Below, in pieces: positions 1 through 64,000 of a DNA stretch of 64,000 bases (position 1 is the first letter of the stretch; every line of letters begins with the position of its first letter). Both the position numbers and the translations under genes were made by a program. The notes beneath the pieces were generated by a model. That model was not told the DNA's origin, did not search any database, and was given only the letters and a program-made list of their open reading frames with translations. Source of the stretch: Gammaproteobacteria bacterium (lineage in GTDB: Bacteria > Pseudomonadota > Gammaproteobacteria > VBWC01); contig VBWC01000003.1 of the NCBI GenBank assembly GCA_006218035.1, forward strand, positions 243,251 to 307,250, read 5' to 3'.

Positions 1-1
1 A

Positions 2-1087
2 ACGTTCGTGCTTGCATTAACCGCCGGTTACCGCGCGTTCGACCCGCTGTTTTCCGGTTTGTTTAATTCATATTATGAGGGGGCGGGCGCCGTTTATCCG
101 CGTGCGCGGCGTGGCTTGCTGTCCCGACCGACGGTAGACGAGGTTTTTCACTATCGGGCCTATGTCGATCATCACGTTACCGCGCTTCTCGATAATCTGA
201 TGGAACGGGAAAACCGCGATAGCATCGCGCTTCTTCTTGTGCTTGGACTCAATCACGAACAGCAGCATCAGGAACTGTTGCTGACGGATATCAAGTACAA
301 CTTCTCGATTAATCCGCTGGCTCCGGCGTATCGGGATCTTGTGGCAACCGATGGATCATTTTCCCCGCCGCTGGAGTTTATCGAGTACGGTGGCGGTCTT
401 CACCAGATCGGGCATGCTGGCGACGGCTTCGCCTATGATAATGAAGGTCCTCGGCATCGGATTTGTGTCGAGCCCTATCGTCTCGCAAATCGACCGGTGA
501 CAAATGCCGAGTTCGTCCGGTTTATCGAGTCCGGTGGCTATCACGAATCGAGGCACTGGCTGTCGGACGGCTGGCAACTGGTGAAGGAGTTGGGCTGGGA
601 GCATCCCCTCTATTGGCGCCGCATCGATACCGGATGGGAAGTCTCGACGTTGGGCGGGGTGCGTCCGTTGGATCTTCACGAGCCCGTTTGCCATGTCAGT
701 TTTTTTGAGGCTGACGCCTTTGCCCGCTGGGCCGAAAAGCGTCTGCCTACCGAGGCCGAGTGGGAACTGGCGGCTTGCTGCGAGTCGAAAGGCGGAAATT
801 TTCTTGGTTCCGGACATTTTCATCCGGTTGGCGGCGAACTGTCGGCGATGTTTTTCGGTAATATCTGGCAATGGACGCAAAGCCCGTATACCGCTTATCC
901 GGGTTTTCGCGCACTAAACGGTACGCTGGGCGAATATAACGGAAAATTCATGAGCAACCAGATGGTGCTGCGGGGCGGGTCGTGCGTCACACCGGCGGAT
1001 CACATCCGGGCAAGTTATCGTAACTTCTTTTATCCCGGTCAACGCTGGCAGTTCAGCGGTTTCCGCCTGGCAGAAGCCGTCATATGA
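2..1087 (+). CDS. egtB: EgtB-type sulfoxide synthase (5' end outside window)
   Basis: Non-haem iron enzyme that joins trimethylhistidine (hercynine) to a thiol donor in ergothioneine synthesis. The reading frame is open to the window edge and the first residues already match the interior of the DinB-like domain (FNSYYE, then RGLLSRPTVDEV), so the true start lies upstream; the GTG at 8 is only the first possible start seen. The iron-binding HX3HXE motif (NHEQQHQE) is at bases 251-274. The C-terminal half is an FGE-sulfatase domain with RLPTEAEWE, LRGGS and a terminal GFRLAE. About 361 residues are visible, against roughly 420 for the family. The stop overlaps the egtD start by 4 bases, so the two are translationally coupled. 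An OvoA-like activity is less likely because a dedicated methyltransferase gene follows. Confidence 0.9.
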   Translation, partial: TFVLALTAGYRAFDPLFSGLFNSYYEGAGAVYPRARRGLLSRPTVDEVFHYRAYVDHHVTALLDNLMERENRDSIALLLVLGLNHEQQHQELLLTDIKYNFSINPLAPAYRDLVATDGSFSPPLEFIEYGGGLHQIGHAGDGFAYDNEGPRHRICVEPYRLANRPVTNAEFVRFIESGGYHESRHWLSDGWQLVKELGWEHPLYWRRIDTGWEVSTLGGVRPLDLHEPVCHVSFFEADAFARWAEKRLPTEAEWELAACCESKGGNFLGSGHFHPVGGELSAMFFGNIWQWTQSPYTAYPGFRALNGTLGEYNGKFMSNQMVLRGGSCVTPADHIRASYRNFFYPGQRWQFSGFRLAEAVI

Positions 1088-2067
1088 CAGTAGCGGCATC
1101 CCAGCGTGTCCGTTTCTACGATACACAACCGCCGGCTGCCGGCCTGTGTAGCGAAGTCATCCGCGGACTGGGGCGACGTCCCCGGACATTGCCACCGAAA
1201 CTTTTTTATGATGAGCGCGGTTCCGCACTGTTCAACGCTATCTGCGAACTTCCAGAGTACTACCTGACGCGGACGGAAACCGCCATTATCGAGCACAATC
1301 TTGATGAAATCGCGGCTCTGGCCGGACCGGATTGCGTGTTGCTCGAGCTCGGAAGCGGCAGCGGGCGCAAGGCCCGTCCCGTCATAGAACGATTGCAACC
1401 CCGAACGTACGTACCTCTCGATATTTCCCGCGAGCATCTTTTGGCGGCTTCGACCGAAGTGGCGGATGAGTTTCCATGGCTGGAAATCCGGGCGACGTGC
1501 ATCGATTACACCACCGGGCTGATATTGCCTTTCGTTCTGCCAGCGTGCCGGCGCGTCGCGTTTTTTCCCGGATCGACGATAGGGAACTTTGAGCCGCACG
1601 ACGCCACGCGTTTTCTGGAGAATATCCGCCGTATGGTCGGCGTTGGCGGCGCCATCATCATCGGTGTGGACACCAAGAAAGATGCGCATACGTTACATGC
1701 CGCCTATAACGATTCTTACGGAATCACGGCGGAGTTCAACAAAAACGTTCTGTGCCGGATCAATCGGGATCTTGGCGCAAAGTTTATCTGTGACCAATTC
1801 GAGCATGATGCGTTTTATAACGAGCCAAGAGGGCGGGTGGAAATGCATCTCGTCAGTACTGTCCATCAGGTCGTGGGGTTCGAGAACATTCGCTTCGTGT
1901 TTGAGGAGGGCGAGACTATTCATACGGAGAATTCCTACAAATACACCACGGATGAATTTGTCGCGATAGCAACAGCGGCGGGATTCTCGTCGAGTCGTAT
2001 CTGGAGCGATGACGCCAATAAATTCAGCGTGCATTACCTGACCGTGCCGCACGCGGGCACGATATGA
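1084..2067 (+). CDS. egtD: L-histidine N-alpha-methyltransferase
   Basis: SAM-dependent enzyme that trimethylates the alpha-amino group of histidine to hercynine, the first step of ergothioneine synthesis. At 327 residues it has the family's usual length. Visible motifs are PEYYLTRTE near residue 60, the SAM loop LLELGSGSGRK near 86-96, YVPLDIS, the FFPGSTIGNF segment whose Asn contacts histidine in known structures, and a C-terminal ETIHTENSYKY holding the Glu/Ser pair that binds the substrate amino group. It starts inside the egtB stop codon, and its TGA overlaps the ATG of mlaE by 4 bases. No egtC or egtE is in view, so the remaining steps must be encoded elsewhere or handled by a shorter pathway. 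Confidence 0.92.
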   Translation: MTVAASQRVRFYDTQPPAAGLCSEVIRGLGRRPRTLPPKLFYDERGSALFNAICELPEYYLTRTETAIIEHNLDEIAALAGPDCVLLELGSGSGRKARPVIERLQPRTYVPLDISREHLLAASTEVADEFPWLEIRATCIDYTTGLILPFVLPACRRVAFFPGSTIGNFEPHDATRFLENIRRMVGVGGAIIIGVDTKKDAHTLHAAYNDSYGITAEFNKNVLCRINRDLGAKFICDQFEHDAFYNEPRGRVEMHLVSTVHQVVGFENIRFVFEEGETIHTENSYKYTTDEFVAIATAAGFSSSRIWSDDANKFSVHYLTVPHAGTI

Positions 2068-2864
2068 TGTCGGGGCTAAAAAAGCGTATTGAGACGATCG
2101 GGGACCTGACTCTTTACCATGTCGAGCAGTTCGGCCGAATGGGGGTATTCCTCGCGGTATGCACCTATTATTTTTTTAAACCGCCTTACAAAATCTATCC
2201 GATTGTCCGTCAGATCCGCTTTATAGGCGCGGGATCGATATTTGTCATCGGCGTTACCGGGGCTTTCACCGGCATGGTACTCGCGCTGCAGGGCTACTAT
2301 ACCTTGACCAAATTTGGCTCCGAGGATCTGCTCGGTTCGGCGGTAGCGCTAAGTTTGATCAGGGAGCTTGGCCCGGTATTAACGGCCTTGATGGTTATCG
2401 GTCGCGCTGGATCGGCGATCTGTGCGGAAATCGGCATCATGCGCACGTCGGAACAGATAGACGCGCTGGAATGCATGGCGATTAATCCGTATCGGTATCT
2501 GATGGTGCCGAAATTCGTTGCAGCGATTATATCCTTGCCGCTGCTCGTGTTTATCTTCGACGTGGTCGGGATTGCTGGTGGATATCTTGTTGGCGTGGTA
2601 TTGCTCGGTGTCAACGAGGGCGCCTATTTTCAAGGCATGTACGACAGCGTGGTCTGGAAAGATGTAGAACTGGGGCTGGTCAAGGCGTTTGTCTTCGGGC
2701 TACTCATTGTGTGGATCGCGGCGGCGAAAGGATATTACATGCATCTTGAACGCTCGCCGGTATTCGGAGCTGAGGGGGTCAGCCGTATCACGACTAACGC
2801 TGTTGTGCTCGCGTCGGTTACGATACTGATCTGGAATTATCTCATTGGGGCAATCATGCTCTGA
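2064..2864 (+). CDS. mlaE: MlaE/YrbE-family lipid ABC transporter permease
   Basis: Inner-membrane permease of the Mla system, which moves phospholipids between the inner and outer membranes. The 266-residue protein has about five hydrophobic segments and the family core FTGMVLALQGYYTL, followed by a cytoplasmic loop GRAGSAICAEIGIMRTSEQIDALE, the region that contacts the ATPase. The start is one of two adjacent ATG codons at 2064 and 2067; the first overlaps the egtD stop. The cognate ATPase gene mlaF normally lies immediately upstream, but here that place is taken by egtB-egtD. Confidence 0.92.
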   Translation: MMSGLKKRIETIGDLTLYHVEQFGRMGVFLAVCTYYFFKPPYKIYPIVRQIRFIGAGSIFVIGVTGAFTGMVLALQGYYTLTKFGSEDLLGSAVALSLIRELGPVLTALMVIGRAGSAICAEIGIMRTSEQIDALECMAINPYRYLMVPKFVAAIISLPLLVFIFDVVGIAGGYLVGVVLLGVNEGAYFQGMYDSVVWKDVELGLVKAFVFGLLIVWIAAAKGYYMHLERSPVFGAEGVSRITTNAVVLASVTILIWNYLIGAIML

Positions 2865-2896
2865 GCAGCCGGTCTATCCCGGGAGACACAGGCATC

Positions 2897-3343
2897 ATGA
2901 ATCGACTTAATGTGGAACTTGCCGTAGGGATTTTCATGATCGCCGGGTTCCTTTGCTTTGCGTATATTTCAATCAAGCTTGGCGACGTCAAGCTATTCGA
3001 GGAGGATACGTATACGTTGCAGGCTCGATTCGGTTCGATATCCGGACTGAAAAAGGGTGCGGATATCGAAATCGCCGGTGTCAAGGTCGGCAAGGTCACG
3101 GATATTGCCCTGGACGGGAGTCAATACGAAGCATTGGTGAAGTTGTCGCTCAGCAGCAGGTATAAATTACAGCAGGACAGCATTGCCTCCGTTCGTACCG
3201 CCGGCGTGATCGGCGACAAGTTTATCAGTATCGCGCCCGGTGGTTCCGAAGAATACCTCAGGGCAGGCGATTCCATACGCGATACAGAATCCTCTGTAAG
3301 TCTTGAGGAGCTGATCAGTAAATATATCTTTGAAAAGGAATAG
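2897..3343 (+). CDS. mlaD: MlaD, MCE-domain substrate-binding protein
   Basis: Periplasmic, inner-membrane-anchored ring protein of the Mla complex. The 148 residues comprise one N-terminal transmembrane helix (about residues 7-26) and a single MCE domain (about 38-115) with the signature GLKKGADIEIAGVKVGKV and the later TAGVIGDKFISIAPGG. It is shorter than the 183-residue E. coli protein, lacking part of the C-terminal helical extension. It lies 32 bases after mlaE and 7 bases before the probable mlaA start. Confidence 0.92.
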   Translation: MNRLNVELAVGIFMIAGFLCFAYISIKLGDVKLFEEDTYTLQARFGSISGLKKGADIEIAGVKVGKVTDIALDGSQYEALVKLSLSSRYKLQQDSIASVRTAGVIGDKFISIAPGGSEEYLRAGDSIRDTESSVSLEELISKYIFEKE

Positions 3344-3350
3344 GCGAGCG

Positions 3351-4157
3351 GTGCCAATTCCCGTGCGGCTTATGGCCAGACGTCTTCTGTTGCTCGCATG
3401 TCTTTCGGTATCGGGCGTATTGCCGGCCCATGCGGTGGACGAGGTGCCGCCGACGGGCATCAGCGGCGAACCGATGGATAGCGCTTTTTCGGACGATACT
3501 TCGCTTGGATCTGAAGACGACTTTCCTGCGGATGAGGATTTCTCTGTCGTATCCGATCCGCTGGAGAAGATTAACCGGGTGACGTTCTGGTTCAATGACA
3601 AGCTGTATTTCTATCTGCTAAAACCGGTTGCGCGCGCGTACCGTGTCGTACCCGAGTCGATTCGGGTATCGGTCGCCAACTTTTTCACGAATCTCGGTTC
3701 CCCGGTACGTGGGGTAAACGCAGTGTTTCAGATGAAATTTGCCGACGCCGGGAACGAAATGGGGCGCTTCATTATCAACTCCACGATGGGCATCGGCGGG
3801 TTATTCGATCCAGCGGAAAAATACGCCGGAATCCGGGAGACCGACGAAGATTTTGGGCAAACGCTGGGTGCCTATGGCGCTGGTCCGGGGTTCTATATCG
3901 TATTGCCGTTCCTGGGGCCATCCAGCCTGCGGGATGGTGTGGGTATGGTGGTCGACACCGGGATGTCTCCTCTCTACAACTATGCTGAACGCGAAGAGAA
4001 AGACAACCAGTATTTGGTTCTCAAAGCCGTGGAGGCGGTCAACACCGTTTCGCTGGACAAGGACACCTACGAAAGCATCAAAAGGGATGCGCTTGACCCT
4101 TACCAATTTGTCCGTGACGCGTATGTTCAAAATCGTCAAGGTAAAATCAGAAAGTAA
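3351..4157 (+). CDS. mlaA: MlaA/VacJ outer-membrane lipid-removal protein
   Basis: Outer-membrane component that strips misplaced phospholipid from the outer leaflet and passes it to MlaC. The family core starts at DPLEKINRVTFWFNDKLY and continues through NFFTNLGSPVRGVN, GRFIINSTMGIGGLFDPA and DFGQTLGAYGAGPGFYIVLP. I chose the GTG at 3351, preceded by a purine-rich AGGCGAG; an upstream TTG at 3330 lies inside mlaD, and an ATG at 3372 has no ribosome-binding site. The export signal is ambiguous: LLAC could be a lipobox with lipidation at that Cys, but cleavage at AHA is also possible. An acidic linker of about 40 residues precedes the domain. The order mlaE-mlaD-mlaA-mlaC resembles that of betaproteobacteria. 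Confidence 0.9.
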   Translation: MPIPVRLMARRLLLLACLSVSGVLPAHAVDEVPPTGISGEPMDSAFSDDTSLGSEDDFPADEDFSVVSDPLEKINRVTFWFNDKLYFYLLKPVARAYRVVPESIRVSVANFFTNLGSPVRGVNAVFQMKFADAGNEMGRFIINSTMGIGGLFDPAEKYAGIRETDEDFGQTLGAYGAGPGFYIVLPFLGPSSLRDGVGMVVDTGMSPLYNYAEREEKDNQYLVLKAVEAVNTVSLDKDTYESIKRDALDPYQFVRDAYVQNRQGKIRK

Positions 4158-4295
4158 TCACATAATTATCATAGCGGGGTAAAGAATCGCGGTGAATTAA
4201 CGTTATAGAAAGGGTCGGGGACGCCATCGACGCGATGACAATTTGAAAGTAGCCGTCAGCGGGTCACCTTTGTTCGACCACAGGAAAGACACGTT

Positions 4296-4907
4296 ATGAA
4301 AACCAAGCGATTTGCCTTGTTGCTCGCCGTATCGTTGCTATTCTCCGTCGCGGCGTCAGCCGTAGTGGCGCCTGGACCCATGGACCAAATTAAGGCGTCG
4401 GTCGACGAGGTCCTTAATATTCTGTCGAATTCAAAGCTGGAGGCAAATGACAAAAAGGAACGCATTTCAACGATTATTCGCAAGCGGTTCTATTTTCGTG
4501 CGATGGCGCAGCAAACACTGGCGCAAAACTGGCGCAAGGCGACGCCGGACGAGCAAAAGAACTTTGTTGAATTGTTTTCCAGGCTCGTAATGGCCACGTA
4601 TATGGATCGTATCGAGGCCTATTCCAACGAGAGCGTCGAGTTCAAGCGCGAGAAAATCGAGGAAGACCGCGCCGTGGTCGATACAACAATCGTGACCACG
4701 ACTGTTCAGATCCCGATCAGTTATAAGCTCGTCAAAAAAGACGGCGAATGGCTGGTCTATGACGTGGTTGTAGAAGAGGTCAGCCTGGTGCGCAATTACA
4801 GAAGCAGCTATCAGGATATCGTCAACAAGGAAGGATTTACCGGCCTGATGGCGAAGATGCAGGAAAAGATCAAGAGCCTGGAAGCGCCGCCGGGGAAAAC
4901 CGGCTAG
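4296..4907 (+). CDS. mlaC: MlaC periplasmic phospholipid-binding protein
   Basis: Soluble periplasmic shuttle that carries phospholipid between MlaA and MlaD. The 203-residue protein begins with a Sec signal peptide (basic MKTKR, hydrophobic core, likely cleavage after ASA near residue 23) and continues with the Ttg2D/MlaC fold: KKERISTIIRKRFYFRAMAQQTL, RKATPDEQKNFVELFSRL and DGEWLVYDVVVEEVSLVRNY. An AGGAAAGA ribosome-binding site sits 10 bases before the ATG. It is separated from mlaA by 138 bases, in which I recognise no promoter. No mlaB follows; the next gene is convergent. Confidence 0.92.
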   Translation: MKTKRFALLLAVSLLFSVAASAVVAPGPMDQIKASVDEVLNILSNSKLEANDKKERISTIIRKRFYFRAMAQQTLAQNWRKATPDEQKNFVELFSRLVMATYMDRIEAYSNESVEFKREKIEEDRAVVDTTIVTTTVQIPISYKLVKKDGEWLVYDVVVEEVSLVRNYRSSYQDIVNKEGFTGLMAKMQEKIKSLEAPPGKTG

Positions 4908-4940
4908 TTATCCACGCTTCCAGGCCCTCAACGGCCGAGT

Positions 4941-5612
4941 TCAGTTGATTGACAGCAACTCGATTTCGAATATCAGCGTCTGGTTTGGTTCGATTGCGTT
5001 GTTGCCGTGTTCGCCATAGGCCAGGCTAGCAGGTATCACCACCTTCCATTTCGAGCCTTGCGTCATCATCGGCAGCACTTCCTGCCAGCCCTGTATCACA
5101 CCGTTGACCGGGAAGGTAACCGGTTGGCCGCGGGCAATCGAGCTGTCAAATTCTTCGCCATTGACGAGGGTCCCGCGGTAGTGCACGGATACGCTGTCGG
5201 CCGGTAGTGGTTTCTTGCCGGCGCCTTCTTTTATAACGGTGTATTGCAGCCCGCTCGCCGTCGTGACGACGCCTTTCTTTTTGCCATTTTCGGCGAGGTA
5301 GGCATCGCCGGCTTTCTTGTTCTTTTCGGCCGCGGCCTTCTTCTCTTTTTCACCTTTCTCAATATAGGCGCGGCTGGCCGCTTGCATTTCTTCCAGCGTC
5401 AGCTTCAGGGGCGCGCCGGTCAGGACGTCGCGGATCGCGAGGATCATCGCATCCGCGTCCACGTCCAGGCCTTGTTGCTTCAACCCCTGGGCCATTTGGA
5501 AACCCACGGTATAACTGAAACGCTTGTTTTCCGTGTCCAACGTTGGCTCGGCAGCAAAAACCGAGGTGACATGAGAGGCGAGGAGCAACGCCGGGATAAC
5601 GTAATATTTCAT
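4941..5612 (-). CDS. FKBP-type peptidyl-prolyl isomerase (FkpA/Mip family)
   Basis: Periplasmic proline isomerase and chaperone. The 223 residues have a signal peptide (likely cleavage at VFA-AEP near 21), an N-terminal dimerisation domain (FSYTVGFQMAQGLKQQGL), a long Lys/Glu-rich helix (about residues 85-112) and a C-terminal FKBP domain from about 120 with VSVHYRGTLVNGEEFDSS, the active-site segment VIQGWQEVLPMM and IPASLAYGEHG. This is the Mip/FkpA/FklB layout. It converges on mlaC with a 33-base gap and diverges from sucA across 398 bases. Confidence 0.9.
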   Translation of the reverse strand: MKYYVIPALLLASHVTSVFAAEPTLDTENKRFSYTVGFQMAQGLKQQGLDVDADAMILAIRDVLTGAPLKLTLEEMQAASRAYIEKGEKEKKAAAEKNKKAGDAYLAENGKKKGVVTTASGLQYTVIKEGAGKKPLPADSVSVHYRGTLVNGEEFDSSIARGQPVTFPVNGVIQGWQEVLPMMTQGSKWKVVIPASLAYGEHGNNAIEPNQTLIFEIELLSIN

Positions 5613-6010
5613 TTATAAGTTCCTGTAATTAGGGATGTAGTCTCGTAAGCACGGAGTCAGGTACAAAATTGTCGAAAAGACCAAGCTATCATCGCACAGA
5701 TATTTCAGAGATTAAAGCAAGCGTCGGACGGTTGGCACCCGCCAAGCGCAGCCCGAACGCGGGCATGAATGCTCACGCACACACCAGGGGCGGCATCTAT
5801 CAGACAGCTCCGGAATCGGAATATTACCGCTATAGATTTCACTAAACTTACTTCAGGGTCCAACGATATACAGAGGTAGGCGCCATAATCCGGTGAAAGT
5901 TACTGAGTTTTCCAATAGTTACGACTACGGTACACTTTGGGATCACACCCGTCGTCTTGCCGCCGGCGATGACACGGAAGAATACGGAACAATAAGAAGG
6001 AACCGTCCGA
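5613..6010. other. Divergent intergenic region between FKBP and sucA
   Basis: This 398-base stretch holds no convincing gene. It should contain the promoters for both flanking genes. On the plus strand TACACT at 5931-5936 could be a -10 element, but the -35 position (TTTTCC, 5908-5913) is weak. An AGAAGGA ribosome-binding site at 5995-6001 precedes the sucA ATG at 6011. I saw no recognisable operator, riboswitch or terminator. Confidence 0.5.
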
Positions 6011-8833
6011 ATGAGTTTGATGAAGCGCATGCACCGCAGCAGCTATTTGTATAGCGGGAACGCGCCATTGATTGAGGAACTTTACGGAGAGTATCTCAAG
6101 GATCCCGGCGGGCTCAGTCCCGAATGGCGCGGCTATTTTGACGAGCTGAAACAAAACGGCGACGCACCCGAATCGGACCATCACGCGATTCAGAAGTCGT
6201 TGGCGCAACAAGCCAAACAACGCCGAATCCATACGCGCCAGCAGACCGACGTCGCGATTGCGCATGCGGAAGCAAAACAGGTAAGTGTTTTGCAGCTGAT
6301 TAACGCCTACCGCTTCCAGGGTCACCAGTACGCTGATCTCGATCCGCTGCAGCTCGCTGCCCGCGATCCGATCGCCGATCTCGATCTCGAAACTCACGGT
6401 CTGGGGTCGATCGATACGGAGGTTGTGTTCAACGCCGGTTCGCTGGTTGGCGTCGGGCAGGCGCCGCTGAAAAAGATTCTGCAACACCTGAAAGATACTT
6501 ACTGCCGGACTATTGGCGTCGAGTATATGCACATCACGAATACCGAACAGAAGCGCTGGATACAGGAGCGTCTGGAGCGGGCCTGCGCGACGCCGGATTT
6601 CGGGGCGGAGATGAAGCGCCATATTCTGGGCAGGATCGTGGCGGCCGAAGGTCTTGAGAAATATTTACATACCAAATATGTCGGTCAGAAACGCTTTTCT
6701 CTGGAGGGCGGCGAAAGCGTGATTCCGGCACTCGACGAGATTGTGCAGCGCGCTGGCTCAAGCGGCATCGAGGAAGTCGTGCTGGGCATGACGCACCGTG
6801 GTCGCCTGAACGTGCTTGTGAACATCCTCGGCAAGTCTCCGGCGGATCTGTTCAAGGAATTCGAGGGATTTTTTGACCGCAAGACGCTGGGTGGCTCCGG
6901 TGATGTCAAATATCATCAGGGGTTCTCTTCCGATATTCGTACGGCAGGCGGAGTCGTGCACCTGGCGCTGGCGTTCAATCCGTCCCACCTGGAGATCGTT
7001 GACCCGGTGGTACAGGGGTCCGTCAGGGCGAGGCAACAGGGCCGCAACGATTATTCGGGCGACAAGGTCTTGCCTGTGCTGATTCATGGCGACGCCGCCT
7101 TCGCGGGGCAAGGCGTCGTTATGGAGACGTTCAACATGTCGCAAGCGCGTGGTTACAAGGCGGGCGGTACCGTCCATATCATCATCAACAATCAGATAGG
7201 CTTCACCACCAGCAATCCGCTGGATGTGCGCTCGGCGCCGTATTGCACCGAGGTGTCGCGCATGGTTCAGGCGCCTATCTTTCACGTCAACGGCGACGAT
7301 CCCGAGGCGGTTGTGTTCGTCACGCAGATTGCGCTGGATTTTCGCATGAAATTCAAACGCGACGTATTGATCGACATTGTGTGCTATCGCCGGCATGGCC
7401 ATAGCGAGGCGGACGAGCCAAATGCCACGCAGCCGATCATGTACAAGAAGATCAGAAATCATCCGGAAACGACGCAGGTATATGCCAGGAAAATTGCCGG
7501 TCAGGGCGTTGTCAGCGATCAGGAGTTGGCTGCCATGGCGCTTGCCTATCGCGAGGCGCTAGACAAGGGTGAGAAGGTCGCTTACCAGATCGTCACGGAT
7601 CCGAAAAAGAAGTATACGTTTGACTGGGAGCCCTTCAAGACCTACAACGAACCGCTGCAGGTGACGACGGCTGTCGTGGCCGATACGGTGCGCGAGCTGT
7701 CGGAACGTCTTACCAGTCTGCCGGAGGATTTTGAGCTACATCCGCGCGTTGCCCAGATCATCGAGGCCCGCCAGCGCATGGCCGAGGGCAAGCGCAAGCT
7801 GGACTGGGGGTTCACGGAAACCATGGCCTACGCGACCCTGCTGGCGGAAGGGTACTCGGTGCGAATCTCAGGACAGGACAGCGGGCGCGGCACGTTCTTC
7901 CATCGCCATGCGGTATTGCACAACCAGAAAGACGGCTCGACCTGCACACCTCTCGCGCAGCTGGCGGGTGACCGATCGCATTTTATCGTGATCGATTCAG
8001 TGTTATCGGAAGAGGCTGTTCTGGCCTATGAATATGGCTACAGCACCACGTCGCCGCAGACGCTGGTCGTGTGGGAAGCGCAGTTCGGTGATTTCGCGAA
8101 CAATGCCCAGGTGGTAATCGACCAGTTCATAACGTCGGGCGAAGCGAAGTGGGGCCGGTTTTGCGGGCTGGTGATGTTTCTGCCGCATGGCTACGACGGT
8201 CAGGGTCCCGAGCATTCGTCGGGAAGGCTTGAACGTTACCTGCAATTATGTGCCGAGAACAACATCCAGGTTTGTATGCCGACGCGGCCGGCGCAGATGT
8301 TTCACCTGTTGCGTCGCCAGATGTTGCGCCCGTACCGGAAACCACTGGTGATCATGTCACCGAAAAGTCTGTTGCGTCACAAGTCATCGACCTCGACGCT
8401 CGATGAACTGACCGAAGGCGATTTTTTGCCGGTAATCGGCGAGATCGAGGAGTTCGATCCGACTGCAGTCGAGCGTATGGTGTTTTGCAGCGGCAAGGTC
8501 TATCTGGATTTGCTCGAGGCCAGAGAGTCCGCCGGACGGAAGGACACGGCCATTGTTCGCATAGAAGAACTGTATCCACTACCAGCCGAGCTGATACGCA
8601 CGGAAATTGCCCGTTATCCGCGTATCCGGAATTTTGTCTGGTGCCAGGAAGAGCCGGAGAACCAGGGTGCGTGGCGCTATATCCACTACAATTTCATGAC
8701 GGCCGGTCTGTTGCCCGAGGGGAACATTCTGCGCTGCGCTGCGCGGCCGCCGTCGTCATCCCCCGCGGTCGGCTATTTCAAGCTCCATCTCGAGCAACAG
8801 AAAGCGCTGGTGGACAAGGCCTTCGAGATATAG
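6011..8833 (+). CDS. sucA: 2-oxoglutarate dehydrogenase E1 component
   Basis: Thiamine-diphosphate-dependent E1 subunit that decarboxylates 2-oxoglutarate in the TCA cycle. At 940 residues it matches the family (933 in E. coli). The N-terminal E2-binding segment (SYLYSGNAPLIEELYGEYLKD-like) is present, followed by GMTHRGRLNVLVN and the cofactor-binding stretch GDAAFAGQGVVMETFNMS through IINNQIGFTTS. The C-terminal transketolase-like domain includes SVLSEEAVLAYEYGYS and WEAQFGDFANNAQV. The start is fixed by an AGAAGGA site about 9 bases upstream. It is the first gene of sucA-sucB-lpd. Confidence 0.97.
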   Translation: MSLMKRMHRSSYLYSGNAPLIEELYGEYLKDPGGLSPEWRGYFDELKQNGDAPESDHHAIQKSLAQQAKQRRIHTRQQTDVAIAHAEAKQVSVLQLINAYRFQGHQYADLDPLQLAARDPIADLDLETHGLGSIDTEVVFNAGSLVGVGQAPLKKILQHLKDTYCRTIGVEYMHITNTEQKRWIQERLERACATPDFGAEMKRHILGRIVAAEGLEKYLHTKYVGQKRFSLEGGESVIPALDEIVQRAGSSGIEEVVLGMTHRGRLNVLVNILGKSPADLFKEFEGFFDRKTLGGSGDVKYHQGFSSDIRTAGGVVHLALAFNPSHLEIVDPVVQGSVRARQQGRNDYSGDKVLPVLIHGDAAFAGQGVVMETFNMSQARGYKAGGTVHIIINNQIGFTTSNPLDVRSAPYCTEVSRMVQAPIFHVNGDDPEAVVFVTQIALDFRMKFKRDVLIDIVCYRRHGHSEADEPNATQPIMYKKIRNHPETTQVYARKIAGQGVVSDQELAAMALAYREALDKGEKVAYQIVTDPKKKYTFDWEPFKTYNEPLQVTTAVVADTVRELSERLTSLPEDFELHPRVAQIIEARQRMAEGKRKLDWGFTETMAYATLLAEGYSVRISGQDSGRGTFFHRHAVLHNQKDGSTCTPLAQLAGDRSHFIVIDSVLSEEAVLAYEYGYSTTSPQTLVVWEAQFGDFANNAQVVIDQFITSGEAKWGRFCGLVMFLPHGYDGQGPEHSSGRLERYLQLCAENNIQVCMPTRPAQMFHLLRRQMLRPYRKPLVIMSPKSLLRHKSSTSTLDELTEGDFLPVIGEIEEFDPTAVERMVFCSGKVYLDLLEARESAGRKDTAIVRIEELYPLPAELIRTEIARYPRIRNFVWCQEEPENQGAWRYIHYNFMTAGLLPEGNILRCAARPPSSSPAVGYFKLHLEQQKALVDKAFEI

Positions 8834-8895
8834 TGTGATGGTAGGGTTGCCGATTACGCACGAATTGCCTGCGGTTTATACATGGAGACGAACGC

Positions 8896-10092
8896 ATGCT
8901 GATTGACGTCAAGATTCCGGTTCTCGCCGAGTCGGTGGTGGAGGCCACGTTACTTGAGTGGCACAAGAAGGCCGGTGATGTCGTCAAGCGGGATGACAAA
9001 CTGGTGGAGCTGGAAACGGACAAGGTCGTTCTGGAAATCACGGCGCCACAGGACGGCGTGCTGAAGCAGATCAGAAAGGGTAACGGCAGCACCGTCGTCA
9101 GCGGCGAGACAATCGCCATGATCGACAGCGACGCTGGGTCAGTAGCGGCATCGCCCGTGGTAGCGGCGCCAGCGCCTGAAAAAAGCAACGCACCGGGCGT
9201 GAAGACCGCTGCCGCTGCGGGGGCCACCAAACTCAGTCCGGCGGTCCGCAAGATTGTCGAGGAGAAAAAGCTGGACCCGGGCGTTATTGCCGGCAGTGGC
9301 AAGGACGGGCGTATTCTCAAGGAGGACATCCAGCGGCACCTCGATATTCCGGCGGCGACCGCTGACCTCGCTAAAGCCATCGCAACCGATGAACGTACGG
9401 AAAAGCGTGTGCCGATGACGCGCTTGCGGTCGCGCATCGCGGAACGCCTGCTGGAATCACAGCGGACGACGGCGACGCTGACCACATTCAACGAAGTGAA
9501 TATGCAGCCGGTCATGGATATTCGCCAGCGTTATCAGGAGAAATTCCAGCGGGAATACGAAATCAAGCTGGGGTTCATGTCGTTCTTCATCAAGGCCGCC
9601 GTGGAAGCACTCAAGAAATATCCGATCATCAACGCATCGGTCGATGGCAATGACATCATTTATCATGGATTTTTTGACATCGGTGTGGCGGTGAGCACCG
9701 ACCGCGGTCTGGTGGTGCCGATTCTGCGGGATGTCGACCAGATGTCGTTTGCGCAAATTGAAACCGGTGTTGCCGGGTACGTCGAGAAGGCACGCAGCGG
9801 CAAGCTGGCAATCGAGGAACTCACCGGCGGCACGTTCACGATTACCAACGGCGGTATCTTCGGCTCGTTACTGTCCACGCCGATTCTGAATCCGCCGCAG
9901 AGCGCGATCCTTGGCATGCACAAGATCCAGGAACGGGCTGTGGTGGAAAACGGCGCGATCGTCGCCCGACCGATTATGTATCTCGCGCTCTCCTACGATC
10001 ACCGCATTATCGATGGGCGTGACGCCGTCCTGTTTCTGGTGGCGATCAAGGATGAACTGGAAGACCCAGCCCGCATGTTGCTGGGGATTTAG
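8896..10092 (+). CDS. sucB: Dihydrolipoyl succinyltransferase (E2)
   Basis: Core E2 subunit of 2-oxoglutarate dehydrogenase, which transfers succinyl from lipoyl-lysine to CoA. The 398 residues show a lipoyl domain (residues 1-77, lipoylated Lys in [10 protein letters not shown]), an Ala/Pro linker, a peripheral-subunit-binding domain (about 108-145, [16 protein letters not shown]) and a catalytic domain with the active-site [13 protein letters not shown] near the C-terminus. A GGAG ribosome-binding site precedes the ATG. The gap to sucA is 62 bases and the gap to lpd is 9. Confidence 0.97.
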
Positions 10093-10101
10093 GACCGCGA
10101 A

Positions 10102-11520
10102 ATGAAGAATTATGATGTGGCGGTAATCGGTGGGGGACCCGGCGGATATGTGGCGGCGATACGTTGTGCGCAGCTCGGACTCAGCACGGTGTGCATCGAT
10201 GATACCCGCAACGCGAGCGGCCAGCCGTCACCGGGCGGGACCTGCCTGAATATCGGCTGCATTCCGTCGAAGGCGCTGCTGGACTCATCCCATCACTATT
10301 ACCGGTTGTGTCATGAGCTGGGTGAGCACGGTATACACGCCGGCGATGTCAGTATCGATATCGCCACGATGATGCGTCGCAAGGACAAGGTCGTGGCGAC
10401 CCTGACCAAGGGTGTGGCCGGTTTGCTGCGCAAGAACAAGGTCACCAGCATCACCGGCCGTGCGCGGCTCAGCGGGAATCAGCAGATCGAGATCACCGCC
10501 GCCGGCGATGACACCAAACAACTGATAAGCGCCGGCAGCATCATCATCGCGACCGGTTCGGTGCCAGCGAAGCCCGGTTCGATACCGCTCGACGGCGATC
10601 GCGTCGTGGATTCCACCGGCGCGCTGATGTTTACCGAGGTTCCGCAACGACTCGGTGTCATCGGCGCCGGCGTGATCGGACTTGAACTGGGCAGCGTGTG
10701 GAGCCGCCTCGGGTCGGAGGTAACGATTCTGGAGGCTATCGACAGCTTTCTGCCGGCCGCCGAGCCTGACATTGCCGCGGAAACGCGCAAGCAGCTCGAA
10801 GCGCAGGGATTGACCATCCGGCTGGGTGCAAAAGTCACGGGAACCCGGGTCAGTAATGCACAGGTCACCGTCGTTTTTCAGGACAGTGACGGTAACCACC
10901 AGCTGACCGTGGACCGGCTGCTGGTCGCCGTGGGGCGCAAACCGAATACCGAAGGACTTGGAATTGCTGAAGCCGGGCTCGCGCTGGACGAGCGCGGCTT
11001 TATCCCGGTGGATGAACACTGCGCGACCAACGTTCCCGGTATCTTTGCCGTGGGCGATGTTGTGCGCGGGCCGATGCTGGCGCACAAGGCGTCGGAAGAA
11101 GGTGTGATGGTGGCGGAACGCATTGCGGGTCAGGCGGGACACGTCAATTACAACACGGTGCCGTGGGTGATTTACACCCATCCTGAGGTCGCCTGGGTAG
11201 GTGCAACCAGTCAGTCTTTGACGGAACAAGGTGTGGCGTTTCGCGCGGGGCAGTTTCCGCTGCTGGCCAGCGGCCGCGCCCGGGCGATGGGGGAGACCGC
11301 CGGTCTCGTGAAGATTCTCAGCGATAGCCGTACCGACCGGATTCTGGGTGTGCATATCGTCGCACCGAACGCATCGGAACTGATCGCCGAAGCGGTGCTC
11401 GCGATGGAATTCGGCGCGAGCGCCGAGGATATTGCGCGCACCGTGCATGCCCATCCTACGCTGGCCGAAGCGGTGCACGAGGCCGCGCTCGCTGTCGACA
11501 AACGGGCGATTCATTTCTAG
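10102..11520 (+). CDS. lpd: Dihydrolipoyl dehydrogenase (E3)
   Basis: FAD-dependent E3 subunit that reoxidises dihydrolipoamide with NAD+. At 472 residues it has the usual length. It has an N-terminal FAD motif GGGPGGY, the redox disulfide GGTCLNIGCIPSKALL, an NAD-binding GAGVIGLELGSVW, the second FAD motif GIFAVGDVV and a C-terminal dimer interface with HAHPTLAEAVHEA carrying the catalytic His-Glu pair. It directly follows sucB and almost touches the ChaN-like gene downstream. A dedicated lpd in the suc operon suggests it serves this complex first. Confidence 0.97.
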   Translation: MKNYDVAVIGGGPGGYVAAIRCAQLGLSTVCIDDTRNASGQPSPGGTCLNIGCIPSKALLDSSHHYYRLCHELGEHGIHAGDVSIDIATMMRRKDKVVATLTKGVAGLLRKNKVTSITGRARLSGNQQIEITAAGDDTKQLISAGSIIIATGSVPAKPGSIPLDGDRVVDSTGALMFTEVPQRLGVIGAGVIGLELGSVWSRLGSEVTILEAIDSFLPAAEPDIAAETRKQLEAQGLTIRLGAKVTGTRVSNAQVTVVFQDSDGNHQLTVDRLLVAVGRKPNTEGLGIAEAGLALDERGFIPVDEHCATNVPGIFAVGDVVRGPMLAHKASEEGVMVAERIAGQAGHVNYNTVPWVIYTHPEVAWVGATSQSLTEQGVAFRAGQFPLLASGRARAMGETAGLVKILSDSRTDRILGVHIVAPNASELIAEAVLAMEFGASAEDIARTVHAHPTLAEAVHEAALAVDKRAIHF

Positions 11521-11521
11521 G

Positions 11522-12739
11522 ATGCGATCCGCCGTCCTCAACGTAGTATTGTGCATCGCGGTAATCGTCGGCGCTGCCGGGTGGCCGGTGGTCGGCAGCG
11601 CGGCTGCCCAGCCGGAGGCGCAGGTATGCGTCCCGTTGGCGACCTGGGTCGATCCCACGACCCGGAAAGTTGTGCCGGTCGACAAGTTGCTGCATATGGT
11701 CACAAAAAAAGACGTGGTGTTGCTGGGCGAACATCATGATCTTGCCGAACACCATCGCTGGCAGTTACAGACGGTCGCGGCGCTTTACGCGTTGAATCCC
11801 GACATCGCGCTGGGGTTTGAGATGTTTCCACGACGGGTGCAGCCGGTGCTTGACCGCTGGGTGAATGGCGAACTTACCGTGGAGCAATTTCTCGAACAGT
11901 CCGAGTGGCTGGCGAACTGGCACTACGACCCCGATCTTTATCTGGCGCTGTTCCATTTTGCGCGGATGAACCGCATTCCGATGTACGCGCTCAATATCGA
12001 CAAGCAGCTGATGGCCAAGGTGCGCGACAACGGCTGGGTGAACATACCGGAAAACGAACGGCAAGGCGTGACCGATCCGGTGCCGGCGAGCAAGCCGTAT
12101 CTGAATTTACTGGCGGAAAGCTTCCGGCATCACGGCAGCGGCGCCCATGCCGGTGGCGACGATGGTGAGATCAGTGATATCGACAAGCAGGCGTTCACGC
12201 GTTTTGTCGAAACCCAGCAACTATGGGACCGGGCGATGGCCGGGATCATCTCCGCCCAGGTCAAGCAACATCCGCGGACGCAATTCATCGGCGTCATGGG
12301 TACCGGTCATATTGTCAGCGGTTTCGGTGTGCCGCAGCAGCTCAAGGGCTTGCACGTGGATAATATTGCCACGCTGATACCCTGGTCACACCGGCTCGAT
12401 TGCACTGACCTTGAGGCCGGGATCGCCGATGCGGTATTCGGCCTGGCCACCGATGAACAGCCGGAAAAGCCTAAACCGCGGCTCGGCGTGCTGCTGGATC
12501 AGCGCGAGCAGGGCGTGGTTATCATGGAAGTTATCAAGGACAGCGTCGCTGAAAGCGCTGGCTTACAGAACGAGGATGTTATCGTCGAAATGGCCGGGGT
12601 ACCGGCACGGCGCATGCAGGACGTGATGGAAACCGTCACGCAGATCCTGCCTGGAACCTGGCTGCCGATCAAGATCAGGCGCGGTACGGAAGCGCTGGAA
12701 ATCGTTGCCAGATTTCCACCGTCAACGGGTGCGGAGTAA
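11522..12739 (+). CDS. ChaN-like (DUF399) exported protein with C-terminal PDZ domain
   Basis: Exported protein of the haem-binding-uptake/ChaN (DUF399, Tiki-like) superfamily fused to a PDZ domain. The ATG lies one base after the lpd stop; an upstream in-frame start would run inside lpd. The 405 residues have a signal peptide (cleavage probably near GSAAA, residue 30), the fold markers VVLLGEHHDLAEHHRWQL (about 63-80), GFEMFPRRVQPVLD, a C-terminal IGVMGTGHIVSGFGVP, and a PDZ domain (about 320-400, RLGVLLDQREQGVVIMEV then SAGLQNEDVIVEMAG). No lipobox Cys follows the signal, unlike ChaN itself. The biochemical role is not established; haem/iron handling or a protease-like activity are both possible. 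Confidence 0.75.
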   Translation: MRSAVLNVVLCIAVIVGAAGWPVVGSAAAQPEAQVCVPLATWVDPTTRKVVPVDKLLHMVTKKDVVLLGEHHDLAEHHRWQLQTVAALYALNPDIALGFEMFPRRVQPVLDRWVNGELTVEQFLEQSEWLANWHYDPDLYLALFHFARMNRIPMYALNIDKQLMAKVRDNGWVNIPENERQGVTDPVPASKPYLNLLAESFRHHGSGAHAGGDDGEISDIDKQAFTRFVETQQLWDRAMAGIISAQVKQHPRTQFIGVMGTGHIVSGFGVPQQLKGLHVDNIATLIPWSHRLDCTDLEAGIADAVFGLATDEQPEKPKPRLGVLLDQREQGVVIMEVIKDSVAESAGLQNEDVIVEMAGVPARRMQDVMETVTQILPGTWLPIKIRRGTEALEIVARFPPSTGAE

Positions 12740-12747
12740 TTTCAGCG

Positions 12748-12766
12748 GCCGACCGTGAAGGTCGGC
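12748..12766. terminator. Perfect 7-bp hairpin between convergent genes
   Basis: GCCGACC and GGTCGGC pair perfectly around a GTGAA loop, a few bases after the ChaN-like stop and before the convergent small gene's stop. There is no U-run on either side, so intrinsic termination is uncertain. It may instead stabilise a 3' end. Confidence 0.35.
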
Positions 12767-12772
12767 AGGCGC

Positions 12773-12904
12773 TCAATGACTGCCGTTGTGGTGGCTGTTG
12801 TCCTTATTCCCCCGGTAAATCTGCACCACCAGCAGTGCCATCAGGAACGCGACGATGGTGCCTACGACTATGACCATTCCGGTAATTAAGTCTACGGTAA
12901 TCAT
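12773..12904 (-). CDS. 43-residue single-pass membrane peptide with His-rich tail
   Basis: A short reading frame found by translating the gap between two larger genes. It begins MITVDLITGMVIVVG, has one strongly hydrophobic segment (about residues 6-28) ending before QIYRGN, and a polar tail DNSHHNGSH. An AGAGG ribosome-binding site lies about 9 bases before the ATG, and the coding frame uses the whole gap up to the hairpin. It lies 91 bases downstream of the AEC permease gene on the same strand and may be cotranscribed. I do not recognise a family. Its function is unknown; a small accessory subunit of a membrane protein is one possibility. Confidence 0.6.
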   Translation of the reverse strand: MITVDLITGMVIVVGTIVAFLMALLVVQIYRGNKDNSHHNGSH

Positions 12905-12995
12905 TTGTTATGCCTCTGGGAAAACAAGTCGATCTATTGAGTGACGGTTATTCTACCGCAAGCTTTCAACGTTGAAAATGCCATGTGTCTCGAGT

Positions 12996-13910
12996 TCAGG
13001 CCAATAGACCGAACCATAGCGGCAGCGAGATGAAACTAAGCAGCGTAGATATCGTAACGGCCATGGCGTACGCTCCGGTATCCAGTTGATAGCGGTCACA
13101 AAACACTACACCGAGTACCATGCTGGGCATCGCCGCCTCCAGCACGACCGCGACGAGCCAGGCCCGGTCCAGGCCGACGCCAGTGCCCAGCCACCACACG
13201 AGCGCCGGCATGATCGCGAGTTGTATCACGATCACCGGAACCAGCAGTATCAACGTTGACCGCTGCATCGCTGACCAGTGCAGGCCCATACCGAGCGCCA
13301 GCAACATCAGTGGCACGACGGCGCCGCCGAGCATTCCCAGCCAGCGATGCAAGCCGTCGGGGAGCGGAACATCGAATATATTCAGCACCACGCCCAGCGA
13401 CGCGGCCCACAGCGGCGGTACAGCGAGTAGTGTTTTAAGCGGATTTACTGCGGCCGGCGCCGTGCCATACCGGCTCGCGACAAGTACGCCCACGGTGAGC
13501 AACAGGGGGGTACAGGCAAACAGGTCATACTGGATGGCGACACTGCGCGCCCACGTGCCCAGCGTCGCCTCGAGCACCGGTAGCCCGAGGTAGGTCGCGT
13601 TGGGAAACGCCGCGGCGAGGATCAGCGCTCCGGCAAGCGCCGGCGGCGTGCGCAACAGCCGATAGACCATCCCGCTCAGTAGCAGGCCCGCGGCGACACC
13701 CGCGCCGGCGAGCAACGCTATCCGTGCGGAATCCACGCCGAGTGGCGCCTGCCATAGCACGTCCAGCACCAGCGCCGGCAGGAACAGTACGTATACCAGG
13801 CTGGTAATCACCTGTCGGCCGGTCGCGGGAGCGACCACCAACGGCGTCAGGAAGCGCCATAGAACGCCACAGCCGATCAGCGCCGCCATTTGAATTAACG
13901 CATCGATCAT
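12996..13910 (-). CDS. AEC-family (auxin efflux carrier-like) permease
   Basis: Inner-membrane secondary transporter of the AEC family, whose bacterial members export malate, malonate or other small molecules. The 304-residue protein has about ten hydrophobic segments in two five-helix halves, with AFPNATYLGLPVLEATLG in the first half (the conserved Asn-rich crossover) and VVLEAAMPSMVLGVVFCDRYQLD in the second. The substrate cannot be inferred from the neighbours: ChaN-like and a small peptide on one side, yciI/yciB on the other. Confidence 0.85.
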   Translation of the reverse strand: MIDALIQMAALIGCGVLWRFLTPLVVAPATGRQVITSLVYVLFLPALVLDVLWQAPLGVDSARIALLAGAGVAAGLLLSGMVYRLLRTPPALAGALILAAAFPNATYLGLPVLEATLGTWARSVAIQYDLFACTPLLLTVGVLVASRYGTAPAAVNPLKTLLAVPPLWAASLGVVLNIFDVPLPDGLHRWLGMLGGAVVPLMLLALGMGLHWSAMQRSTLILLVPVIVIQLAIMPALVWWLGTGVGLDRAWLVAVVLEAAMPSMVLGVVFCDRYQLDTGAYAMAVTISTLLSFISLPLWFGLLA

Positions 13911-14030
13911 GTGATAGCGCGGGTCAACGCGTCGTCGTGAACGTAATGAAAACCAACTTCGTGATGATGGTCAGACGCGCGGAGGCGCAAATGCGGGATG
14001 TCGACCACGAAGGGTAGCCTGACCGATGTT

Positions 14031-14330
14031 TCAGGGAAACACCTGTTTGAATGGCCTGACGGACACCGTGCGGTAAACACCGCCCGCGATGTACGGATCG
14101 TCGTTTGCCCAGCGCTGCGCGTCGTCGAGTGACGGGAACTCGGCGACGATCACGCTGCCGGTGAATCCGGCGGTACCGGGTTCCGGATTGTCGATAGCGG
14201 GACAGGGCCCGGCGAGCACGAGACGGCCGTTCCGTTGCAGTTCCTGCAAGCGTGCCACGTGCGACGCACGCACCGCCTGACGTGCTGCGAGGCTATGTTC
14301 AACGTCGTCGCCAAGAATCACGTACAGCAC
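14031..14330 (-). CDS. YciI-family protein
   Basis: Small dimeric ferredoxin-like-fold protein of the YciI family, with no firmly assigned activity. The frame is open much further upstream, but the family start aligns with the GTG at 14330 (VLYVILGDDVEHSL), giving 99 residues, the usual length. The conserved AARQAVRASHVARL with its His, and the C-terminal GGVYRTVSVRPFKQV, are present. Its start overlaps the last base of the yciB stop, so it is coupled to yciB as in many proteobacteria. Confidence 0.88.
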   Translation of the reverse strand: MLYVILGDDVEHSLAARQAVRASHVARLQELQRNGRLVLAGPCPAIDNPEPGTAGFTGSVIVAEFPSLDDAQRWANDDPYIAGGVYRTVSVRPFKQVFP

Positions 14331-14875
14331 TAGCGGCCTTCCTCGCTGTTGACCTTGACGTGCGGCGCCAGGTAAAGCCCTTGGGCGACAATGAACGCCA
14401 GCGTTAGACCCATCAGGCCGAACAACTTGAAGTTGACCCACGTGTCGGTATCGAAGTTGTAGGCCACGTAAAGATTCGCAACACCCATGGCGACAAAGAA
14501 AACCACCCAGCCGATATTGAGGCGCGACCAGATCGCATCGGGCAGGGCCAGGTTCTTCCCTGCCATGCGTGCGATCAGCGGTTTCCGGCCGATGAACTGG
14601 CTGCCGAGAAAAATCGTGGCAAAAAGCCAGTTAACGACGGTCGGTTTCCATTTGATAAACATTTCGTCCTGCAGCACCAGCGTCGCCCCGCCCAGCAGGA
14701 TAACCAGCCCAAACGTGGTAAGATGCAGGCTTTCCAGGCGGCGGTGTTTAAGCCAGTACGCGCCCAGCTGGAGCACCGTTGCGGCGATGATCACCATGGT
14801 CGCCACATAGATGCCGTAGAGCTTGTAGGCGACAAAAAATACGATGATCGGGAAAAAATCAAACAGCAGTTTCAT
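14330..14875 (-). CDS. yciB: YciB inner-membrane septation protein
   Basis: Polytopic inner-membrane protein of the YciB/IspZ family, linked to septation and envelope integrity. The 181 residues begin MKLLFDFFPIIVFFVAYKL, the typical family N-terminus, and show five hydrophobic segments with the conserved GRKPLIARMAGKNL and NLYVAYNF. It is the first gene of a minus-strand yciB-yciI pair and diverges from the PHP phosphoesterase gene across 126 bases. Confidence 0.93.
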   Translation of the reverse strand: MKLLFDFFPIIVFFVAYKLYGIYVATMVIIAATVLQLGAYWLKHRRLESLHLTTFGLVILLGGATLVLQDEMFIKWKPTVVNWLFATIFLGSQFIGRKPLIARMAGKNLALPDAIWSRLNIGWVVFFVAMGVANLYVAYNFDTDTWVNFKLFGLMGLTLAFIVAQGLYLAPHVKVNSEEGR

Positions 14876-15001
14876 TTGACGGTTCCTGGGTTGGCTACGG
14901 TCCGTTCCGGATGCCGTTTACGACGTCGGCGAGCAGTATAACGTATTGCCTGTGCCAGTGTCCGAGCCCCGATTTTTCTGAAGACATACGAGTGCCGACT
15001 G

Positions 15002-15883
15002 ATGATTTTTGACTTACATATGCATTCCCGGGCCTCCGACGGCACGCTCGCCCCGGCCGAGGTCGTGAAGCTTGCCGCGGCCTGCGGGGTGGACGTCATG
15101 GCGTTGACCGACCACGACGCGACCGACGGTGTCGCCGAGGCGCGCGCGGAGGCCGGCCAACTCGGGGTTGGCTTCGTCGCTGGCGTCGAGGTCTCGGTGA
15201 CATGGAACGGGCGGCTGCTGCACATCATCGGTCTGGGCATCGACGAGCGTCATCCCGATTTGCAGCAGGGCTTGGCCGGCCTGCGGGAGGCGCGCCGCGC
15301 GCGGGCATTCAAGATGGCGGAAAAGCTTGAGCGCAGCGGTATCCCGGACGCGCTGGCGCGCGTCGGGGAGTACGCGAACGGTCCGGTGATCAGCCGCACC
15401 CATTTCGCAAGATTTCTGGTGGACGCCGGTTACGTTGCTACCCCGGAGCAGGCGTTCCGGCGTTATCTGCGCCGTGGCAAGCGCGCTTATGTGCCGATGC
15501 AATGGGCACCGCTTGAACAGGCGATAGGCTGGATCAATGGTGCGGGCGGCACGGCGGTCATCGCCCATCCGTTGCGTTACGGCCTGGGGCCGCAGCGGCT
15601 GCGCGCGATGGTAGCGGACTTCAAGGCGTGTGGTGGCGAGGCCATCGAAGTGATCGGTAGCGGCCACGACCCGTCCGAGTACCAGCGGCTCGCGAGACTT
15701 GCCAACGAGTTCGGGTTGCTGGCATCGTGCGGATCGGATTTTCATGATCCGGCCGGCCGCGTATTGCCGGGCAGATATCCCGCGTTGCCGGACGATTGCG
15801 TCACTATCCATGAGCGTGTGCACGCAAGTCTTGCCGCCGCTGCGCGCGGTGTCGCTCAACATACGTCTCGGCCTGCGGCGTGA
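15002..15883 (+). CDS. PHP-domain phosphoesterase (YciV/RNase AM family)
   Basis: Metal-dependent phosphoesterase related to E. coli YciV (RNase AM, also 3',5'-nucleotide phosphatase). The 293-residue protein starts with the PHP motif DLHMHSRASDGTLAP and ALTDHDATDG, followed by GVEVSVTWNGRLLHIIGL, AVIAHPLRY and CGSDFHDPAGR, which supply the metal-binding His and Asp residues. It is the first gene of a run with yciO, a site-2 protease, trpS, scpA, scpB and rluB, an order common in gammaproteobacteria. Confidence 0.9.
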   Translation: MIFDLHMHSRASDGTLAPAEVVKLAAACGVDVMALTDHDATDGVAEARAEAGQLGVGFVAGVEVSVTWNGRLLHIIGLGIDERHPDLQQGLAGLREARRARAFKMAEKLERSGIPDALARVGEYANGPVISRTHFARFLVDAGYVATPEQAFRRYLRRGKRAYVPMQWAPLEQAIGWINGAGGTAVIAHPLRYGLGPQRLRAMVADFKACGGEAIEVIGSGHDPSEYQRLARLANEFGLLASCGSDFHDPAGRVLPGRYPALPDDCVTIHERVHASLAAAARGVAQHTSRPAA

Positions 15884-15887
15884 CTGC

Positions 15888-16508
15888 ATGGATTACGTCC
15901 GCATCCATGCGCTGAATCCACAGCCACGGCTGGTAACTCAGGTCGTCGCCAGGGTGCGGGCGGGCGGGTTGATCGTGTACCCGACCGATTCGAGTTACGC
16001 GCTGGGTTGCCATATCGGTAACAAGGCTGCACTGGACCGGATTCAACGGCTGCGCAATATCGATGCCCGTCACAACTACACGCTGATGTGCCGCGACCTG
16101 TCGGAAATCGCGACCTATGCGGTAGTGGATAACGCAGCGTACCGGATGTTGAAGGCGCTGACGCCGGCGGCCTATACCTTTATCCTGCAGGCGTCGCGCG
16201 AGGTGCCGCGACGCCTGCAGAACCCGAAGCGCCGCACCATCGGTATCCGCGTGCCGGATCAACCGATTGCGCAGGCCTTGCTCGACAGCCTCGGCGAACC
16301 GCTGATGACTTCCACGTTGTTGTTGCCCGGTGACGACCTGCCGCTGACCGACCCCGCCGAAATCAGCGACCGCATCGGCAATCAGGTCGATATGATTATC
16401 GACGGTGGCTACTGCGGCTATGAAATGACCACGGTCGTCGACCTGACCGGCGCAGCGCCCGTCGTGGTCCGCGTCGGCAAGGGAGACCCCGCGGTATTTC
16501 ACCAATGA
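15888..16508 (+). CDS. yciO: YciO (Sua5/YciO/YrdC family)
   Basis: Member of the threonylcarbamoyl-AMP synthase fold. The frame is open upstream, but homologues start at this ATG (MDYVRIHALNPQPRLV), giving 206 residues, the size of E. coli YciO. The motifs GGLIVYPTDSSYALGC, HNYTLMCRDLSEIA, KALTPAAYTFIL and TIGIRVPDQP are present. It is the short YciO form, so it may not be the tRNA t6A enzyme TsaC; its true role is unclear. It lies 4 bases after the PHP gene. Confidence 0.9.
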   Translation: MDYVRIHALNPQPRLVTQVVARVRAGGLIVYPTDSSYALGCHIGNKAALDRIQRLRNIDARHNYTLMCRDLSEIATYAVVDNAAYRMLKALTPAAYTFILQASREVPRRLQNPKRRTIGIRVPDQPIAQALLDSLGEPLMTSTLLLPGDDLPLTDPAEISDRIGNQVDMIIDGGYCGYEMTTVVDLTGAAPVVVRVGKGDPAVFHQ

Positions 16509-16541
16509 GCCCGCGCCTCATGGCATTCCGGCCAAACCGGG

Positions 16542-16547
16542 TATAAT
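16542..16547 (+). promoter_or_regulatory. Perfect -10 hexamer abutting the site-2 protease gene
   Basis: TATAAT lies only 6 bases before the ATG at 16554. Transcription would be expected to start at or next to the A of ATG, giving a leaderless message. No good -35 is visible at the usual distance, so the promoter assignment rests on the -10 alone. Confidence 0.4.
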
Positions 16548-16553
16548 CCGCCG

Positions 16554-17207
16554 ATGGATGAACTCACTGCGATACAACGCGTCGCTATCTGGGCGCTGCC
16601 GGTGCTGTTTGCGATTACCGTACACGAGGTCGCGCATGGGCTGGTGGCCAAGTGGCTGGGAGACCCGACGGCGAAGATGCTGGGTCGGTTGACGCTGAAT
16701 CCTGTGAAACATGTCGACCCGGTGGGTACGCTGCTGGTGCCGGGAGTCCTGATGTTGCTGGGCGGGGTCGTTTTCGGCTGGGCCAAGCCGGTACCGGTGA
16801 CGAAGGAGAATCTGCGGAATCCGCGCCGCGATATGGCCCTTGTGGCGGCGGCGGGTCCGGTCGCCAATATTCTGATGGCGATACTTTGGGCGGTGCTGAT
16901 GAAGATCGGGTTCACGATCGACGGCTCCATCAGCTGGCTGGCGCAGCCATTGATTTATATGGGCGGTGCCGGCATCACGATCAACGTGGTGTTGGCGGTG
17001 CTCAATCTGCTGCCGCTGCCGCCACTCGACGGCGGCCGTATCGCATCCGGTCTGTTGCCGGGGCGCCTGTCGATAAAATTCGACCGCCTGGAGCCATACG
17101 GCTTCATGATTATTTTGACACTGCTGCTGACCGGAATACTCGGGCAGATCCTGTTGCCGCCCATCGGTGTGTTACAGAAACTGATTTATATGGCGATGGG
17201 AATTTAG
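16554..17207 (+). CDS. Site-2 protease family membrane metalloprotease (M50)
   Basis: Intramembrane zinc metalloprotease of the compact M50 group. The 217 residues contain the zinc motif ITVHEVAHGLVA (HEXXH, about residues 21-32) in the first hydrophobic segment and the second metal-ligand motif NLLPLPPLDGG (about 150-160). There is no PDZ domain, which distinguishes it from RseP. The substrate is unknown. No ribosome-binding site precedes the ATG, in keeping with the abutting -10 hexamer. It sits between yciO and trpS, its usual place in Pseudomonas-like genomes. Confidence 0.9.
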   Translation: MDELTAIQRVAIWALPVLFAITVHEVAHGLVAKWLGDPTAKMLGRLTLNPVKHVDPVGTLLVPGVLMLLGGVVFGWAKPVPVTKENLRNPRRDMALVAAAGPVANILMAILWAVLMKIGFTIDGSISWLAQPLIYMGGAGITINVVLAVLNLLPLPPLDGGRIASGLLPGRLSIKFDRLEPYGFMIILTLLLTGILGQILLPPIGVLQKLIYMAMGI

Positions 17208-17238
17208 CGTTGTCCGGGTACTTGTGGAGGGGGTTAAG

Positions 17239-18456
17239 GTGAATTCGGTAACACAACATCCCGAGCGTGTGCTGTCGGGCATGCGGCCGACGGGACAACT
17301 GCATCTTGGCCATTTGCACGGCGTGCTGAAGAACTGGTTACGCTTGCAACAGCAATACCGGTGTTTCTTTTTCGTTGCCGACTGGCACGCCCTGACCACC
17401 GATTATGAGAATACCGCCGGCATCGCCAATAACGTCTGGGACATGGTAATCGACTGGCTGTCCGTTGGTATCAACCCCGGTGCGGCGACCTTGTTCATTC
17501 AGTCGCGTGTGCCCGAGCATGCCGAGTTGCACCTGTTGCTGTCGATGGTAACGCCGCTCGGCTGGCTGGAGCGGGTGCCGTCGTACAAGGACCAGCAGGA
17601 AAAGCTCAGGGAAAAGGATCTTGGCACCTATGGATTTCTCGGCTATCCGTTGTTGCAAAGCGCCGACATCCTGATCTACAAGGCGACGCAGGTGCCGGTG
17701 GGCGAGGACCAGGTCGCTCATATTGAACTGACGCGCGAGGTCGCGCGCCGCTTCAACTATCTGTACGGGCGCGAGCCGGACTTCGAAGACAAGGCGGCGC
17801 AGTCCGTGAAGAAGCTCGGCAAGAAAAATGCAAAACTTTATAACGAACTACGCCGGAAATATCAGGAGCAAGGTGACCACGACTCGCTGGCGACGGCGCG
17901 GGCGCTGCTTGGCTCGACGCAAAATCTGACACTAGGCGATCGGGAGCGGTTGTACGGCTATCTCGAAGGCATCGGCAGGATCATTCTGCCGGAGCCGCAG
18001 GCGCTGCTCACGCCAACACCGAAGATGCCGGGGCTGGACGGGCAGAAGATGTCGAAATCGTATGGCAACACAATCAGTCTGCGCGAGGCCCCGGAAGAGG
18101 TCGAACGTAAACTCAAGACCATGCCGACCGATCCGGCGCGCGTGCGTCGGGCCGATCCCGGCGATCCGGACAAATGCCCGGTGTGGCCGTTACATCAGGT
18201 GTACTCGAGTGAAGCCGTCAAGACCTGGGTCCGTGAAGGCTGCCGGAGCGCCGGGATCGGCTGTCTGGAATGCAAGCAGCCGCTGGTGGACGCGATTCTG
18301 ACCGAGCAGAAGCCGATTCGGGAAAAAGCGCGGGAATTTATCGAGAATCCCAATCTGGTAAGGAATATAATCAGCGAAGGCTGCGACAAGGCGCGGGATG
18401 AGTGCCGCAAGACCCTCGATGAGGTGCGACAGGCCATGGGAATCGCGTACCGCTAA
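17239..18456 (+). CDS. trpS: Tryptophanyl-tRNA synthetase
   Basis: Class I synthetase that charges tRNA-Trp. I chose the GTG at 17239 because GGAGGGGG (17226-17233) lies 5 bases upstream; the GTG at 17224 would precede that site. The 405 residues carry the class I signatures HLGHLHG and KMSKS (GQKMSKSYGN, about 270-279). It is longer than the 334-residue E. coli enzyme because of an extra segment in the middle (KKLGKKNAKLYNEL through LGSTQNLTL), a feature of one proteobacterial TrpRS subgroup. It leads into scpA-scpB. Confidence 0.95.
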   Translation: MNSVTQHPERVLSGMRPTGQLHLGHLHGVLKNWLRLQQQYRCFFFVADWHALTTDYENTAGIANNVWDMVIDWLSVGINPGAATLFIQSRVPEHAELHLLLSMVTPLGWLERVPSYKDQQEKLREKDLGTYGFLGYPLLQSADILIYKATQVPVGEDQVAHIELTREVARRFNYLYGREPDFEDKAAQSVKKLGKKNAKLYNELRRKYQEQGDHDSLATARALLGSTQNLTLGDRERLYGYLEGIGRIILPEPQALLTPTPKMPGLDGQKMSKSYGNTISLREAPEEVERKLKTMPTDPARVRRADPGDPDKCPVWPLHQVYSSEAVKTWVREGCRSAGIGCLECKQPLVDAILTEQKPIREKAREFIENPNLVRNIISEGCDKARDECRKTLDEVRQAMGIAYR

Positions 18457-18479
18457 GCAGAAAGGCGTTTAGAGAGTAT

Positions 18480-19313
18480 ATGTCGGGACCGGACACAGTA
18501 GTACCTTTCGCCAGGCCGCCGGAAGCGCCGTTGGCTATGGTGCGTGGCTCGCCATTTACCGAGCTGCCGCATGACCTGTATATCCCGCCGGATGCACTGG
18601 AGGTATTTCTCGAGGCGTTCGAGGGGCCGCTCGATCTGCTGCTGTATCTGATCAAGCGCCAGAACCTGGACATTCTGGATATTCCGATCGCCGAGATCAC
18701 CGCGCAGTACGTCGAGTACATCGAGGTGATGAAGTTGATGAAACTCGAACTCGCCGCCGACTATTTGCTGATGGCGGCGATGCTCGCCGAGATCAAGTCG
18801 CGCATGTTGCTGCCGCGCCCGGTGGAGGAGGAGGACGAGGATGATCCCCGCGCCGAGCTGATTCGGCGGTTGCAGGAGTACGAGCGGTTCAAAAAGGCGG
18901 CCGAGGACTTCGACACGCTGCCGCGTATCGGACGGGACACGTATACGGTGTCCATCGAACCCCCGGAAAATCGCGTTGTGCGGCTGCCGCCGCAGGTCAA
19001 TCTCCAGGATATGCTGGAAGCGCTGCGCGATGTCCTGCATCGCGCCGAGATGTACGCGCATCATCATATCCGGCTGGAGCCGTTGTCGGTGCGTGAACGC
19101 ATGACCCATATTCTCGATATAGTCCGCGAGGAAAAATTCCGTGACTTCACCAGCTTCTTCAAGCCCGAGGAGGGCAAGCTCGGCGTAGTCGTCACGTTAC
19201 TCGCGATACTGGAGTTGTTGAAGGAAGCATTGATCGACATCGTACAGAGCGAGCCGTTTGCCCCTATCTATCTGAAAGCCCCCGAGAAAGCTCATGAACC
19301 GACAGAGACTTAA
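18480..19313 (+). CDS. scpA: Segregation and condensation protein A
   Basis: Kleisin subunit of the SMC-ScpAB condensin, which links SMC heads for chromosome compaction. The 277-residue protein has the kleisin N-terminal signature FEGPLDLLLYLIKRQNLDILDIPIAEITAQY split over residues 48-78 and the acidic linker EEEDEDDP. The C-terminal winged-helix segment (VVVTLLAILELLKEALI) is also present. It overlaps scpB by 20 bases. Confidence 0.94.
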   Translation: MSGPDTVVPFARPPEAPLAMVRGSPFTELPHDLYIPPDALEVFLEAFEGPLDLLLYLIKRQNLDILDIPIAEITAQYVEYIEVMKLMKLELAADYLLMAAMLAEIKSRMLLPRPVEEEDEDDPRAELIRRLQEYERFKKAAEDFDTLPRIGRDTYTVSIEPPENRVVRLPPQVNLQDMLEALRDVLHRAEMYAHHHIRLEPLSVRERMTHILDIVREEKFRDFTSFFKPEEGKLGVVVTLLAILELLKEALIDIVQSEPFAPIYLKAPEKAHEPTET

Positions 19314-20028
19314 ACCGATTGTGGAGGCGGCACTGCTGGCCGCCGGTGCGCCGCTGCCGGTCGACAACCTGCTACGCCTGTTCAGCGATGATGAGCGACC
19401 GGAGCCGGGCGAGATCGAGGCCGTGTTGACGGAGATCGGAACGGATTGTGCCGGGCGCGGTTTCGAGCTGGTGCAGGTCAGCAGCGGTTACCGGTTCCAG
19501 GTGCGCCAGGAACTGGCGCCGTGGATATCCCGTTTATGGGAGGAACGACCGACACGTTATTCCCGCGCGCTGCTCGAAACGCTTGCGCTGATCGCCTACC
19601 GGCAGCCAACGACGCGTGCGGAGATCGAGGATATCCGCGGCGTCAGCGTCAGCTCGACCATCATGAAGACCTTGCTGGAACGTGAATGGATACGCGTCGT
19701 CGGGCATCGTGACGTGCCCGGGCGCCCGGCACTGTACGGCACGACGCGCAATATGCTGGACCATTTCAATTTGAAGAGCCTTGATGAGCTGCCGCCGCTC
19801 GGCGAACTCATGGACCTCGACAAGGCGCACGCGCGCTTGCAACGGGACGACGGCGCCGACCTGGGTGACGACGGTCCGCAGCTGTCCCTGGCGACCGCGG
19901 CGGTTTCCGACCTGGCGCAGGACGCGACGGCGGAGGATGCGTTTGCCGAGGAATCGGACGACCTGCCGTTGCGGGACGAACATGCCGCTGATCAGCCCGC
20001 CAGCGATCGCGTAACGGTCATCCACTGA
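19294..20028 (+). CDS. scpB: Segregation and condensation protein B
   Basis: Winged-helix dimer that binds ScpA in the SMC condensin. The 244 residues start [21 protein letters not shown] and include [42 protein letters not shown] and GRPALYGTT, all typical. An acidic C-terminal tail (about residues 190-240) is disordered-looking and longer than in short homologues. It overlaps scpA and is 2 bases from rluB, so the three are probably cotranslated. Confidence 0.94.
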
Positions 20029-20030
20029 AG

Positions 20031-20870
20031 TTGGCAGCAATCCCGGAACGTTTGCAAAAGGTCCTGGCCCGCGCGGGCTATGGGTCGCGGCGCGAAATCG
20101 AGCGTCTGATCGAGGCCGGCCGGCTCGAGGTCAACGGGCGTGTCGCCACGCTCGGTGAGTCGGTCACGCCGGCTGACGAAATAGCCCTGGACGGAAAGCG
20201 TCTCCCGGTATCCGTCGACCGGGACGCGCCGCGTCGTGTCCTGATCTATCACAAGCCCGAAGGCGAGATCTGCACCCGCTCGGATCCCGAAGGGCGCCAG
20301 ACGGTGTTTGAGCGGCTGCCGAAGCTGCGCACCAGCCGCTGGATATCGATCGGCCGCCTGGATATCAACAGCGCGGGCTTGCTGTTGTTGACGACCGACG
20401 GTGAACTCGCCCATCGGCTGATGCACCCCTCGACCGGGATCGAACGGGAGTACGCCGTCAGAGTTCTCGGCACGGTGACCGACGAGCAGCTGACCCGGCT
20501 GCGCGAGGGCGTCGAACTCGAGGACGGGCCGGCCCGTTTTATCGATATCGCCGATGCCGGTGGCCAGGGCGCGAACCGGTGGTATCACGTCATTATTGCC
20601 GAGGGCCGGCATCGCGAGGTCCGCCGCCTGTGGGAGTCGCAGGATCTGACCGTCAGCCGCCTGATCCGGGTTCGCTACGGCCCGGTCAGCCTGCCGCGTG
20701 GATTGCGGCCGGGAAAATGGGCCGAGCTGGACGAGGACCAACTAAGCGCGTTGTGTATTGCCGCCGGTCTCGTCAAACCGCCGGAAAAGGCGCCGGCCAA
20801 ACGGCAACGCAAAACGGCCGGTCAACGTGGCGCTGGCGCCAGGCGCAAGCCCCGCACGAAATCGCGTTAG
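20031..20870 (+). CDS. rluB: 23S rRNA pseudouridine(2605) synthase
   Basis: RsuA-family pseudouridine synthase acting on 23S rRNA U2605. It uses a TTG start 2 bases after scpB; homologues begin at the same point ([21 protein letters not shown]). It has an S4 domain (residues 5-62), the catalytic Asp in [17 protein letters not shown], and a basic C-terminal tail ([19 protein letters not shown]) that may aid RNA binding. The length, 279, is near that of the E. coli protein. The scpA-scpB-rluB order is widely conserved. Confidence 0.93.
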
Positions 20871-20871
20871 C

Positions 20872-21549
20872 ATGCAGCTGATTACCGTGTTCGACAAGCT
20901 GCTCGCACAGCATGGGCCGCAGCACTGGTGGCCGGCCGAGTCGCTGTTCGAGGTGATGGTCGGCGCGATTCTGACGCAGAACACGGCATGGTCGAATGTC
21001 GAGAAGGCGATCGCGAATCTGAAGCGAGCCGGAAAATTATCCGCGCGCGACATTGTCGCGACGCCGCAGGCGGAACTCGCGGAGTTATTGACGCCGTCGG
21101 GTTACTTCAATATCAAGGCGCAGAGACTCCGGCAGTTCTGCGAATGGTTGCTGGAGAACGGCGGATACGCGCGACTGGCGCAGCGCGAAACAGCGCAGCT
21201 GCGTCGCGAGCTGTTGTCGGTACACGGCATCGGGCACGAGACGGCCGATGACATTCTGCTTTACGCATACGCACGTCCGGTGTTTGTTATCGACGCCTAT
21301 ACGCGCCGCCTGTTTGCGCGTCTCGGGCTGGTCGCAGGTGATGAGCCGTATGAGGCCGTGCGCGAATTCTTCGAAGCGACGCTGGCCGGCGAGAGCCCGG
21401 CGCGCGACGACGATATGACCGGGTTGTTCAACGAGTATCATGCACTGATTGTCGCCCATGCCAAGCATGTCTGCCGGAAGAATCCCGCCTGTGATCGTTG
21501 CTGTCTGCGAGCGGATTGCCCGTCGCGTCAGCAATCATCCGCCGCCTGA
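20872..21549 (+). CDS. Endonuclease III-related HhH-GPD base-excision protein
   Basis: DNA-repair glycosylase of the HhH-GPD superfamily with a C-terminal iron-sulfur loop. I place the start at ATG 20872, directly after the rluB stop, although the frame is open upstream. The 225 residues show EVMVGAILTQNTAWSNVEKAI, the hairpin LLSVHGIGHETADDILLYA and the catalytic Asp in VIDAYTRRLFARLGL. The position of the lyase Lys in E. coli Nth is Glu here (GIGHETAD), so it may be a monofunctional glycosylase. The cluster cysteines are spaced C-X5-C-X2-C-X5-C rather than C-X6 in the first gap. The substrate base is unknown. Confidence 0.85.
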   Translation: MQLITVFDKLLAQHGPQHWWPAESLFEVMVGAILTQNTAWSNVEKAIANLKRAGKLSARDIVATPQAELAELLTPSGYFNIKAQRLRQFCEWLLENGGYARLAQRETAQLRRELLSVHGIGHETADDILLYAYARPVFVIDAYTRRLFARLGLVAGDEPYEAVREFFEATLAGESPARDDDMTGLFNEYHALIVAHAKHVCRKNPACDRCCLRADCPSRQQSSAA

Positions 21550-21591
21550 AGCGCACAACTATCTCGCTTAACTGTGATTTAATAGGCAGCC

Positions 21592-22839
21592 ATGTACAAG
21601 CCACTCGAACTGTTTGTCGGACTTCGCTATACCCGCGCCAAGCGGCGTAACCATTTCATCTCGTTTATTTCAATGATCTCGATTCTCGGTATCGTGCTGG
21701 GGGTCACGGCATTGATCACCGTGATGTCGGTAATGAACGGGTTCGAGAAAGAGATCCGTCACCGCATTCTTGGCGCCGCCGCTCACGGCACGATCGTCGG
21801 TGCCCAGGAAAGTTTGCGTGACTGGACCAGCGTGGTCGATCTGGCCGGCCGCAACGCGCATGTCACCGGCGCCGCGCCGTACGTTGACGGGGAAGGCATG
21901 CTGACCAGCGGATCGCAGGTGCGTGGCACACTGGTTCGCGGCATTCTGCCTGCCGAGGAACCGAAGGTCTCCGAATTTGGCAATCATATGGTGGTCGGTC
22001 GTCTGGCGGATCTGGAATCCGGCGAGTACCGGATCATTCTCGGTATCGAACTGGCGCGTAAACTCGGCGTGCTGGTCAGCGACAAGGTGACACTGGTTAC
22101 GCCACGCGCGACGATGACGCCGGTCGGCATGATCCCGCGCCTCAAGCGCTTCACCGTGGTAGGCGTATTTGATATGGGCATGTATGAATATGACAGCGCG
22201 CTGGCGCTGTTACACATGGATGATGCTGCCAGGCTGTTCGAATTGGATGGCGGCGTCAGCGGCGTGCGTCTGAAACTGGACGATCTGTTTCTGGCGCCGC
22301 GTGTGACGCGCGAACTCGCGGCCGAATTTCCCGGGGCGTTCCGGGTGAGTGACTGGACGCAACAACACGTCAACTATTTTCGCGCGGTCAAAACCGAGAA
22401 GCGCGTGATGTTTATCATATTGTTGCTGATCGTATCCGTGGCGGCGTTCAATATCGTATCGACGCTGGTCATGCTGGTGACAGACAAGGAAAGCGATATC
22501 GCGGTATTGCGCACACTGGGCGCGAGCCCGGCCAGCATCATGATGATTTTCATCATACAGGGGACGGTCGTCGGGTTGATCGGCACGGCGCTGGGTGTGG
22601 CCGGCGGCGTGACGCTGGCACTGAACGTCGAGACGCTGGTCCCGGCCATCGAAAAATTCTTCAGCGTAAGTTTCTTTCCGGCCGACGTGTACTACATCAG
22701 CGAGATACCGTCCGATATGCATCGCGCCGACGTCGTTACCATCGCCGTGGTGTCGTTCTTGCTGACGGTACTCGCGACCATTTATCCGGCGTGGCGCGCC
22801 GCCAGAATTGAACCGGCCGAGGCGTTGCGTTATGAGTGA
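21592..22839 (+). CDS. lolC: LolC/LolE-family lipoprotein-releasing permease
   Basis: Inner-membrane permease of the LolCDE complex, which releases mature lipoproteins to LolA for transport to the outer membrane. The 415 residues show an N-terminal cytoplasmic/TM start ([24 protein letters not shown]), a large periplasmic domain (about 45-265) and three C-terminal helices of the FtsX type. Only one LolC/E gene is present; a single permease may form the complex with LolD, as in LolF-type systems, or a second gene may lie elsewhere. Its stop overlaps the lolD start. Confidence 0.92.
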
Positions 22840-23533
22840 GCAGGCGAACCAGACAGTGCTTTGTTGTCGCGGGGTGAGCAAACGCTTCAGTGAAGGCGGA
22901 CTGAACGTGGATGTTCTGAAATCCATTGATCTGTCCGTCATGCCGGGCGAGCGGCTCGCGATCATGGGCAGTTCAGGGGCCGGCAAAAGTACCTTGCTCC
23001 ATCTGCTCGGCGGCCTGGAGGTGCCGAGCAGCGGTGAGGTCCTGGTCAATGGCAGGAATATGGGAACGCTCAATCCGGCAGAGCGCGGCCGATTGCGCAA
23101 TGAGGCCCTCGGCTTTGTCTACCAGTTGCACCATTTGTTGCCAGAATTTACCGCCCTGGAGAATGTCGCGATGCCGCTGCTTATTCGTGGCGTATCAACA
23201 CGGGTGGCGGCCGGCAGGGCACGCACGCTCCTGGAAAAGGTCGGCCTGGGCAAGCGCCTCAGGCACAAACCCGGTGAGCTGTCAGGTGGGGAACGGCAAC
23301 GCGCAGCCGTGGCGCGGGCGCTGGTGACCGAGCCGGCCTGTGTCCTGGCGGACGAGCCGACCGGAAATCTCGACCACCGAACCGCCGAACAGGTCTACGA
23401 GCTGATGCTTGAGCTGAACAAGGATTTTCACACGAGCTTCGTTGTTGTGACGCATGATCCGCGCCTGGCCGAGCGCATGGACAGGGTATTGATGCTGGAG
23501 GATGGCGTTTTGCGCGAGGCCCGGCCGCGTTAG
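22832..23533 (+). CDS. lolD: LolD lipoprotein-releasing ATPase
   Basis: ABC ATPase that powers lipoprotein release with the LolC/E permease. The ATG at 22832 overlaps the lolC stop by 8 bases. The 233 residues contain the Walker [15 protein letters not shown], the LolD-type Q-loop region [25 protein letters not shown], the signature [15 protein letters not shown], and the Walker [12 protein letters not shown]. The layout and length are typical. Confidence 0.95.
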
Positions 23534-23585
23534 CGGAAGACATCGTATCGCCCGGGCAGTAATAGCAGTAATAATTAACGAATCG

Positions 23586-24134
23586 TTATAACTCGCTTTT
23601 CTGCTGTAACAGTTTTCTCTGGTTGCGCGATCGGATGCGGGCCTGCCACTCCCTGACAACCCGCCAGCGCCACAAACGCCGCACGAGCACGTAACCGACC
23701 GCGGCGCTAAGGGTTCCGAGCACGAAACAGCCGAGTAGAAACGGCTGCCAGTTGGCGTGCAACCCATTGGACAGCCATTCGAACGACAATTCGAAATTGA
23801 AGTCCCGTTCGGGTTCCTGGAGTATCCACGCGCCGATCTTGTACGCCACATAGAACACCGGTGGCATCGTGATAGGATTGGTCAGCCAGACCAGACTGGC
23901 GGCGATCGGCAGATTCACGCGCACCAAAATGGCAATGGCCGCCGCCAGCACCATCTGGAACGGGATCGGTACGAACGCCGAAAACAGTCCCACGGCAAAC
24001 GCGCCGGACACCGAGCGGCGATTGAGATGCCACAGGTGAGGATCATGTAACAGGTTACCGAAAAACCTGAGATGTTTATGGTCCCGTATCTTGCCGTGAT
24101 CGGGCAGATAACGTTTAATCAATCGCTTCGACAT
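23586..24134 (-). CDS. DUF2062 membrane protein
   Basis: Small inner-membrane protein of the DUF2062 family, function unknown. The start at ATG 24134 is supported by AAGGGG a few bases upstream. The 182 residues include a polar N-terminus (SKRLIKRYLPDHGKI), the family segment GLFSAFVPIPFQMVLAAAIAI, WLTNPITMPPVFYVAYKIG and a further hydrophobic segment near the C-terminus. It points opposite to its neighbours lolD and comEC but keeps the position it has in Pseudomonas-like genomes. Confidence 0.88.
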   Translation of the reverse strand: MSKRLIKRYLPDHGKIRDHKHLRFFGNLLHDPHLWHLNRRSVSGAFAVGLFSAFVPIPFQMVLAAAIAILVRVNLPIAASLVWLTNPITMPPVFYVAYKIGAWILQEPERDFNFELSFEWLSNGLHANWQPFLLGCFVLGTLSAAVGYVLVRRLWRWRVVREWQARIRSRNQRKLLQQKSEL

Positions 24135-24206
24135 AGGCCCCTTCACAGCAAAGCTCGTTTGTCGGCATCATAGTTTTATTTCAGGCGTATAAGCAATGGC
24201 CAGCCT

Positions 24207-26561
24207 ATGTGGTTAGGGACAATCGCATTTCTGACCGGAATCCTGTTGTGTCAGCAGCTGACACGGCTGCCGCCTGCGTACTGGTATCTATCCGTAATTC
24301 CACTGGCGTTGCTTGCGTACAGAGTATCGGCTATCCGGATACCCGCGTTAATCGTCGTCGGGTTTTTCTGGGCGATGTGGCGAGCGGACATTATTTTGTC
24401 GACCGGGTTGCCGATCGGGCTCGAAGGCGAGAATGTCACCGTCACCGGATGGGTTGCGTCGATTCCGGAAACAAATGACCGCGGTGTGCGATTTGACTTC
24501 GAAATCAGCCAGCTGGATTACAAGGGCGAGACTCGCCCGGCGCCAGGCCGCGTCCGCATCAGTTGGTATGACAAGGTGCCCGAGATCGATGTCGGCGATG
24601 AGTGGCAGCTGACGGTTCGCCTGAAACGACCCCATGGCTTGATGAATCCGGGCGGATTCGATTTTGAACGGTGGTTGTTCCAGAACCGCATACGCGCGAC
24701 CGGTTACGTGCGGCAGGACGGCGCGAATCGGTTGATTCAGTCGCGACTTGATCACTATCCGGTGCAGCGGGTGCGTGCGGCGATTAAGGGCGAGATGGCG
24801 CGTTTGCTTGGCGAACGTACATTTATCGGTATTCTTACGGCGCTGGCGATCGGCGACAGCGATGGCATTTCCCGATCACAATGGGAGGTTTTCAACCGCA
24901 CGTCGACCAGTCATCTGGTGGCGATATCCGGTCTGCATATCGGGCTGGTTGCCGCGTTACTTTTTTTTCTGTTGCGAAAGCTCTGGGGGTACACCGGACG
25001 TTTCGCGTTATACGTCCCGGCGCCGCGGGCGGCGGCGATCGTCGCGGCAGCCGGTGCGCTGGCGTACTCCGCACTCGCCGGATTCTCGATCCCGACGCAA
25101 CGCTCACTTATCATGATCAGTGTCGTCATGGCAGGTGTGTTCTGGCAGAAACAACAAGGTTCTTCCCGGGTTTTGGCGCTGGCGCTGCTTGCGGTACTGC
25201 TGTTTGATCCGTTGGCGGTATTGTCGGCCGGTTTCTGGTTATCGTTCGCGGCGGTGGCCGCGATGCTCTTTGCAATGGGCGGGCGCCTGTCAGCGCACGG
25301 CGCATGGTGGAAATGGGGGCGGGTGCATCTGGTGGTCGCGGTCGCCCTCGCACCGGTTCTGCTGGTCCTGTTTCAGCAAGTTGCCTGGTTATCCCCTGTC
25401 GCCAATTTCATCGCGGTACCGGTTGTCAGCCTGGTGATTGTGCCGCTGACGCTGTTGGGCGTGCTTTTTCTGCCGTTACCGGCCATCGGCGGGGCATTGT
25501 TACTGCTTGCCGAGTGGTTGTTTTCTTGGGTCTGGAAATATCTGGATTGGTTATCGGCGCCGGAGCTTGCGATCTGGTCATACCAGAGTCCGCCGTTGTG
25601 GACGCTGGTACCTGCGCTGGTAGGTGTGGTCTGGTTGCTGGCGCCGCGCGGCTGGCCGTCGCGCTGGGTCGGCGTGATATGGATGATGCCGCTGGTGATG
25701 TTGCCATCGGCACGGCCGGCAGAAGGCGAGGCCTGGTTTACATTGCTCGATGTCGGGCAGGGCCTGGCGGCGGTGGTACGGACGCGCGATCACACGCTGG
25801 TATTCGACACCGGTGCGCGGTTCAGCGACGAGTTCGATGCCGGCGCCGCGGCCGTGGTGCCGTTTTTAAAGAGTCAGGGTGTCACCGATATCGATGTGCT
25901 TGTCGTCAGCCACGGCGATAACGATCACATCGGCGGTAGCGCTGCGGTTATCGACAGTTTTAGCGTCGGACAGATCCTTACTTCTGTACCGGAGAAATTT
26001 TCTGTGGCGAGGGTGCGCAGCTGTACTGATGATCTGACATGGTCGTGGAATCGGGTGCAATTTACGATGCTGCAACCCGACGGGGTGCATTTCGACAAAG
26101 GCAACAACCGCTCCTGCGTGCTGCATGTGATGACGGCCTCCGGCGCGATTCTGCTGCCGGGCGATATTGAAAAGTCCGCAGAGCGGTGGCTGGTGAATCA
26201 CCGCGGGGCGCAGCTTAAGGCGGACATCCTAGTGGCGCCCCATCACGGCAGCAATACGTCATCAACGCAGGAATTCATTGACGCGGTTCAGCCGGGCTAT
26301 GTACTGTTTCCCGTCGGATACCGCAACCGCTACGGTTTTCCGCGTCCCAAGGTAGTGGAACGATACCGTGCAGCGGGGGCGACGTTGCTTGAATCGTCGC
26401 ACCATGGCGCGATCACCTTTCGCCTGGCCGCCGCTGAAGGCGCGGTGCTGGCCAAGACCTATCGCCAGTTCGCCAGGCGCTACTGGCACACACTGGATGA
26501 CGAACAGGTTTTAGTCCCGGGCACAAACCAGTATCATGACAGTAATGCGGAAAAGCCATGA
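24207..26561 (+). CDS. comEC: ComEC/Rec2 DNA-uptake channel
   Basis: Inner-membrane channel that passes single-stranded DNA into the cytoplasm during natural transformation. The 784-residue protein has an N-terminal hydrophobic and OB-like region (DUF4131), a Competence domain with many helices (about 215-490; SHLVAISGLHIGLVAALLF and AGFSIPTQRSLIMISVV), and a C-terminal metallo-beta-lactamase-like domain (about 510-740) with VVSHGDNDHIGGS and HHGSNTSS. All three modules are intact, so competence is plausible; other competence genes are not in view. Confidence 0.93.
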   Translation: MWLGTIAFLTGILLCQQLTRLPPAYWYLSVIPLALLAYRVSAIRIPALIVVGFFWAMWRADIILSTGLPIGLEGENVTVTGWVASIPETNDRGVRFDFEISQLDYKGETRPAPGRVRISWYDKVPEIDVGDEWQLTVRLKRPHGLMNPGGFDFERWLFQNRIRATGYVRQDGANRLIQSRLDHYPVQRVRAAIKGEMARLLGERTFIGILTALAIGDSDGISRSQWEVFNRTSTSHLVAISGLHIGLVAALLFFLLRKLWGYTGRFALYVPAPRAAAIVAAAGALAYSALAGFSIPTQRSLIMISVVMAGVFWQKQQGSSRVLALALLAVLLFDPLAVLSAGFWLSFAAVAAMLFAMGGRLSAHGAWWKWGRVHLVVAVALAPVLLVLFQQVAWLSPVANFIAVPVVSLVIVPLTLLGVLFLPLPAIGGALLLLAEWLFSWVWKYLDWLSAPELAIWSYQSPPLWTLVPALVGVVWLLAPRGWPSRWVGVIWMMPLVMLPSARPAEGEAWFTLLDVGQGLAAVVRTRDHTLVFDTGARFSDEFDAGAAAVVPFLKSQGVTDIDVLVVSHGDNDHIGGSAAVIDSFSVGQILTSVPEKFSVARVRSCTDDLTWSWNRVQFTMLQPDGVHFDKGNNRSCVLHVMTASGAILLPGDIEKSAERWLVNHRGAQLKADILVAPHHGSNTSSTQEFIDAVQPGYVLFPVGYRNRYGFPRPKVVERYRAAGATLLESSHHGAITFRLAAAEGAVLAKTYRQFARRYWHTLDDEQVLVPGTNQYHDSNAEKP

Positions 26562-26585
26562 TGTTGCAGCAAGGAGCGGATAAAG

Positions 26586-27157
26586 GTGCTTGAATTGATC
26601 GAATCCGGCGGTTGGTTGATGGTGCCGATCATCCTCTGTTCTATTATTGCGCTGGCGATTATCGTCGAGCGCTTCTGGGCGTTGCAGCGATCACGGATTT
26701 GTCCGCGAAATCTGGTCAATCAGATATGGCAATGGGCGCGCGGCGGGGGGGGCTGGTCAATCTGCGTCATGACCGCGCTATCATGAAGGAGGCTATCGAA
26801 GAGACCGGGCGCCAGGTCGTCATGGAACTGGAGCGTTATTTGAACACCCTCGGGACCATCGCATCGGTTTCCCCGTTACTCGGATTACTGGGCACCGTGT
26901 TCGGCATGATCCAGGTGTTCACCAGCCTGTCGACTGGGGGTGCCGGCAATCCCGGCGCGCTGGCGGGCGGCATTTCGCAAGCGCTGATTACGACGGCCGC
27001 AGGACTTTCCGTGGCGATTCCGAGTTTGATGTTCTACCGCTACTTCCGCGGCAGGGTCGACGAACTGGTATGTACGATGGAGGCGGAGTCATTGAAAATG
27101 GTCGAGGTGCTTCAGGGCGAGCGTGAGCGCGATCCAGGCGGGGACGGGAGACAGTGA
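26586..27157 (+). pseudogene. exbB: exbB/tolQ-like proton channel gene, frameshifted and shortened
   Basis: MotA/TolQ/ExbB-family inner-membrane proton channel gene in two frames. Bases 26586-26750 encode the N-terminus (LELIESGGWLMVPIILCSII, first helix, then NLVNQIWQWARGGG); the rest (GLVNLRHDRAIMKEAIEETG, the two C-terminal helices) is in the -1 frame from about 26750. The switch falls at a run of eight G (26745-26752); one extra G would restore a 190-residue frame. The cytoplasmic loop is also some 20 residues shorter than in homologues, so one deletion not divisible by three could explain both. It could be a true mutation, a homopolymer error or slippage. The start is a GTG with AAGGAG upstream. 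It overlaps exbD. Confidence 0.8.
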
Positions 27158-27567
27158 ACTTCCGTTCCTCCAGGTCCGAGGAGCCGGATGTCAATCTGAC
27201 GCCATTGATCGATGTGGTGTTCTTGTTACTTATTTTTTTCATGGTATCGACGACGTTCAAGCGTGAATCCCAGCTCAACATCGATCTGCCGCGCGCCAGC
27301 GCGCAACCGGTCGAGACCGGCGATCGTCCGCTGGAAATCACCATTGACGCCGAGGGCCGCATCTTTGTTAATCAGCAGGGTCTGGTAAACAATCAGCTTG
27401 CGACGTTGATGAAGGCCATGCAGCAAGCCGTCGGCGAGCGGACCGATATACCGCTGATTATCAGTGCCGACGGGAAAACACCGCATCAGGCGGTCGTGAC
27501 GGCCATGGACGCGGCGCGCAAGCTGGGCATAACCCATCTGTCGCTGGCGACGCAGCACAACGAATAA
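27154..27567 (+). CDS. exbD: ExbD/TolR-family biopolymer transport protein
   Basis: Inner-membrane partner of ExbB that couples the proton gradient to TonB-type energy transfer. The 137 residues have one N-terminal transmembrane helix (about 17-37; NLTPLIDVVFLLLIFFMV, with the functional Asp) and a periplasmic domain ending HLSLATQ. It uses a GTG start that overlaps the exbB stop. With no tonB nearby, the substrate system is unclear; in this position the pair is usually linked to the lpxK region. The gene itself is intact although exbB is not. Confidence 0.92.
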   Translation: MNFRSSRSEEPDVNLTPLIDVVFLLLIFFMVSTTFKRESQLNIDLPRASAQPVETGDRPLEITIDAEGRIFVNQQGLVNNQLATLMKAMQQAVGERTDIPLIISADGKTPHQAVVTAMDAARKLGITHLSLATQHNE

Positions 27568-27675
27568 CCGGGTGAACGGCCAGTTCCGGGCCGGTTGCTG
27601 CGGTTCGTGATATTCAGTGGTGTTACGCAGAGATGCCTGGGTGGAACTGATGGCGATTGGTGCGCCGTGTGGCCG

Positions 27676-28659
27676 ATGAAACGTCTGGATGTGTCCTGGT
27701 ATGACGGTAGCGGGTGGACGGTGTTTTTGTCGCCGTTGTCCTGGCTGTTCCGGCTGGTTACCGCAGCGCGGCGTCACGCGTATCACGCGGGGTTGTTGAA
27801 GGCGTACCGGTTGCCGGTCCCGGTGATCGTCGTCGGGAACATCACCACCGGTGGTACAGGGAAGACGCCGCTGGTGATCTGGCTGGCGCAGTTTCTGAAG
27901 GAAAAGGGGTTTCGGCCGGGCATCGTTTGTCGCGGCTATCGCGGCCAGGCTACCGCATGGCCGCAAGTGGTCAATGAAGGCAGCGAGTCGCGGTGGGTGG
28001 GCGATGAGGCGGTGCTGTTGGCGCGTCGCACCGGCTGTACCGTCGTCGCCGCGCCAGACCGTGTAACAGCCGCACAGACGGCGCTGGACGCCGGGTGTAA
28101 CGTTATCGTTTCAGACGACGGCTTGCAGCACTATGCGATGGCGCGGGATATAGAGATTGTCGTTATTGACGGCGAGCGGCGATTCGGTAACGGGCGTTTG
28201 TTGCCGGCCGGGCCGTTACGGGAGCCGGTCAGCCGGCTGATGAGCGTCGATTTTGTCGTCACCAACGGTGCGGCACGAGACCGTGAATATCCGATGACTG
28301 TCGTCGGAGAGAAATTTCGCCGACTGGGGGCCGATGCGGCGTTCCAACGCGCGGAGTATTTTCAGGGACGCGATCTTCACGCCGTTGCCGGCACCGGTAA
28401 TCCAGGGAGATTCTTCCGGTATCTGACGAGCATGGGCCTCACGTTCGTGGCGCATCCGTTTCCTGACCATCACTGTTTTTCGGCAGCCGAACTACGGTTC
28501 GGTAGAAACGCGGTTGTACTGATGACCGAGAAAGATGCGGTAAAATTCCCCCGCGACCTTGACGGCGAGTACTGGTACTTGCCGGTGGATGCGCAACCTG
28601 ATCCGATTTTCGTCCGTGAGCTTTCTCAACGTCTGGCAAGCCTCGGCAAACAGGACTGA
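27676..28659 (+). CDS. lpxK: Tetraacyldisaccharide 4'-kinase
   Basis: Inner-membrane-associated kinase that phosphorylates the 4' position of the lipid A precursor. I placed the start at ATG 27676 because homologues begin just before the aromatic segment LDVSWYD; the frame is open to 27595 and no clear ribosome-binding site settles it. The 327 residues show an N-terminal membrane helix ([13 protein letters not shown]), the Walker [15 protein letters not shown] and the conserved [17 protein letters not shown]. It is followed by a Trm112-like gene and kdsB, the order seen in many gammaproteobacteria. Confidence 0.92.
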
Positions 28660-28660
28660 C

Positions 28661-28843
28661 ATGATGAACAAAAAACTGCTTGATATTCTGGTATGCCCGA
28701 TTTGCAAAGGGCCGCTGGTGTACAAACCCGACGTCGAGGAGCTGATCTGCAAAGGCGATCGCCTGGCATATCCGATTCGCGATGACATTCCGGTCATGCT
28801 TGAGTCGGATGCCCGCGAGCTACGGGCGGACGAGGAGGTTTGA
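28661..28843 (+). CDS. Trm112-family small zinc-ribbon-like protein (YcaR)
   Basis: Short protein of the Trm112/YcaR family, often found between lpxK and kdsB. The 60 residues start with [18 protein letters not shown] and include [20 protein letters not shown]. Two Cys (CPIC) are present near the start. Its role in bacteria is not well defined. It begins two bases after the lpxK stop (ATG at 28661, or the next ATG at 28664) and its stop shares one base with the kdsB start. Confidence 0.9.
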
Positions 28844-29625
28844 TGGGTTTCCGGGTCATCATCCCGGCGCGCTTCCTGTCCAGCAGGTTGCCAGGTAAGC
28901 CGCTGCGCACCCTGGCGGGCAAGCCCTTGATACAGCATGTTTATGAGCGCGCCTCGCGCAGTCTTGCCGACGAGGTGATTATTGCAACGGATGACGAACG
29001 CATACGGGCAGTCGCGGAATCCTTTGGCGCGGCGGTATGCATGACGGCAATCACGCATCACTCCGGAACGGATCGCATCGCAGAGGTCGTGCGCGCGCGC
29101 GGATACGATGAGCATCAGATTGTCGTCAATGTGCAAGGTGATGAGCCGCTTGTTCCACCGGCGCTCATCAACCAGGTGGCCGCGACCCTGGAGCAACATC
29201 GCGATGCCCAGGTGGCAACACTATGCCGCCGTATCGACTACGCCGCTGATCTTTTTGATCCGCATGTCGTCAAGGTGGCGCTGGACCGCAACGGGTACGC
29301 GCTGTATTTCAGTCGGGCGGCGATCCCCTGGGATCGTGAAGCGTTTTCCGTGACGCTTGCGGAGTTGCCGAAACGGTCCGAGCACTATCGCCATATCGGA
29401 CTGTATGCCTACCGTACCGCGTATTTGCGGGAATATGTCACGTTGCCACCGTGCGCCATCGAAACGATGGAGGCGCTGGAGCAGCTGCGCGTACTGTGGA
29501 ACGGCGGCCGGATACAGGTAGCGGAGGCCATGGAAGAGCCCGGACGAGGCGTCGACACGGAAGACGACCTGCGGCGTGTTGAAGTCCTGCTGGCCGCTGA
29601 AGATAACGTCGGCGGTCGCCGTTAA
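28843..29625 (+). CDS. kdsB: 3-deoxy-manno-octulosonate cytidylyltransferase
   Basis: Activates KDO to CMP-KDO for LPS core synthesis. The ATG at 28843 is supported by GAGGAGG at 28832-28838. The 260 residues begin GFRVIIPARFLSSRLPGKPL, the nucleotide-binding signature, and contain NVQGDEPLVPP, YFSRAAIPWDRE, HYRHIGLYAYR and a C-terminal GVDTEDDLRRVE. The length is usual for the family. Confidence 0.95.
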   Translation: MGFRVIIPARFLSSRLPGKPLRTLAGKPLIQHVYERASRSLADEVIIATDDERIRAVAESFGAAVCMTAITHHSGTDRIAEVVRARGYDEHQIVVNVQGDEPLVPPALINQVAATLEQHRDAQVATLCRRIDYAADLFDPHVVKVALDRNGYALYFSRAAIPWDREAFSVTLAELPKRSEHYRHIGLYAYRTAYLREYVTLPPCAIETMEALEQLRVLWNGGRIQVAEAMEEPGRGVDTEDDLRRVEVLLAAEDNVGGRR

Positions 29626-29644
29626 CTTGACAAATGCTTGTCCG

Positions 29645-29917
29645 CTATTCGAAGAGATTCAAATCCAGAAAACCGGGCGTATATTCGATGCGGTTCTGAT
29701 TCAGTACCGGCACGGTTATGGTCGTTGGTACCCGGCGGTACGCTTCACCGTGCTGGTCGGGCTGGATGGTGGTATGTTTATGGCAGGCTTCCAGAACCAG
29801 TGCCGGGCTGTCCTCCAGTACCTCGATTACGGTACATCGCGTGCCATAGTAATCGACGCTGCGCCCGATCAGGCCGCGTAATTGTTCGATATCGATCTCG
29901 ATTCGGGTTTCGTTCAT
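29645..29917 (-). CDS. Conserved-looking small protein of unknown function
   Basis: A 90-residue acidic-start protein (MNETRIEIDIEQLRGLIGRS) with no signal peptide or membrane segment. It has alternating beta-strand-like stretches (CTVIEVLEDSPALVLEA, TTITVPVLNQNRIEY) that suggest a small beta-rich domain. I do not recognise a family. It is alone on the minus strand between kdsB and the phosphatase, converging on kdsB with a 19-base gap. The frame fills the available gap and the composition looks like normal coding sequence, which supports a real gene. Confidence 0.65.
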   Translation of the reverse strand: MNETRIEIDIEQLRGLIGRSVDYYGTRCTVIEVLEDSPALVLEACHKHTTIQPDQHGEAYRRVPTTITVPVLNQNRIEYTPGFLDLNLFE

Positions 29918-29995
29918 GGCGCCGTCTGCGTAACTATAGACCCGTATTAGACCAGAATTTCGTGATTCACGACACCCGTACGTGCGCGGCAGTTA

Positions 29996-30024
29996 ATGAC
30001 ACCCCGGGCGTGAGCTATTACACT
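29996..30024 (+). promoter_or_regulatory. Candidate sigma70 promoter for the phosphatase gene
   Basis: ATGACA at 29996-30001 (five of six to TTGACA), a 17-base spacer, and TACACT at 30019-30024 (four of six to TATAAT). The expected start point is near 30031, about 32 bases before the ATG at 30063. Confidence 0.45.
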
Positions 30025-30062
30025 GGAACAGAGGATTTCACCGGAGTTGTGCATGCCGCCAC

Positions 30063-30551
30063 ATGAATAACAAAGTCGCTGTTTTGTTCGTCTGCATGGG
30101 CAATATCTGCCGCTCACCGACCGCTCAGGGGGTGATGGAGAAGCTGCTCGCTCACGAGGGGGTCGCGGACCGGGTAATGGTCGATTCGGCGGGGACCCAC
30201 GACTACCACATAGGCAAGCCCCCGGATGCGCGGGCACAGGCGGTGGCGCGGAAACGCGGCATGGACATCAGCCGACAACGTGCTCGCCAGGCCGATCGAG
30301 ACGATTTCGAACAATTTGATTACGTGCTGGCGATGGATCGTGACAATCTGGAACTGCTACGTGCCATCTGTCCACGAGGAAGCGAAGGAAGGCTGCGTCT
30401 CTTTCTGGAGTTTGCGCCGCAGCTCGAACGAACCGATGTACCGGACCCGTACTGGGGAGGGCCGGATGGATTCGAACGGGTGCTCGACATGATCGAGGCT
30501 GCCGCCGGCGGATTACTTGCGGATATCCGTCAGCGGCATCTCAACAATTAG
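30063..30551 (+). CDS. Low-molecular-weight protein-tyrosine phosphatase
   Basis: Cytoplasmic phosphatase of the LMW-PTP family. The 162 residues start with the P-loop VLFVCMGNICRSPTAQGVME (nucleophilic Cys, C-X5-R-S) and end with the general-acid loop DVPDPYWGG. It is complete. In related genomes the next gene is murB, but here the convergent rne gene follows after 31 bases. The partner is unknown; cytoplasmic tyrosine dephosphorylation in polysaccharide control is one possibility, although no kinase gene is nearby. Confidence 0.93.
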   Translation: MNNKVAVLFVCMGNICRSPTAQGVMEKLLAHEGVADRVMVDSAGTHDYHIGKPPDARAQAVARKRGMDISRQRARQADRDDFEQFDYVLAMDRDNLELLRAICPRGSEGRLRLFLEFAPQLERTDVPDPYWGGPDGFERVLDMIEAAAGGLLADIRQRHLNN

Positions 30552-30582
30552 AACGACCACCTGGCCGTTTTAAAACAGCACG

Positions 30583-32949
30583 TCAGGAATCCTGGCGCGT
30601 TTTTTCCGCTACTTCGTTCTGTCCATGCAAGCTGTGTTCATGCTCATCGTGGTGATGATCGTTGGTCCGGCCTTCGTGTTGCACCGCCGCGGTCGTTTGC
30701 GAACGCGCCATGGGTTCATCGGTGTAAGAAAATGTTTCCCGATCGGTATCCCGGTGATCTGTGTGCTCGGACACCGTGCTGCGCGTGGCAGGTTCGCCCG
30801 ATCCATCGTGATGCTCATGCATTGCACTTGCAGCCCCCTCGGCCAGAGGTTGGTCGCCGTGCGTGCTCCCGGACGGTGATGCGCCTTGGTCGGCACCCGT
30901 CGGACGCCGGCGCCGACGTCCGCCACGTCGTCCGCGATTCCGACGCGGCCGCTGGGAGGTATTTTCCGCGAGGGCCTGCTCGGACGCGGTCTCTGCAGGT
31001 TGTTGCAGCGCAGGAATCTCTGCGACCTCGGTGCGGGTTACCGCGGGTTTCATTTCGGTCGCGTTGCGCGCGCCACGCTCAGGTTTGCGCCCGCGCTGCT
31101 GGCCGCCGCGTCGACTACGATCATCGCGATCCCGTGGCCGGCGCTCGCCGGACTGATGGCGCGGCGGTGCGGTTTTGTCGGGCGTCGTCACAGGCTGCAC
31201 CGACGTTTCCCGCGGCAGTTCGACGCTGGCGCTCGGCGAGTTGATGCCGCCGAACAGGTTGCCCCACAGTTTGCGCATGAAACCAGTTTCAGTCTCCGCC
31301 TTCGCCGTGGCCGGGAGTAAAGACGGCGCCGGAGCTGGCGCCGGCGCCGGAGTGCGGGGCAGTACGGCCTTTACCGCGGGCTCTTCCATAGGCGCTTTTT
31401 GCACCAGGGTTTCCGGCACCTGCAATTCCTGTTCGCGATCGACGAGTTCGTAACTGACCTCTGAGCTAGCTTCATCGTCATTGCGTACCCGCTCGATACT
31501 GTAATGCGGCGTTTCCAGCGAGGCATGCGGTATCAGTAGAACTTCGATCTTGTGCCGCTCTTCGATGGTATGCAGCGTCCGCCGTTTTTCGTTGAGCAGA
31601 TAGGTCGCAATGGACACCGGCAAATGGGCAACCACGCGTCCGGTTTTTTCCTTGACGGCCTCCTCCTCGATAATGCGGAGTATCGACAGGGCCAGGGATT
31701 CGACGCTGCGTATGATGCCTTGGCCGTGGCAACGGGGGCATGCGACCTGGGTCGATTCGCCCAGCGACGGACGCAGTCGCTGCCGCGACATTTCCAGCAG
31801 CCCGAAACGCGAAATACGTCCGAGCTGGACCCGGGCACGGTCGGTTTTCAACGCATCACGCAGCCGGTTTTCCACCTCACGCTGGTTGCGTGACGGCGTC
31901 ATGTCGATAAAATCGATCACGATCAATCCACCGAGATCGCGCAAGCGTAACTGCCGGCCGATTTCGTCGGCCGCTTCGAGATTGGTATGCAGGGCCGTTT
32001 CTTCAATGTCGGCGCCCTTGGTCGCGCGGGACGAATTGATGTCGATCGACACCAACGCTTCGGTGCGGTCGATAACGATCGCACCGCCAGAGGGCAGGCG
32101 CACTTCGCGTTGATAGGCGGTCTCGATCTGGCTTTCAAATTGAAAGCGCGTAAACAGCGGGACGTCGTCCTGATAGAGCTTGATCTTGTTCAGAAAATGC
32201 GGCATCACCTGGTTGATGAAATCGCCCGCCTGTTCGAAGACCTCGGGGTTGTCGATCAGGACCTCACCAATGTCCTGGCTGAGGTGGTCGCGCAACGCCC
32301 GGATGATGATGTTGCTTTCCTGGTAGATCAGGAATGGTGCCGGTTTTTCCGCTGCCGCGGCCTCGATTGCGCGCCACAGACGCAGCAGGTAATCGAGATC
32401 CCACTTGAATTCCTCAATCCCCTTGCCGACGCCGGCAGTGCGGACGATGGCGCCCATGCCATCGGGAATATCCAGTTCACTGATGATCTGGCGCAGTTCC
32501 GTACGGTCATCCGAATCGACGCGCCGCGATACGCCACCCGCGCCCGGACTATTGGGCATCAGCACCAGATACCGGCCGGCGAGACTGACGTAGGTTGTCA
32601 GCGCAGCACCCTTGGTGCCGCGGGCTTCCTTGTCGATTTGAACGACGATCTGCTGACCTTCTTTCAGGACCTCCCGGATATTCGGTCGTTTCGACTCGTC
32701 CGTGACCGGGACCTTGAAGTAGCTCGGTATGATTTCCTTAATCGACAGAAACCCGTGCCGTTCGGCGCCATAGTCGACGAACGCAGCGTCCAGACTGGGC
32801 TCGACGCGGGTAATCGTACCTTTGTAGATATTGGCTTTTTTCTTTTCGAGGGACGGAATTTCGACGTCCAGATCGTAAAGGTATTGTCCATCCACACGGG
32901 CGATACGCAACTCCTCTGGCTGAGTTGCGTTAATCAACATTCTTTTCAT
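30583..32949 (-). CDS. rne: Ribonuclease E
   Basis: Endoribonuclease that initiates decay of most mRNA and processes stable RNA. The 788 residues contain the N-terminal catalytic half: S1 domain (about 35-125; [22 protein letters not shown]), the 5'-sensor/RNase H region, DNase I-like domain with the metal-binding [10 protein letters not shown] and IVIDFIDM, and the Zn-link CPRCHGQG. The C-terminal scaffold is short, rich in Arg ([14 protein letters not shown]) and ends in a His-rich stretch. It is about 270 residues shorter than E. coli RNase E but clearly longer than RNase G. It diverges from rluC. Confidence 0.95.
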
Positions 32950-33389
32950 TCAACAATCTCTCTGCGCTCCGTCACAACCGGCTGTCGGTGGCGGGGGCGT
33001 CGGGCCGCGACGATGTTTCGTCAGGATGTTTGTTATTCGTTTTTATCGAACAACCCGGTCCCTGGTCGGCCCGATCAGCGCGCCAGAAAAACGGCGGCAC
33101 GCAAGCGCAAATTACTATCGCTCCGTCGCGGGTCGAGCGATCTATAACCCGTGTTTCGTACCCGTGATTGCCGCGACGCAACAGGTGCGGCAAATGCATC
33201 ACTGCCCGACGCTACCGCGTGTCGAACTACTCGCGAGGTTAGTGGGGCCAGAACCCGCGCCTTACGACCCGCGCCCTGACACGGTTGTCCGTCGTCAGGT
33301 AACGAGGTAATCGCGATTCTGGTCAGTCCCATTAATCGGGCCGCCATGCGTACCGGGTACGCAAAAAACCATTTAAAAATCTGCATTAA

Positions 33390-33415
33390 AAGCCACGAAT
33401 ATCAGGACGTGGCTT
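33390..33415 (-). other. Hairpin at the start of the rne leader
   Basis: AAGCCACG and CGTGGCTT form an 8-bp perfect stem with a 10-base loop. On the minus strand it would be about 7 nt from the predicted transcript start and is followed by TTTTAATGC. It could protect the 5' end, act in autoregulation, or be an early terminator. Confidence 0.5.
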
Positions 33416-33428
33416 AATTGCATCGGGT

Positions 33429-33457
33429 ACTATAACAGCGTTTCGGACAGGCATCAA
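33429..33457 (-). promoter_or_regulatory. Candidate sigma70 promoter for rne
   Basis: On the minus strand: TTGATG (33457-33452, four of six), a 17-base spacer, then TATAGT (33434-33429, five of six). The expected start is near 33422. Confidence 0.6.
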
Positions 33458-33492
33458 ACGGGTCAATAGTCTGTTATTTCAGAGAAAACGGG

Positions 33493-34461
33493 ATGAAGGT
33501 GCAGAAAGAAGCGGTGGTCGGGGTGCGAATGATTGATATTGGGGCGGACCACGACGGACAGCGCATAGACAATTTTCTGGCGTCAGAGCTCAAGGGAGTG
33601 CCCAAGAGTCATATATATCGGATCCTCCGGCGCGGTGAAGTACGCGTGAACAAGGGTCGGATCGCACCGAAATATCGCCTGAAGGCCGGCGACGTCGTAC
33701 GCCTCCCGCCGGTACGGGTCGCCGACCGCGTCGCGCCCCCCCGCCCGGCCGAGCGCCAGATGGCGCAGATCGAGCAGGCAATCCTCTACGAGGACGATCG
33801 GCTGGTGGTTCTGAACAAGCCATCCGGTATTGCCGTTCACGGCGGCAGCGGGCAGTCATGGGGAATTATCGAGTTACTTCGGGCGGCCCGGCCCGGTGCG
33901 CCATCCCTCGAGCTCGTCCACCGGGTCGACAAGGAGACGTCGGGTTGCCTGATGATCGCCAAAAAACGCAGCATGCTGCGTGCGCTGCATGAGGTCTTCC
34001 GCAGCCAGCAGATCGACAAGCGGTATCTCGCGCTACTGGAAGGGCAGTGGCGCGGGGGTGACAAAAGCGTCCGATCGAAATTGCGCAAGAACGTGCTGCA
34101 GTCGGGTGAGCGTATGGTGCGTGTCGCCGAGGATGGCAAGGAGGCGGAAAGCCTATTCTCGCCATTGCGGAGTTTTCCGGTGGCCAGTCTGGTCGAGGTC
34201 CGCATCATGACGGGACGTACGCACCAGATTCGCGTGCAGGCGGCCGATATGGGGCGGCCAGTAGCCGGCGACGTCAAGTACGGCTCGACGGAATTTAACC
34301 GCCTGATGCGCACGGTCGGTTTGAAGCGCCTGTTCCTGCATGCCCATTCATTGGCGTTCCGGATGCCTGGCACGAACGCGCAATTCAAGATTGCCGCGCC
34401 ACTGGGCGGCGATCTGCAGCAGGTACTGGATAAACTGGAAAAAGGAACCGAAGCGACGTGA
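33493..34461 (+). CDS. rluC: 23S rRNA pseudouridine(955/2504/2580) synthase
   Basis: RluA-family pseudouridine synthase for 23S rRNA. The 322 residues have an N-terminal S4 domain (about 20-75; IDNFLASELKGVPKSHIYRIL) and the catalytic motif LVHRVDKETSGCLMIAKK, followed by GRTHQIRVQAADMGRPVAGD. It is divergent from rne, as in E. coli and Pseudomonas, which supports RluC rather than RluA or RluD. Its stop overlaps the start of the HAD gene by 4 bases. Confidence 0.93.
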   Translation: MKVQKEAVVGVRMIDIGADHDGQRIDNFLASELKGVPKSHIYRILRRGEVRVNKGRIAPKYRLKAGDVVRLPPVRVADRVAPPRPAERQMAQIEQAILYEDDRLVVLNKPSGIAVHGGSGQSWGIIELLRAARPGAPSLELVHRVDKETSGCLMIAKKRSMLRALHEVFRSQQIDKRYLALLEGQWRGGDKSVRSKLRKNVLQSGERMVRVAEDGKEAESLFSPLRSFPVASLVEVRIMTGRTHQIRVQAADMGRPVAGDVKYGSTEFNRLMRTVGLKRLFLHAHSLAFRMPGTNAQFKIAAPLGGDLQQVLDKLEKGTEAT

Positions 34462-35165
34462 ACAGCATGGTCGGACGCGGGGGCTTCACCCTGCTGGTGT
34501 TTGATTGGGACGGTACGCTGATGGATTCGATCGATCGCATCGTCGCGAGCATGGAAGCAGCGGCCACTGATCTTGATCTCGTGCCACTGGAACGTGTCGA
34601 TGTCCTAAACATCATTGGCCTGGGATTACCCGAGGCGATCGCAAGGCTGTTTCCTCAGGCGGGACAGGACATGCATTCGCGGTTCGCCGATCGCTACCGG
34701 CATTATTTCGTCGAGGCCAGCCCGGTACCGGCGCCGTTATTTCCAGGCGCCGCCGCGACGCTGGCGAGTCTGCGCGAGCAGGGCTATTTGTTGGCCGTGG
34801 CCACCGGCAAGGCGCGCCGGGGCCTGGACCGGGCGCTGGCTGACACCGGCTGCGCGCATTTTTTCCACGCCTCGCGCTGTGCGGACGAGGTGAAATCCAA
34901 ACCGCACCCGCAGATGTTGCTGGAGATCATGGCGCAACTCGATGTGCCGGCGCACGCCACGCTGATGATCGGCGATACGGACTACGATATGAAAATGGCC
35001 GTTAACGCCGGCGTCCCGGCGCTGGCAGTCAGCTACGGCGTGCATACGGGCGAGCGGTTGCGACAACACGGTCCGTTGGCGTGCCTGGATGCGATCGGCG
35101 AGCTGGTGCCGTGGCTGGCGCGTTATATGGAAGTTGACAAGCACGCCGCGACCCTGACAATTTAG
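34458..35165 (+). CDS. HAD-family hydrolase (phosphoglycolate phosphatase-like)
   Basis: Cytoplasmic HAD-superfamily phosphatase. Motif I FDWDGTLMDS near residue 16, a helical cap, a Thr-containing motif II (VATGKARRG), the motif III Lys in EVKSKPHPQMLL, and motif IV IGDTDYDMKMA. The GTG start overlaps the rluC stop; an ATG nine bases later is an alternative. At 235 residues it resembles Gph but the substrate cannot be told from sequence. Lying between rluC and sppA is its usual place in this cluster. Confidence 0.9.
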   Translation: MNSMVGRGGFTLLVFDWDGTLMDSIDRIVASMEAAATDLDLVPLERVDVLNIIGLGLPEAIARLFPQAGQDMHSRFADRYRHYFVEASPVPAPLFPGAAATLASLREQGYLLAVATGKARRGLDRALADTGCAHFFHASRCADEVKSKPHPQMLLEIMAQLDVPAHATLMIGDTDYDMKMAVNAGVPALAVSYGVHTGERLRQHGPLACLDAIGELVPWLARYMEVDKHAATLTI

Positions 35166-35195
35166 CGCCTAACACCCACCGAGGGATGTATCACT

Positions 35196-36203
35196 ATGAT
35201 CAATAACGGCAGCAAAGAGGAACCGCATTTCAGCGCGAACGGGGTTGAGTCCACGGAGCCGCCATCAGGCCGCGGCGATCAAGTGACGTGGGAACGGGAA
35301 GTCATTGAGCGGCTGGCCACGTTCGGTCTCAAGGAGCAACGCAGCCGGCGGCGTTGGGGAATTTTCTTCAAGGTATTGCTGGTGGCGTATATCCTCGTGC
35401 TGTCGTGGCAGGCGTTACCGCGGTTTTTTGGTGACGACGCGCTCACCGGCGGCAAGCATACGGCGCTGGTGGATATCTACGGCGAAATCTCCGACGCTGC
35501 GGAAGCGAACGCGGACAGCGTCATCTTGGGTTTGCGTGACGCGTTTGAGGACAAGCAGACAGCGGGCGTGATACTGCGCATCAACAGCCCCGGTGGCAGC
35601 CCGGTGCAGGCCGGGTATGTCAACGACGAGATGACGCGATTGCGCGGCCTGTATCCCAATATTCCGTTGTACGTCGTGATTACCGACATGTGTGCCTCGG
35701 GCGGATACTACATCGCCGCGGCAGCCGACAAGATCTATGCGGACAAGGCCAGCATTGTGGGATCCATTGGTGTGTTGATGAACGGCTTCGGCTTTGTCGG
35801 CGCGCTGGACAAGCTGGGTATCGAGCGCCGGCTGTTAACTGCCGGCGAACACAAGGGCTTCCTGGATCCGTTTTCACCGGCGAAGGACGATGACATCCGG
35901 CATATCAAGGGACTGCTCAGTTCTATCCATGCGCAGTTCATTGCCACGGTAAAAAAAGGACGCGGCGATCGTCTCAAGGATAGCCCGGAAATCTTCAGCG
36001 GTCTGGTGTGGACGGGCGAACAAGGGATCGCGCTGGGGCTCGTGGACGGTCTCGGCAACAGCAGTTACGTTGCACGCGAAGTCATCGGCGAGAAAAAGAT
36101 CGTCGACTATACCCATCGTCCGCCGTTGTTCGACCGCTTTGTCGAGCGTATCGGCGTGACGTTGGTACGGGTTGCCGGGTTGACGCAGATGCGCCTGAAC
36201 TAG
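35196..36203 (+). CDS. sppA: S49-family signal peptide peptidase (SppA-like)
   Basis: Membrane-anchored Ser/Lys protease that degrades cleaved signal peptides. The 335-residue short form has a cytoplasmic N-terminus, one membrane helix (about 58-76; FFKVLLVAYILVLSW) and an S49 domain with the catalytic Ser in DMCASGGYYIAAAADKIY, GSIGVLMNGFGF and the general-base Lys in GEHKGFLDPF. It lacks the tandem S49 repeat of E. coli SppA. Its TAG shares the tetranucleotide CTAG with the stop of the convergent maf gene. Confidence 0.92.
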   Translation: MINNGSKEEPHFSANGVESTEPPSGRGDQVTWEREVIERLATFGLKEQRSRRRWGIFFKVLLVAYILVLSWQALPRFFGDDALTGGKHTALVDIYGEISDAAEANADSVILGLRDAFEDKQTAGVILRINSPGGSPVQAGYVNDEMTRLRGLYPNIPLYVVITDMCASGGYYIAAAADKIYADKASIVGSIGVLMNGFGFVGALDKLGIERRLLTAGEHKGFLDPFSPAKDDDIRHIKGLLSSIHAQFIATVKKGRGDRLKDSPEIFSGLVWTGEQGIALGLVDGLGNSSYVAREVIGEKKIVDYTHRPPLFDRFVERIGVTLVRVAGLTQMRLN

Positions 36204-36796
36204 ACCGACAGGACGTCGATACCCTCGTTGTCCAGCATCTGCACCAGACGGCACAGCGGCAAGCCGATCAATGCGCTCGGATCGTCGCCAGCGGATCGCT
36301 CGACCAGCGCGGCGCCCAGTCCTTCCGATTTGAACGCGCCGGAACAGTCCAGCGGACGTTCCCGCTCGACGTAGCGCCGTATCTGTGCGTTGGTGAGCCT
36401 GCGAAAGAATACCGAGTAACAGACCAGCGCTGTTTGCAGTCGACCGCTTGCGGTGTTCAGCAGACATATCCCGGTCAAAAAATCCACGCGTTTGCCCGAT
36501 GTCTGCTGCAGTTGCTCGACCGCTTTTGCCGCGGTCCCCGGTTTGCCCAGAAACGTGCCCTCCACGGCCGCGACTTGATCCGATCCGATCACCAGTGCTG
36601 CGGGCCACCGCGCGCCAACCGCCGCGGCCTTCGCGATCGCGAGGCGTGTCACCAGATCGCCCGGGGACTCATCCCGCAGACGGCCTTCGTCGATTTCTGG
36701 CGAATCCACCGAGAAAGGCAGGCCAAGGCGCTGTAGCAACTCGCGCCGATAGGGCGAACTGGACGCGAGAATCAAGGTAGGTGGCGGTGGTGTCAT
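36200..36796 (-). CDS. Maf-like nucleotide pyrophosphatase
   Basis: Maf/HAM1-like nucleoside triphosphate pyrophosphatase, family members of which remove non-canonical nucleotides. The start at ATG 36796 fits homologues, which begin just before ILASSSPYRRELLQRLGLPF; an ATG at 36844 would add 16 atypical residues. The 198 residues also show VIGSDQVAAVEG and the YVERERPLDCSGAFKSEGLG segment. It may be the YceF type, judging by its position near yceD-rpmF. The convergent overlap with sppA is 4 bases. Confidence 0.9.
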   Translation of the reverse strand: MTPPPPTLILASSSPYRRELLQRLGLPFSVDSPEIDEGRLRDESPGDLVTRLAIAKAAAVGARWPAALVIGSDQVAAVEGTFLGKPGTAAKAVEQLQQTSGKRVDFLTGICLLNTASGRLQTALVCYSVFFRRLTNAQIRRYVERERPLDCSGAFKSEGLGAALVERSAGDDPSALIGLPLCRLVQMLDNEGIDVLSV

Positions 36797-36888
36797 GGGT
36801 TTTGGCGCGGCTGGTCTGAAGCGGTGGCAGGGCTCTACGACCATACCACGTACACTGTTTCAAAACGGTTGGATTTTAACGCATTTTT

Positions 36889-36917
36889 TTGACAGGCGCT
36901 TGCCATAATTATATTAT
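36889..36917 (+). promoter_or_regulatory. Strong sigma70 promoter directly before yceD
   Basis: A consensus TTGACA (36889-36894), a 17-base spacer and TATTAT (36912-36917). The start point would fall near 36924, only about 3 bases before the yceD ATG at 36927, so the message may be essentially leaderless. It probably drives the whole yceD-rpmF-plsX-fab series. Confidence 0.7.
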
Positions 36918-36926
36918 GCCGCGCCT

Positions 36927-37478
36927 ATGTCAGAGCGGTTGAACGAGCGGCGGATCGATCCGGCCAAGTGGGCCCGTGCCGGACAGCGCCTGGAAGGCGT
37001 AGTGGATCTCGCGGTGCTGCCGCGGTTAACGGCGCTGTTGACCAGCAGTGACGGTGTCGTCACCGTGAATCTGCAGTTTGGCGTCGACCGTGATGGACAG
37101 CCGGCCATAGTCGGTGAGGTGACCGCAACGCTGCAAACCACCTGTCAGCGATGCTTGGAAAAAATGCAGCTCGATGTCGGCGCTGCGGTATCGCTTGGCA
37201 TCGTCTTGTCGCCGGAACAGGCGCAGCAACTGTCGGCGGCGTATGAGCCGCTGATCGTGGGCGAGGATCCAGTGTCCATTGCCGCGCTGGTCGAAGACGA
37301 GTTGATTCTTGCGTTGCCCATTGTCGCCGTGCATCCGCCGGCGGAATGTGGCGTCGGCGATCGGGTTGTAGCCGAGGACGCGGTGGAACCGGCGCCTGAC
37401 GAAACCACGGACCGCCGGGGCAAGAAGGGGAAGAAGAATCCCTTTGAAGTGCTGAAGACGTTGCGGGAGGGGCGATAA
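36927..37478 (+). CDS. yceD: YceD (DUF177), 23S rRNA accumulation protein
   Basis: Cytoplasmic DUF177 protein associated with large-subunit rRNA and with rpmF. The 183 residues have ERRIDPAKWARAGQRLEG at the start, the paired cysteines in TCQRCLEKM, AYEPLIVGEDPVSIAALVEDELILALPIVAVH and the conserved C-terminal NPFEVLKTL. I kept the first ATG; there is no ribosome-binding site before it or before the TTG at 36942, in line with the promoter abutting the start. It precedes rpmF as in most proteobacteria. Confidence 0.92.
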   Translation: MSERLNERRIDPAKWARAGQRLEGVVDLAVLPRLTALLTSSDGVVTVNLQFGVDRDGQPAIVGEVTATLQTTCQRCLEKMQLDVGAAVSLGIVLSPEQAQQLSAAYEPLIVGEDPVSIAALVEDELILALPIVAVHPPAECGVGDRVVAEDAVEPAPDETTDRRGKKGKKNPFEVLKTLREGR

Positions 37479-37489
37479 CGCCGGGTTTT

Positions 37490-37525
37490 TTGGTATCGCG
37501 CCCGGATTGCCGTCATAATGACGGC
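37490..37525 (+). promoter_or_regulatory. Palindrome overlapping a possible rpmF promoter
   Basis: A 17-base perfect palindrome (GCCGTCAT-A-ATGACGGC, 37509-37525) lies 39 bases before the rpmF ATG. It overlaps CATAAT (37514-37519), which with TTGGTA (37490-37495) and an 18-base spacer could form a promoter. It could be an operator, or in RNA a hairpin with a 6-bp stem and an ATAAT loop. Confidence 0.4.
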
Positions 37526-37564
37526 TCTGGATTTAGGAAAACCTTGTAATACGGAGCAAATGCA

Positions 37565-37744
37565 ATGGCTGTTCAAAAGAGTAAAAAATCACCTTCGCGA
37601 CGGGGCATGCGTCGCGCTCATGACGCGCTGCGGGGACCGACGTTATCGATCGAGCCGACCAGCGGCGAAACCCATCGTCGTCATCATGTCAGCCCTGACG
37701 GGTATTACCGCGGACGCAAGGTCGTCTCGACCCGGGACGAATAG
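37565..37744 (+). CDS. rpmF: 50S ribosomal protein L32
   Basis: Ribosomal protein L32, 59 residues: [20 protein letters not shown] is the family N-terminus, followed by [20 protein letters not shown]. The zinc-binding cysteines of some L32 forms are absent, with HRRHH at that place, as in E. coli-type L32. An ACGGAG ribosome-binding site lies about 8 bases upstream. It is between yceD and plsX, its classic position. Confidence 0.96.
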
Positions 37745-37747
37745 CGC

Positions 37748-38770
37748 TTGGCAATTCGAATTGCGCTGGATGCGATGGGCGGGGATTTCGGTGCCCCGGT
37801 CGTCGTACCGGCGGCGTTGCACGTCCTTGATGAGCAGCCGGAGTTATCGCTGGTGCTGGTCGGTGACCAGGCAGTTTTGCTGCAGGAACTGGCCGCTCGC
37901 CGGCGTGAGCCGGGTGACCGGTTAACGATTCATCATGCCTCGCAGCGGGTCGAAATGGACGAGGCGCCTTCCGCTGCACTACGGGGCAAGAAGGACTCGT
38001 CAATGCGCGTGGCCATCAATCTGGTGAAAGAGCGTGCTGTCGACGCTTGCGTCAGTGCCGGCAACACCGGGGCATTGATGGCCACCGCCCGCTACGTACT
38101 CAAAACGTTACCCGGCATCGACCGTCCGGCGATATGCGCGGTAATGCCGACCATCACCGGGCATACCCACATGCTCGATCTCGGTGCTAACGTCGATCTG
38201 TCCGCCGACCATTTGTTCCAGCTCGCCGTGATGGGTGCCGAATTGACGGCGGCGGTTGATAACAAACCGCGGCCCACCGTCGGTTTGCTGAATATCGGCG
38301 AGGAAGAAATCAAGGGTAACGATCAGGTCAAGCGGGCGGCGCAGCTGTTGGAAAACAGCAGCCTGAATTACTACGGATTCATCGAGGGCGACGACATATT
38401 CAAGGGAACCGTGGACGTCGTGGTCTGTGATGGCTTCGTCGGGAATATCGCGTTAAAGACCAGCGAAGGCGTTGCCCGTATGATCAGTCACTTCATGAAA
38501 GAAGAGTTTTTACGGTCGCCTTGGAACAAAATGATCGGCCTCATGGCGAAGCGGATACTGGATAATTTCCGTCTGCGGATTGACCCGCGCCAGTATAACG
38601 GGGCGAGTTTCGTCGGCTTGCAGGGAATTGTCGTCAAGAGTCATGGCGGTGCCGATGAGTTTGCGTTTGCCCAGGCGATCCGGGAAGCCGTGGTCGAGAT
38701 CAAGAAGAATGTGCCGGAGCGTATCCGGGCAAATCTTGAGGCGCTGTTGATTGAAAGGCCTGTGAGTTGA
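37748..38770 (+). CDS. plsX: Phosphate acyltransferase
   Basis: Converts acyl-ACP to acyl-phosphate for phospholipid synthesis. A TTG start 3 bases after rpmF agrees with the family N-terminus [19 protein letters not shown]. The 340 residues contain [39 protein letters not shown] and a C-terminal GVDGEFAFAQ-type helix ([16 protein letters not shown]). Its stop overlaps the fabH start by 4 bases. Confidence 0.95.
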
Positions 38771-39735
38771 TTTATTCAAAGATCATAGGGACCGGCAGCT
38801 ATCTTCCCGAGAAGGTTTTGTCCAATCACGATCTCGAGAAAATGGTCGAGACCTCGGACGAATGGATCGTCGAGCGTACCGGCATACGCAAGCGTCATAT
38901 CGCGGCTGACGATGAAACCTGTTGTGATATGGCGGAAGTCGCTGCCCGCCGTGCGCTTGAGGCGGCCGGGGTCGGCACGGGTGAGATTGACCTGGTGATT
39001 GTCGCGACCACGACACCTGACAGGGTATTCCCGAGTACGGCGTGTCTGTTGCAACAGCGGCTCGATATTCACGGTCCCGCCGCGTTTGACGTTCAGGCGG
39101 TATGCACCGGATTTATCTATGCGCTGAGCATCGCCGACAAGTTTATTCGTACCGGCGCTGCCAGCAAGGCGGTGGTGGTCGGTGCCGAGACACTGTCACG
39201 CATCATCGACTGGACCGATCGGGATACTTGTGTGCTGTTCGGTGATGGCGCCGGTGCCGTGGTGCTGGCCGCGAGTGATCACCCCGGGATTCTGTCCACG
39301 CATCTGCACGCCGACGGCCAGTTCGAGAGTTTGCTGAATGTACCCGCAGGAATCTCCAGTGGCTACGATCTGGTTCAGAAAGGCCAAGCCTACATACACA
39401 TGCAGGGCAACGAGGTCTTCAGGGTGGCGGTAAACACCCTCGGCCGGATTGTGGATGAAACACTGGCAGCCAATAATCTGAAACAGGAAGACATCGACTG
39501 GCTGGTGCCGCATCAGGCGAATATCCGGATTATCGAGGCGACCGCACGCAAACTGCGCATGCCGCTGGAGCGGGTGGTGATTACCGTCGACCAGCACGGC
39601 AACACATCGGCCGCGTCTGTGCCTTTGGCGCTCGATGTCGCCGTCCGGGATGGCCGGATCAAGCATGGCGATACGCTGCTGCTCGAGGCCTTCGGCGGCG
39701 GGTTCACGTGGGGATCCGCGCTGCTTCGTTATTGA
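38767..39735 (+). CDS. fabH: Beta-ketoacyl-ACP synthase III
   Basis: Condenses acetyl-CoA with malonyl-ACP to start fatty acid synthesis. The TTG start inside the plsX stop matches the family ([19 protein letters not shown]). The 322 residues contain the catalytic Cys in [17 protein letters not shown], His in [14 protein letters not shown] and Asn in [16 protein letters not shown]. It begins the fabH-fabD-fabG-acpP-fabF series. Confidence 0.96.
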
Positions 39736-39755
39736 CGAGGTAACGACACGACACG

Positions 39756-40739
39756 ATGAAGCAACCTCCCGGTAAATCGGCCATCGCAATCGTTTTCCCC
39801 GGCCAGGGGTCGCAGTCCGTTGGCATGCTGGCAGCGCTCGCGGCCCGCTATCCGGCGGTTGAAGCAACCTTTGCCGAGGCATCCGCCGCGCTGGGTTACG
39901 ATCTCTGGGACCGGGTGCAAAACGGCCCTGACGCCGAGCTCAATCGTACGGACATTACTCAGCCGGCGATGTTGACCGCGGGCGTCGCTGTATGGCGTGT
40001 ATGGCAACTGCGCGATGGTCCGCTGCCCGCCGTAGTGGCCGGCCACAGTCTGGGCGAATACAGCGCGTTGGTATGCGCGGGCGCGATGAGTTTTCAGGAT
40101 GCCGTTAAACTGGTTCGTGACCGGGGACGTTTCATGCAGGAGGCGGTGCCGGCTGGACAGGGTGCAATGGCGGCGCTACTTGGACTCGATGACCAGGCGG
40201 TGGCATCCGTCTGCGCAGACGCGGCACAGGGCGATGTGGTCGCAGCGGTCAATCTCAACGCGCCGGGGCAGGTGGTGATTGCCGGCAACACGTCGGCCGT
40301 GACGCGAGCGATGGAACTGGCGAAGAAGGCTGGTGCGAAGCGCGCGATTCCCTTGCCGGTCAGCGTCCCGTCGCACTGCGCTCTGATGAAACCGGCGGCG
40401 GAACGACTGGCCGCATTATTGCGGAACGTGCCGATACAACAACCGCTGATCCCGGTCGTAAACAACGTCGACGCCGCCATTTGCGAGCATCCGGACGCAA
40501 TCCGCGATGCATTGACGCGCCAGCTTTACCTGCCAGTCAGATGGGTCGAAGTAGTGGAACATATTTCCGGCACCGGAATTCAAACGATTATGGAAAGCGG
40601 GCCAGGCAAAGTGCTGGCCGGCCTCAACAAGCGTATAAGAAAAGACATGGCGGTTTATCCCGTTTACGATCCCGATACACTGGATCAGGCGCTGCAGGGA
40701 ATTTTACAATCGCAGGAGGGCGCGGATGACGCGGAGTAA
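39756..40739 (+). CDS. fabD: Malonyl-CoA:ACP transacylase
   Basis: Transfers malonyl from CoA to ACP. The 327 residues include FPGQGSQSVGMLAAL, the active-site Ser in VVAGHSLGEYSALVCAGAM, the His in SVPSHCALM and a C-terminal ESGPGKVLAGLNKRI. It is 20 bases after fabH and overlaps fabG by 14 bases. Confidence 0.96.
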   Translation: MKQPPGKSAIAIVFPGQGSQSVGMLAALAARYPAVEATFAEASAALGYDLWDRVQNGPDAELNRTDITQPAMLTAGVAVWRVWQLRDGPLPAVVAGHSLGEYSALVCAGAMSFQDAVKLVRDRGRFMQEAVPAGQGAMAALLGLDDQAVASVCADAAQGDVVAAVNLNAPGQVVIAGNTSAVTRAMELAKKAGAKRAIPLPVSVPSHCALMKPAAERLAALLRNVPIQQPLIPVVNNVDAAICEHPDAIRDALTRQLYLPVRWVEVVEHISGTGIQTIMESGPGKVLAGLNKRIRKDMAVYPVYDPDTLDQALQGILQSQEGADDAE

Positions 40740-41469
40740 TGAAGTGGCGCTCGTCACCGGTGCGAGTCGTGGCATCGGCAAAGCGATCGTATTGAAGCTC
40801 GGCCAGCAGGGTGCGTGGGTCATCGGGACGGCGACAACGTCTCACGGCGCCGACGCCATCAGCGAATATATGCAGCAGCATGAAATTAACGGCGTGGGTG
40901 TGGCGCTGAATGTCACCGATGCCGATCAGATTACGGCGGTCATTGGCGATATATCGACGCGATATGGGGCGCCGACCATTTTAGTGAATAATGCCGGTAT
41001 AACGCGGGACAATATTTTGCTGCGCATGAAAGAGGAAGAGTGGGATGACGTCATCAACACCAATCTCACTGCCGTTTTCCGGCTATCGAAGGTCTGTTTA
41101 CGGACGATGCTGAAGGCGCGCCACGGCCGTATCGTCAATATCGCCTCGGTAGTGGGTTTGACCGGTAATGCCGGGCAGGCGAACTATGCGGCGGCGAAGG
41201 CCGGCATGATCGGTTTCACCAAGTCGCTGGCGCGGGAAATCGCTTCCCGCGGTATTACGGTCAATTGCGTAGCCCCCGGCTATATCCAGACGGATATGAC
41301 GGCGGCGCTCGACGACGCGCAGCGGGCCGCTATTACCAACCAGATTCCGGTGGGGCGCCTTGGTAAGCCGGAGGACATCGCAGCGGCGGTCGCCTATCTC
41401 GCCTCACCCGAGGCAGGATATGTCACTGGTGAAACCATGCATATAAACGGCGGAATGTTCATGGCGTAA
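40726..41469 (+). CDS. fabG: 3-oxoacyl-ACP reductase
   Basis: NADPH-dependent SDR reductase of fatty acid elongation. The 247 residues have the cofactor motif VTGASRGIGKA, NNAGITRDN, the catalytic Ser/Tyr/Lys region IVNIASVVGLTGNAGQANYAAAKAG, and a C-terminal GYVTGETMHINGGMFM. The ATG overlaps the fabD tail. Confidence 0.96.
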   Translation: MTRSNEVALVTGASRGIGKAIVLKLGQQGAWVIGTATTSHGADAISEYMQQHEINGVGVALNVTDADQITAVIGDISTRYGAPTILVNNAGITRDNILLRMKEEEWDDVINTNLTAVFRLSKVCLRTMLKARHGRIVNIASVVGLTGNAGQANYAAAKAGMIGFTKSLAREIASRGITVNCVAPGYIQTDMTAALDDAQRAAITNQIPVGRLGKPEDIAAAVAYLASPEAGYVTGETMHINGGMFMA

Positions 41470-41594
41470 AACTGGCTGAAACACGCGCTCGCCAGCGTAT
41501 CGCTTTAACGTTTACAGTGCTTTTCAATACAATGAAAACCAAGATGATTACAACAGATTGTTGCGCTAAATTCCGCGGTAATCCACGGAAGTTT

Positions 41595-41624
41595 TTGCTT
41601 GCAACTTGGCGCTTATTCTATAAA
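41595..41624 (+). promoter_or_regulatory. Candidate promoter for acpP
   Basis: TTGCTT (41595-41600), an 18-base spacer and TATAAA (41619-41624) in the 206-base gap after fabG. The predicted start is near 41631. A GGGAGGA ribosome-binding site is at 41659-41665. An independent acpP promoter fits the high level of ACP needed, as known in E. coli. Confidence 0.5.
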
Positions 41625-41675
41625 ATACCCAGCGCAGCTAAAGCTGTTTACTGAATTTGGGAGGATCCAACTGTC

Positions 41676-41912
41676 ATGAGTAATGTCGCAGATCGCGTCA
41701 AGAAAATTGTTGTCGAACAACTCGGTGTCAAGGAAGAGGAAGTGAGCGAGGAATCCTCCTTTGTGGATGATCTGGGCGCGGATTCTCTGGATACCGTTGA
41801 GCTGGTGATGGCGCTGGAAGAGGAATTTGAATGCGAAATCCCGGACGAGGAAGCGGAGAAGATTACGACTGTTCAGCAGGCCATTGATTACATCAATAAC
41901 CATCTTAATTGA
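41676..41912 (+). CDS. acpP: Acyl carrier protein
   Basis: Small acidic carrier of fatty acyl intermediates. The 78 residues carry the phosphopantetheine attachment Ser in [20 protein letters not shown] and start [17 protein letters not shown]. The sequence is highly conserved with E. coli ACP. It has its own probable promoter and a strong ribosome-binding site. Confidence 0.97.
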
Positions 41913-41989
41913 TCCGCACGTCCGTCACGACCATTGGCCGTCCCTGATAAGAAACTTCGCGGCCCGTCGTTTAAGTATTCCGGTTGCCT

Positions 41990-43234
41990 ATGAACCAAAA
42001 GCGTCGCGTTGTTGTTACAGGGCTCGGTATGGTGGGTCCCGTCGGCCTGAACATTCCGGATTCGTGGCGGAATATTCTTGCGGGACGTAGCGGCATCAGG
42101 CCGCTTACACACTTTGACGTCACAGATTTTTCGGTGCGCTTCGGCGGATCGGTGTGGGATTTTGATGTAACCCCGTATGTTTCGCCCAAAGAGGCGAAAA
42201 AAATGGACCCGTTTATTCACTACGGTATCGCGGCGGCATCCCAGGCGATCGAGGATGCCGGTATCGAGGTGACAGAAGAGAACGCGGAGCGCATCGGTGT
42301 CGCCATTGGCTCCGGAATTGGCGGCCTCCCCGGTATAGAAAAGGGTTATGACGCCTTTCTTAAGGGCGGACCACGCAAGATCTCGCCGTTTTTCGTGCCC
42401 AGTAACATTATCAATATGGTTGCGGGAAATCTGTCGATCAAATATGGCCTGAAGGGACCGAATATCTCCATCGTCAGCGCCTGTACGACAGGCACGCACA
42501 ATATCGGTGAGGCGGCACGTATTATTGCCTATGGTGACGCCGATGTGATGGTTGCCGGCGGTACCGAGATGGCGACATCGCCATCGGGGCTGGGAGGGTT
42601 CGCGGCTGCCCGCGCGTTGTCGACGCGCAACGACGATCCGCAGACGGCCAGCAGGCCATGGGACAAGGAGCGCGACGGTTTCGTTCTCAGCGACGGTGCG
42701 GGTGTTCTGGTAATCGAGGAGTACGAGGTTGCCAGGCGGCGTGGTGCAGCGATCTACGCGGAGCTCATTGGGTTCGGTATGAGCGCTGATGCGTATCACA
42801 TGACGTTGCCATGCAGCGGCGGCGATGGCGCGCAGCGGTGCATGCGGAACGCGTTGCGAGACGCCGGGCTGAACCCGGAAGATGTGGATTACGTTAATGC
42901 TCATGGCACGTCGACGCCCGCGGGTGACAAGGCTGAAACCGAAGCAATCAAGGCCGTATTCGGTGCGAGCGCGCCCAAGATTGCGGTGAGTTCGACGAAA
43001 TCGATGACTGGCCATCAGTTGGGTGCGGCCGGCGGTGTTGAAGCCGCCTTCTGCGTACTGGCCATTCGCGATCAGGTCGCGCCCCCGACGATCAATTATT
43101 CGACGCCGGACCCGGAGTGTGATCTGGATTACGTCCCTAACCAGACCCGTCAAATGAAGGTTGACGTCGTGTTGTCCAATTCATTCGGATTTGGCGGCAC
43201 GAACGGCACGCTGGTATTTCGCAAGTTGCAGTAG
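41990..43234 (+). CDS. fabF: Beta-ketoacyl-ACP synthase II
   Basis: Elongating condensing enzyme for fatty acid synthesis. I prefer the ATG at 41990 ([18 protein letters not shown]) over a TTG six bases upstream. The 414 residues have the nucleophile Cys in [16 protein letters not shown] and the two His residues in [15 protein letters not shown] and [13 protein letters not shown]. The C-terminus [17 protein letters not shown] is standard. It is 77 bases after acpP. Confidence 0.96.
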
Positions 43235-43259
43235 AGCGATAGATGCGCCGGGGCGCACC

Positions 43260-44687
43260 ATGAGTTCTGATACCGGCCCCATCTCAGTCACGCGATTCGA
43301 TGATTCGCTCGAATATCATGTCGACCATGTAGTTTTGCGGGTCGACGCGGATATCGATCTCCTCGCGTTACATCGGGCATGTCCCGATCGTTATCCCCAT
43401 CTGCTCGAAAGCGTCGCGTGCGGCAATCCGCAAGCGCGTTTTGACATCCTGTTCGCGTTCCCGGGTAGTACGCTCGCTCTCGATAAATCCGGGACTGTTA
43501 CCATTGATGAACAGAAATCCGGTCACCAGACGTTCCTGGCGGGATTCGACGCGTGGTGGCAGCGGGAACGCTGCAAGCCGGATTCAACACATGATCTGCC
43601 TTTTCGGGGTGGCTGGTTCGTCTATCTGGGATATGAACTGGTGGCGGAGATCGAGCCACGCCTGCGATTGAAGCAGGGTAGCGGGCCGCTTCCAGCGGCT
43701 TTTGCGACGCGGTTTTACGCGGCGGTGATTCGTGATCGGGCTCAGCGTAGCGTCAGCATAGTTGCCGAGCCGGGACACGAGGGAAAAGTCCGGCAGATCG
43801 GCGAGGACCTGAGGATCAGCGCCGGCGGCAGGACTGCGGCGGTAGTTCCTCCGGTTTTCGATGTCACCGAGGATGACCCGGGAACATTTCTGCGGCAGGT
43901 AGGGCGAATCAAACAATATATTCGGGACGGCGACGTTTTTCAGGTGAATCTGTCTCGCGCCTGGCGGATGGTCAGTCGAACGGATTTCTGCGCCACGGAC
44001 GTCTACTCCCGGCTGCGCACCACTAATCCGGCGCCGTTCAGCGGGATCGCCACATGGCGCGATTGCGCGATACTCAGCTCGTCTCCGGAACGCCTCGTGC
44101 GGGTTGCCGGTGGCACGATCCAGACGCGACCTATCGCCGGCACCCGTCCGCGCGGTGCGACGGCAGAAGACGACTCGCGTCTGTCGGCGTCGCTTCTTGC
44201 CCATCCCAAGGAGCGTGCGGAGCACGTCATGCTTATTGATCTGGAGCGTAACGATCTCGGCCGGGTCTGCAAGCCGGGTACCGTACGCGTTGACGAATTG
44301 ATGACACTGGAGTCGTACGCGCATGTGCATCACATCGTGTCAAATATCACCGGTCAGCTGGATGAGAATGTGACGCCGGGCCAGGTGATACGCGCCGTGT
44401 TCCCCGGGGGTACGATCACCGGATGCCCCAAGGTAAGATGCATGGAAATCATTGCAGAACTCGAGCAGACGGCGCGCGGGCCGTACACGGGATCGTTTGG
44501 ATACATCAATCGGGACGGAAGTCTCGATACGAATATATTGATACGCACGATCGTCAAGGAGGGTCGCCGCCTGACGCTGCGCGCCGGCGCTGGCATCGTC
44601 GCGGATTCTATTCCCCGGAAAGAGCTGGACGAGACGCGGGCAAAGGCCCGCGGCCTGTTGCTCGCCATCGAAGAAGAGACTCACTGA
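43260..44687 (+). CDS. pabB: Aminodeoxychorismate synthase component I
   Basis: Converts chorismate and ammonia (from a PabA partner) to 4-amino-4-deoxychorismate in folate synthesis. The frame is open through the fabF tail, but ATG 43260 after fabF fits homologues, giving 475 residues. It contains the chorismate-binding domain with IRDGDVFQVNLSRAW, QTRPIAGTRPRG, LIDLERNDLGRVC and GCPKVRCMEIIAELE. TrpE is less likely because pabC follows directly. No pabA is in view. Confidence 0.9.
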   Translation: MSSDTGPISVTRFDDSLEYHVDHVVLRVDADIDLLALHRACPDRYPHLLESVACGNPQARFDILFAFPGSTLALDKSGTVTIDEQKSGHQTFLAGFDAWWQRERCKPDSTHDLPFRGGWFVYLGYELVAEIEPRLRLKQGSGPLPAAFATRFYAAVIRDRAQRSVSIVAEPGHEGKVRQIGEDLRISAGGRTAAVVPPVFDVTEDDPGTFLRQVGRIKQYIRDGDVFQVNLSRAWRMVSRTDFCATDVYSRLRTTNPAPFSGIATWRDCAILSSSPERLVRVAGGTIQTRPIAGTRPRGATAEDDSRLSASLLAHPKERAEHVMLIDLERNDLGRVCKPGTVRVDELMTLESYAHVHHIVSNITGQLDENVTPGQVIRAVFPGGTITGCPKVRCMEIIAELEQTARGPYTGSFGYINRDGSLDTNILIRTIVKEGRRLTLRAGAGIVADSIPRKELDETRAKARGLLLAIEEETH

Positions 44688-44688
44688 C

Positions 44689-45495
44689 ATGCCGCTAGTC
44701 AACGGTCGGGAGAACGACAATCTTTCGATCCATGATCGCGGGTTGCACTACGGCGACGGCCTGTTCGAGACGATCGCAATCCGCAACGGCAAGCTGCCGG
44801 TTCTTTGGGATCGGCATATGGCGCGGTTACGCCTCGGTTGTCAGCGGCTGGGTATTTTGCCGGTCGACGACGAGCTTCTGCGGCAAGAAGCGACCCGTTG
44901 TATACAGGCCGTCACGGACGGTGTTTTGAAGATTATTGTCACCCGCGGTGTCAGTGGCCGCGGTTACCGGACGCCATCTGTCGGCGACGTTACCCGTATT
45001 TTAACGACCTATCCGGCATCTACGTATCCTGCGAGTTATCGCGATGACGGCATCGTGATGCGTGTTTGCCGAATGCGGTTGGGGTGTAACGAGACGTTGG
45101 CGGGGATCAAGCACCTGAACCGTCTCGAGCAAGTGCTGGCGCGCGCCGAGTGGACCGATCCTGAAATCATTGAAGGCGTAATGCTCGATAGTGACGAAAA
45201 TGTTATCGAAGGAACAATGACCAATCTGTTTTTTGTTGCCGCTGGTGGACTCAAGACACCTGATCTATCACAATGTGGCGTAGCCGGAGTCCTGCGCGAG
45301 TGTATCATCAATATCGCCGCTGACAATTCGATCCGTTGCGAGATCGGGCGCTATACGCTGCAAGAGCTTGAGCAAGCAGACGAGATATTTGTATGCAACA
45401 GCATCGTCGGAGTATGGCCCGTCCGACAATTGGGTCACCGATCCTATCGAAAAGGCCCGGTCACGGAACGAATTGCCCGATGGCTGGTGCTTTAG
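44689..45495 (+). CDS. pabC: Aminodeoxychorismate lyase
   Basis: PLP-dependent lyase that forms 4-aminobenzoate. The 268 residues are of the class IV aminotransferase fold: SIHDRGLHYGDGLFETIA near the N-terminus, the PLP Lys in LAGIKHLNRLEQVLAR, and VIEGTMTNLFFVAAG. It starts one base after pabB, so the two probably act and are made together. Confidence 0.93.
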   Translation: MPLVNGRENDNLSIHDRGLHYGDGLFETIAIRNGKLPVLWDRHMARLRLGCQRLGILPVDDELLRQEATRCIQAVTDGVLKIIVTRGVSGRGYRTPSVGDVTRILTTYPASTYPASYRDDGIVMRVCRMRLGCNETLAGIKHLNRLEQVLARAEWTDPEIIEGVMLDSDENVIEGTMTNLFFVAAGGLKTPDLSQCGVAGVLRECIINIAADNSIRCEIGRYTLQELEQADEIFVCNSIVGVWPVRQLGHRSYRKGPVTERIARWLVL

Positions 45496-45547
45496 TCGGC
45501 ATTATCGGGTTCGTGCGAAAACCAAATCGTCGGCAAGGCGGTCCTCA

Positions 45548-46564
45548 GTGCTGACGGCGCTTAGAAAAATACTCGGCATTGTTATTATTGCGGCCAGTTT
45601 TATAGTGGGCTGGTTGCTGATGGATATGCGCACGTTCATGATTACGCCGCTGAATATTCCCGACGCAGGCTACAATTATACTATCGCACCCAACACTACG
45701 CTCAAGCGTTTCGCCTATGACCTGGATGAAGCTGGAGTACTAACCCATCCCGGTTATCTGATATTGCTCGCACGCTGGAATGAATTGTCCGGCAGGATCA
45801 AGGCGGGGGAGTATCACTTTTCGCAAGGCATAACGCCGGAGCGCTTGCTGCAGCAGGTTATTGAAGGAAAGGTTGTCCAGCATTCACTGACAGTAGTCGA
45901 GGGTTGGACATTCCGGCAGCTGATGGATGCGATCCGCAAGGACGAAAAACTGATCCAGACGTTGCACGCACTCGACGATGCCAGCATCATGGCGCGGCTG
46001 GGTTTGCCGGAGCGGCATCCGGAAGGACTCTTCTATCCGGACACGTATTACTTCTTACGGGATACCACCGATCTCGAGTTCCTCGAAAGGGCCTATCGCA
46101 CGATGGAGCGACGCCTGATGGCGGAATGGGAGAGCCGTGCCGAAGATTTACCGCTACAAACGCCGTACGAGGCATTGATCCTGGCATCCATCATCGAGCG
46201 GGAAACAGCGCTGCCGCAGGAGCGTACACAAATCGCCGGTGTTTTTATCAGGCGCTTGAAACGCGGCATGCCCCTGCAGACCGATCCCACAGTTATTTAT
46301 GGCCTAGGCGAGGCTTTCGACGGCAATTTACGCCGTCGGGATCTTGTGGCAGAGTCGCCATACAATACATACCGGATCAAGGGTCTTCCGCCGACACCGA
46401 TCGCATTACCGCATGGTGATTCTATCCACGCCGCCTTGCACCCGACAGATGGGGACGCCATATTTTTTGTCAGCCGAGGTGACGGCAGCCATGAGTTCTC
46501 GGCGACGCTGGTCGGGCACAACGATGCAGTGAGAAAATTTCAGCTAAACAAAAATGCCCCGTGA
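45548..46564 (+). CDS. mltG: Endolytic murein transglycosylase
   Basis: Inner-membrane lytic transglycosylase that cuts nascent peptidoglycan and sets glycan chain length. The frame is open back into pabC, but homologues start just before the membrane helix, and the GTG at 45548 gives 338 residues, close to the 340 of E. coli MltG. After the helix (ILGIVIIAASFIVGWLLM) come a LysM-like region and the YceG domain with PEGLFYPDTYYF and the catalytic Glu in ILASIIERETALP. TDPTVIYGLG and ESPYNTYRIKGLPPTPI are also typical. Confidence 0.94.
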   Translation: MLTALRKILGIVIIAASFIVGWLLMDMRTFMITPLNIPDAGYNYTIAPNTTLKRFAYDLDEAGVLTHPGYLILLARWNELSGRIKAGEYHFSQGITPERLLQQVIEGKVVQHSLTVVEGWTFRQLMDAIRKDEKLIQTLHALDDASIMARLGLPERHPEGLFYPDTYYFLRDTTDLEFLERAYRTMERRLMAEWESRAEDLPLQTPYEALILASIIERETALPQERTQIAGVFIRRLKRGMPLQTDPTVIYGLGEAFDGNLRRRDLVAESPYNTYRIKGLPPTPIALPHGDSIHAALHPTDGDAIFFVSRGDGSHEFSATLVGHNDAVRKFQLNKNAP

Positions 46565-46589
46565 CGAACCTGTTAAGAGATAGACCGAG

Positions 46590-47243
46590 ATGAGCGCGGC
46601 AACCCGAGGTCGGTTCATTACCCTGGAGGGTATCGAAGGGGTAGGCAAGAGCACGAATCTCGAATATGTTCGAGACTTCCTGGCCGCCGCCGGTAAGAAG
46701 ATTGTACAGACGCGTGAGCCGGGGGGGACGCCTGTCGGCGAGCAGGTGCGCGGGCTTCTGCTCAGTAACAGGAACCTTGGCATGGCCGACGATACCGAGC
46801 TACTGCTGATGTTCGCAGCAAGGGCCGAGCATGTTTCGAAGGTGATACGACCGGCGCTCGACAACGGACTATGGGTAGTAAGCGATCGGTTTACGGACGC
46901 CACCTACGCTTATCAGGGCGGTGGCCGCGGGATTCCGAATCACCACATTGCCGTGCTCGAAGAATGGGTTCTGGGAAGCTTACGGCCGGACATGACAATA
47001 TTACTTGATGCACCTGTGGAGACAGGCCTTGTGCGTGCCGGAAAACGTGGAACGCTTGATCGTTTCGAAAATGAGGCGCGTGGATTTTTTGAGCGTGTCC
47101 GCCAGGAATATCTCCAGCAGGCCACGCGGCATAGTGACCGTTTCAGAGTCATAGATGCGGCCCAGCCGTTGGCACGGGTACAACAGCACATCGCTGTGGT
47201 GCTGAACGACTTCTTGTTGGAAGCGGGTGGAGATCGGCATTGA
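46590..47243 (+). CDS. tmk: Thymidylate kinase
   Basis: Phosphorylates dTMP to dTDP. The 217 residues have the P-loop EGIEGVGKSTN, the DR(Y/W/F)-type motif TREPGGTPVGEQVR and SDRFTDATYAYQGGGRGI, and a LID-like segment near 145-160 (RAGKRGTLDRFE). It overlaps holB by 4 bases, the usual arrangement. Confidence 0.95.
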   Translation: MSAATRGRFITLEGIEGVGKSTNLEYVRDFLAAAGKKIVQTREPGGTPVGEQVRGLLLSNRNLGMADDTELLLMFAARAEHVSKVIRPALDNGLWVVSDRFTDATYAYQGGGRGIPNHHIAVLEEWVLGSLRPDMTILLDAPVETGLVRAGKRGTLDRFENEARGFFERVRQEYLQQATRHSDRFRVIDAAQPLARVQQHIAVVLNDFLLEAGGDRH

Positions 47244-48217
47244 GCGTATCGCTACCCTGGCATGAGGCGCAATCTCAAGTGCTGTTAACGCGGTTGCGGG
47301 AGAACAGATTTCCGCATGCGCTGCTGCTGACCGGTCGTCCAGGGCTCGGCAAGCACGTTTTCTCCGGAAAGCTCGCTGAGGTCCTGTTGTGCCTGGAACG
47401 ACACGCAGACGGATCCGCGTGCGGTAAGTGTCGCGGCTGCCAGCTATACCGCGCGCGCACGCACCCTGATTTGCACGAAGTTAACGTGCTGGAAGACAAA
47501 AAGTTTATCGGTGTAGACCAGATCCGCGCGATAAGTGATTACCTGTCACTGAAATCGCAGTTTGGCGGTTACAAGATCGTCATCATTTCGCCAGCGGACA
47601 AAATGAATATCAATGCCGCCAATAGCCTGCTGAAGACGCTGGAAGAGCCGCCGATGTGGTCGCTGTTGATACTGGTGACTGCGCATCCGGCGTCATTGCC
47701 ACCGACGATACGCAGCCGCTGCCAGCAGCTGTCCTTTGTCACCCCGCCGAAAGAGGTTGCCCGGGCGTGGCTCAAAGAGCAGGGGCGTAACGGGGATGAT
47801 CTGGATCTGGCACTTGGCCTCAGCGGTGGAGCCCCGCTGGCGGCACTTGCGGTTGCCACAGGTGACTGGCTGGAGCGTCGCCAGCAGATTTTCGAAGGAT
47901 TTGAAAAAGTCTTGTTAAACAAGGCCGACCCGATAACAACTGCGGCGGAATGGTTAAAGTTTGATGCCAGGGCCACGATATACTGGCTGTACAGTTGGAT
48001 AACGGACATGATCCGGTTAAGAACAGGGAATGATTCGGAACGTATTATTAACGGGGACATTGGCAGTCGGCTTCAGCAATTGTCGGGCGTCCTTACGCCG
48101 CAGTCCTGGTTCAAGTGCCTGGACGAGGCGAGCGATGCGTGGCGGTACGCGGAAAGTCAGGTCAATACCCCGTTACTGTTTGAAAATCTTTTGGTCGCCT
48201 GGGCCAATAGAAAATAG
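47240..48217 (+). CDS. holB: DNA polymerase III subunit delta'
   Basis: Clamp-loader subunit of the replicative polymerase. A TTG start within the tmk stop gives 325 residues. It shows the non-functional P-loop-like LTGRPGLGKHVFSGKLA, the zinc-binding cysteines (ACGKCRGC with an upstream Cys), the sensor-type VIISPADKMNINAANSLLKTLEEPP and TIRSRCQQLSF. The tail is the usual all-helical collar region. Confidence 0.94.
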   Translation: MSVSLPWHEAQSQVLLTRLRENRFPHALLLTGRPGLGKHVFSGKLAEVLLCLERHADGSACGKCRGCQLYRARTHPDLHEVNVLEDKKFIGVDQIRAISDYLSLKSQFGGYKIVIISPADKMNINAANSLLKTLEEPPMWSLLILVTAHPASLPPTIRSRCQQLSFVTPPKEVARAWLKEQGRNGDDLDLALGLSGGAPLAALAVATGDWLERRQQIFEGFEKVLLNKADPITTAAEWLKFDARATIYWLYSWITDMIRLRTGNDSERIINGDIGSRLQQLSGVLTPQSWFKCLDEASDAWRYAESQVNTPLLFENLLVAWANRK

Positions 48218-48248
48218 GATGTAATCAGGGAAGGTAGTCGACGGAATT

Positions 48249-48623
48249 ATGTCAGACCAGGAACAGAAACCCGCCGTGCCGGCGCCCCAGCGCCAACGCA
48301 TTCTATCGCTGACCATCAAGGACAAGAGCGCGCTGTATGCCGCCTACATGCCGTTTCTTGATGGTGGTGGACTGTTTATTCCGACCACCGATAAATACAA
48401 GATAGGTGACGAAGTATTCCTGCTGCTGTCCCTGATTGATGAGCCGGAGAAACTCCCGGTAATTGGTCACGTGATCTGGATTACGCCGAAAGGCGCGCAG
48501 GGCAATCGCGCCGCCGGGATCGGTATTCAGTTCAGCAAGCATGAGGACTCGCAGGTAGTCAAGCTGCTTGAAACCCACCTCGCCGGTGCATTGCAGTCGG
48601 ATCGCGCTACTCATACGATGTAG
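48249..48623 (+). CDS. PilZ-domain protein
   Basis: Small cytoplasmic protein of the PilZ family found next to holB; the Pseudomonas homologue PilZ is needed for type IV pilus assembly. The 124 residues include LYAAYMPFLDGGGLFIPTTDKYKIGD and PVIGHVIWITPKGAQGNRAAGIGIQF. The RxxxR motif needed for cyclic-di-GMP binding is not seen, as in the pilus-type PilZ, so it is unlikely to bind the nucleotide. Lies 31 bases after holB. Confidence 0.92.
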   Translation: MSDQEQKPAVPAPQRQRILSLTIKDKSALYAAYMPFLDGGGLFIPTTDKYKIGDEVFLLLSLIDEPEKLPVIGHVIWITPKGAQGNRAAGIGIQFSKHEDSQVVKLLETHLAGALQSDRATHTM

Positions 48624-48696
48624 CATCGGGGTTGCGCGCGTGTGTGCGATTGCCTAATATTCACGCCTGCCTCAAGAAAGCCGCATTTGGACTATT

Positions 48697-49482
48697 ATGT
48701 CGTTCGCGCTGGTCGATACTCACTGCCACCTCGATATGCTCGATCTAGACGCCATTGGAGGCGATCTCGATAGCGTCATCCGGAACGCGAAGGAAAACGG
48801 CGTAACCCGTTTCCTGACGGTCTCCATAAGCCTCGAAAATATCCCGGCGGTTATTGCGATAGCCCGTCGCTATGAGACCGTTTACGCGTCTGCAGGCGTT
48901 CACCCGAACGAGCGCAATGGCCGCGAACCAGACGTGGATGATTTAATTAAATTCGGAGATGACAGTAACGTCATCGCAATCGGCGAAACCGGGCTGGATT
49001 ATTATCGCAGTACCGGTGACCTGGAATGGCAACGTGAGCGCTTTCGACGCCATATTTTCGCGGCGAAATATTTATCCAAACCGTTGATCGTCCACAGTCG
49101 GGATGCGCGCGAGGATACCCTGCGAATCCTGGCCGAGGAAAACGCAGCGCAGGCTGGTGGCGTCATGCATTGCTATGTCGAGGATCTGGCGACTGCACAG
49201 CGATGCATCGAAATGAATTTCTATATTTCGTTCTCGGGGATTGTGACGTTCAAGAATACGATACAGTTACAACAGGTGGCACGGGAGATTCCGCTGGGCC
49301 GCATGTTGCTGGAAACTGACTCGCCGTATCTCGCGCCGGTACCGTTTCGGGGTAAGACAAATCAGCCAGCGTACATACGCCATGTGGCGGCGCGAATCGC
49401 GGAACTGCGAGGCATCAGCGTCGAAGAAGTTGCAGAAGTTACCACACAGAATTTCGTTGATGCCTTTGGAGTTGCAGCCTAG
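48697..49482 (+). CDS. tatD: TatD-family metal-dependent deoxyribonuclease
   Basis: Metal-dependent hydrolase of the TatD family (3'-5' exonuclease activity is known for relatives). The 261 residues start with DTHCHLDMLDLDAIGG (metal-binding His-x-His), followed by GVHPNE, IGETGLDYY, LIVHSRDAREDTLRIL, HCYVEDLATA and LLETDSPYLAP. It is the last gene of the fab-holB run and shares the CTAG at its stop with the convergent gene. Confidence 0.92.
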   Translation: MSFALVDTHCHLDMLDLDAIGGDLDSVIRNAKENGVTRFLTVSISLENIPAVIAIARRYETVYASAGVHPNERNGREPDVDDLIKFGDDSNVIAIGETGLDYYRSTGDLEWQRERFRRHIFAAKYLSKPLIVHSRDAREDTLRILAEENAAQAGGVMHCYVEDLATAQRCIEMNFYISFSGIVTFKNTIQLQQVAREIPLGRMLLETDSPYLAPVPFRGKTNQPAYIRHVAARIAELRGISVEEVAEVTTQNFVDAFGVAA

Positions 49483-50606
49483 CGAGGCGCCAGTTCAAAC
49501 AACACCTCTAACGCCTTTTCGAGCTGTTCGTTTTGAGTATAAAAATGCGGCGAAAAACGGATCCCTCCCGCCCGAACCGCACAGAAAATCTGCCGTTCCT
49601 TAAGCACCCTGGCCAGTTGCTCTGAATTCTCGTGACGGTGTCGACAGTTGACGATACCGGCATAACGACCAACCTGTGTGGGAGTCAACAATTTAAAGCG
49701 TGCATCGGCGGAAAGTCGCGCGATCAGCAGGGAAGATTTCTCCAATACCAGCTTTTCGACCTGATTCATCCCAATCTCCAGCAGCAGCGACAGGCTCGCG
49801 CTTAGAGCGTGGATGCCAAGCATATTCGGGCTGCCGCATTCAAAACGTCTTGCAGAACGTGCAGGCTCCCATTGCATGGCGTCATAATTGCCCACCGCCT
49901 CGACCATGTGCCAGCCGAATTGCTGAACCTTCAATCGCTCGCGTAGTTCCGCTCGGCAGTAAAACAACGCGACTCCTTCCGGGCCAAGCATCCATTTGTG
50001 GCCATCGGCTACAACGAAATCGGCGTGATATTTCTGGGCATCAAACGTGACGGCGCCGATACTTTGAATGGCGTCTATGCAGAAGAATATGTTGCGCGCA
50101 CGGCAGAATTCGCCAAGGGCCTGTAGGTCGACACGTAACCCGCTGGCGTATTGAACAGAACTGATCGCGATCAGGCGTGTACGTCTGTCCGTCAGTGCCG
50201 CAACCGCATCCTCCGGTATGCTGGTGCTGTCGAGGTCAGCCAGACGTGTTTCGACGCCACGGGTACGGAGCGATTCCCAGACGATGCGATTCGATGGAAA
50301 TTCCTGTCGCGTAGTGACGATATTATCGCCCGCATTCCATTCGATGCCGTACGCGACGGTTGACAGCGCTTCCGAGGTGTTCTTCATTAAGGCGATATCC
50401 GCGATCGACGGCGCGTTGATCATCTGTCTGAGCTGTTCGCGAAGTACTGTTTCAGTGTGTATCCAGGCCTCGTAGTCGATAGGGCCGGCGCTTACGTTTT
50501 CAAATGCAAAATCGCACACTGCATTGCCGGTTCGCCTTGGCCATGGGCCAACTCCCGCATGATTGAGATATATCAGCCCCGCATTCTGCGGAAACTCGCT
50601 TTCCAT
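49479..50606 (-). CDS. Class V aminotransferase (PLP-dependent, cysteine desulfurase-like fold)
   Basis: Fold-type I PLP enzyme of the class V group. The ATG at 50606, with AGGAA about 11 bases upstream, starts at the conserved AGLIYLNHAGVGPWP; the frame is open 45 residues further but those look atypical. The 375 residues contain LMKNTSEALSTVAYGIEW, the CIDAIQSIGAV Asp region and the PLP Lys in VVADGHKWMLGPEGVALFYC, then RFECGSPNMLG. No active-site Cys loop typical of desulfurases is seen. It could be an isopenicillin N epimerase-like or kynureninase-like enzyme; the substrate is unknown. Confidence 0.85.
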   Translation of the reverse strand: MESEFPQNAGLIYLNHAGVGPWPRRTGNAVCDFAFENVSAGPIDYEAWIHTETVLREQLRQMINAPSIADIALMKNTSEALSTVAYGIEWNAGDNIVTTRQEFPSNRIVWESLRTRGVETRLADLDSTSIPEDAVAALTDRRTRLIAISSVQYASGLRVDLQALGEFCRARNIFFCIDAIQSIGAVTFDAQKYHADFVVADGHKWMLGPEGVALFYCRAELRERLKVQQFGWHMVEAVGNYDAMQWEPARSARRFECGSPNMLGIHALSASLSLLLEIGMNQVEKLVLEKSSLLIARLSADARFKLLTPTQVGRYAGIVNCRHRHENSEQLARVLKERQIFCAVRAGGIRFSPHFYTQNEQLEKALEVLFELAPR

Positions 50607-50686
50607 TGAAGAATTTCCTGACAGGCTCACGTCTGGCACCAGGTTGAATATGAAACATTCGGGTCGTTGCCGCAATGACGAATGCC

Positions 50687-50708
50687 TGGCACCCGATTTA
50701 TGGTGCCA
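50687..50708. repeat. Inverted repeat TGGCACC-N8-GGTGCCA
   Basis: A perfect 7-bp inverted repeat with an 8-base centre lies 80 bases before the class V aminotransferase start, on the side of its promoter. A third GGCACC is nearby at about 50634-50639. It may be an operator or an RNA hairpin. Confidence 0.45.
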
Positions 50709-51076
50709 ATCGTGGCGTGGCACGGTTTGACAACATCCCAATGCGTTACAGCCCCGAATATTAAGATGTACATTCGGGTTACGCGCAGCCTGTTTTAGCC
50801 AGTATTGCTGAAATAGCTGGAATCGGTGCGATACGTGCGTCAGCTGGATCGGAGTGTGTGGCGTGCGGGTTAGTTGTAGCGCGCATCGACCTCACTGAGT
50901 GTGATTTCCTGGTGCCCGTGTCGCGAGCGACCGTAAGCCGCTTGTGGGTCCGAGGCAGTACGTCATTGTGGTGGATGGGGTAGCGTTAGGATTTTTCCAG
51001 AATTGGCGAATACGCCCGTGACGCGTCGAACAGGATAGGTCACACCGGAAGTAAATGTTATAAATAGGTTTTCTCT

Positions 51077-51095
51077 ACGATGGGCGCTCCATCGT
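51077..51095. repeat. Inverted repeat ACGATGG-N5-CCATCGT
   Basis: A perfect 7-bp inverted repeat with a 5-base centre in the gene-poor region, followed by a G-run and no T-run. It might be an operator or a leader hairpin for the downstream coiled-coil gene; nothing in the sequence decides. Confidence 0.4.
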
Positions 51096-51332
51096 GGGGG
51101 CGATTTTCTCGTAAGGATTCGCAAAAAAAAGGCCGTGTTAATAGGTATTTATGTCTCGACTTTCAGGTTTTTTGGTCGATATTCGTTAGGTTAGCCTGGG
51201 TAATGCGGGCGTCGTGGCGGCTAGCCATATTAATAATTTTAGTAAATATTCATCTGGATGTTTCTAATAATACGTAATTAATTGTGACAATCCGTGCTAG
51301 TAAAGCGGCGCAGGAACTCGTTTTACAGCGAC

Positions 51333-51339
51333 AGGGGAG
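51333..51339 (+). promoter_or_regulatory. Ribosome-binding site deciding the coiled-coil gene start
   Basis: AGGGGAG lies 8 bases before TTG 51348, while the longer frame's GTG at 51294 has no such site. This supports the internal TTG as the start. Confidence 0.5.
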
Positions 51340-51347
51340 CGATCGAG

Positions 51348-54323
51348 TTGGGCGGGCGAGACACTGACACCGTTATCAAAGGCCTTGAGGGCGAGATAGA
51401 GCGCCTCAGTGCCAAATTGCGTAAGTCATACGACACCCACGCGGAGACGGTTACAAAGTTCGAACACGATATCGAACTTTTCAAGCGCGAACTGAATTCC
51501 GCCTACCAACTTAGCGCGCACCTGACCGGTGAGAAGGCCCAGCTCGCGAGTGCCGCCAACGATACCCCGGACTACGCGAGGCAGGTTGAGGAACAGCTGC
51601 GGGTGCTAACCACGGAGCTGAAGAAGGCGAATGAGGAACGGCGTAATGCGGGAGAAAGAATCGCCGAACTTCAGGCGAGCCTTGAAGCCGCCGAGAGCGT
51701 CGCTACCAATTACTTCTCGTCGTTGAATCAGGTTGAAAGGGAGTATACGAGCGCCAAAGAAGATATCCTGCGTTTGAGTATCCAATTAGACGGGGTAAGT
51801 ACGACGCAGAACGGAACCGTTGCTTCAGCATCGCGTAACAAGGTTGCTGGCGATCATTTGAGTGTAATAGTTGATCGTGGTGTTGATGAGGGAGATCTTC
51901 AAAAACGTGTTATTGACGCCGAACAGCTTGCGAAGGAATATGAATCCCGTATAAGAAGGCGTGACGAGCAGTATGCCGCTTCGGAGACGCAGGTTGCCTG
52001 CCTGACAAAAGAGTTGGCAAACGTCAAGAAAAATATCAATCAAAGCATTTCTATCCAGAAAAATACGGCAAGAGAAAACTCTCCGCAAACCTCCCATACG
52101 GAAGAGCTGAGCGAGCTGCGTTCACGTATCGAAGCGGCGGAATACATTCTGGCTGATTATCAAGCAAAGCTTAAGCAAGCGGAGATTGACCGGGACGAGG
52201 CGCTGCGTGATCTAAAGCGAGTGACGGCAGAACTGGATGGACGAAGGTACAGTGGAGACGCCGGTATTGGCAGGCCGGAGCGTGACGCGAGTGAATCAAA
52301 AGTTAGCGTTCTGGAGCAGAAACTTGCGCAGGCGACGCGGCAACAAACGGATCAACAAAGTGAAGAAAAGCGTATCCGGTCCAGATTAAAGTCGGCAGAA
52401 ACGCTGGCGTCCAACTATATGTTGCAGGCGAAAAACGCTGGGGCTGAACAGGCGAATTTGCTTAGGGAAATTGAGCGCTTGAAAGGCCTGTTACTAGCAT
52501 CGAATGCAGTGCAAAGCAGTCTTGAGACGATTACCGACGAGGAGTATGAGACCAGGTTGAATGACCTCGAGGCGGCAAGGGTGCGTGCTGAGCAGGAAAC
52601 CCGCAAAGTCCAGCAACAGTTGGCTATTGCCAATGACCTGTATGAAACCCTGAAGAAGGACAGCGAAGCGCTTGAGACGACTCGCGCTGCGAACATGTCC
52701 GAGCACGAGCTCGACTCGGAGCGATTGGCCGCACTGGAAAATCGGGTGTCCGCGCTGCAACTGGAGCGTGAAGAGTACGAACGACAGTTAACGTCGGACA
52801 GGACGGCGCTGGATCACGCTAAAAAAGCGCGCGATACCGCCGAAGCGCGCGCGGAGGACAGCTCGACCAAGAGTGCCGTCCTTGAGCAAGATTACCAGTC
52901 CGCACGAGGTCAGATACTGAAACTGTCCGGCGAGCTGGAAGCTGAGCAGGCGCGGCTGCACGATATTACCAAGGACTGTGAGATATACGCCATTCGGCAC
53001 AAGGAATTGTCGGATTTGCTACGCGAGCATGAGCAGCGGCTGGCGGAAGCAACTGAAAAGACGAGTGCGGCCGAGCTTAGCGCACGGCAAGCCGATGCAG
53101 AACGGCAGACGGCAGAGAAAGAGATTGAAGTACTACAAATCAGAATCGCCGAACTCGAGCACTACGCCTCGTCGGCTGAAAACAACTCAACCCTGGTTGC
53201 GGAGCTCGATCTGGCAAAGCAAAATCTCGACGCACAAAGAAAGGTCGCGCGAGATGCGGAGACTCGAATAGCAGCGTTAGCCGAGGCTGCGAAGATTGCC
53301 GAGAATAAAATCGAGGAATATCGTGTTCAAAGGGATAGCGCGCGTGGAACATCTGAGATGCTCTCGGCCAAGGTGGTCGAAGCGGAAGAGAGAAATCGGA
53401 TAGCGATGGCTGATTCCGGTGTCATGAAAGACCAATGGAGTCAGCTCGACAAGAGTCAGCGCGGCACACAGGAAAAGTTGGGCGACCTGGTCCAGCAGCT
53501 TGCTGAAAAAGATAAGCAGGTAGAAAAGACCATTCGCGACCAGGCCACCCTGGAAAAGGAACGCGGTCGATTGGCGAAGAAATTAAAGCAGTATGAGGAG
53601 CAACTGACCAGCGGGAAGCATGATGCCGCTGAAAAAATGAAAATGATCGAGGCATCCCGTCGGGATCAGCAGGAGACACGGGAACGGGCGACGCGTCTGG
53701 AAATGGAAATCGTTACCCTAAAACAGGACTCGACCAGGGTGCATGGCAATGTGGCAGTATCGGAACAACGGAGCGTGCTTCTCGAACAAGCCAACGAGAA
53801 ACTGGCCGGCGAGCTGAAAACGTTCCGGGATGAACGCGACAAGCTGCTGGCGAATATTTCGATAGAACGCGAAAAAGTGCGACAACAGTTGTCTTTGGAG
53901 CAGAACCTTAACAACCAATTGAAGATGGATAATCAACTTCTCGGCGGAAAAATTAGTAGCCTGATGGAACAAGTGGCACGAGGCAGGGCTCAACGAGATG
54001 TTGGCGGTGAGTCATCGCGTCCCCGCCATTTCAGGTTACGGCTGGTCGAGCGGCCAATGGCACCGGGAACCAGTTCAGTTACGAAGGGCTGGCGCAGGGT
54101 ATCAGGAAGTGATTGGGGTGGAATTGATGTGACTGGAGCTCCGGCGGACAAGGAAGAACCGGCGATATCCACCGGTGTTCGCCAGGAAATGGTGAAAACG
54201 ATACCGGTGCAGGGAATTGACGATCTGATTATGGCCCTTACCTCGATCGTAGCCAAGACGACGTCGAGCGTTAGGCGGGATCTGCGTATGGTTAGCCGGT
54301 TTATACTACAAGTCTTTCGTTAG
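51348..54323 (+). CDS. Large coiled-coil protein of unknown function
   Basis: A 991-residue protein that I cannot assign to a named family. I use TTG 51348 because of its ribosome-binding site; a GTG at 51294 would add 18 basic residues. No signal peptide or transmembrane segment is visible, so it is probably cytoplasmic. Residues 10-880 are nearly all charged heptad-type helix (ERLSAKLRKSY, KREIL-type patterns), broken by short linkers near 155-175 and 300-325. A quasi-repeat with AExLAxxY recurs four times in the first 360 residues. From about 885 a Gly/Pro/Arg-rich stretch (RPRHFRLRLVERP) and a final helix (DDLIMALTSIVAKTT, then SRFILQVFR) form a separate tail. It could be a filament or scaffold protein. 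It converges on tamB but shares no operon with it. Confidence 0.7.
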   Translation: MGGRDTDTVIKGLEGEIERLSAKLRKSYDTHAETVTKFEHDIELFKRELNSAYQLSAHLTGEKAQLASAANDTPDYARQVEEQLRVLTTELKKANEERRNAGERIAELQASLEAAESVATNYFSSLNQVEREYTSAKEDILRLSIQLDGVSTTQNGTVASASRNKVAGDHLSVIVDRGVDEGDLQKRVIDAEQLAKEYESRIRRRDEQYAASETQVACLTKELANVKKNINQSISIQKNTARENSPQTSHTEELSELRSRIEAAEYILADYQAKLKQAEIDRDEALRDLKRVTAELDGRRYSGDAGIGRPERDASESKVSVLEQKLAQATRQQTDQQSEEKRIRSRLKSAETLASNYMLQAKNAGAEQANLLREIERLKGLLLASNAVQSSLETITDEEYETRLNDLEAARVRAEQETRKVQQQLAIANDLYETLKKDSEALETTRAANMSEHELDSERLAALENRVSALQLEREEYERQLTSDRTALDHAKKARDTAEARAEDSSTKSAVLEQDYQSARGQILKLSGELEAEQARLHDITKDCEIYAIRHKELSDLLREHEQRLAEATEKTSAAELSARQADAERQTAEKEIEVLQIRIAELEHYASSAENNSTLVAELDLAKQNLDAQRKVARDAETRIAALAEAAKIAENKIEEYRVQRDSARGTSEMLSAKVVEAEERNRIAMADSGVMKDQWSQLDKSQRGTQEKLGDLVQQLAEKDKQVEKTIRDQATLEKERGRLAKKLKQYEEQLTSGKHDAAEKMKMIEASRRDQQETRERATRLEMEIVTLKQDSTRVHGNVAVSEQRSVLLEQANEKLAGELKTFRDERDKLLANISIEREKVRQQLSLEQNLNNQLKMDNQLLGGKISSLMEQVARGRAQRDVGGESSRPRHFRLRLVERPMAPGTSSVTKGWRRVSGSDWGGIDVTGAPADKEEPAISTGVRQEMVKTIPVQGIDDLIMALTSIVAKTTSSVRRDLRMVSRFILQVFR

Positions 54324-54412
54324 TCTTCCAATAACGCGCTGAAATCGACCGGTGCAGGATTGGCGCCATCCTGGTTGCTCGGGTCGCGACAAGACATCGG
54401 ATAGAATGACGG

Positions 54413-57400
54413 TTATCGTTCTATCGTATAAACGGCATCGGTACTTTGATGCCGCCCTGACTCCGCGCGTAGCTGCCAATGGCGAGACAACTCATAGCGG
54501 GCGTTGAACGTGTTTATGGCGTCAATAAGTCCGACACCGTAACTGACATACAGTCGCGGGGACAGATAGCGCCCGATCACCAGCGATGCCTGGTCCCCGG
54601 TGTCAGCAGTTTCGATGCGCATTTCCTCCAACCCAAACCTATCGCCGATACGACGTGCAAGAAAGTCTCCGCCCTTGAGGCTTAATACCAGCGCGGCCTG
54701 TGCGACCACGCGTGCGTCCTCGCTCGAACCGGATTCAAGTGGCCGTCCCAGGACAAGGTAAGAAAGCGCGTCCGTTTCGCCCATCGCCGGGGTGGAAAAT
54801 ACCTCAAACAGCGGCGTGCGCAAGGTTCCGGCAACACGAATCCCTGCGGTTACATTGTCCACGTGCCTGACAGCGCGTAATTCCAGGCCGGGATTGGAGA
54901 CGGGGCCGCCGGCAAAAAGCAGTAGACCGCGTTCGATAATCAGGCGCTGTCCATAGGCGCGATAACGTCCTTCCGCAACGCTGAGCTCTCCGGACGCTGT
55001 AGTCACTTCGCCAGGCCGGTCATTCAGTAATAGATTGCCGACAATACGCCCCTCGAACCCAAAGCCGTATAGTGATACACGATCGCCGATGATAACCCTC
55101 ACCTTGGTATATATTTTCCACGGATTGCCCGGTTCCGGCGCCACGCCGATGATGATTTCGTCCTCAGACACAGTTACGGTACCAGCGTGATCCTTTGGCT
55201 CAAGCCGAGCGTAGGGTACGGTGATCTGACCATCGACATAAATCACATGCTTCGCAATTTTCACCTGAATATCGGGACTGACATTGATGCGCGCCTCCGG
55301 GATCCGTGATAACTCGAAGTCGGAACCCGTAATTTGTAACTCGGTCGGCCATCCTGCCGTAGCATCGAGTTTGGTGACGCCGGAAACGTGGATCACACCG
55401 TCGCCGGAACGTGCACTCACGCGATACCGGAACGATTCGGTGCCCAGATTTCCACCGTCTATGACAAGTTCCGAGATTGTCAGACCGAGGCGCGGGACAA
55501 GAAATTGTCCGTCGCGAAGACCGACACGTCCGTCGATCCGCATCGCATCGATTGTTCCGCCAAGCGCGATGGCGACCGTAATATTGCCTTGGGACTGCTG
55601 TACTTCCGGTATGAGCAGGTCGATGATCGCCGTTTTACCTACACGAGCGTTGATCGATCCGCGGACTGCTTGATGGGCGCCGTCAAACGTTGCCGGATTG
55701 AAACCGGGTAAAGCGACCTGCGCGTCGAGACTATCTCCGTTCTCCATGCGAACCAGTAGATTGCTCACCAATCCGTCCAGACCGAGTTTCCCGTCAATTT
55801 CGCCATGGTCGTACCGCCATGTCCCGGTTTCCCCATCCGACAACGGATAGGTTAATTCGCCGCCACTTAAGCGAACGGAGAAATCGCCGGAAATTGGCTG
55901 ATCCGCACCCTTTTCTGCGCCTAAACGAAGAGTTGCTTTCCCGTTCCATATCGGCGGTTCAGGAAAATATATTGAAAACGGCTGTAACGGAACGGCGTCA
56001 AAAGATGCCGACGTGCTCCAGCGCTGTGCCGCATACCCGGCGTGCAAGCAACCTGACCCTGCGCCTTCTGTTTGAGACCAGCAGAGATGTCGCGATGTCA
56101 GTGTTTCCGGCGTGATAACGATCTCGCCGGGATGATCGAGCCGCCACTCGCCGCCATCCGTAATGAGCGCATCGGCGCGCTCCAGCGTTATCGTTGTTTC
56201 GTCATTAAGCGTCTGTGACGTTGCTTTGGCTACCACGGTACCTATCGTCGTGACGGCAAGAACCGTTACCCCACCCGATTGTCGTGTGCCACCACCTTCG
56301 ACATGCACGGTATCAAAATCAATACCCATGGCAGTAATTCTGTCGGCGCTGAGTTGAATGTTGGGTATGGTCCATTCAACGAGGTTAACCGCGGCGGTTC
56401 CGCGGATGTTAGCGATGGTGTTGTTGTGGTAAGCGAGTTTGTGCCCGTCGAGATCGACGCTCAACAATGGCGCGCGCCGGTCGCCAGTCAACGTTCCGAC
56501 CCCATTCAAAGAACCTTTTGCGTCTGGATGAAGGTCCTGTAGATCCGGAGAGCGAATATTCCAGCGTACGTCGAGTTGATTGTCGACGCGCCCGGAAAGC
56601 TTCAATTGCGACTGCCCGGATACCAGTTGCGAATCCAGGATCTGTATCGTCTGCCCGTTTATGGAAACACCTCCATCCATATGAAATGACCGATCCCGCA
56701 CCGTTCCGGAGAGGCTGGCGATCTTGATTTCGGCCAGGAGTCCAGCCTTGGACAGGCGACCGCTGCTTTCCGCGATCACGCTGATCTGACCCGGCCAACG
56801 ACGGTTTAAACCACCCGGATCCAGATTCTTGCCCCGCATCGTCGCACTCCAGGCGACTTCCGGCCGCCAGGCGATCGTCACATTGCCGAGCACGCGGCCA
56901 CCCAACGTGTTCAAGGACAGGTCGGGAATCACGATTTCCGTGCCAGTGCCGTGTCCGGTCAACGCGAATGTCAGCGGTGGAAATGTTGCCCTGTCATCAG
57001 CCGGAACCACCAAAGCGTCGTTTTCGCTCTGTGTATCGGTGGCTTTTGGAATCGGCGTTTTTTTGAGATCGCCGCTGGCGATAACACTGTATTCGTTCAG
57101 GGAGCCAGATATACGCAGACGTCCAGCCGGGCTTTCAATCAACGGTGTGTTGATCATCGGCCAGGCTACGTGTTGCCACGCGACGTCGGCATCGATTCGT
57201 CCGGACTCGCCATCGGGCAACCAGGTCCCGGTAAATTGGACAAGTCCTGGAGTGTCGGGACGTGTAACATTGAGCTTCGCGACATGAAGAGTGCCTTGAT
57301 CGTTGCCAGATAGGGCAAACTCGCCGTGCAATTGTACGCGGGCATCGTATTGGGTATCGAAATGGCCATGCGTTTCGAAATCCGTGAATGTTCCGGACCC

Positions 57401-58237
57401 CGAGATATCAACGTTGCCATCCATGGGTGGCCAGGACGGGTCAATTTTCCGGATGTCCACCGCAGCGGAACGGACCGTTGCACGCCAATGGGGGTGATCG
57501 ACCAATGCGTTAACGGTTAAATCCAAATCGGTGGGAAACGGCTCGCGGACGTTTTGGTGAATTCTGGTGCTATCGACCGTTCCGGCGATCTCCCCCTGGC
57601 CACTGATGGTAAGTGTATCGGGAAGGGAAAGTTGCCAGGTAGTGACCAGCTCGTGTCGGTAACTCCCGAAAGGAATAATCGTTCCGTGTAGAGAAATATC
57701 CAGCGTATCGGTGAGTACTTCCAGCGTATCAATCTGGAATTGTTCAAGTGTTGTGCGTGCTGAAAGACGGATGCGATTGACGACGACGGGCCTTTCTCCC
57801 TGGATAATTGTCAGATTCGTCACCTTAAGGTCATCGAGCTTGATACGCAGTGGGAAGCGTATATCGGGGAGCGAAATGGCAGAGGCGTTATCAATGCTGG
57901 AGGTGTCGTTGCGCACAATAATCGAGACATTGTCAGCCACCGCAGACTTTATATGCGCTGTCCCGGTGATCAACGCCGTCGATAGCCAGTCGATGTTGAT
58001 GTGTTCCGCAGTGACTGTAACGCCATCATGCCGATAGGCCAGGTTTTGCGCCTCAAGCGGACCAATAAGTCGACCGTCGATCCGCTCTATGGTCAATTCT
58101 CCGGGAACATACGTTTTTCCGAACGATACCAGCCAGCGCAGGCCGCTGTCGGTGGTGACGAGCCAGACAGCCAAGAACAAGGCTGCCGAGCCGGCGAAAA
58201 ACAGAACAGCGGCAAACCTGGTGAATGCTTTTCTCAC
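54413..58237 (-). CDS. tamB: Translocation and assembly module inner-membrane protein TamB
   Basis: Inner-membrane-anchored AsmA-like bridge protein (DUF490) that spans the periplasm and works with TamA in outer-membrane biogenesis and lipid transport. I start at GTG 58237, which overlaps the tamA stop by 4 bases and lies just before the membrane anchor (FAAVLFFAGSAALFLAVWLV); the longer frame runs inside tamA. The 1274 residues are almost all beta-rich repeats. The C-terminal DUF490 domain has LELRAVRHVDNVTAGIRVAGTL, SYLVLGRPLES and LYVSYGVGLIDAINTF. The length matches the family. Confidence 0.93.
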   Translation of the reverse strand: MRKAFTRFAAVLFFAGSAALFLAVWLVTTDSGLRWLVSFGKTYVPGELTIERIDGRLIGPLEAQNLAYRHDGVTVTAEHINIDWLSTALITGTAHIKSAVADNVSIIVRNDTSSIDNASAISLPDIRFPLRIKLDDLKVTNLTIIQGERPVVVNRIRLSARTTLEQFQIDTLEVLTDTLDISLHGTIIPFGSYRHELVTTWQLSLPDTLTISGQGEIAGTVDSTRIHQNVREPFPTDLDLTVNALVDHPHWRATVRSAAVDIRKIDPSWPPMDGNVDISGSGTFTDFETHGHFDTQYDARVQLHGEFALSGNDQGTLHVAKLNVTRPDTPGLVQFTGTWLPDGESGRIDADVAWQHVAWPMINTPLIESPAGRLRISGSLNEYSVIASGDLKKTPIPKATDTQSENDALVVPADDRATFPPLTFALTGHGTGTEIVIPDLSLNTLGGRVLGNVTIAWRPEVAWSATMRGKNLDPGGLNRRWPGQISVIAESSGRLSKAGLLAEIKIASLSGTVRDRSFHMDGGVSINGQTIQILDSQLVSGQSQLKLSGRVDNQLDVRWNIRSPDLQDLHPDAKGSLNGVGTLTGDRRAPLLSVDLDGHKLAYHNNTIANIRGTAAVNLVEWTIPNIQLSADRITAMGIDFDTVHVEGGGTRQSGGVTVLAVTTIGTVVAKATSQTLNDETTITLERADALITDGGEWRLDHPGEIVITPETLTSRHLCWSQTEGAGSGCLHAGYAAQRWSTSASFDAVPLQPFSIYFPEPPIWNGKATLRLGAEKGADQPISGDFSVRLSGGELTYPLSDGETGTWRYDHGEIDGKLGLDGLVSNLLVRMENGDSLDAQVALPGFNPATFDGAHQAVRGSINARVGKTAIIDLLIPEVQQSQGNITVAIALGGTIDAMRIDGRVGLRDGQFLVPRLGLTISELVIDGGNLGTESFRYRVSARSGDGVIHVSGVTKLDATAGWPTELQITGSDFELSRIPEARINVSPDIQVKIAKHVIYVDGQITVPYARLEPKDHAGTVTVSEDEIIIGVAPEPGNPWKIYTKVRVIIGDRVSLYGFGFEGRIVGNLLLNDRPGEVTTASGELSVAEGRYRAYGQRLIIERGLLLFAGGPVSNPGLELRAVRHVDNVTAGIRVAGTLRTPLFEVFSTPAMGETDALSYLVLGRPLESGSSEDARVVAQAALVLSLKGGDFLARRIGDRFGLEEMRIETADTGDQASLVIGRYLSPRLYVSYGVGLIDAINTFNARYELSRHWQLRAESGRHQSTDAVYTIER

Positions 58238-59973
58238 AGGTCCGGTCCGATATTGATGTGGATGCGCCACGGCTTGTCCTCGGGCGTTAACGCCCGCGCC
58301 CAATCGAACCGTATCGGACCGACCGGTGAGCGCCATCGCACGCCAACGCCAACGCCTTTGCTTAACGGGTCGTAAAAGTTGTCGACGGCGTCACCGACAT
58401 CATAAAATGTCGCGGCCGCCCATTTTGTCGAAATCGTGTGTTCGTACTCGATGCTGCCGATCAGCAGGTGCTTGCCACCAATCACGGCGCCATTAGCGTC
58501 GCGAGGGCCAAGCGAATTGTAGTTGTAACCCCTGACGGTGTTAGAACCGCCGGTAAAATATCGGATGGATGGCGGCAGCTCGACAAATTCGTCGACCAGC
58601 GTGAATCCGGCGGTGCCACGGCCAATCAAGCGGCCGCGCTGCCCGGCGGGAAGGATGACTTTCACATGCGTCGTGCTTTGAAAAAAGCTCACGTCGGATA
58701 CCGCGCCGTCTGACGCGCCTCGGAAATCCAGGCTCACGCGAGCTCCGAATCGTGGCGCAAACCGGTCTTGCCCCCAAATGCGGTTCCAGCTGATTCCTGG
58801 CATCAGTAATATTGAGCGCCCTTCGGTTCCGGCTATTGTAAAGTTTTCTTCCTGGAACGTTAGTGACAGATTTTCTCGCCAACGCCCGCGGGTATGGACC
58901 AGGCTGGTTCCCAGTGTATTGATACGGGTTTCCGTTATCTCCGTTTGTTCGGTGACAACGCCGCCGGTGAACTGTAGTTCGTCGGTACGGGGATCGAAGA
59001 CCGGTATACGGTAGCGCGTGCTCAGGCTGCTGCCAATTTGCGACAGTTTCAGTTCGGAATCCCAACGGTGACCACGTTCGTTCACTCGCGGTATTTCCCA
59101 GCCCAGCTTTCCCCTGAATCCGGTATCGGTCCCGTACCCGGTACCCAAAATGTAACGATGCCGCCGACGCGGCGTAAGAAGTACGTGAACAGGAACCGTT
59201 CCCAGCGCGGTATCCTCGTCGTCCAACGTGATTTCAACGTCCTGAAAATACTGGCTGTCGTTTAGAGTCCGCTGAAGGTCTAGTACCTGTTCGACGGTGT
59301 ACGGGTCGCCTTGTTGAAATGGAACAAACCGGTAAAGAAAATCCGTATCGAGCACTTCCTGTTGCAGAGATATCGAACCGAAGCGGTAACGCGAGCCACT
59401 TTGCAAATGTAACTCGATACTGGCGGTGTACGAATCCAGATCTATCCGCATCTGGTGTTCGACAAATTTCGCGTCAAAGTAGCCGCGCTCGGCAGCCAAT
59501 TTGATGAATCCGGTCTTCGCAGATTCGTACTGAGCATGGTTTAGTGTGTCGCCAATCCGCAACGGCAGCTTGTTGACCATCTCGCGAAATTCTTTGTCGT
59601 CTTCAGCGTCGCCCTCGATCCGGATATGAACCGAGCCGATAGGCAGGGGAGGACCAGGGTCGATAAAATATCTCGCGGCCCACTGGTTTGGACCGGTCTT
59701 GGACAAGTGTTTGGATACCGTCGTACGATAAAATCCGAACGGCTTGAGGGCGTCGCCTATTTCCTTGTCTGCCTTGCCATGGAGACGTTTTATCCGTCCC
59801 TCAGTGAGCAATGTGTGATCGGCTTGTTGCTTGATACTCAGGGAAGAGAGGACGTTTTCTAGCAGGCCTCCGGACACGCCTTCGACCTGAACTGCGACGG
59901 ACATCGTATCCGCGTAAATCGCGCCGGAATTAAGTAATAGCAACAGAAATATCGAGCATATGCATCGGTTCAT
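58234..59973 (-). CDS. tamA: Translocation and assembly module outer-membrane protein TamA
   Basis: Omp85-family outer-membrane barrel that acts with TamB. The 579 residues have a signal peptide (SIFLLLLLNSGAIYA, cleavage near 21), three POTRA domains (about 28-270) and a 16-strand barrel with the conserved RYFTGGSNTVRGYNYNSLGP and a C-terminal IRFDWARALTPEDKPWRIHI. The likely -10 (TAGAAT, 59988-59983) lies 9 bases from the ATG. It is directly coupled to tamB. Confidence 0.93.
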   Translation of the reverse strand: MNRCICSIFLLLLLNSGAIYADTMSVAVQVEGVSGGLLENVLSSLSIKQQADHTLLTEGRIKRLHGKADKEIGDALKPFGFYRTTVSKHLSKTGPNQWAARYFIDPGPPLPIGSVHIRIEGDAEDDKEFREMVNKLPLRIGDTLNHAQYESAKTGFIKLAAERGYFDAKFVEHQMRIDLDSYTASIELHLQSGSRYRFGSISLQQEVLDTDFLYRFVPFQQGDPYTVEQVLDLQRTLNDSQYFQDVEITLDDEDTALGTVPVHVLLTPRRRHRYILGTGYGTDTGFRGKLGWEIPRVNERGHRWDSELKLSQIGSSLSTRYRIPVFDPRTDELQFTGGVVTEQTEITETRINTLGTSLVHTRGRWRENLSLTFQEENFTIAGTEGRSILLMPGISWNRIWGQDRFAPRFGARVSLDFRGASDGAVSDVSFFQSTTHVKVILPAGQRGRLIGRGTAGFTLVDEFVELPPSIRYFTGGSNTVRGYNYNSLGPRDANGAVIGGKHLLIGSIEYEHTISTKWAAATFYDVGDAVDNFYDPLSKGVGVGVRWRSPVGPIRFDWARALTPEDKPWRIHINIGPDL

Positions 59974-59982
59974 GTAGTTGCT

Positions 59983-60011
59983 ATTCTAGCGGCAAGAGAA
60001 ACGGAGTTCGA
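59983..60011 (-). promoter_or_regulatory. Candidate promoter abutting tamA
   Basis: On the minus strand TAGAAT (five of six) lies 9 bases before the tamA ATG, with a weak TCGAAC (three of six) 17 bases further upstream. The message would have almost no leader. Confidence 0.35.
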
Positions 60012-60142
60012 CTGGCATCGTGGCGGTATCTACCAGTGCGGGCGCACTCCGCGCAAAAGGTTGCCATGTTTGCTGTGGCTATCCAGCGCCTGGATCGAGA
60101 GTATCGATGTCGAACAAAGAACCTCCCTGTGACATTACCAGG

Positions 60143-60375
60143 CTATGGTCGCGTCAGTAGAAAGGGTCTTCCGGTTCGGCCGGTTCGCTGCGTTGCAGCG
60201 ACATAGGATTCATGGAATTCCTCGATTTTGGCGACCGCTTCACTGATTTCACGGAAACGCGCGACGTGAAACAGCCCATCGCCTTCATTGACCAGCGGCA
60301 GATGAGTCCGCCCAATGACTATGCCACTGTTGTACCATTGATATTCAGCGGTGCGACTGAGACAGACGTCCTTAC
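60143..60375 (-). pseudogene. Remnant of a succinylglutamate desuccinylase/aspartoacylase-like gene
   Basis: A C-terminal fragment immediately downstream of rimK. The frame encodes YNSGIVIGRTHLPLVNEGDG and LFHVARF, which match the end of AstE/AspA-family zinc carboxypeptidase-like proteins. Only some 75 matching residues remain of about 340; the N-terminus and metal-binding domain are missing, and the frame's only start lies inside rimK in another frame. In related genomes a gene of this family accompanies rimK and the retropepsin-like protease, so this is likely a deletion product. A translated fragment is possible but unlikely to be functional. I judged the family match from memory, not by alignment. 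Confidence 0.6.
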
Positions 60376-61280
60376 TATCCCTTGCCTCGTGTACGCGTGC
60401 GATGGGGCTTCGCCTTCTTTTCAATAAATTCGATGATCATCGCGGCGATGTCCTTGCCTGTCGTACTCTCGATGCCCTCCAGCCCGGGAGAGGAGTTCAC
60501 TTCCATAACCAATGCTCCACGGTTGGAGCGGAGAATATCGACGCCGGCGACATTGAGTCCCATTATCTGCGCGGCTCTGACTGCGGCAGCTCGTTCTTGT
60601 GGCGTGATCTTGATGAGCGTGGCACTTCCTCCTCGATGCAGGTTAGAGCGGAATTCGCCTTCCGGTGCCTGGCGCTTCATTGAAGCGACTACCTTTCCTC
60701 CTATCACAAAACAGCGAATATCGGCTCCGCCCGACTCTTTAATATATTCCTGGACCATGATGTTGGCTTTCAAGCCAAAAAAAGCCTCAATGACGCTTTC
60801 CGCCGCCTTCTTGGTTTCCGCAAGAACGACGCCGATGCCCTGGGTACCTTCCAGCAACTTGATGACCAGCGGCGCGCCCCCGACCATTTTAATCAGATCC
60901 TGAACATCATCCGGCGAGTGCGCGAATCCGGTTGTCGGAAGCCCCACGCCGGCTCGGGAAAGCAATTGCAACGAGCGAAGTTTATCCCTGGAACGTGAGA
61001 TTGCGACGGACTCGTTGACAGAGAACACGCCCATCATCTCAAACTGTCGTACAACTGCCGCACCATAAAATGTAATCGACGCGCCTACACGAGGGATTAC
61101 CGCCTCGAAGCCGCGCAAATCTTCCCCCTTGTAGTGAATGCCGGGATTTTTCGACGTGATGTTCATGTAACAACGCAACGTATCAATTACGCGAACGCTG
61201 TGTCCGCGTTTTTTTGCCGCTTCGCTCAAGCGGCGAGTGGAGTACAAGCTTGATTTTTGTGAAAGAATGGCGATATTCAT
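60375..61280 (-). CDS. rimK: Ribosomal protein S6--L-glutamate ligase
   Basis: ATP-grasp ligase that adds glutamates to the C-terminus of ribosomal protein S6. The 301 residues start [18 protein letters not shown], with [19 protein letters not shown], the ATP-grasp loops [18 protein letters not shown] and [20 protein letters not shown], the metal-binding [15 protein letters not shown] and a basic tail. It is 12 bases after the retropepsin-like gene, as in the Pseudomonas rim operon. Confidence 0.93.
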
Positions 61281-61292
61281 AAATACGGGGTA

Positions 61293-61787
61293 TCACTCCT
61301 TGTCTGTGATAGGAAATATAGCCGGTGAAGGATTCATTGGGGTTCTGAGCTCGTCTTCCGGGGGAATGCCCGTTAAATACGAAGCCCCAGGCGTTACCAT
61401 CAAGCGCTCCGACATCGCCGTGCGCCCCAGCAACATTCGGAAGCGCATGTTGTCGCGACTGGTCAGAGTCACCTCAATCGGCCACTGACGACCTCCCAGC
61501 TTCAACAGCGTCGAGATCACGATACGGCTTTCCCGATGCCCGCCGGAATCAGTTACCCATCGTTCGTCAACGATATCCGCGACGCAGAATACCTCGACAT
61601 TGGTGTCATGCTGACGCGGGTGCATTCCGAAACGCACCATTGGCCGATGGTTCTTCGTGAACGTTGCTATGCTGAACGCATGCAATGCGGAGGTGCGCGC
61701 ACCGGTATCGACCTTCGCCTTGATCCACGCCAATCCAAGTTCCGGTAGCGAAACCCATTCACGCCAGCCAATCATCGATCGTTCCAT
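61293..61787 (-). CDS. Retropepsin-like ATP-dependent zinc protease family (RimB-like)
   Basis: Small protein of the PF05618 group, which has an aspartic-protease-like fold. The 164 residues show [17 protein letters not shown] (catalytic-type Asp in DTGA), [35 protein letters not shown] and [20 protein letters not shown]. In Pseudomonas the equivalent RimB acts with RimK to control S6 modification; that role here is inference from adjacency to rimK. Confidence 0.88.
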
Positions 61788-61873
61788 CGCTGCTCGTCCC
61801 CGGAAGGCTATTGGATTTTAGAGTCTGCTGGGAAATGGACGCGTGACGGGGGCATGAAGTATGGCGGCCGTAA

Positions 61874-64000
61874 TTAGCACTGATCGCTCCCCATGTAATT
61901 GCCTTGGCGTCCTTTGTATATCCGGATCAGTAATTTTTCACATTCTACTAATAGTAGTACACTGGAAGATACCAGAATAATTCTCAGCCATGCCGCGATA
62001 TCAAGCGATTTGGTGCCAAACAACATGTGCATCGGTTCGAGGTAGGTAAAGCCTAGTTGGAATACGATCAAAACAGTAACCGCAATCAGCGCGTACCGGT
62101 TGCCAAAAAATCCCCGGATAGAAAAAACAGTGTCGAATATGTAGCGAGAGTTAAAAAGATAGAATATCTCGAACATAACGAGCGTATTGACGGCTACGGT
62201 TCGCGCGGTATCCAAATCGCTTCCGTTAGAATATTCCCAGACAAACAGGCCGAAGGTGCCGGTCACCAGAATTAGTGTTACGAAAACGATTCGCCAGATC
62301 AGCAGCGACGATAGTATCGGTTTGGCAGGGTCGCGGGGAGGACGCTTCATGACGCCAGGTTCTGGAGGTTCGAACGCAAGCGCAAGTGAGAGCGTGACTT
62401 CGGTGATCATATTTACCCAGAGTATCTGAACCGGGGTAATCGGTAACGAAAAACCGAGGAGGATGGCGGCAATGAGTGTGAACGCCTCGCCGCCATTGGT
62501 GGGCAATATGAAAAGTATCGCCTTCTTGAGGTTATCGAAAACGGTACGGCCTTCCTCGATCGCATGAGTGATAGAGGCAAAGTTATCGTCAGCCAATACG
62601 ATTTCCGCCGCTTCCTTCGTTACTTCGGTACCTTTCCGTCCCATGGCGATGCCGACATCGGCGCGTTTCAATGCGGGCGCGTCGTTTACGCCATCTCCGG
62701 TCATTGCGACAACATGTCCGGCAGCCTGGAGCGCCGTTACGAGCCTTAGCTTATGTTCCGGGCTCGTTCGAGCGAAGATATCGGTATCCTCGACGCTTTC
62801 TGCAAGGCTCTCATCGCTCATGAGATCGAGATCGTGCCCGGTTAACAATCGGTGTCCATCGCCAATTCCCATTTGTAGACCGATCGCCGCCGCGGTTATC
62901 GCATGATCTCCGGTAATCATTTTTACGTGTATGCCCGCGGCGCGGCATAGTCGTATGGCATGAATTGCTTCATCACGCGGCGGGTCGATAATGCCAACGA
63001 TCCCGAGCAGTGTCAGGGACGTTTCGACATCGGAAAATCTCAGCTCGCGATGACCGTGTTCTGTCGCCTTGAAGGCGATCGCCAGCAAGCGTAGGCCACG
63101 ACGGGCCATGCCTTCGATTTGTTGTTGCCAATAAACATGGTCTACCGGGCGGTCGGTGCCGTGCATACGCTGGAACGCGCACATTTCCACAATTCTTTCC
63201 GGCGCACCCTTGGCGTAGATGAAAGCATGTCCGGCATGGTCATGATGCAGCGTTGCCATAAAACGATGCTGTGATTCGAAAGGTATGACGTCCGCGCGTG
63301 GCCATTCCTGTCGTTGCAGCGCGGTATCGATACCTGCCTTGATGCCTAGTGTGATAAGACCGCCTTCGGTGGGATCGCCAGCCATCCGCCAATCGCCATT
63401 GACGTGCTCAACTGTGGCGTCGTTGCACAGCGCAGCGGCCTGCGCTACCTCGGCTAGGATCGGGAAATCAGCCGGTACTATTTCCTTATCCTCGAATAGA
63501 AACGCGCCATGCGGGTTATAACCGACGCCGGTAACCTCGAATTGACCGGTGGATGTGGCCACCGCCTGCACGGTCATTTCATTACGGGTCAGCGTGCCGG
63601 TTTTATCCGAACAAATTACCGTGATGGAACCTAGAGTTTCAACCGCCGGAAGCCGGCGGATAATCGCATTTTTTGTTGCCATCCGCTGTACGCCAATCGC
63701 GAGCGTGATAGTCATAATTGCGGGTAATCCTTCGGGGATCGCGGCAACAGCCAGGCCCACAGCAGCAAGAAACATCTCGGCGACTGAATAATCGCGCACC
63801 AGGATGCCGAACAGAAATGTCCCAGCGGCAAGTAGTACAATCGCACCGCTAAGCCATTTCGCAAAAACTGCCATCTGGCGGACCAGCGGGGTGGTTAATG
63901 TCTGCACATTACGTAGCAAGGCGCTGATGCGGCCTATCTCAGTACGTTCGCCTGTCGCAACGACAATTCCGCTGGCGAAGCCGTACGTTACCAACGTACC
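61874..64000 (-). CDS. Cation-transporting P-type ATPase, Ca2+ type (N-terminus outside window)
   Basis: Inner-membrane P2-type ATPase that probably exports Ca2+ or another divalent/monovalent cation. The frame is open to the window edge (minus strand, reading GTLVTYGFASGIVVATG), so the N-terminal part including the start and first helices is missing. The visible 709 residues have the ion-site helix AAIPEGLPAIMTITLAIG, the phosphorylation motif CSDKTGTLTRNEM, the nucleotide-binding KGAPERIVEMC, the hinge MTGDGVNDAPALKRADVGIAMG and C-terminal helices with ILWVNMITEVTLSLALAFEPPE. Family members include SERCA-like and PMA-type pumps; the exact ion cannot be told. Confidence 0.92.
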   Translation of the reverse strand, partial: GTLVTYGFASGIVVATGERTEIGRISALLRNVQTLTTPLVRQMAVFAKWLSGAIVLLAAGTFLFGILVRDYSVAEMFLAAVGLAVAAIPEGLPAIMTITLAIGVQRMATKNAIIRRLPAVETLGSITVICSDKTGTLTRNEMTVQAVATSTGQFEVTGVGYNPHGAFLFEDKEIVPADFPILAEVAQAAALCNDATVEHVNGDWRMAGDPTEGGLITLGIKAGIDTALQRQEWPRADVIPFESQHRFMATLHHDHAGHAFIYAKGAPERIVEMCAFQRMHGTDRPVDHVYWQQQIEGMARRGLRLLAIAFKATEHGHRELRFSDVETSLTLLGIVGIIDPPRDEAIHAIRLCRAAGIHVKMITGDHAITAAAIGLQMGIGDGHRLLTGHDLDLMSDESLAESVEDTDIFARTSPEHKLRLVTALQAAGHVVAMTGDGVNDAPALKRADVGIAMGRKGTEVTKEAAEIVLADDNFASITHAIEEGRTVFDNLKKAILFILPTNGGEAFTLIAAILLGFSLPITPVQILWVNMITEVTLSLALAFEPPEPGVMKRPPRDPAKPILSSLLIWRIVFVTLILVTGTFGLFVWEYSNGSDLDTARTVAVNTLVMFEIFYLFNSRYIFDTVFSIRGFFGNRYALIAVTVLIVFQLGFTYLEPMHMLFGTKSLDIAAWLRIILVSSSVLLLVECEKLLIRIYKGRQGNYMGSDQC

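Follow-up and report, generated by a model that had tools for sequence, protein, structure and literature searches.

The window, a stretch of 64,000 nucleotides from a gammaproteobacterial genome (G000), contains a gene for a coiled-coil protein of 991 amino acids, which we will call the rod protein. On one side of the rod gene is a divergent gene for a class V aminotransferase, and on the other side are the convergent genes tamB and tamA. The first-pass annotation had suggested a survey beside tamAB in related genomes, and the survey did recover the gene: in G001, the only other genome of the order that was examined, an ortholog (86% identical) lies at the same place beside tamB, and the flanks on both sides are alike. 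That annotation also placed the gene between a gene-poor region and convergent tamB. It was right about tamB, but the other side is an intergenic gap of about 600 bp with a conserved leader, rather than a gene-poor region. The neighboring genes point to no function. (A run of four genes on the + strand at 46590–49482 of the window comes just before the flanking aminotransferase gene: tmk, holB, and genes for a PilZ-domain and a TatD-family protein.) The features of the locus are:

51060..51347, + strand: conserved leader, probably a 5' UTR, with a hairpin and T-run at 51072–51100 (DNA alignment with G001; scan for terminator-like sequences)
51333..51339, + strand: Shine-Dalgarno sequence AGGGGAG, 8 nt 5' of the TTG, kept in the G001 ortholog
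51348..54323, + strand: coiled-coil rod gene, 991 aa, likely TTG start (open reading frame, Shine-Dalgarno sequence, starts of the ortholog and paralogs, dN/dS)
51348..51803, + strand: N-terminal head, residues 1–152, two long predicted helices around an invariant AAND-x-PDYA break (AlphaFold2, identities, dN/dS)
51624..51794, + strand: repeat copy 1, residues 93–149 (self-comparison, repeat profile)
52071..52241, + strand: repeat copy 2, residues 242–298 (self-comparison, repeat profile, identity to the paralog)
52329..52499, + strand: repeat copy 3, residues 328–384 (self-comparison, repeat profile)
52530..53999, + strand: long rod of variable length, residues ~395–884 (AlphaFold2 helices to 884; family alignment)
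54000..54215, + strand: disordered Arg-rich linker, residues 885–956 (pLDDT about 27–35; net charge of +8 over residues 841–924)
54216..54320, + strand: amphipathic basic C-terminal helices, residues 957–991, a possible peripheral membrane tether (AlphaFold2 helices; hydrophobic moment)

The open frame at 51294–54323 (+ strand) is longer than the 991-residue reading. The first-pass annotation gave this frame together with a length of 991 residues; the frame is real, and the 991 residues run from TTG 51348 to the stop codon at 54321–54323. We considered GTG 51294 as the start (1,009 amino acids) and rejected it, as the TTG has a good Shine-Dalgarno sequence and the G001 ortholog has in-frame stops upstream of the equivalent position. 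The paralogs (described below) begin at a GTG equivalent to TTG 51348, with their own AGGGAGGG upstream. Together, the stops in the ortholog and the starts of the paralogs make TTG 51348 the likely start.

The ~290 bp 5' of the rod gene are conserved better than the DNA further upstream (alignment with G001). The G001 ortholog's leader has a similar hairpin to that at 51072–51100 (+ strand), which could be the terminator of an upstream transcript or an attenuator. We rejected a structured RNA in the leader, which has no match in Rfam and a fold z-score of −0.95.

The rod protein is acidic (pI 5.5, 112 kDa) and has a high content of E, A, L, and R but just nine prolines. The codon adaptation of its gene is 0.62, as compared to 0.60–0.69 for its neighbors and 0.65–0.78 for ribosomal proteins, so codon usage lends no support to a high abundance. 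GC3 (0.58) and codon usage match those of the neighbors. Given this native composition, and with no convincing relative among viral contigs, plasmids, or phages, we rejected horizontal transfer.

In a simple home-made test of heptads (not COILS), 77% of the 991 residues lie within 28-residue windows with a strong hydrophobic bias at the a and d positions. Shuffled sequences gave a mean of 27% and a maximum of 41%, and TamB, the class V aminotransferase, and a chorismate-binding enzyme of the window gave 8–12%. The hydrophobic period of the whole protein is 3.49. From an alignment of four sequences, AlphaFold2 predicted almost exclusively long helices (residues 6–72, 74–153, 181–240, 248–299, 315–394, 397–501, 509–607, 614–717, 725–797, and 802–884), followed by disorder at 885–956 and short helices at 957–970 and 973–990. 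The full-length model from these four sequences is poor overall (pTM of 0.24), so we used the helix assignments and set aside the arrangement of the helices. The N-terminal 153 residues modeled alone reached a pLDDT of 81.5 and a pTM of 0.54. From these results, the earlier description of the protein as almost entirely coiled coil holds up to residue 884 and fails for the last ~107 residues (~885–991). The absence of a membrane helix was borne out: the highest hydropathy over 19 residues is 1.3, near the C terminus, which is below the usual range for transmembrane segments. No signal peptide was seen either, as judged from Pfam and NCBIfam cut-offs and hydropathy.

No Pfam family scored above its cut-off (there were generic sub-threshold matches only), no PDB sequence matched at E ≤ 0.001, and PHROGs and PADLOC gave nothing meaningful. 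Across these searches and NCBIfam, we found no enzymatic, DNA-binding, or export domain. Foldseek against PDB gave no match at E ≤ 0.001 with either the full model or the head, and its highest-ranked entries are a mix of coiled coils and helical hairpins. We set aside matches to Nucleoprot-TPR, liprin, tropomyosin, SH3BP5, and EmrA, which are all weak and are generic coiled coil or helical hairpin. We also considered that the rod protein might be an SMC protein. NCBIfam's SMC models match it at 53.9 bits, which is about a tenth of the cut-off of 567 bits, and only in the coiled-coil arms (the best stretch is arm positions 676–944 of 1,181). The Foldseek similarity to SMC, RecN, and MukB is weak as well and is also confined to the arms. 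Unlike those proteins, the rod protein has no hinge and no ABC ATPase head, with its Walker A and signature motifs, and it matches no ATPase family in Pfam. These results agree with the first-pass annotation, which had kept the protein apart from SMC, RecN, and MukB and had found it close to no named family; the structure search that it recommended gave no confident match to a named family either.

Both G000 and G001 carry a paralog of the rod protein, which is 43–44% identical overall and 55–56% identical over the N-terminal 390 residues. In both genomes, the paralog adjoins a gene for a DUF4136 protein. We describe it as an older paralog. We found no convincing relatives in samples of the class (274 genomes with a protein query and 369 with a profile) or of the phylum (200 genomes); these samples overlap, and they are samples rather than whole groups. 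A search for two peptide patterns found no relative in GTDB-220 contigs outside G001. One match in the class, to a ~234-residue protein of G055, spans about 100 profile positions with 24 bits and E = 4.6e-5; as this protein is unlike the family, we take the match to be a chance one between coiled coils. Matches of the C-terminal tail in other genomes (E of 0.004–0.1) are noise.

A segment of ~57 residues is found three times in the N-terminal half of the rod protein (self-comparison). The ungapped scores are 89 for copies 1 and 2, 79 for copies 2 and 3, and 63 for copies 1 and 3, while none of 20 shuffles scored above their maximum of 56. The first two scores stand out, but the score of 63 is no better than other generic coil-on-coil matches within the protein. 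(The repeat profile derives from these three copies, which makes the scores that it gives them circular.) There may be a degenerate fourth copy near residues 183–223. The core common to the copies is roughly [LI]-x-[AS]-A-E-x-[VIL]-x-[AS]-x-Y.

Residues that are invariant between the rod protein and the paralogs are concentrated in 1–150 and 252–292. The head is 69% identical to the paralogs (and 95% identical to the ortholog), and at residues 252–292, 38 of 41 are identical to the G000 paralog. Recent gene conversion might have produced this near-invariant segment, but 14 of the 38 identical residues use different codons, and we rejected it. Because the codons there differ by many synonymous changes, the conservation of 1–150 and 252–292 would reflect selection instead. 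For 252–292, this argues for constraint as the explanation, with an old conversion event less probable.

Between G000 and G001, the rod gene has dN of 0.071 and dS of 0.193, for a ratio of 0.37. This ratio falls to 0.07 over codons 1–100 and to 0.17 over codons 201–300. For comparison, dN/dS is 0.36 for the paralog, 0.27 for TamB, 0.17 for TamA, and 0.03 for RimK. In this pair of genomes, the rod gene is under purifying selection. We also asked if it could be an orphan gene of low constraint and little function, which is drifting as a generic coiled coil. The family is known from two genomes of one genus only, and the overall ratio for the rod gene is above those for TamB, TamA, and RimK. However, both paralogs are kept in both genomes, and none of the four copies has an internal stop (the C-terminal end of the G001 paralog is at a contig end). 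Furthermore, the N terminus is under very strong constraint, and the start codon, the Shine-Dalgarno sequence, and the leader are conserved. We therefore consider a drifting orphan to be improbable. The first-pass annotation had named decay or absence in close relatives as grounds against its reading; instead, the one close relative has an intact gene under selection.

A strongly constrained head and repeat 2 region, joined to a rod that varies freely, could also be the mark of a long tether or adaptor that does not polymerize and that serves a partner complex, such as the division, polarity, chromosome, or pilus machinery. But no partner gene is linked to the rod gene, whose neighbors are the class V aminotransferase and tamB, and the protein lacks an ATPase head or any other recognizable domain. 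This role seems unlikely.

The C-terminal tail is a candidate for attachment to the membrane. Taken as a helix, the final 18 residues (SVRRDLRMVSRFILQVFR) give a hydrophobic moment of 0.84 and a charge of +4; in the G001 ortholog, these values are 0.93 and +5. The C-terminal helix may be a membrane tether, and since no 19-residue stretch is in the transmembrane range, such a tether would be peripheral. The G000 paralog ends before this tail and does not have the helix, so the tether would not be family-wide.

Bacterial rod-domain proteins have been defined as having more than 80 residues of coiled coil, whether in one run or in segments, with no signal, transmembrane, or enzymatic domain, and as forming filaments spontaneously in vitro (PMC2680258). 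At the level of sequence, the rod protein fits this description: coiled coil covers about 77% of its 991 residues, in agreement with the AlphaFold2 helices, and by Pfam, NCBIfam, and hydropathy it has no signal, transmembrane segment, or enzymatic domain. The FilP family of actinobacteria has conserved N-terminal motifs but coils of differing length (PMC2680258), and FilP motifs at the borders of its first two coils are characteristic of it. Similarly, the rod protein is a segmented coiled-coil rod without other domains, with conserved N-terminal motifs and a variable rod length. Unlike FilP, which we compared by its description, it contains internal repeats and ends in an amphipathic helix, and no sequence relation was detected. 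Crescentin of Caulobacter is another all-helical rod, and its first 27 residues, a short and positively charged segment, place it at the membrane (PMC10873595). The rod protein also has a short basic terminal segment that is a candidate for placing it at the inner membrane, but at the C terminus instead of the N terminus.

These likenesses raise the idea that the rod protein is a true intermediate filament-like cytoskeletal element of the crescentin or FilP type, which would assemble into filaments on its own and shape the cell. At the level of sequence, its segmented coil does satisfy the rod-domain definition (PMC2680258). However, the rods of intermediate filament proteins are about 308–350 residues long (PMC10873595), and this conserved length is not seen here: the helices extend to residue 884, which makes a rod of nearly 900 residues versus about 310–350 (PMC10873595), and ~120 rod residues (roughly 465–585 in the alignment) are missing from the paralogs, so the paralogs differ in rod length. 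Codon bias is ordinary. Crescentin structures are in PDB (PMC10873595), and the PDB sequence search found no relation to crescentin at E ≤ 0.001, although remote coiled-coil homology is beyond this search. Also, each genome has one bactofilin gene (L033 at C2:44777–45067 in G000 and L034 at C17:44087–44377 in G001), so the rod protein would not have to be the sole cytoskeletal component. We view an element of this type as unlikely, though slightly less so than a tether or adaptor that does not polymerize.

The rod protein also resembles the coiled-coil-rich proteins (CCRPs) of cyanobacteria and Helicobacter (PMC7002697 and references in it), which are lineage-specific long coiled-coil proteins and typically match SMC models weakly. 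CCRPs are from other lineages, and their assembly has been tested.

The first-pass annotation proposed a possible filament or scaffold. This is still the best reading, because an all-helical segmented rod without an enzyme domain or membrane helix fits the rod-domain definition (PMC2680258). But a crescentin-type filament is no better favored than a membrane-tethered scaffold, because the fixed head and repeats, the varying rod, and the amphipathic C-terminal helix favor the scaffold at least as much. We propose, with not quite even confidence, that the rod protein is a cytoplasmic segmented coiled-coil rod, most likely acting as a structural scaffold near the inner membrane. The rods would dimerize and perhaps bundle into higher-order assemblies, and they might self-assemble into filaments. 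A partner would dock on the N-terminal head and repeats, the rod would be a spacer, and the C-terminal helix would keep the rod at the membrane's inner face. The paralog, whose G000 copy lacks the tail, might be a partner that co-assembles or is placed differently. As far as the searches went, the family is new and restricted to its lineage, and its kind, the rod-domain protein, is already known.

More speculatively, and with much less confidence than we have in the scaffold itself, this could be an order-specific cytoskeletal or scaffold system of an uncultured gammaproteobacterial lineage, presumably from groundwater (we take this from the name of the G001 isolate). It would have two paralogous giant rods, one of them tethered to the membrane by its amphipathic C-terminal helix and the other untethered, that share N-terminal segments for docking a partner and organize the envelope or the poles. 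Coiled-coil scaffolds and filaments in bacteria evolve quickly and often escape homology searches. The present family offers a small and clean case, with two paralogs in each of two species, a head and repeats that are recognizably conserved, and a candidate membrane tether, so that precise deletion and localization tests can be designed. Its importance rests wholly on assembly or localization being shown.

We also noticed signs of mobile elements near the paralogs. In G000, an IS3-type integrase gene (L009:85-948) lies about 1.5 kb upstream of the paralog. In G001, an insertion upstream of the paralog (L010, about 2950–3630) has transposase-like fragments and is not present in G000. Where the G001 paralog meets the contig end (L010:1-104, on C2), the last bases of the contig recur at L031:1501-1617 (the end of contig C17), which suggests that the C-terminal end of this paralog borders a repeat or an IS.
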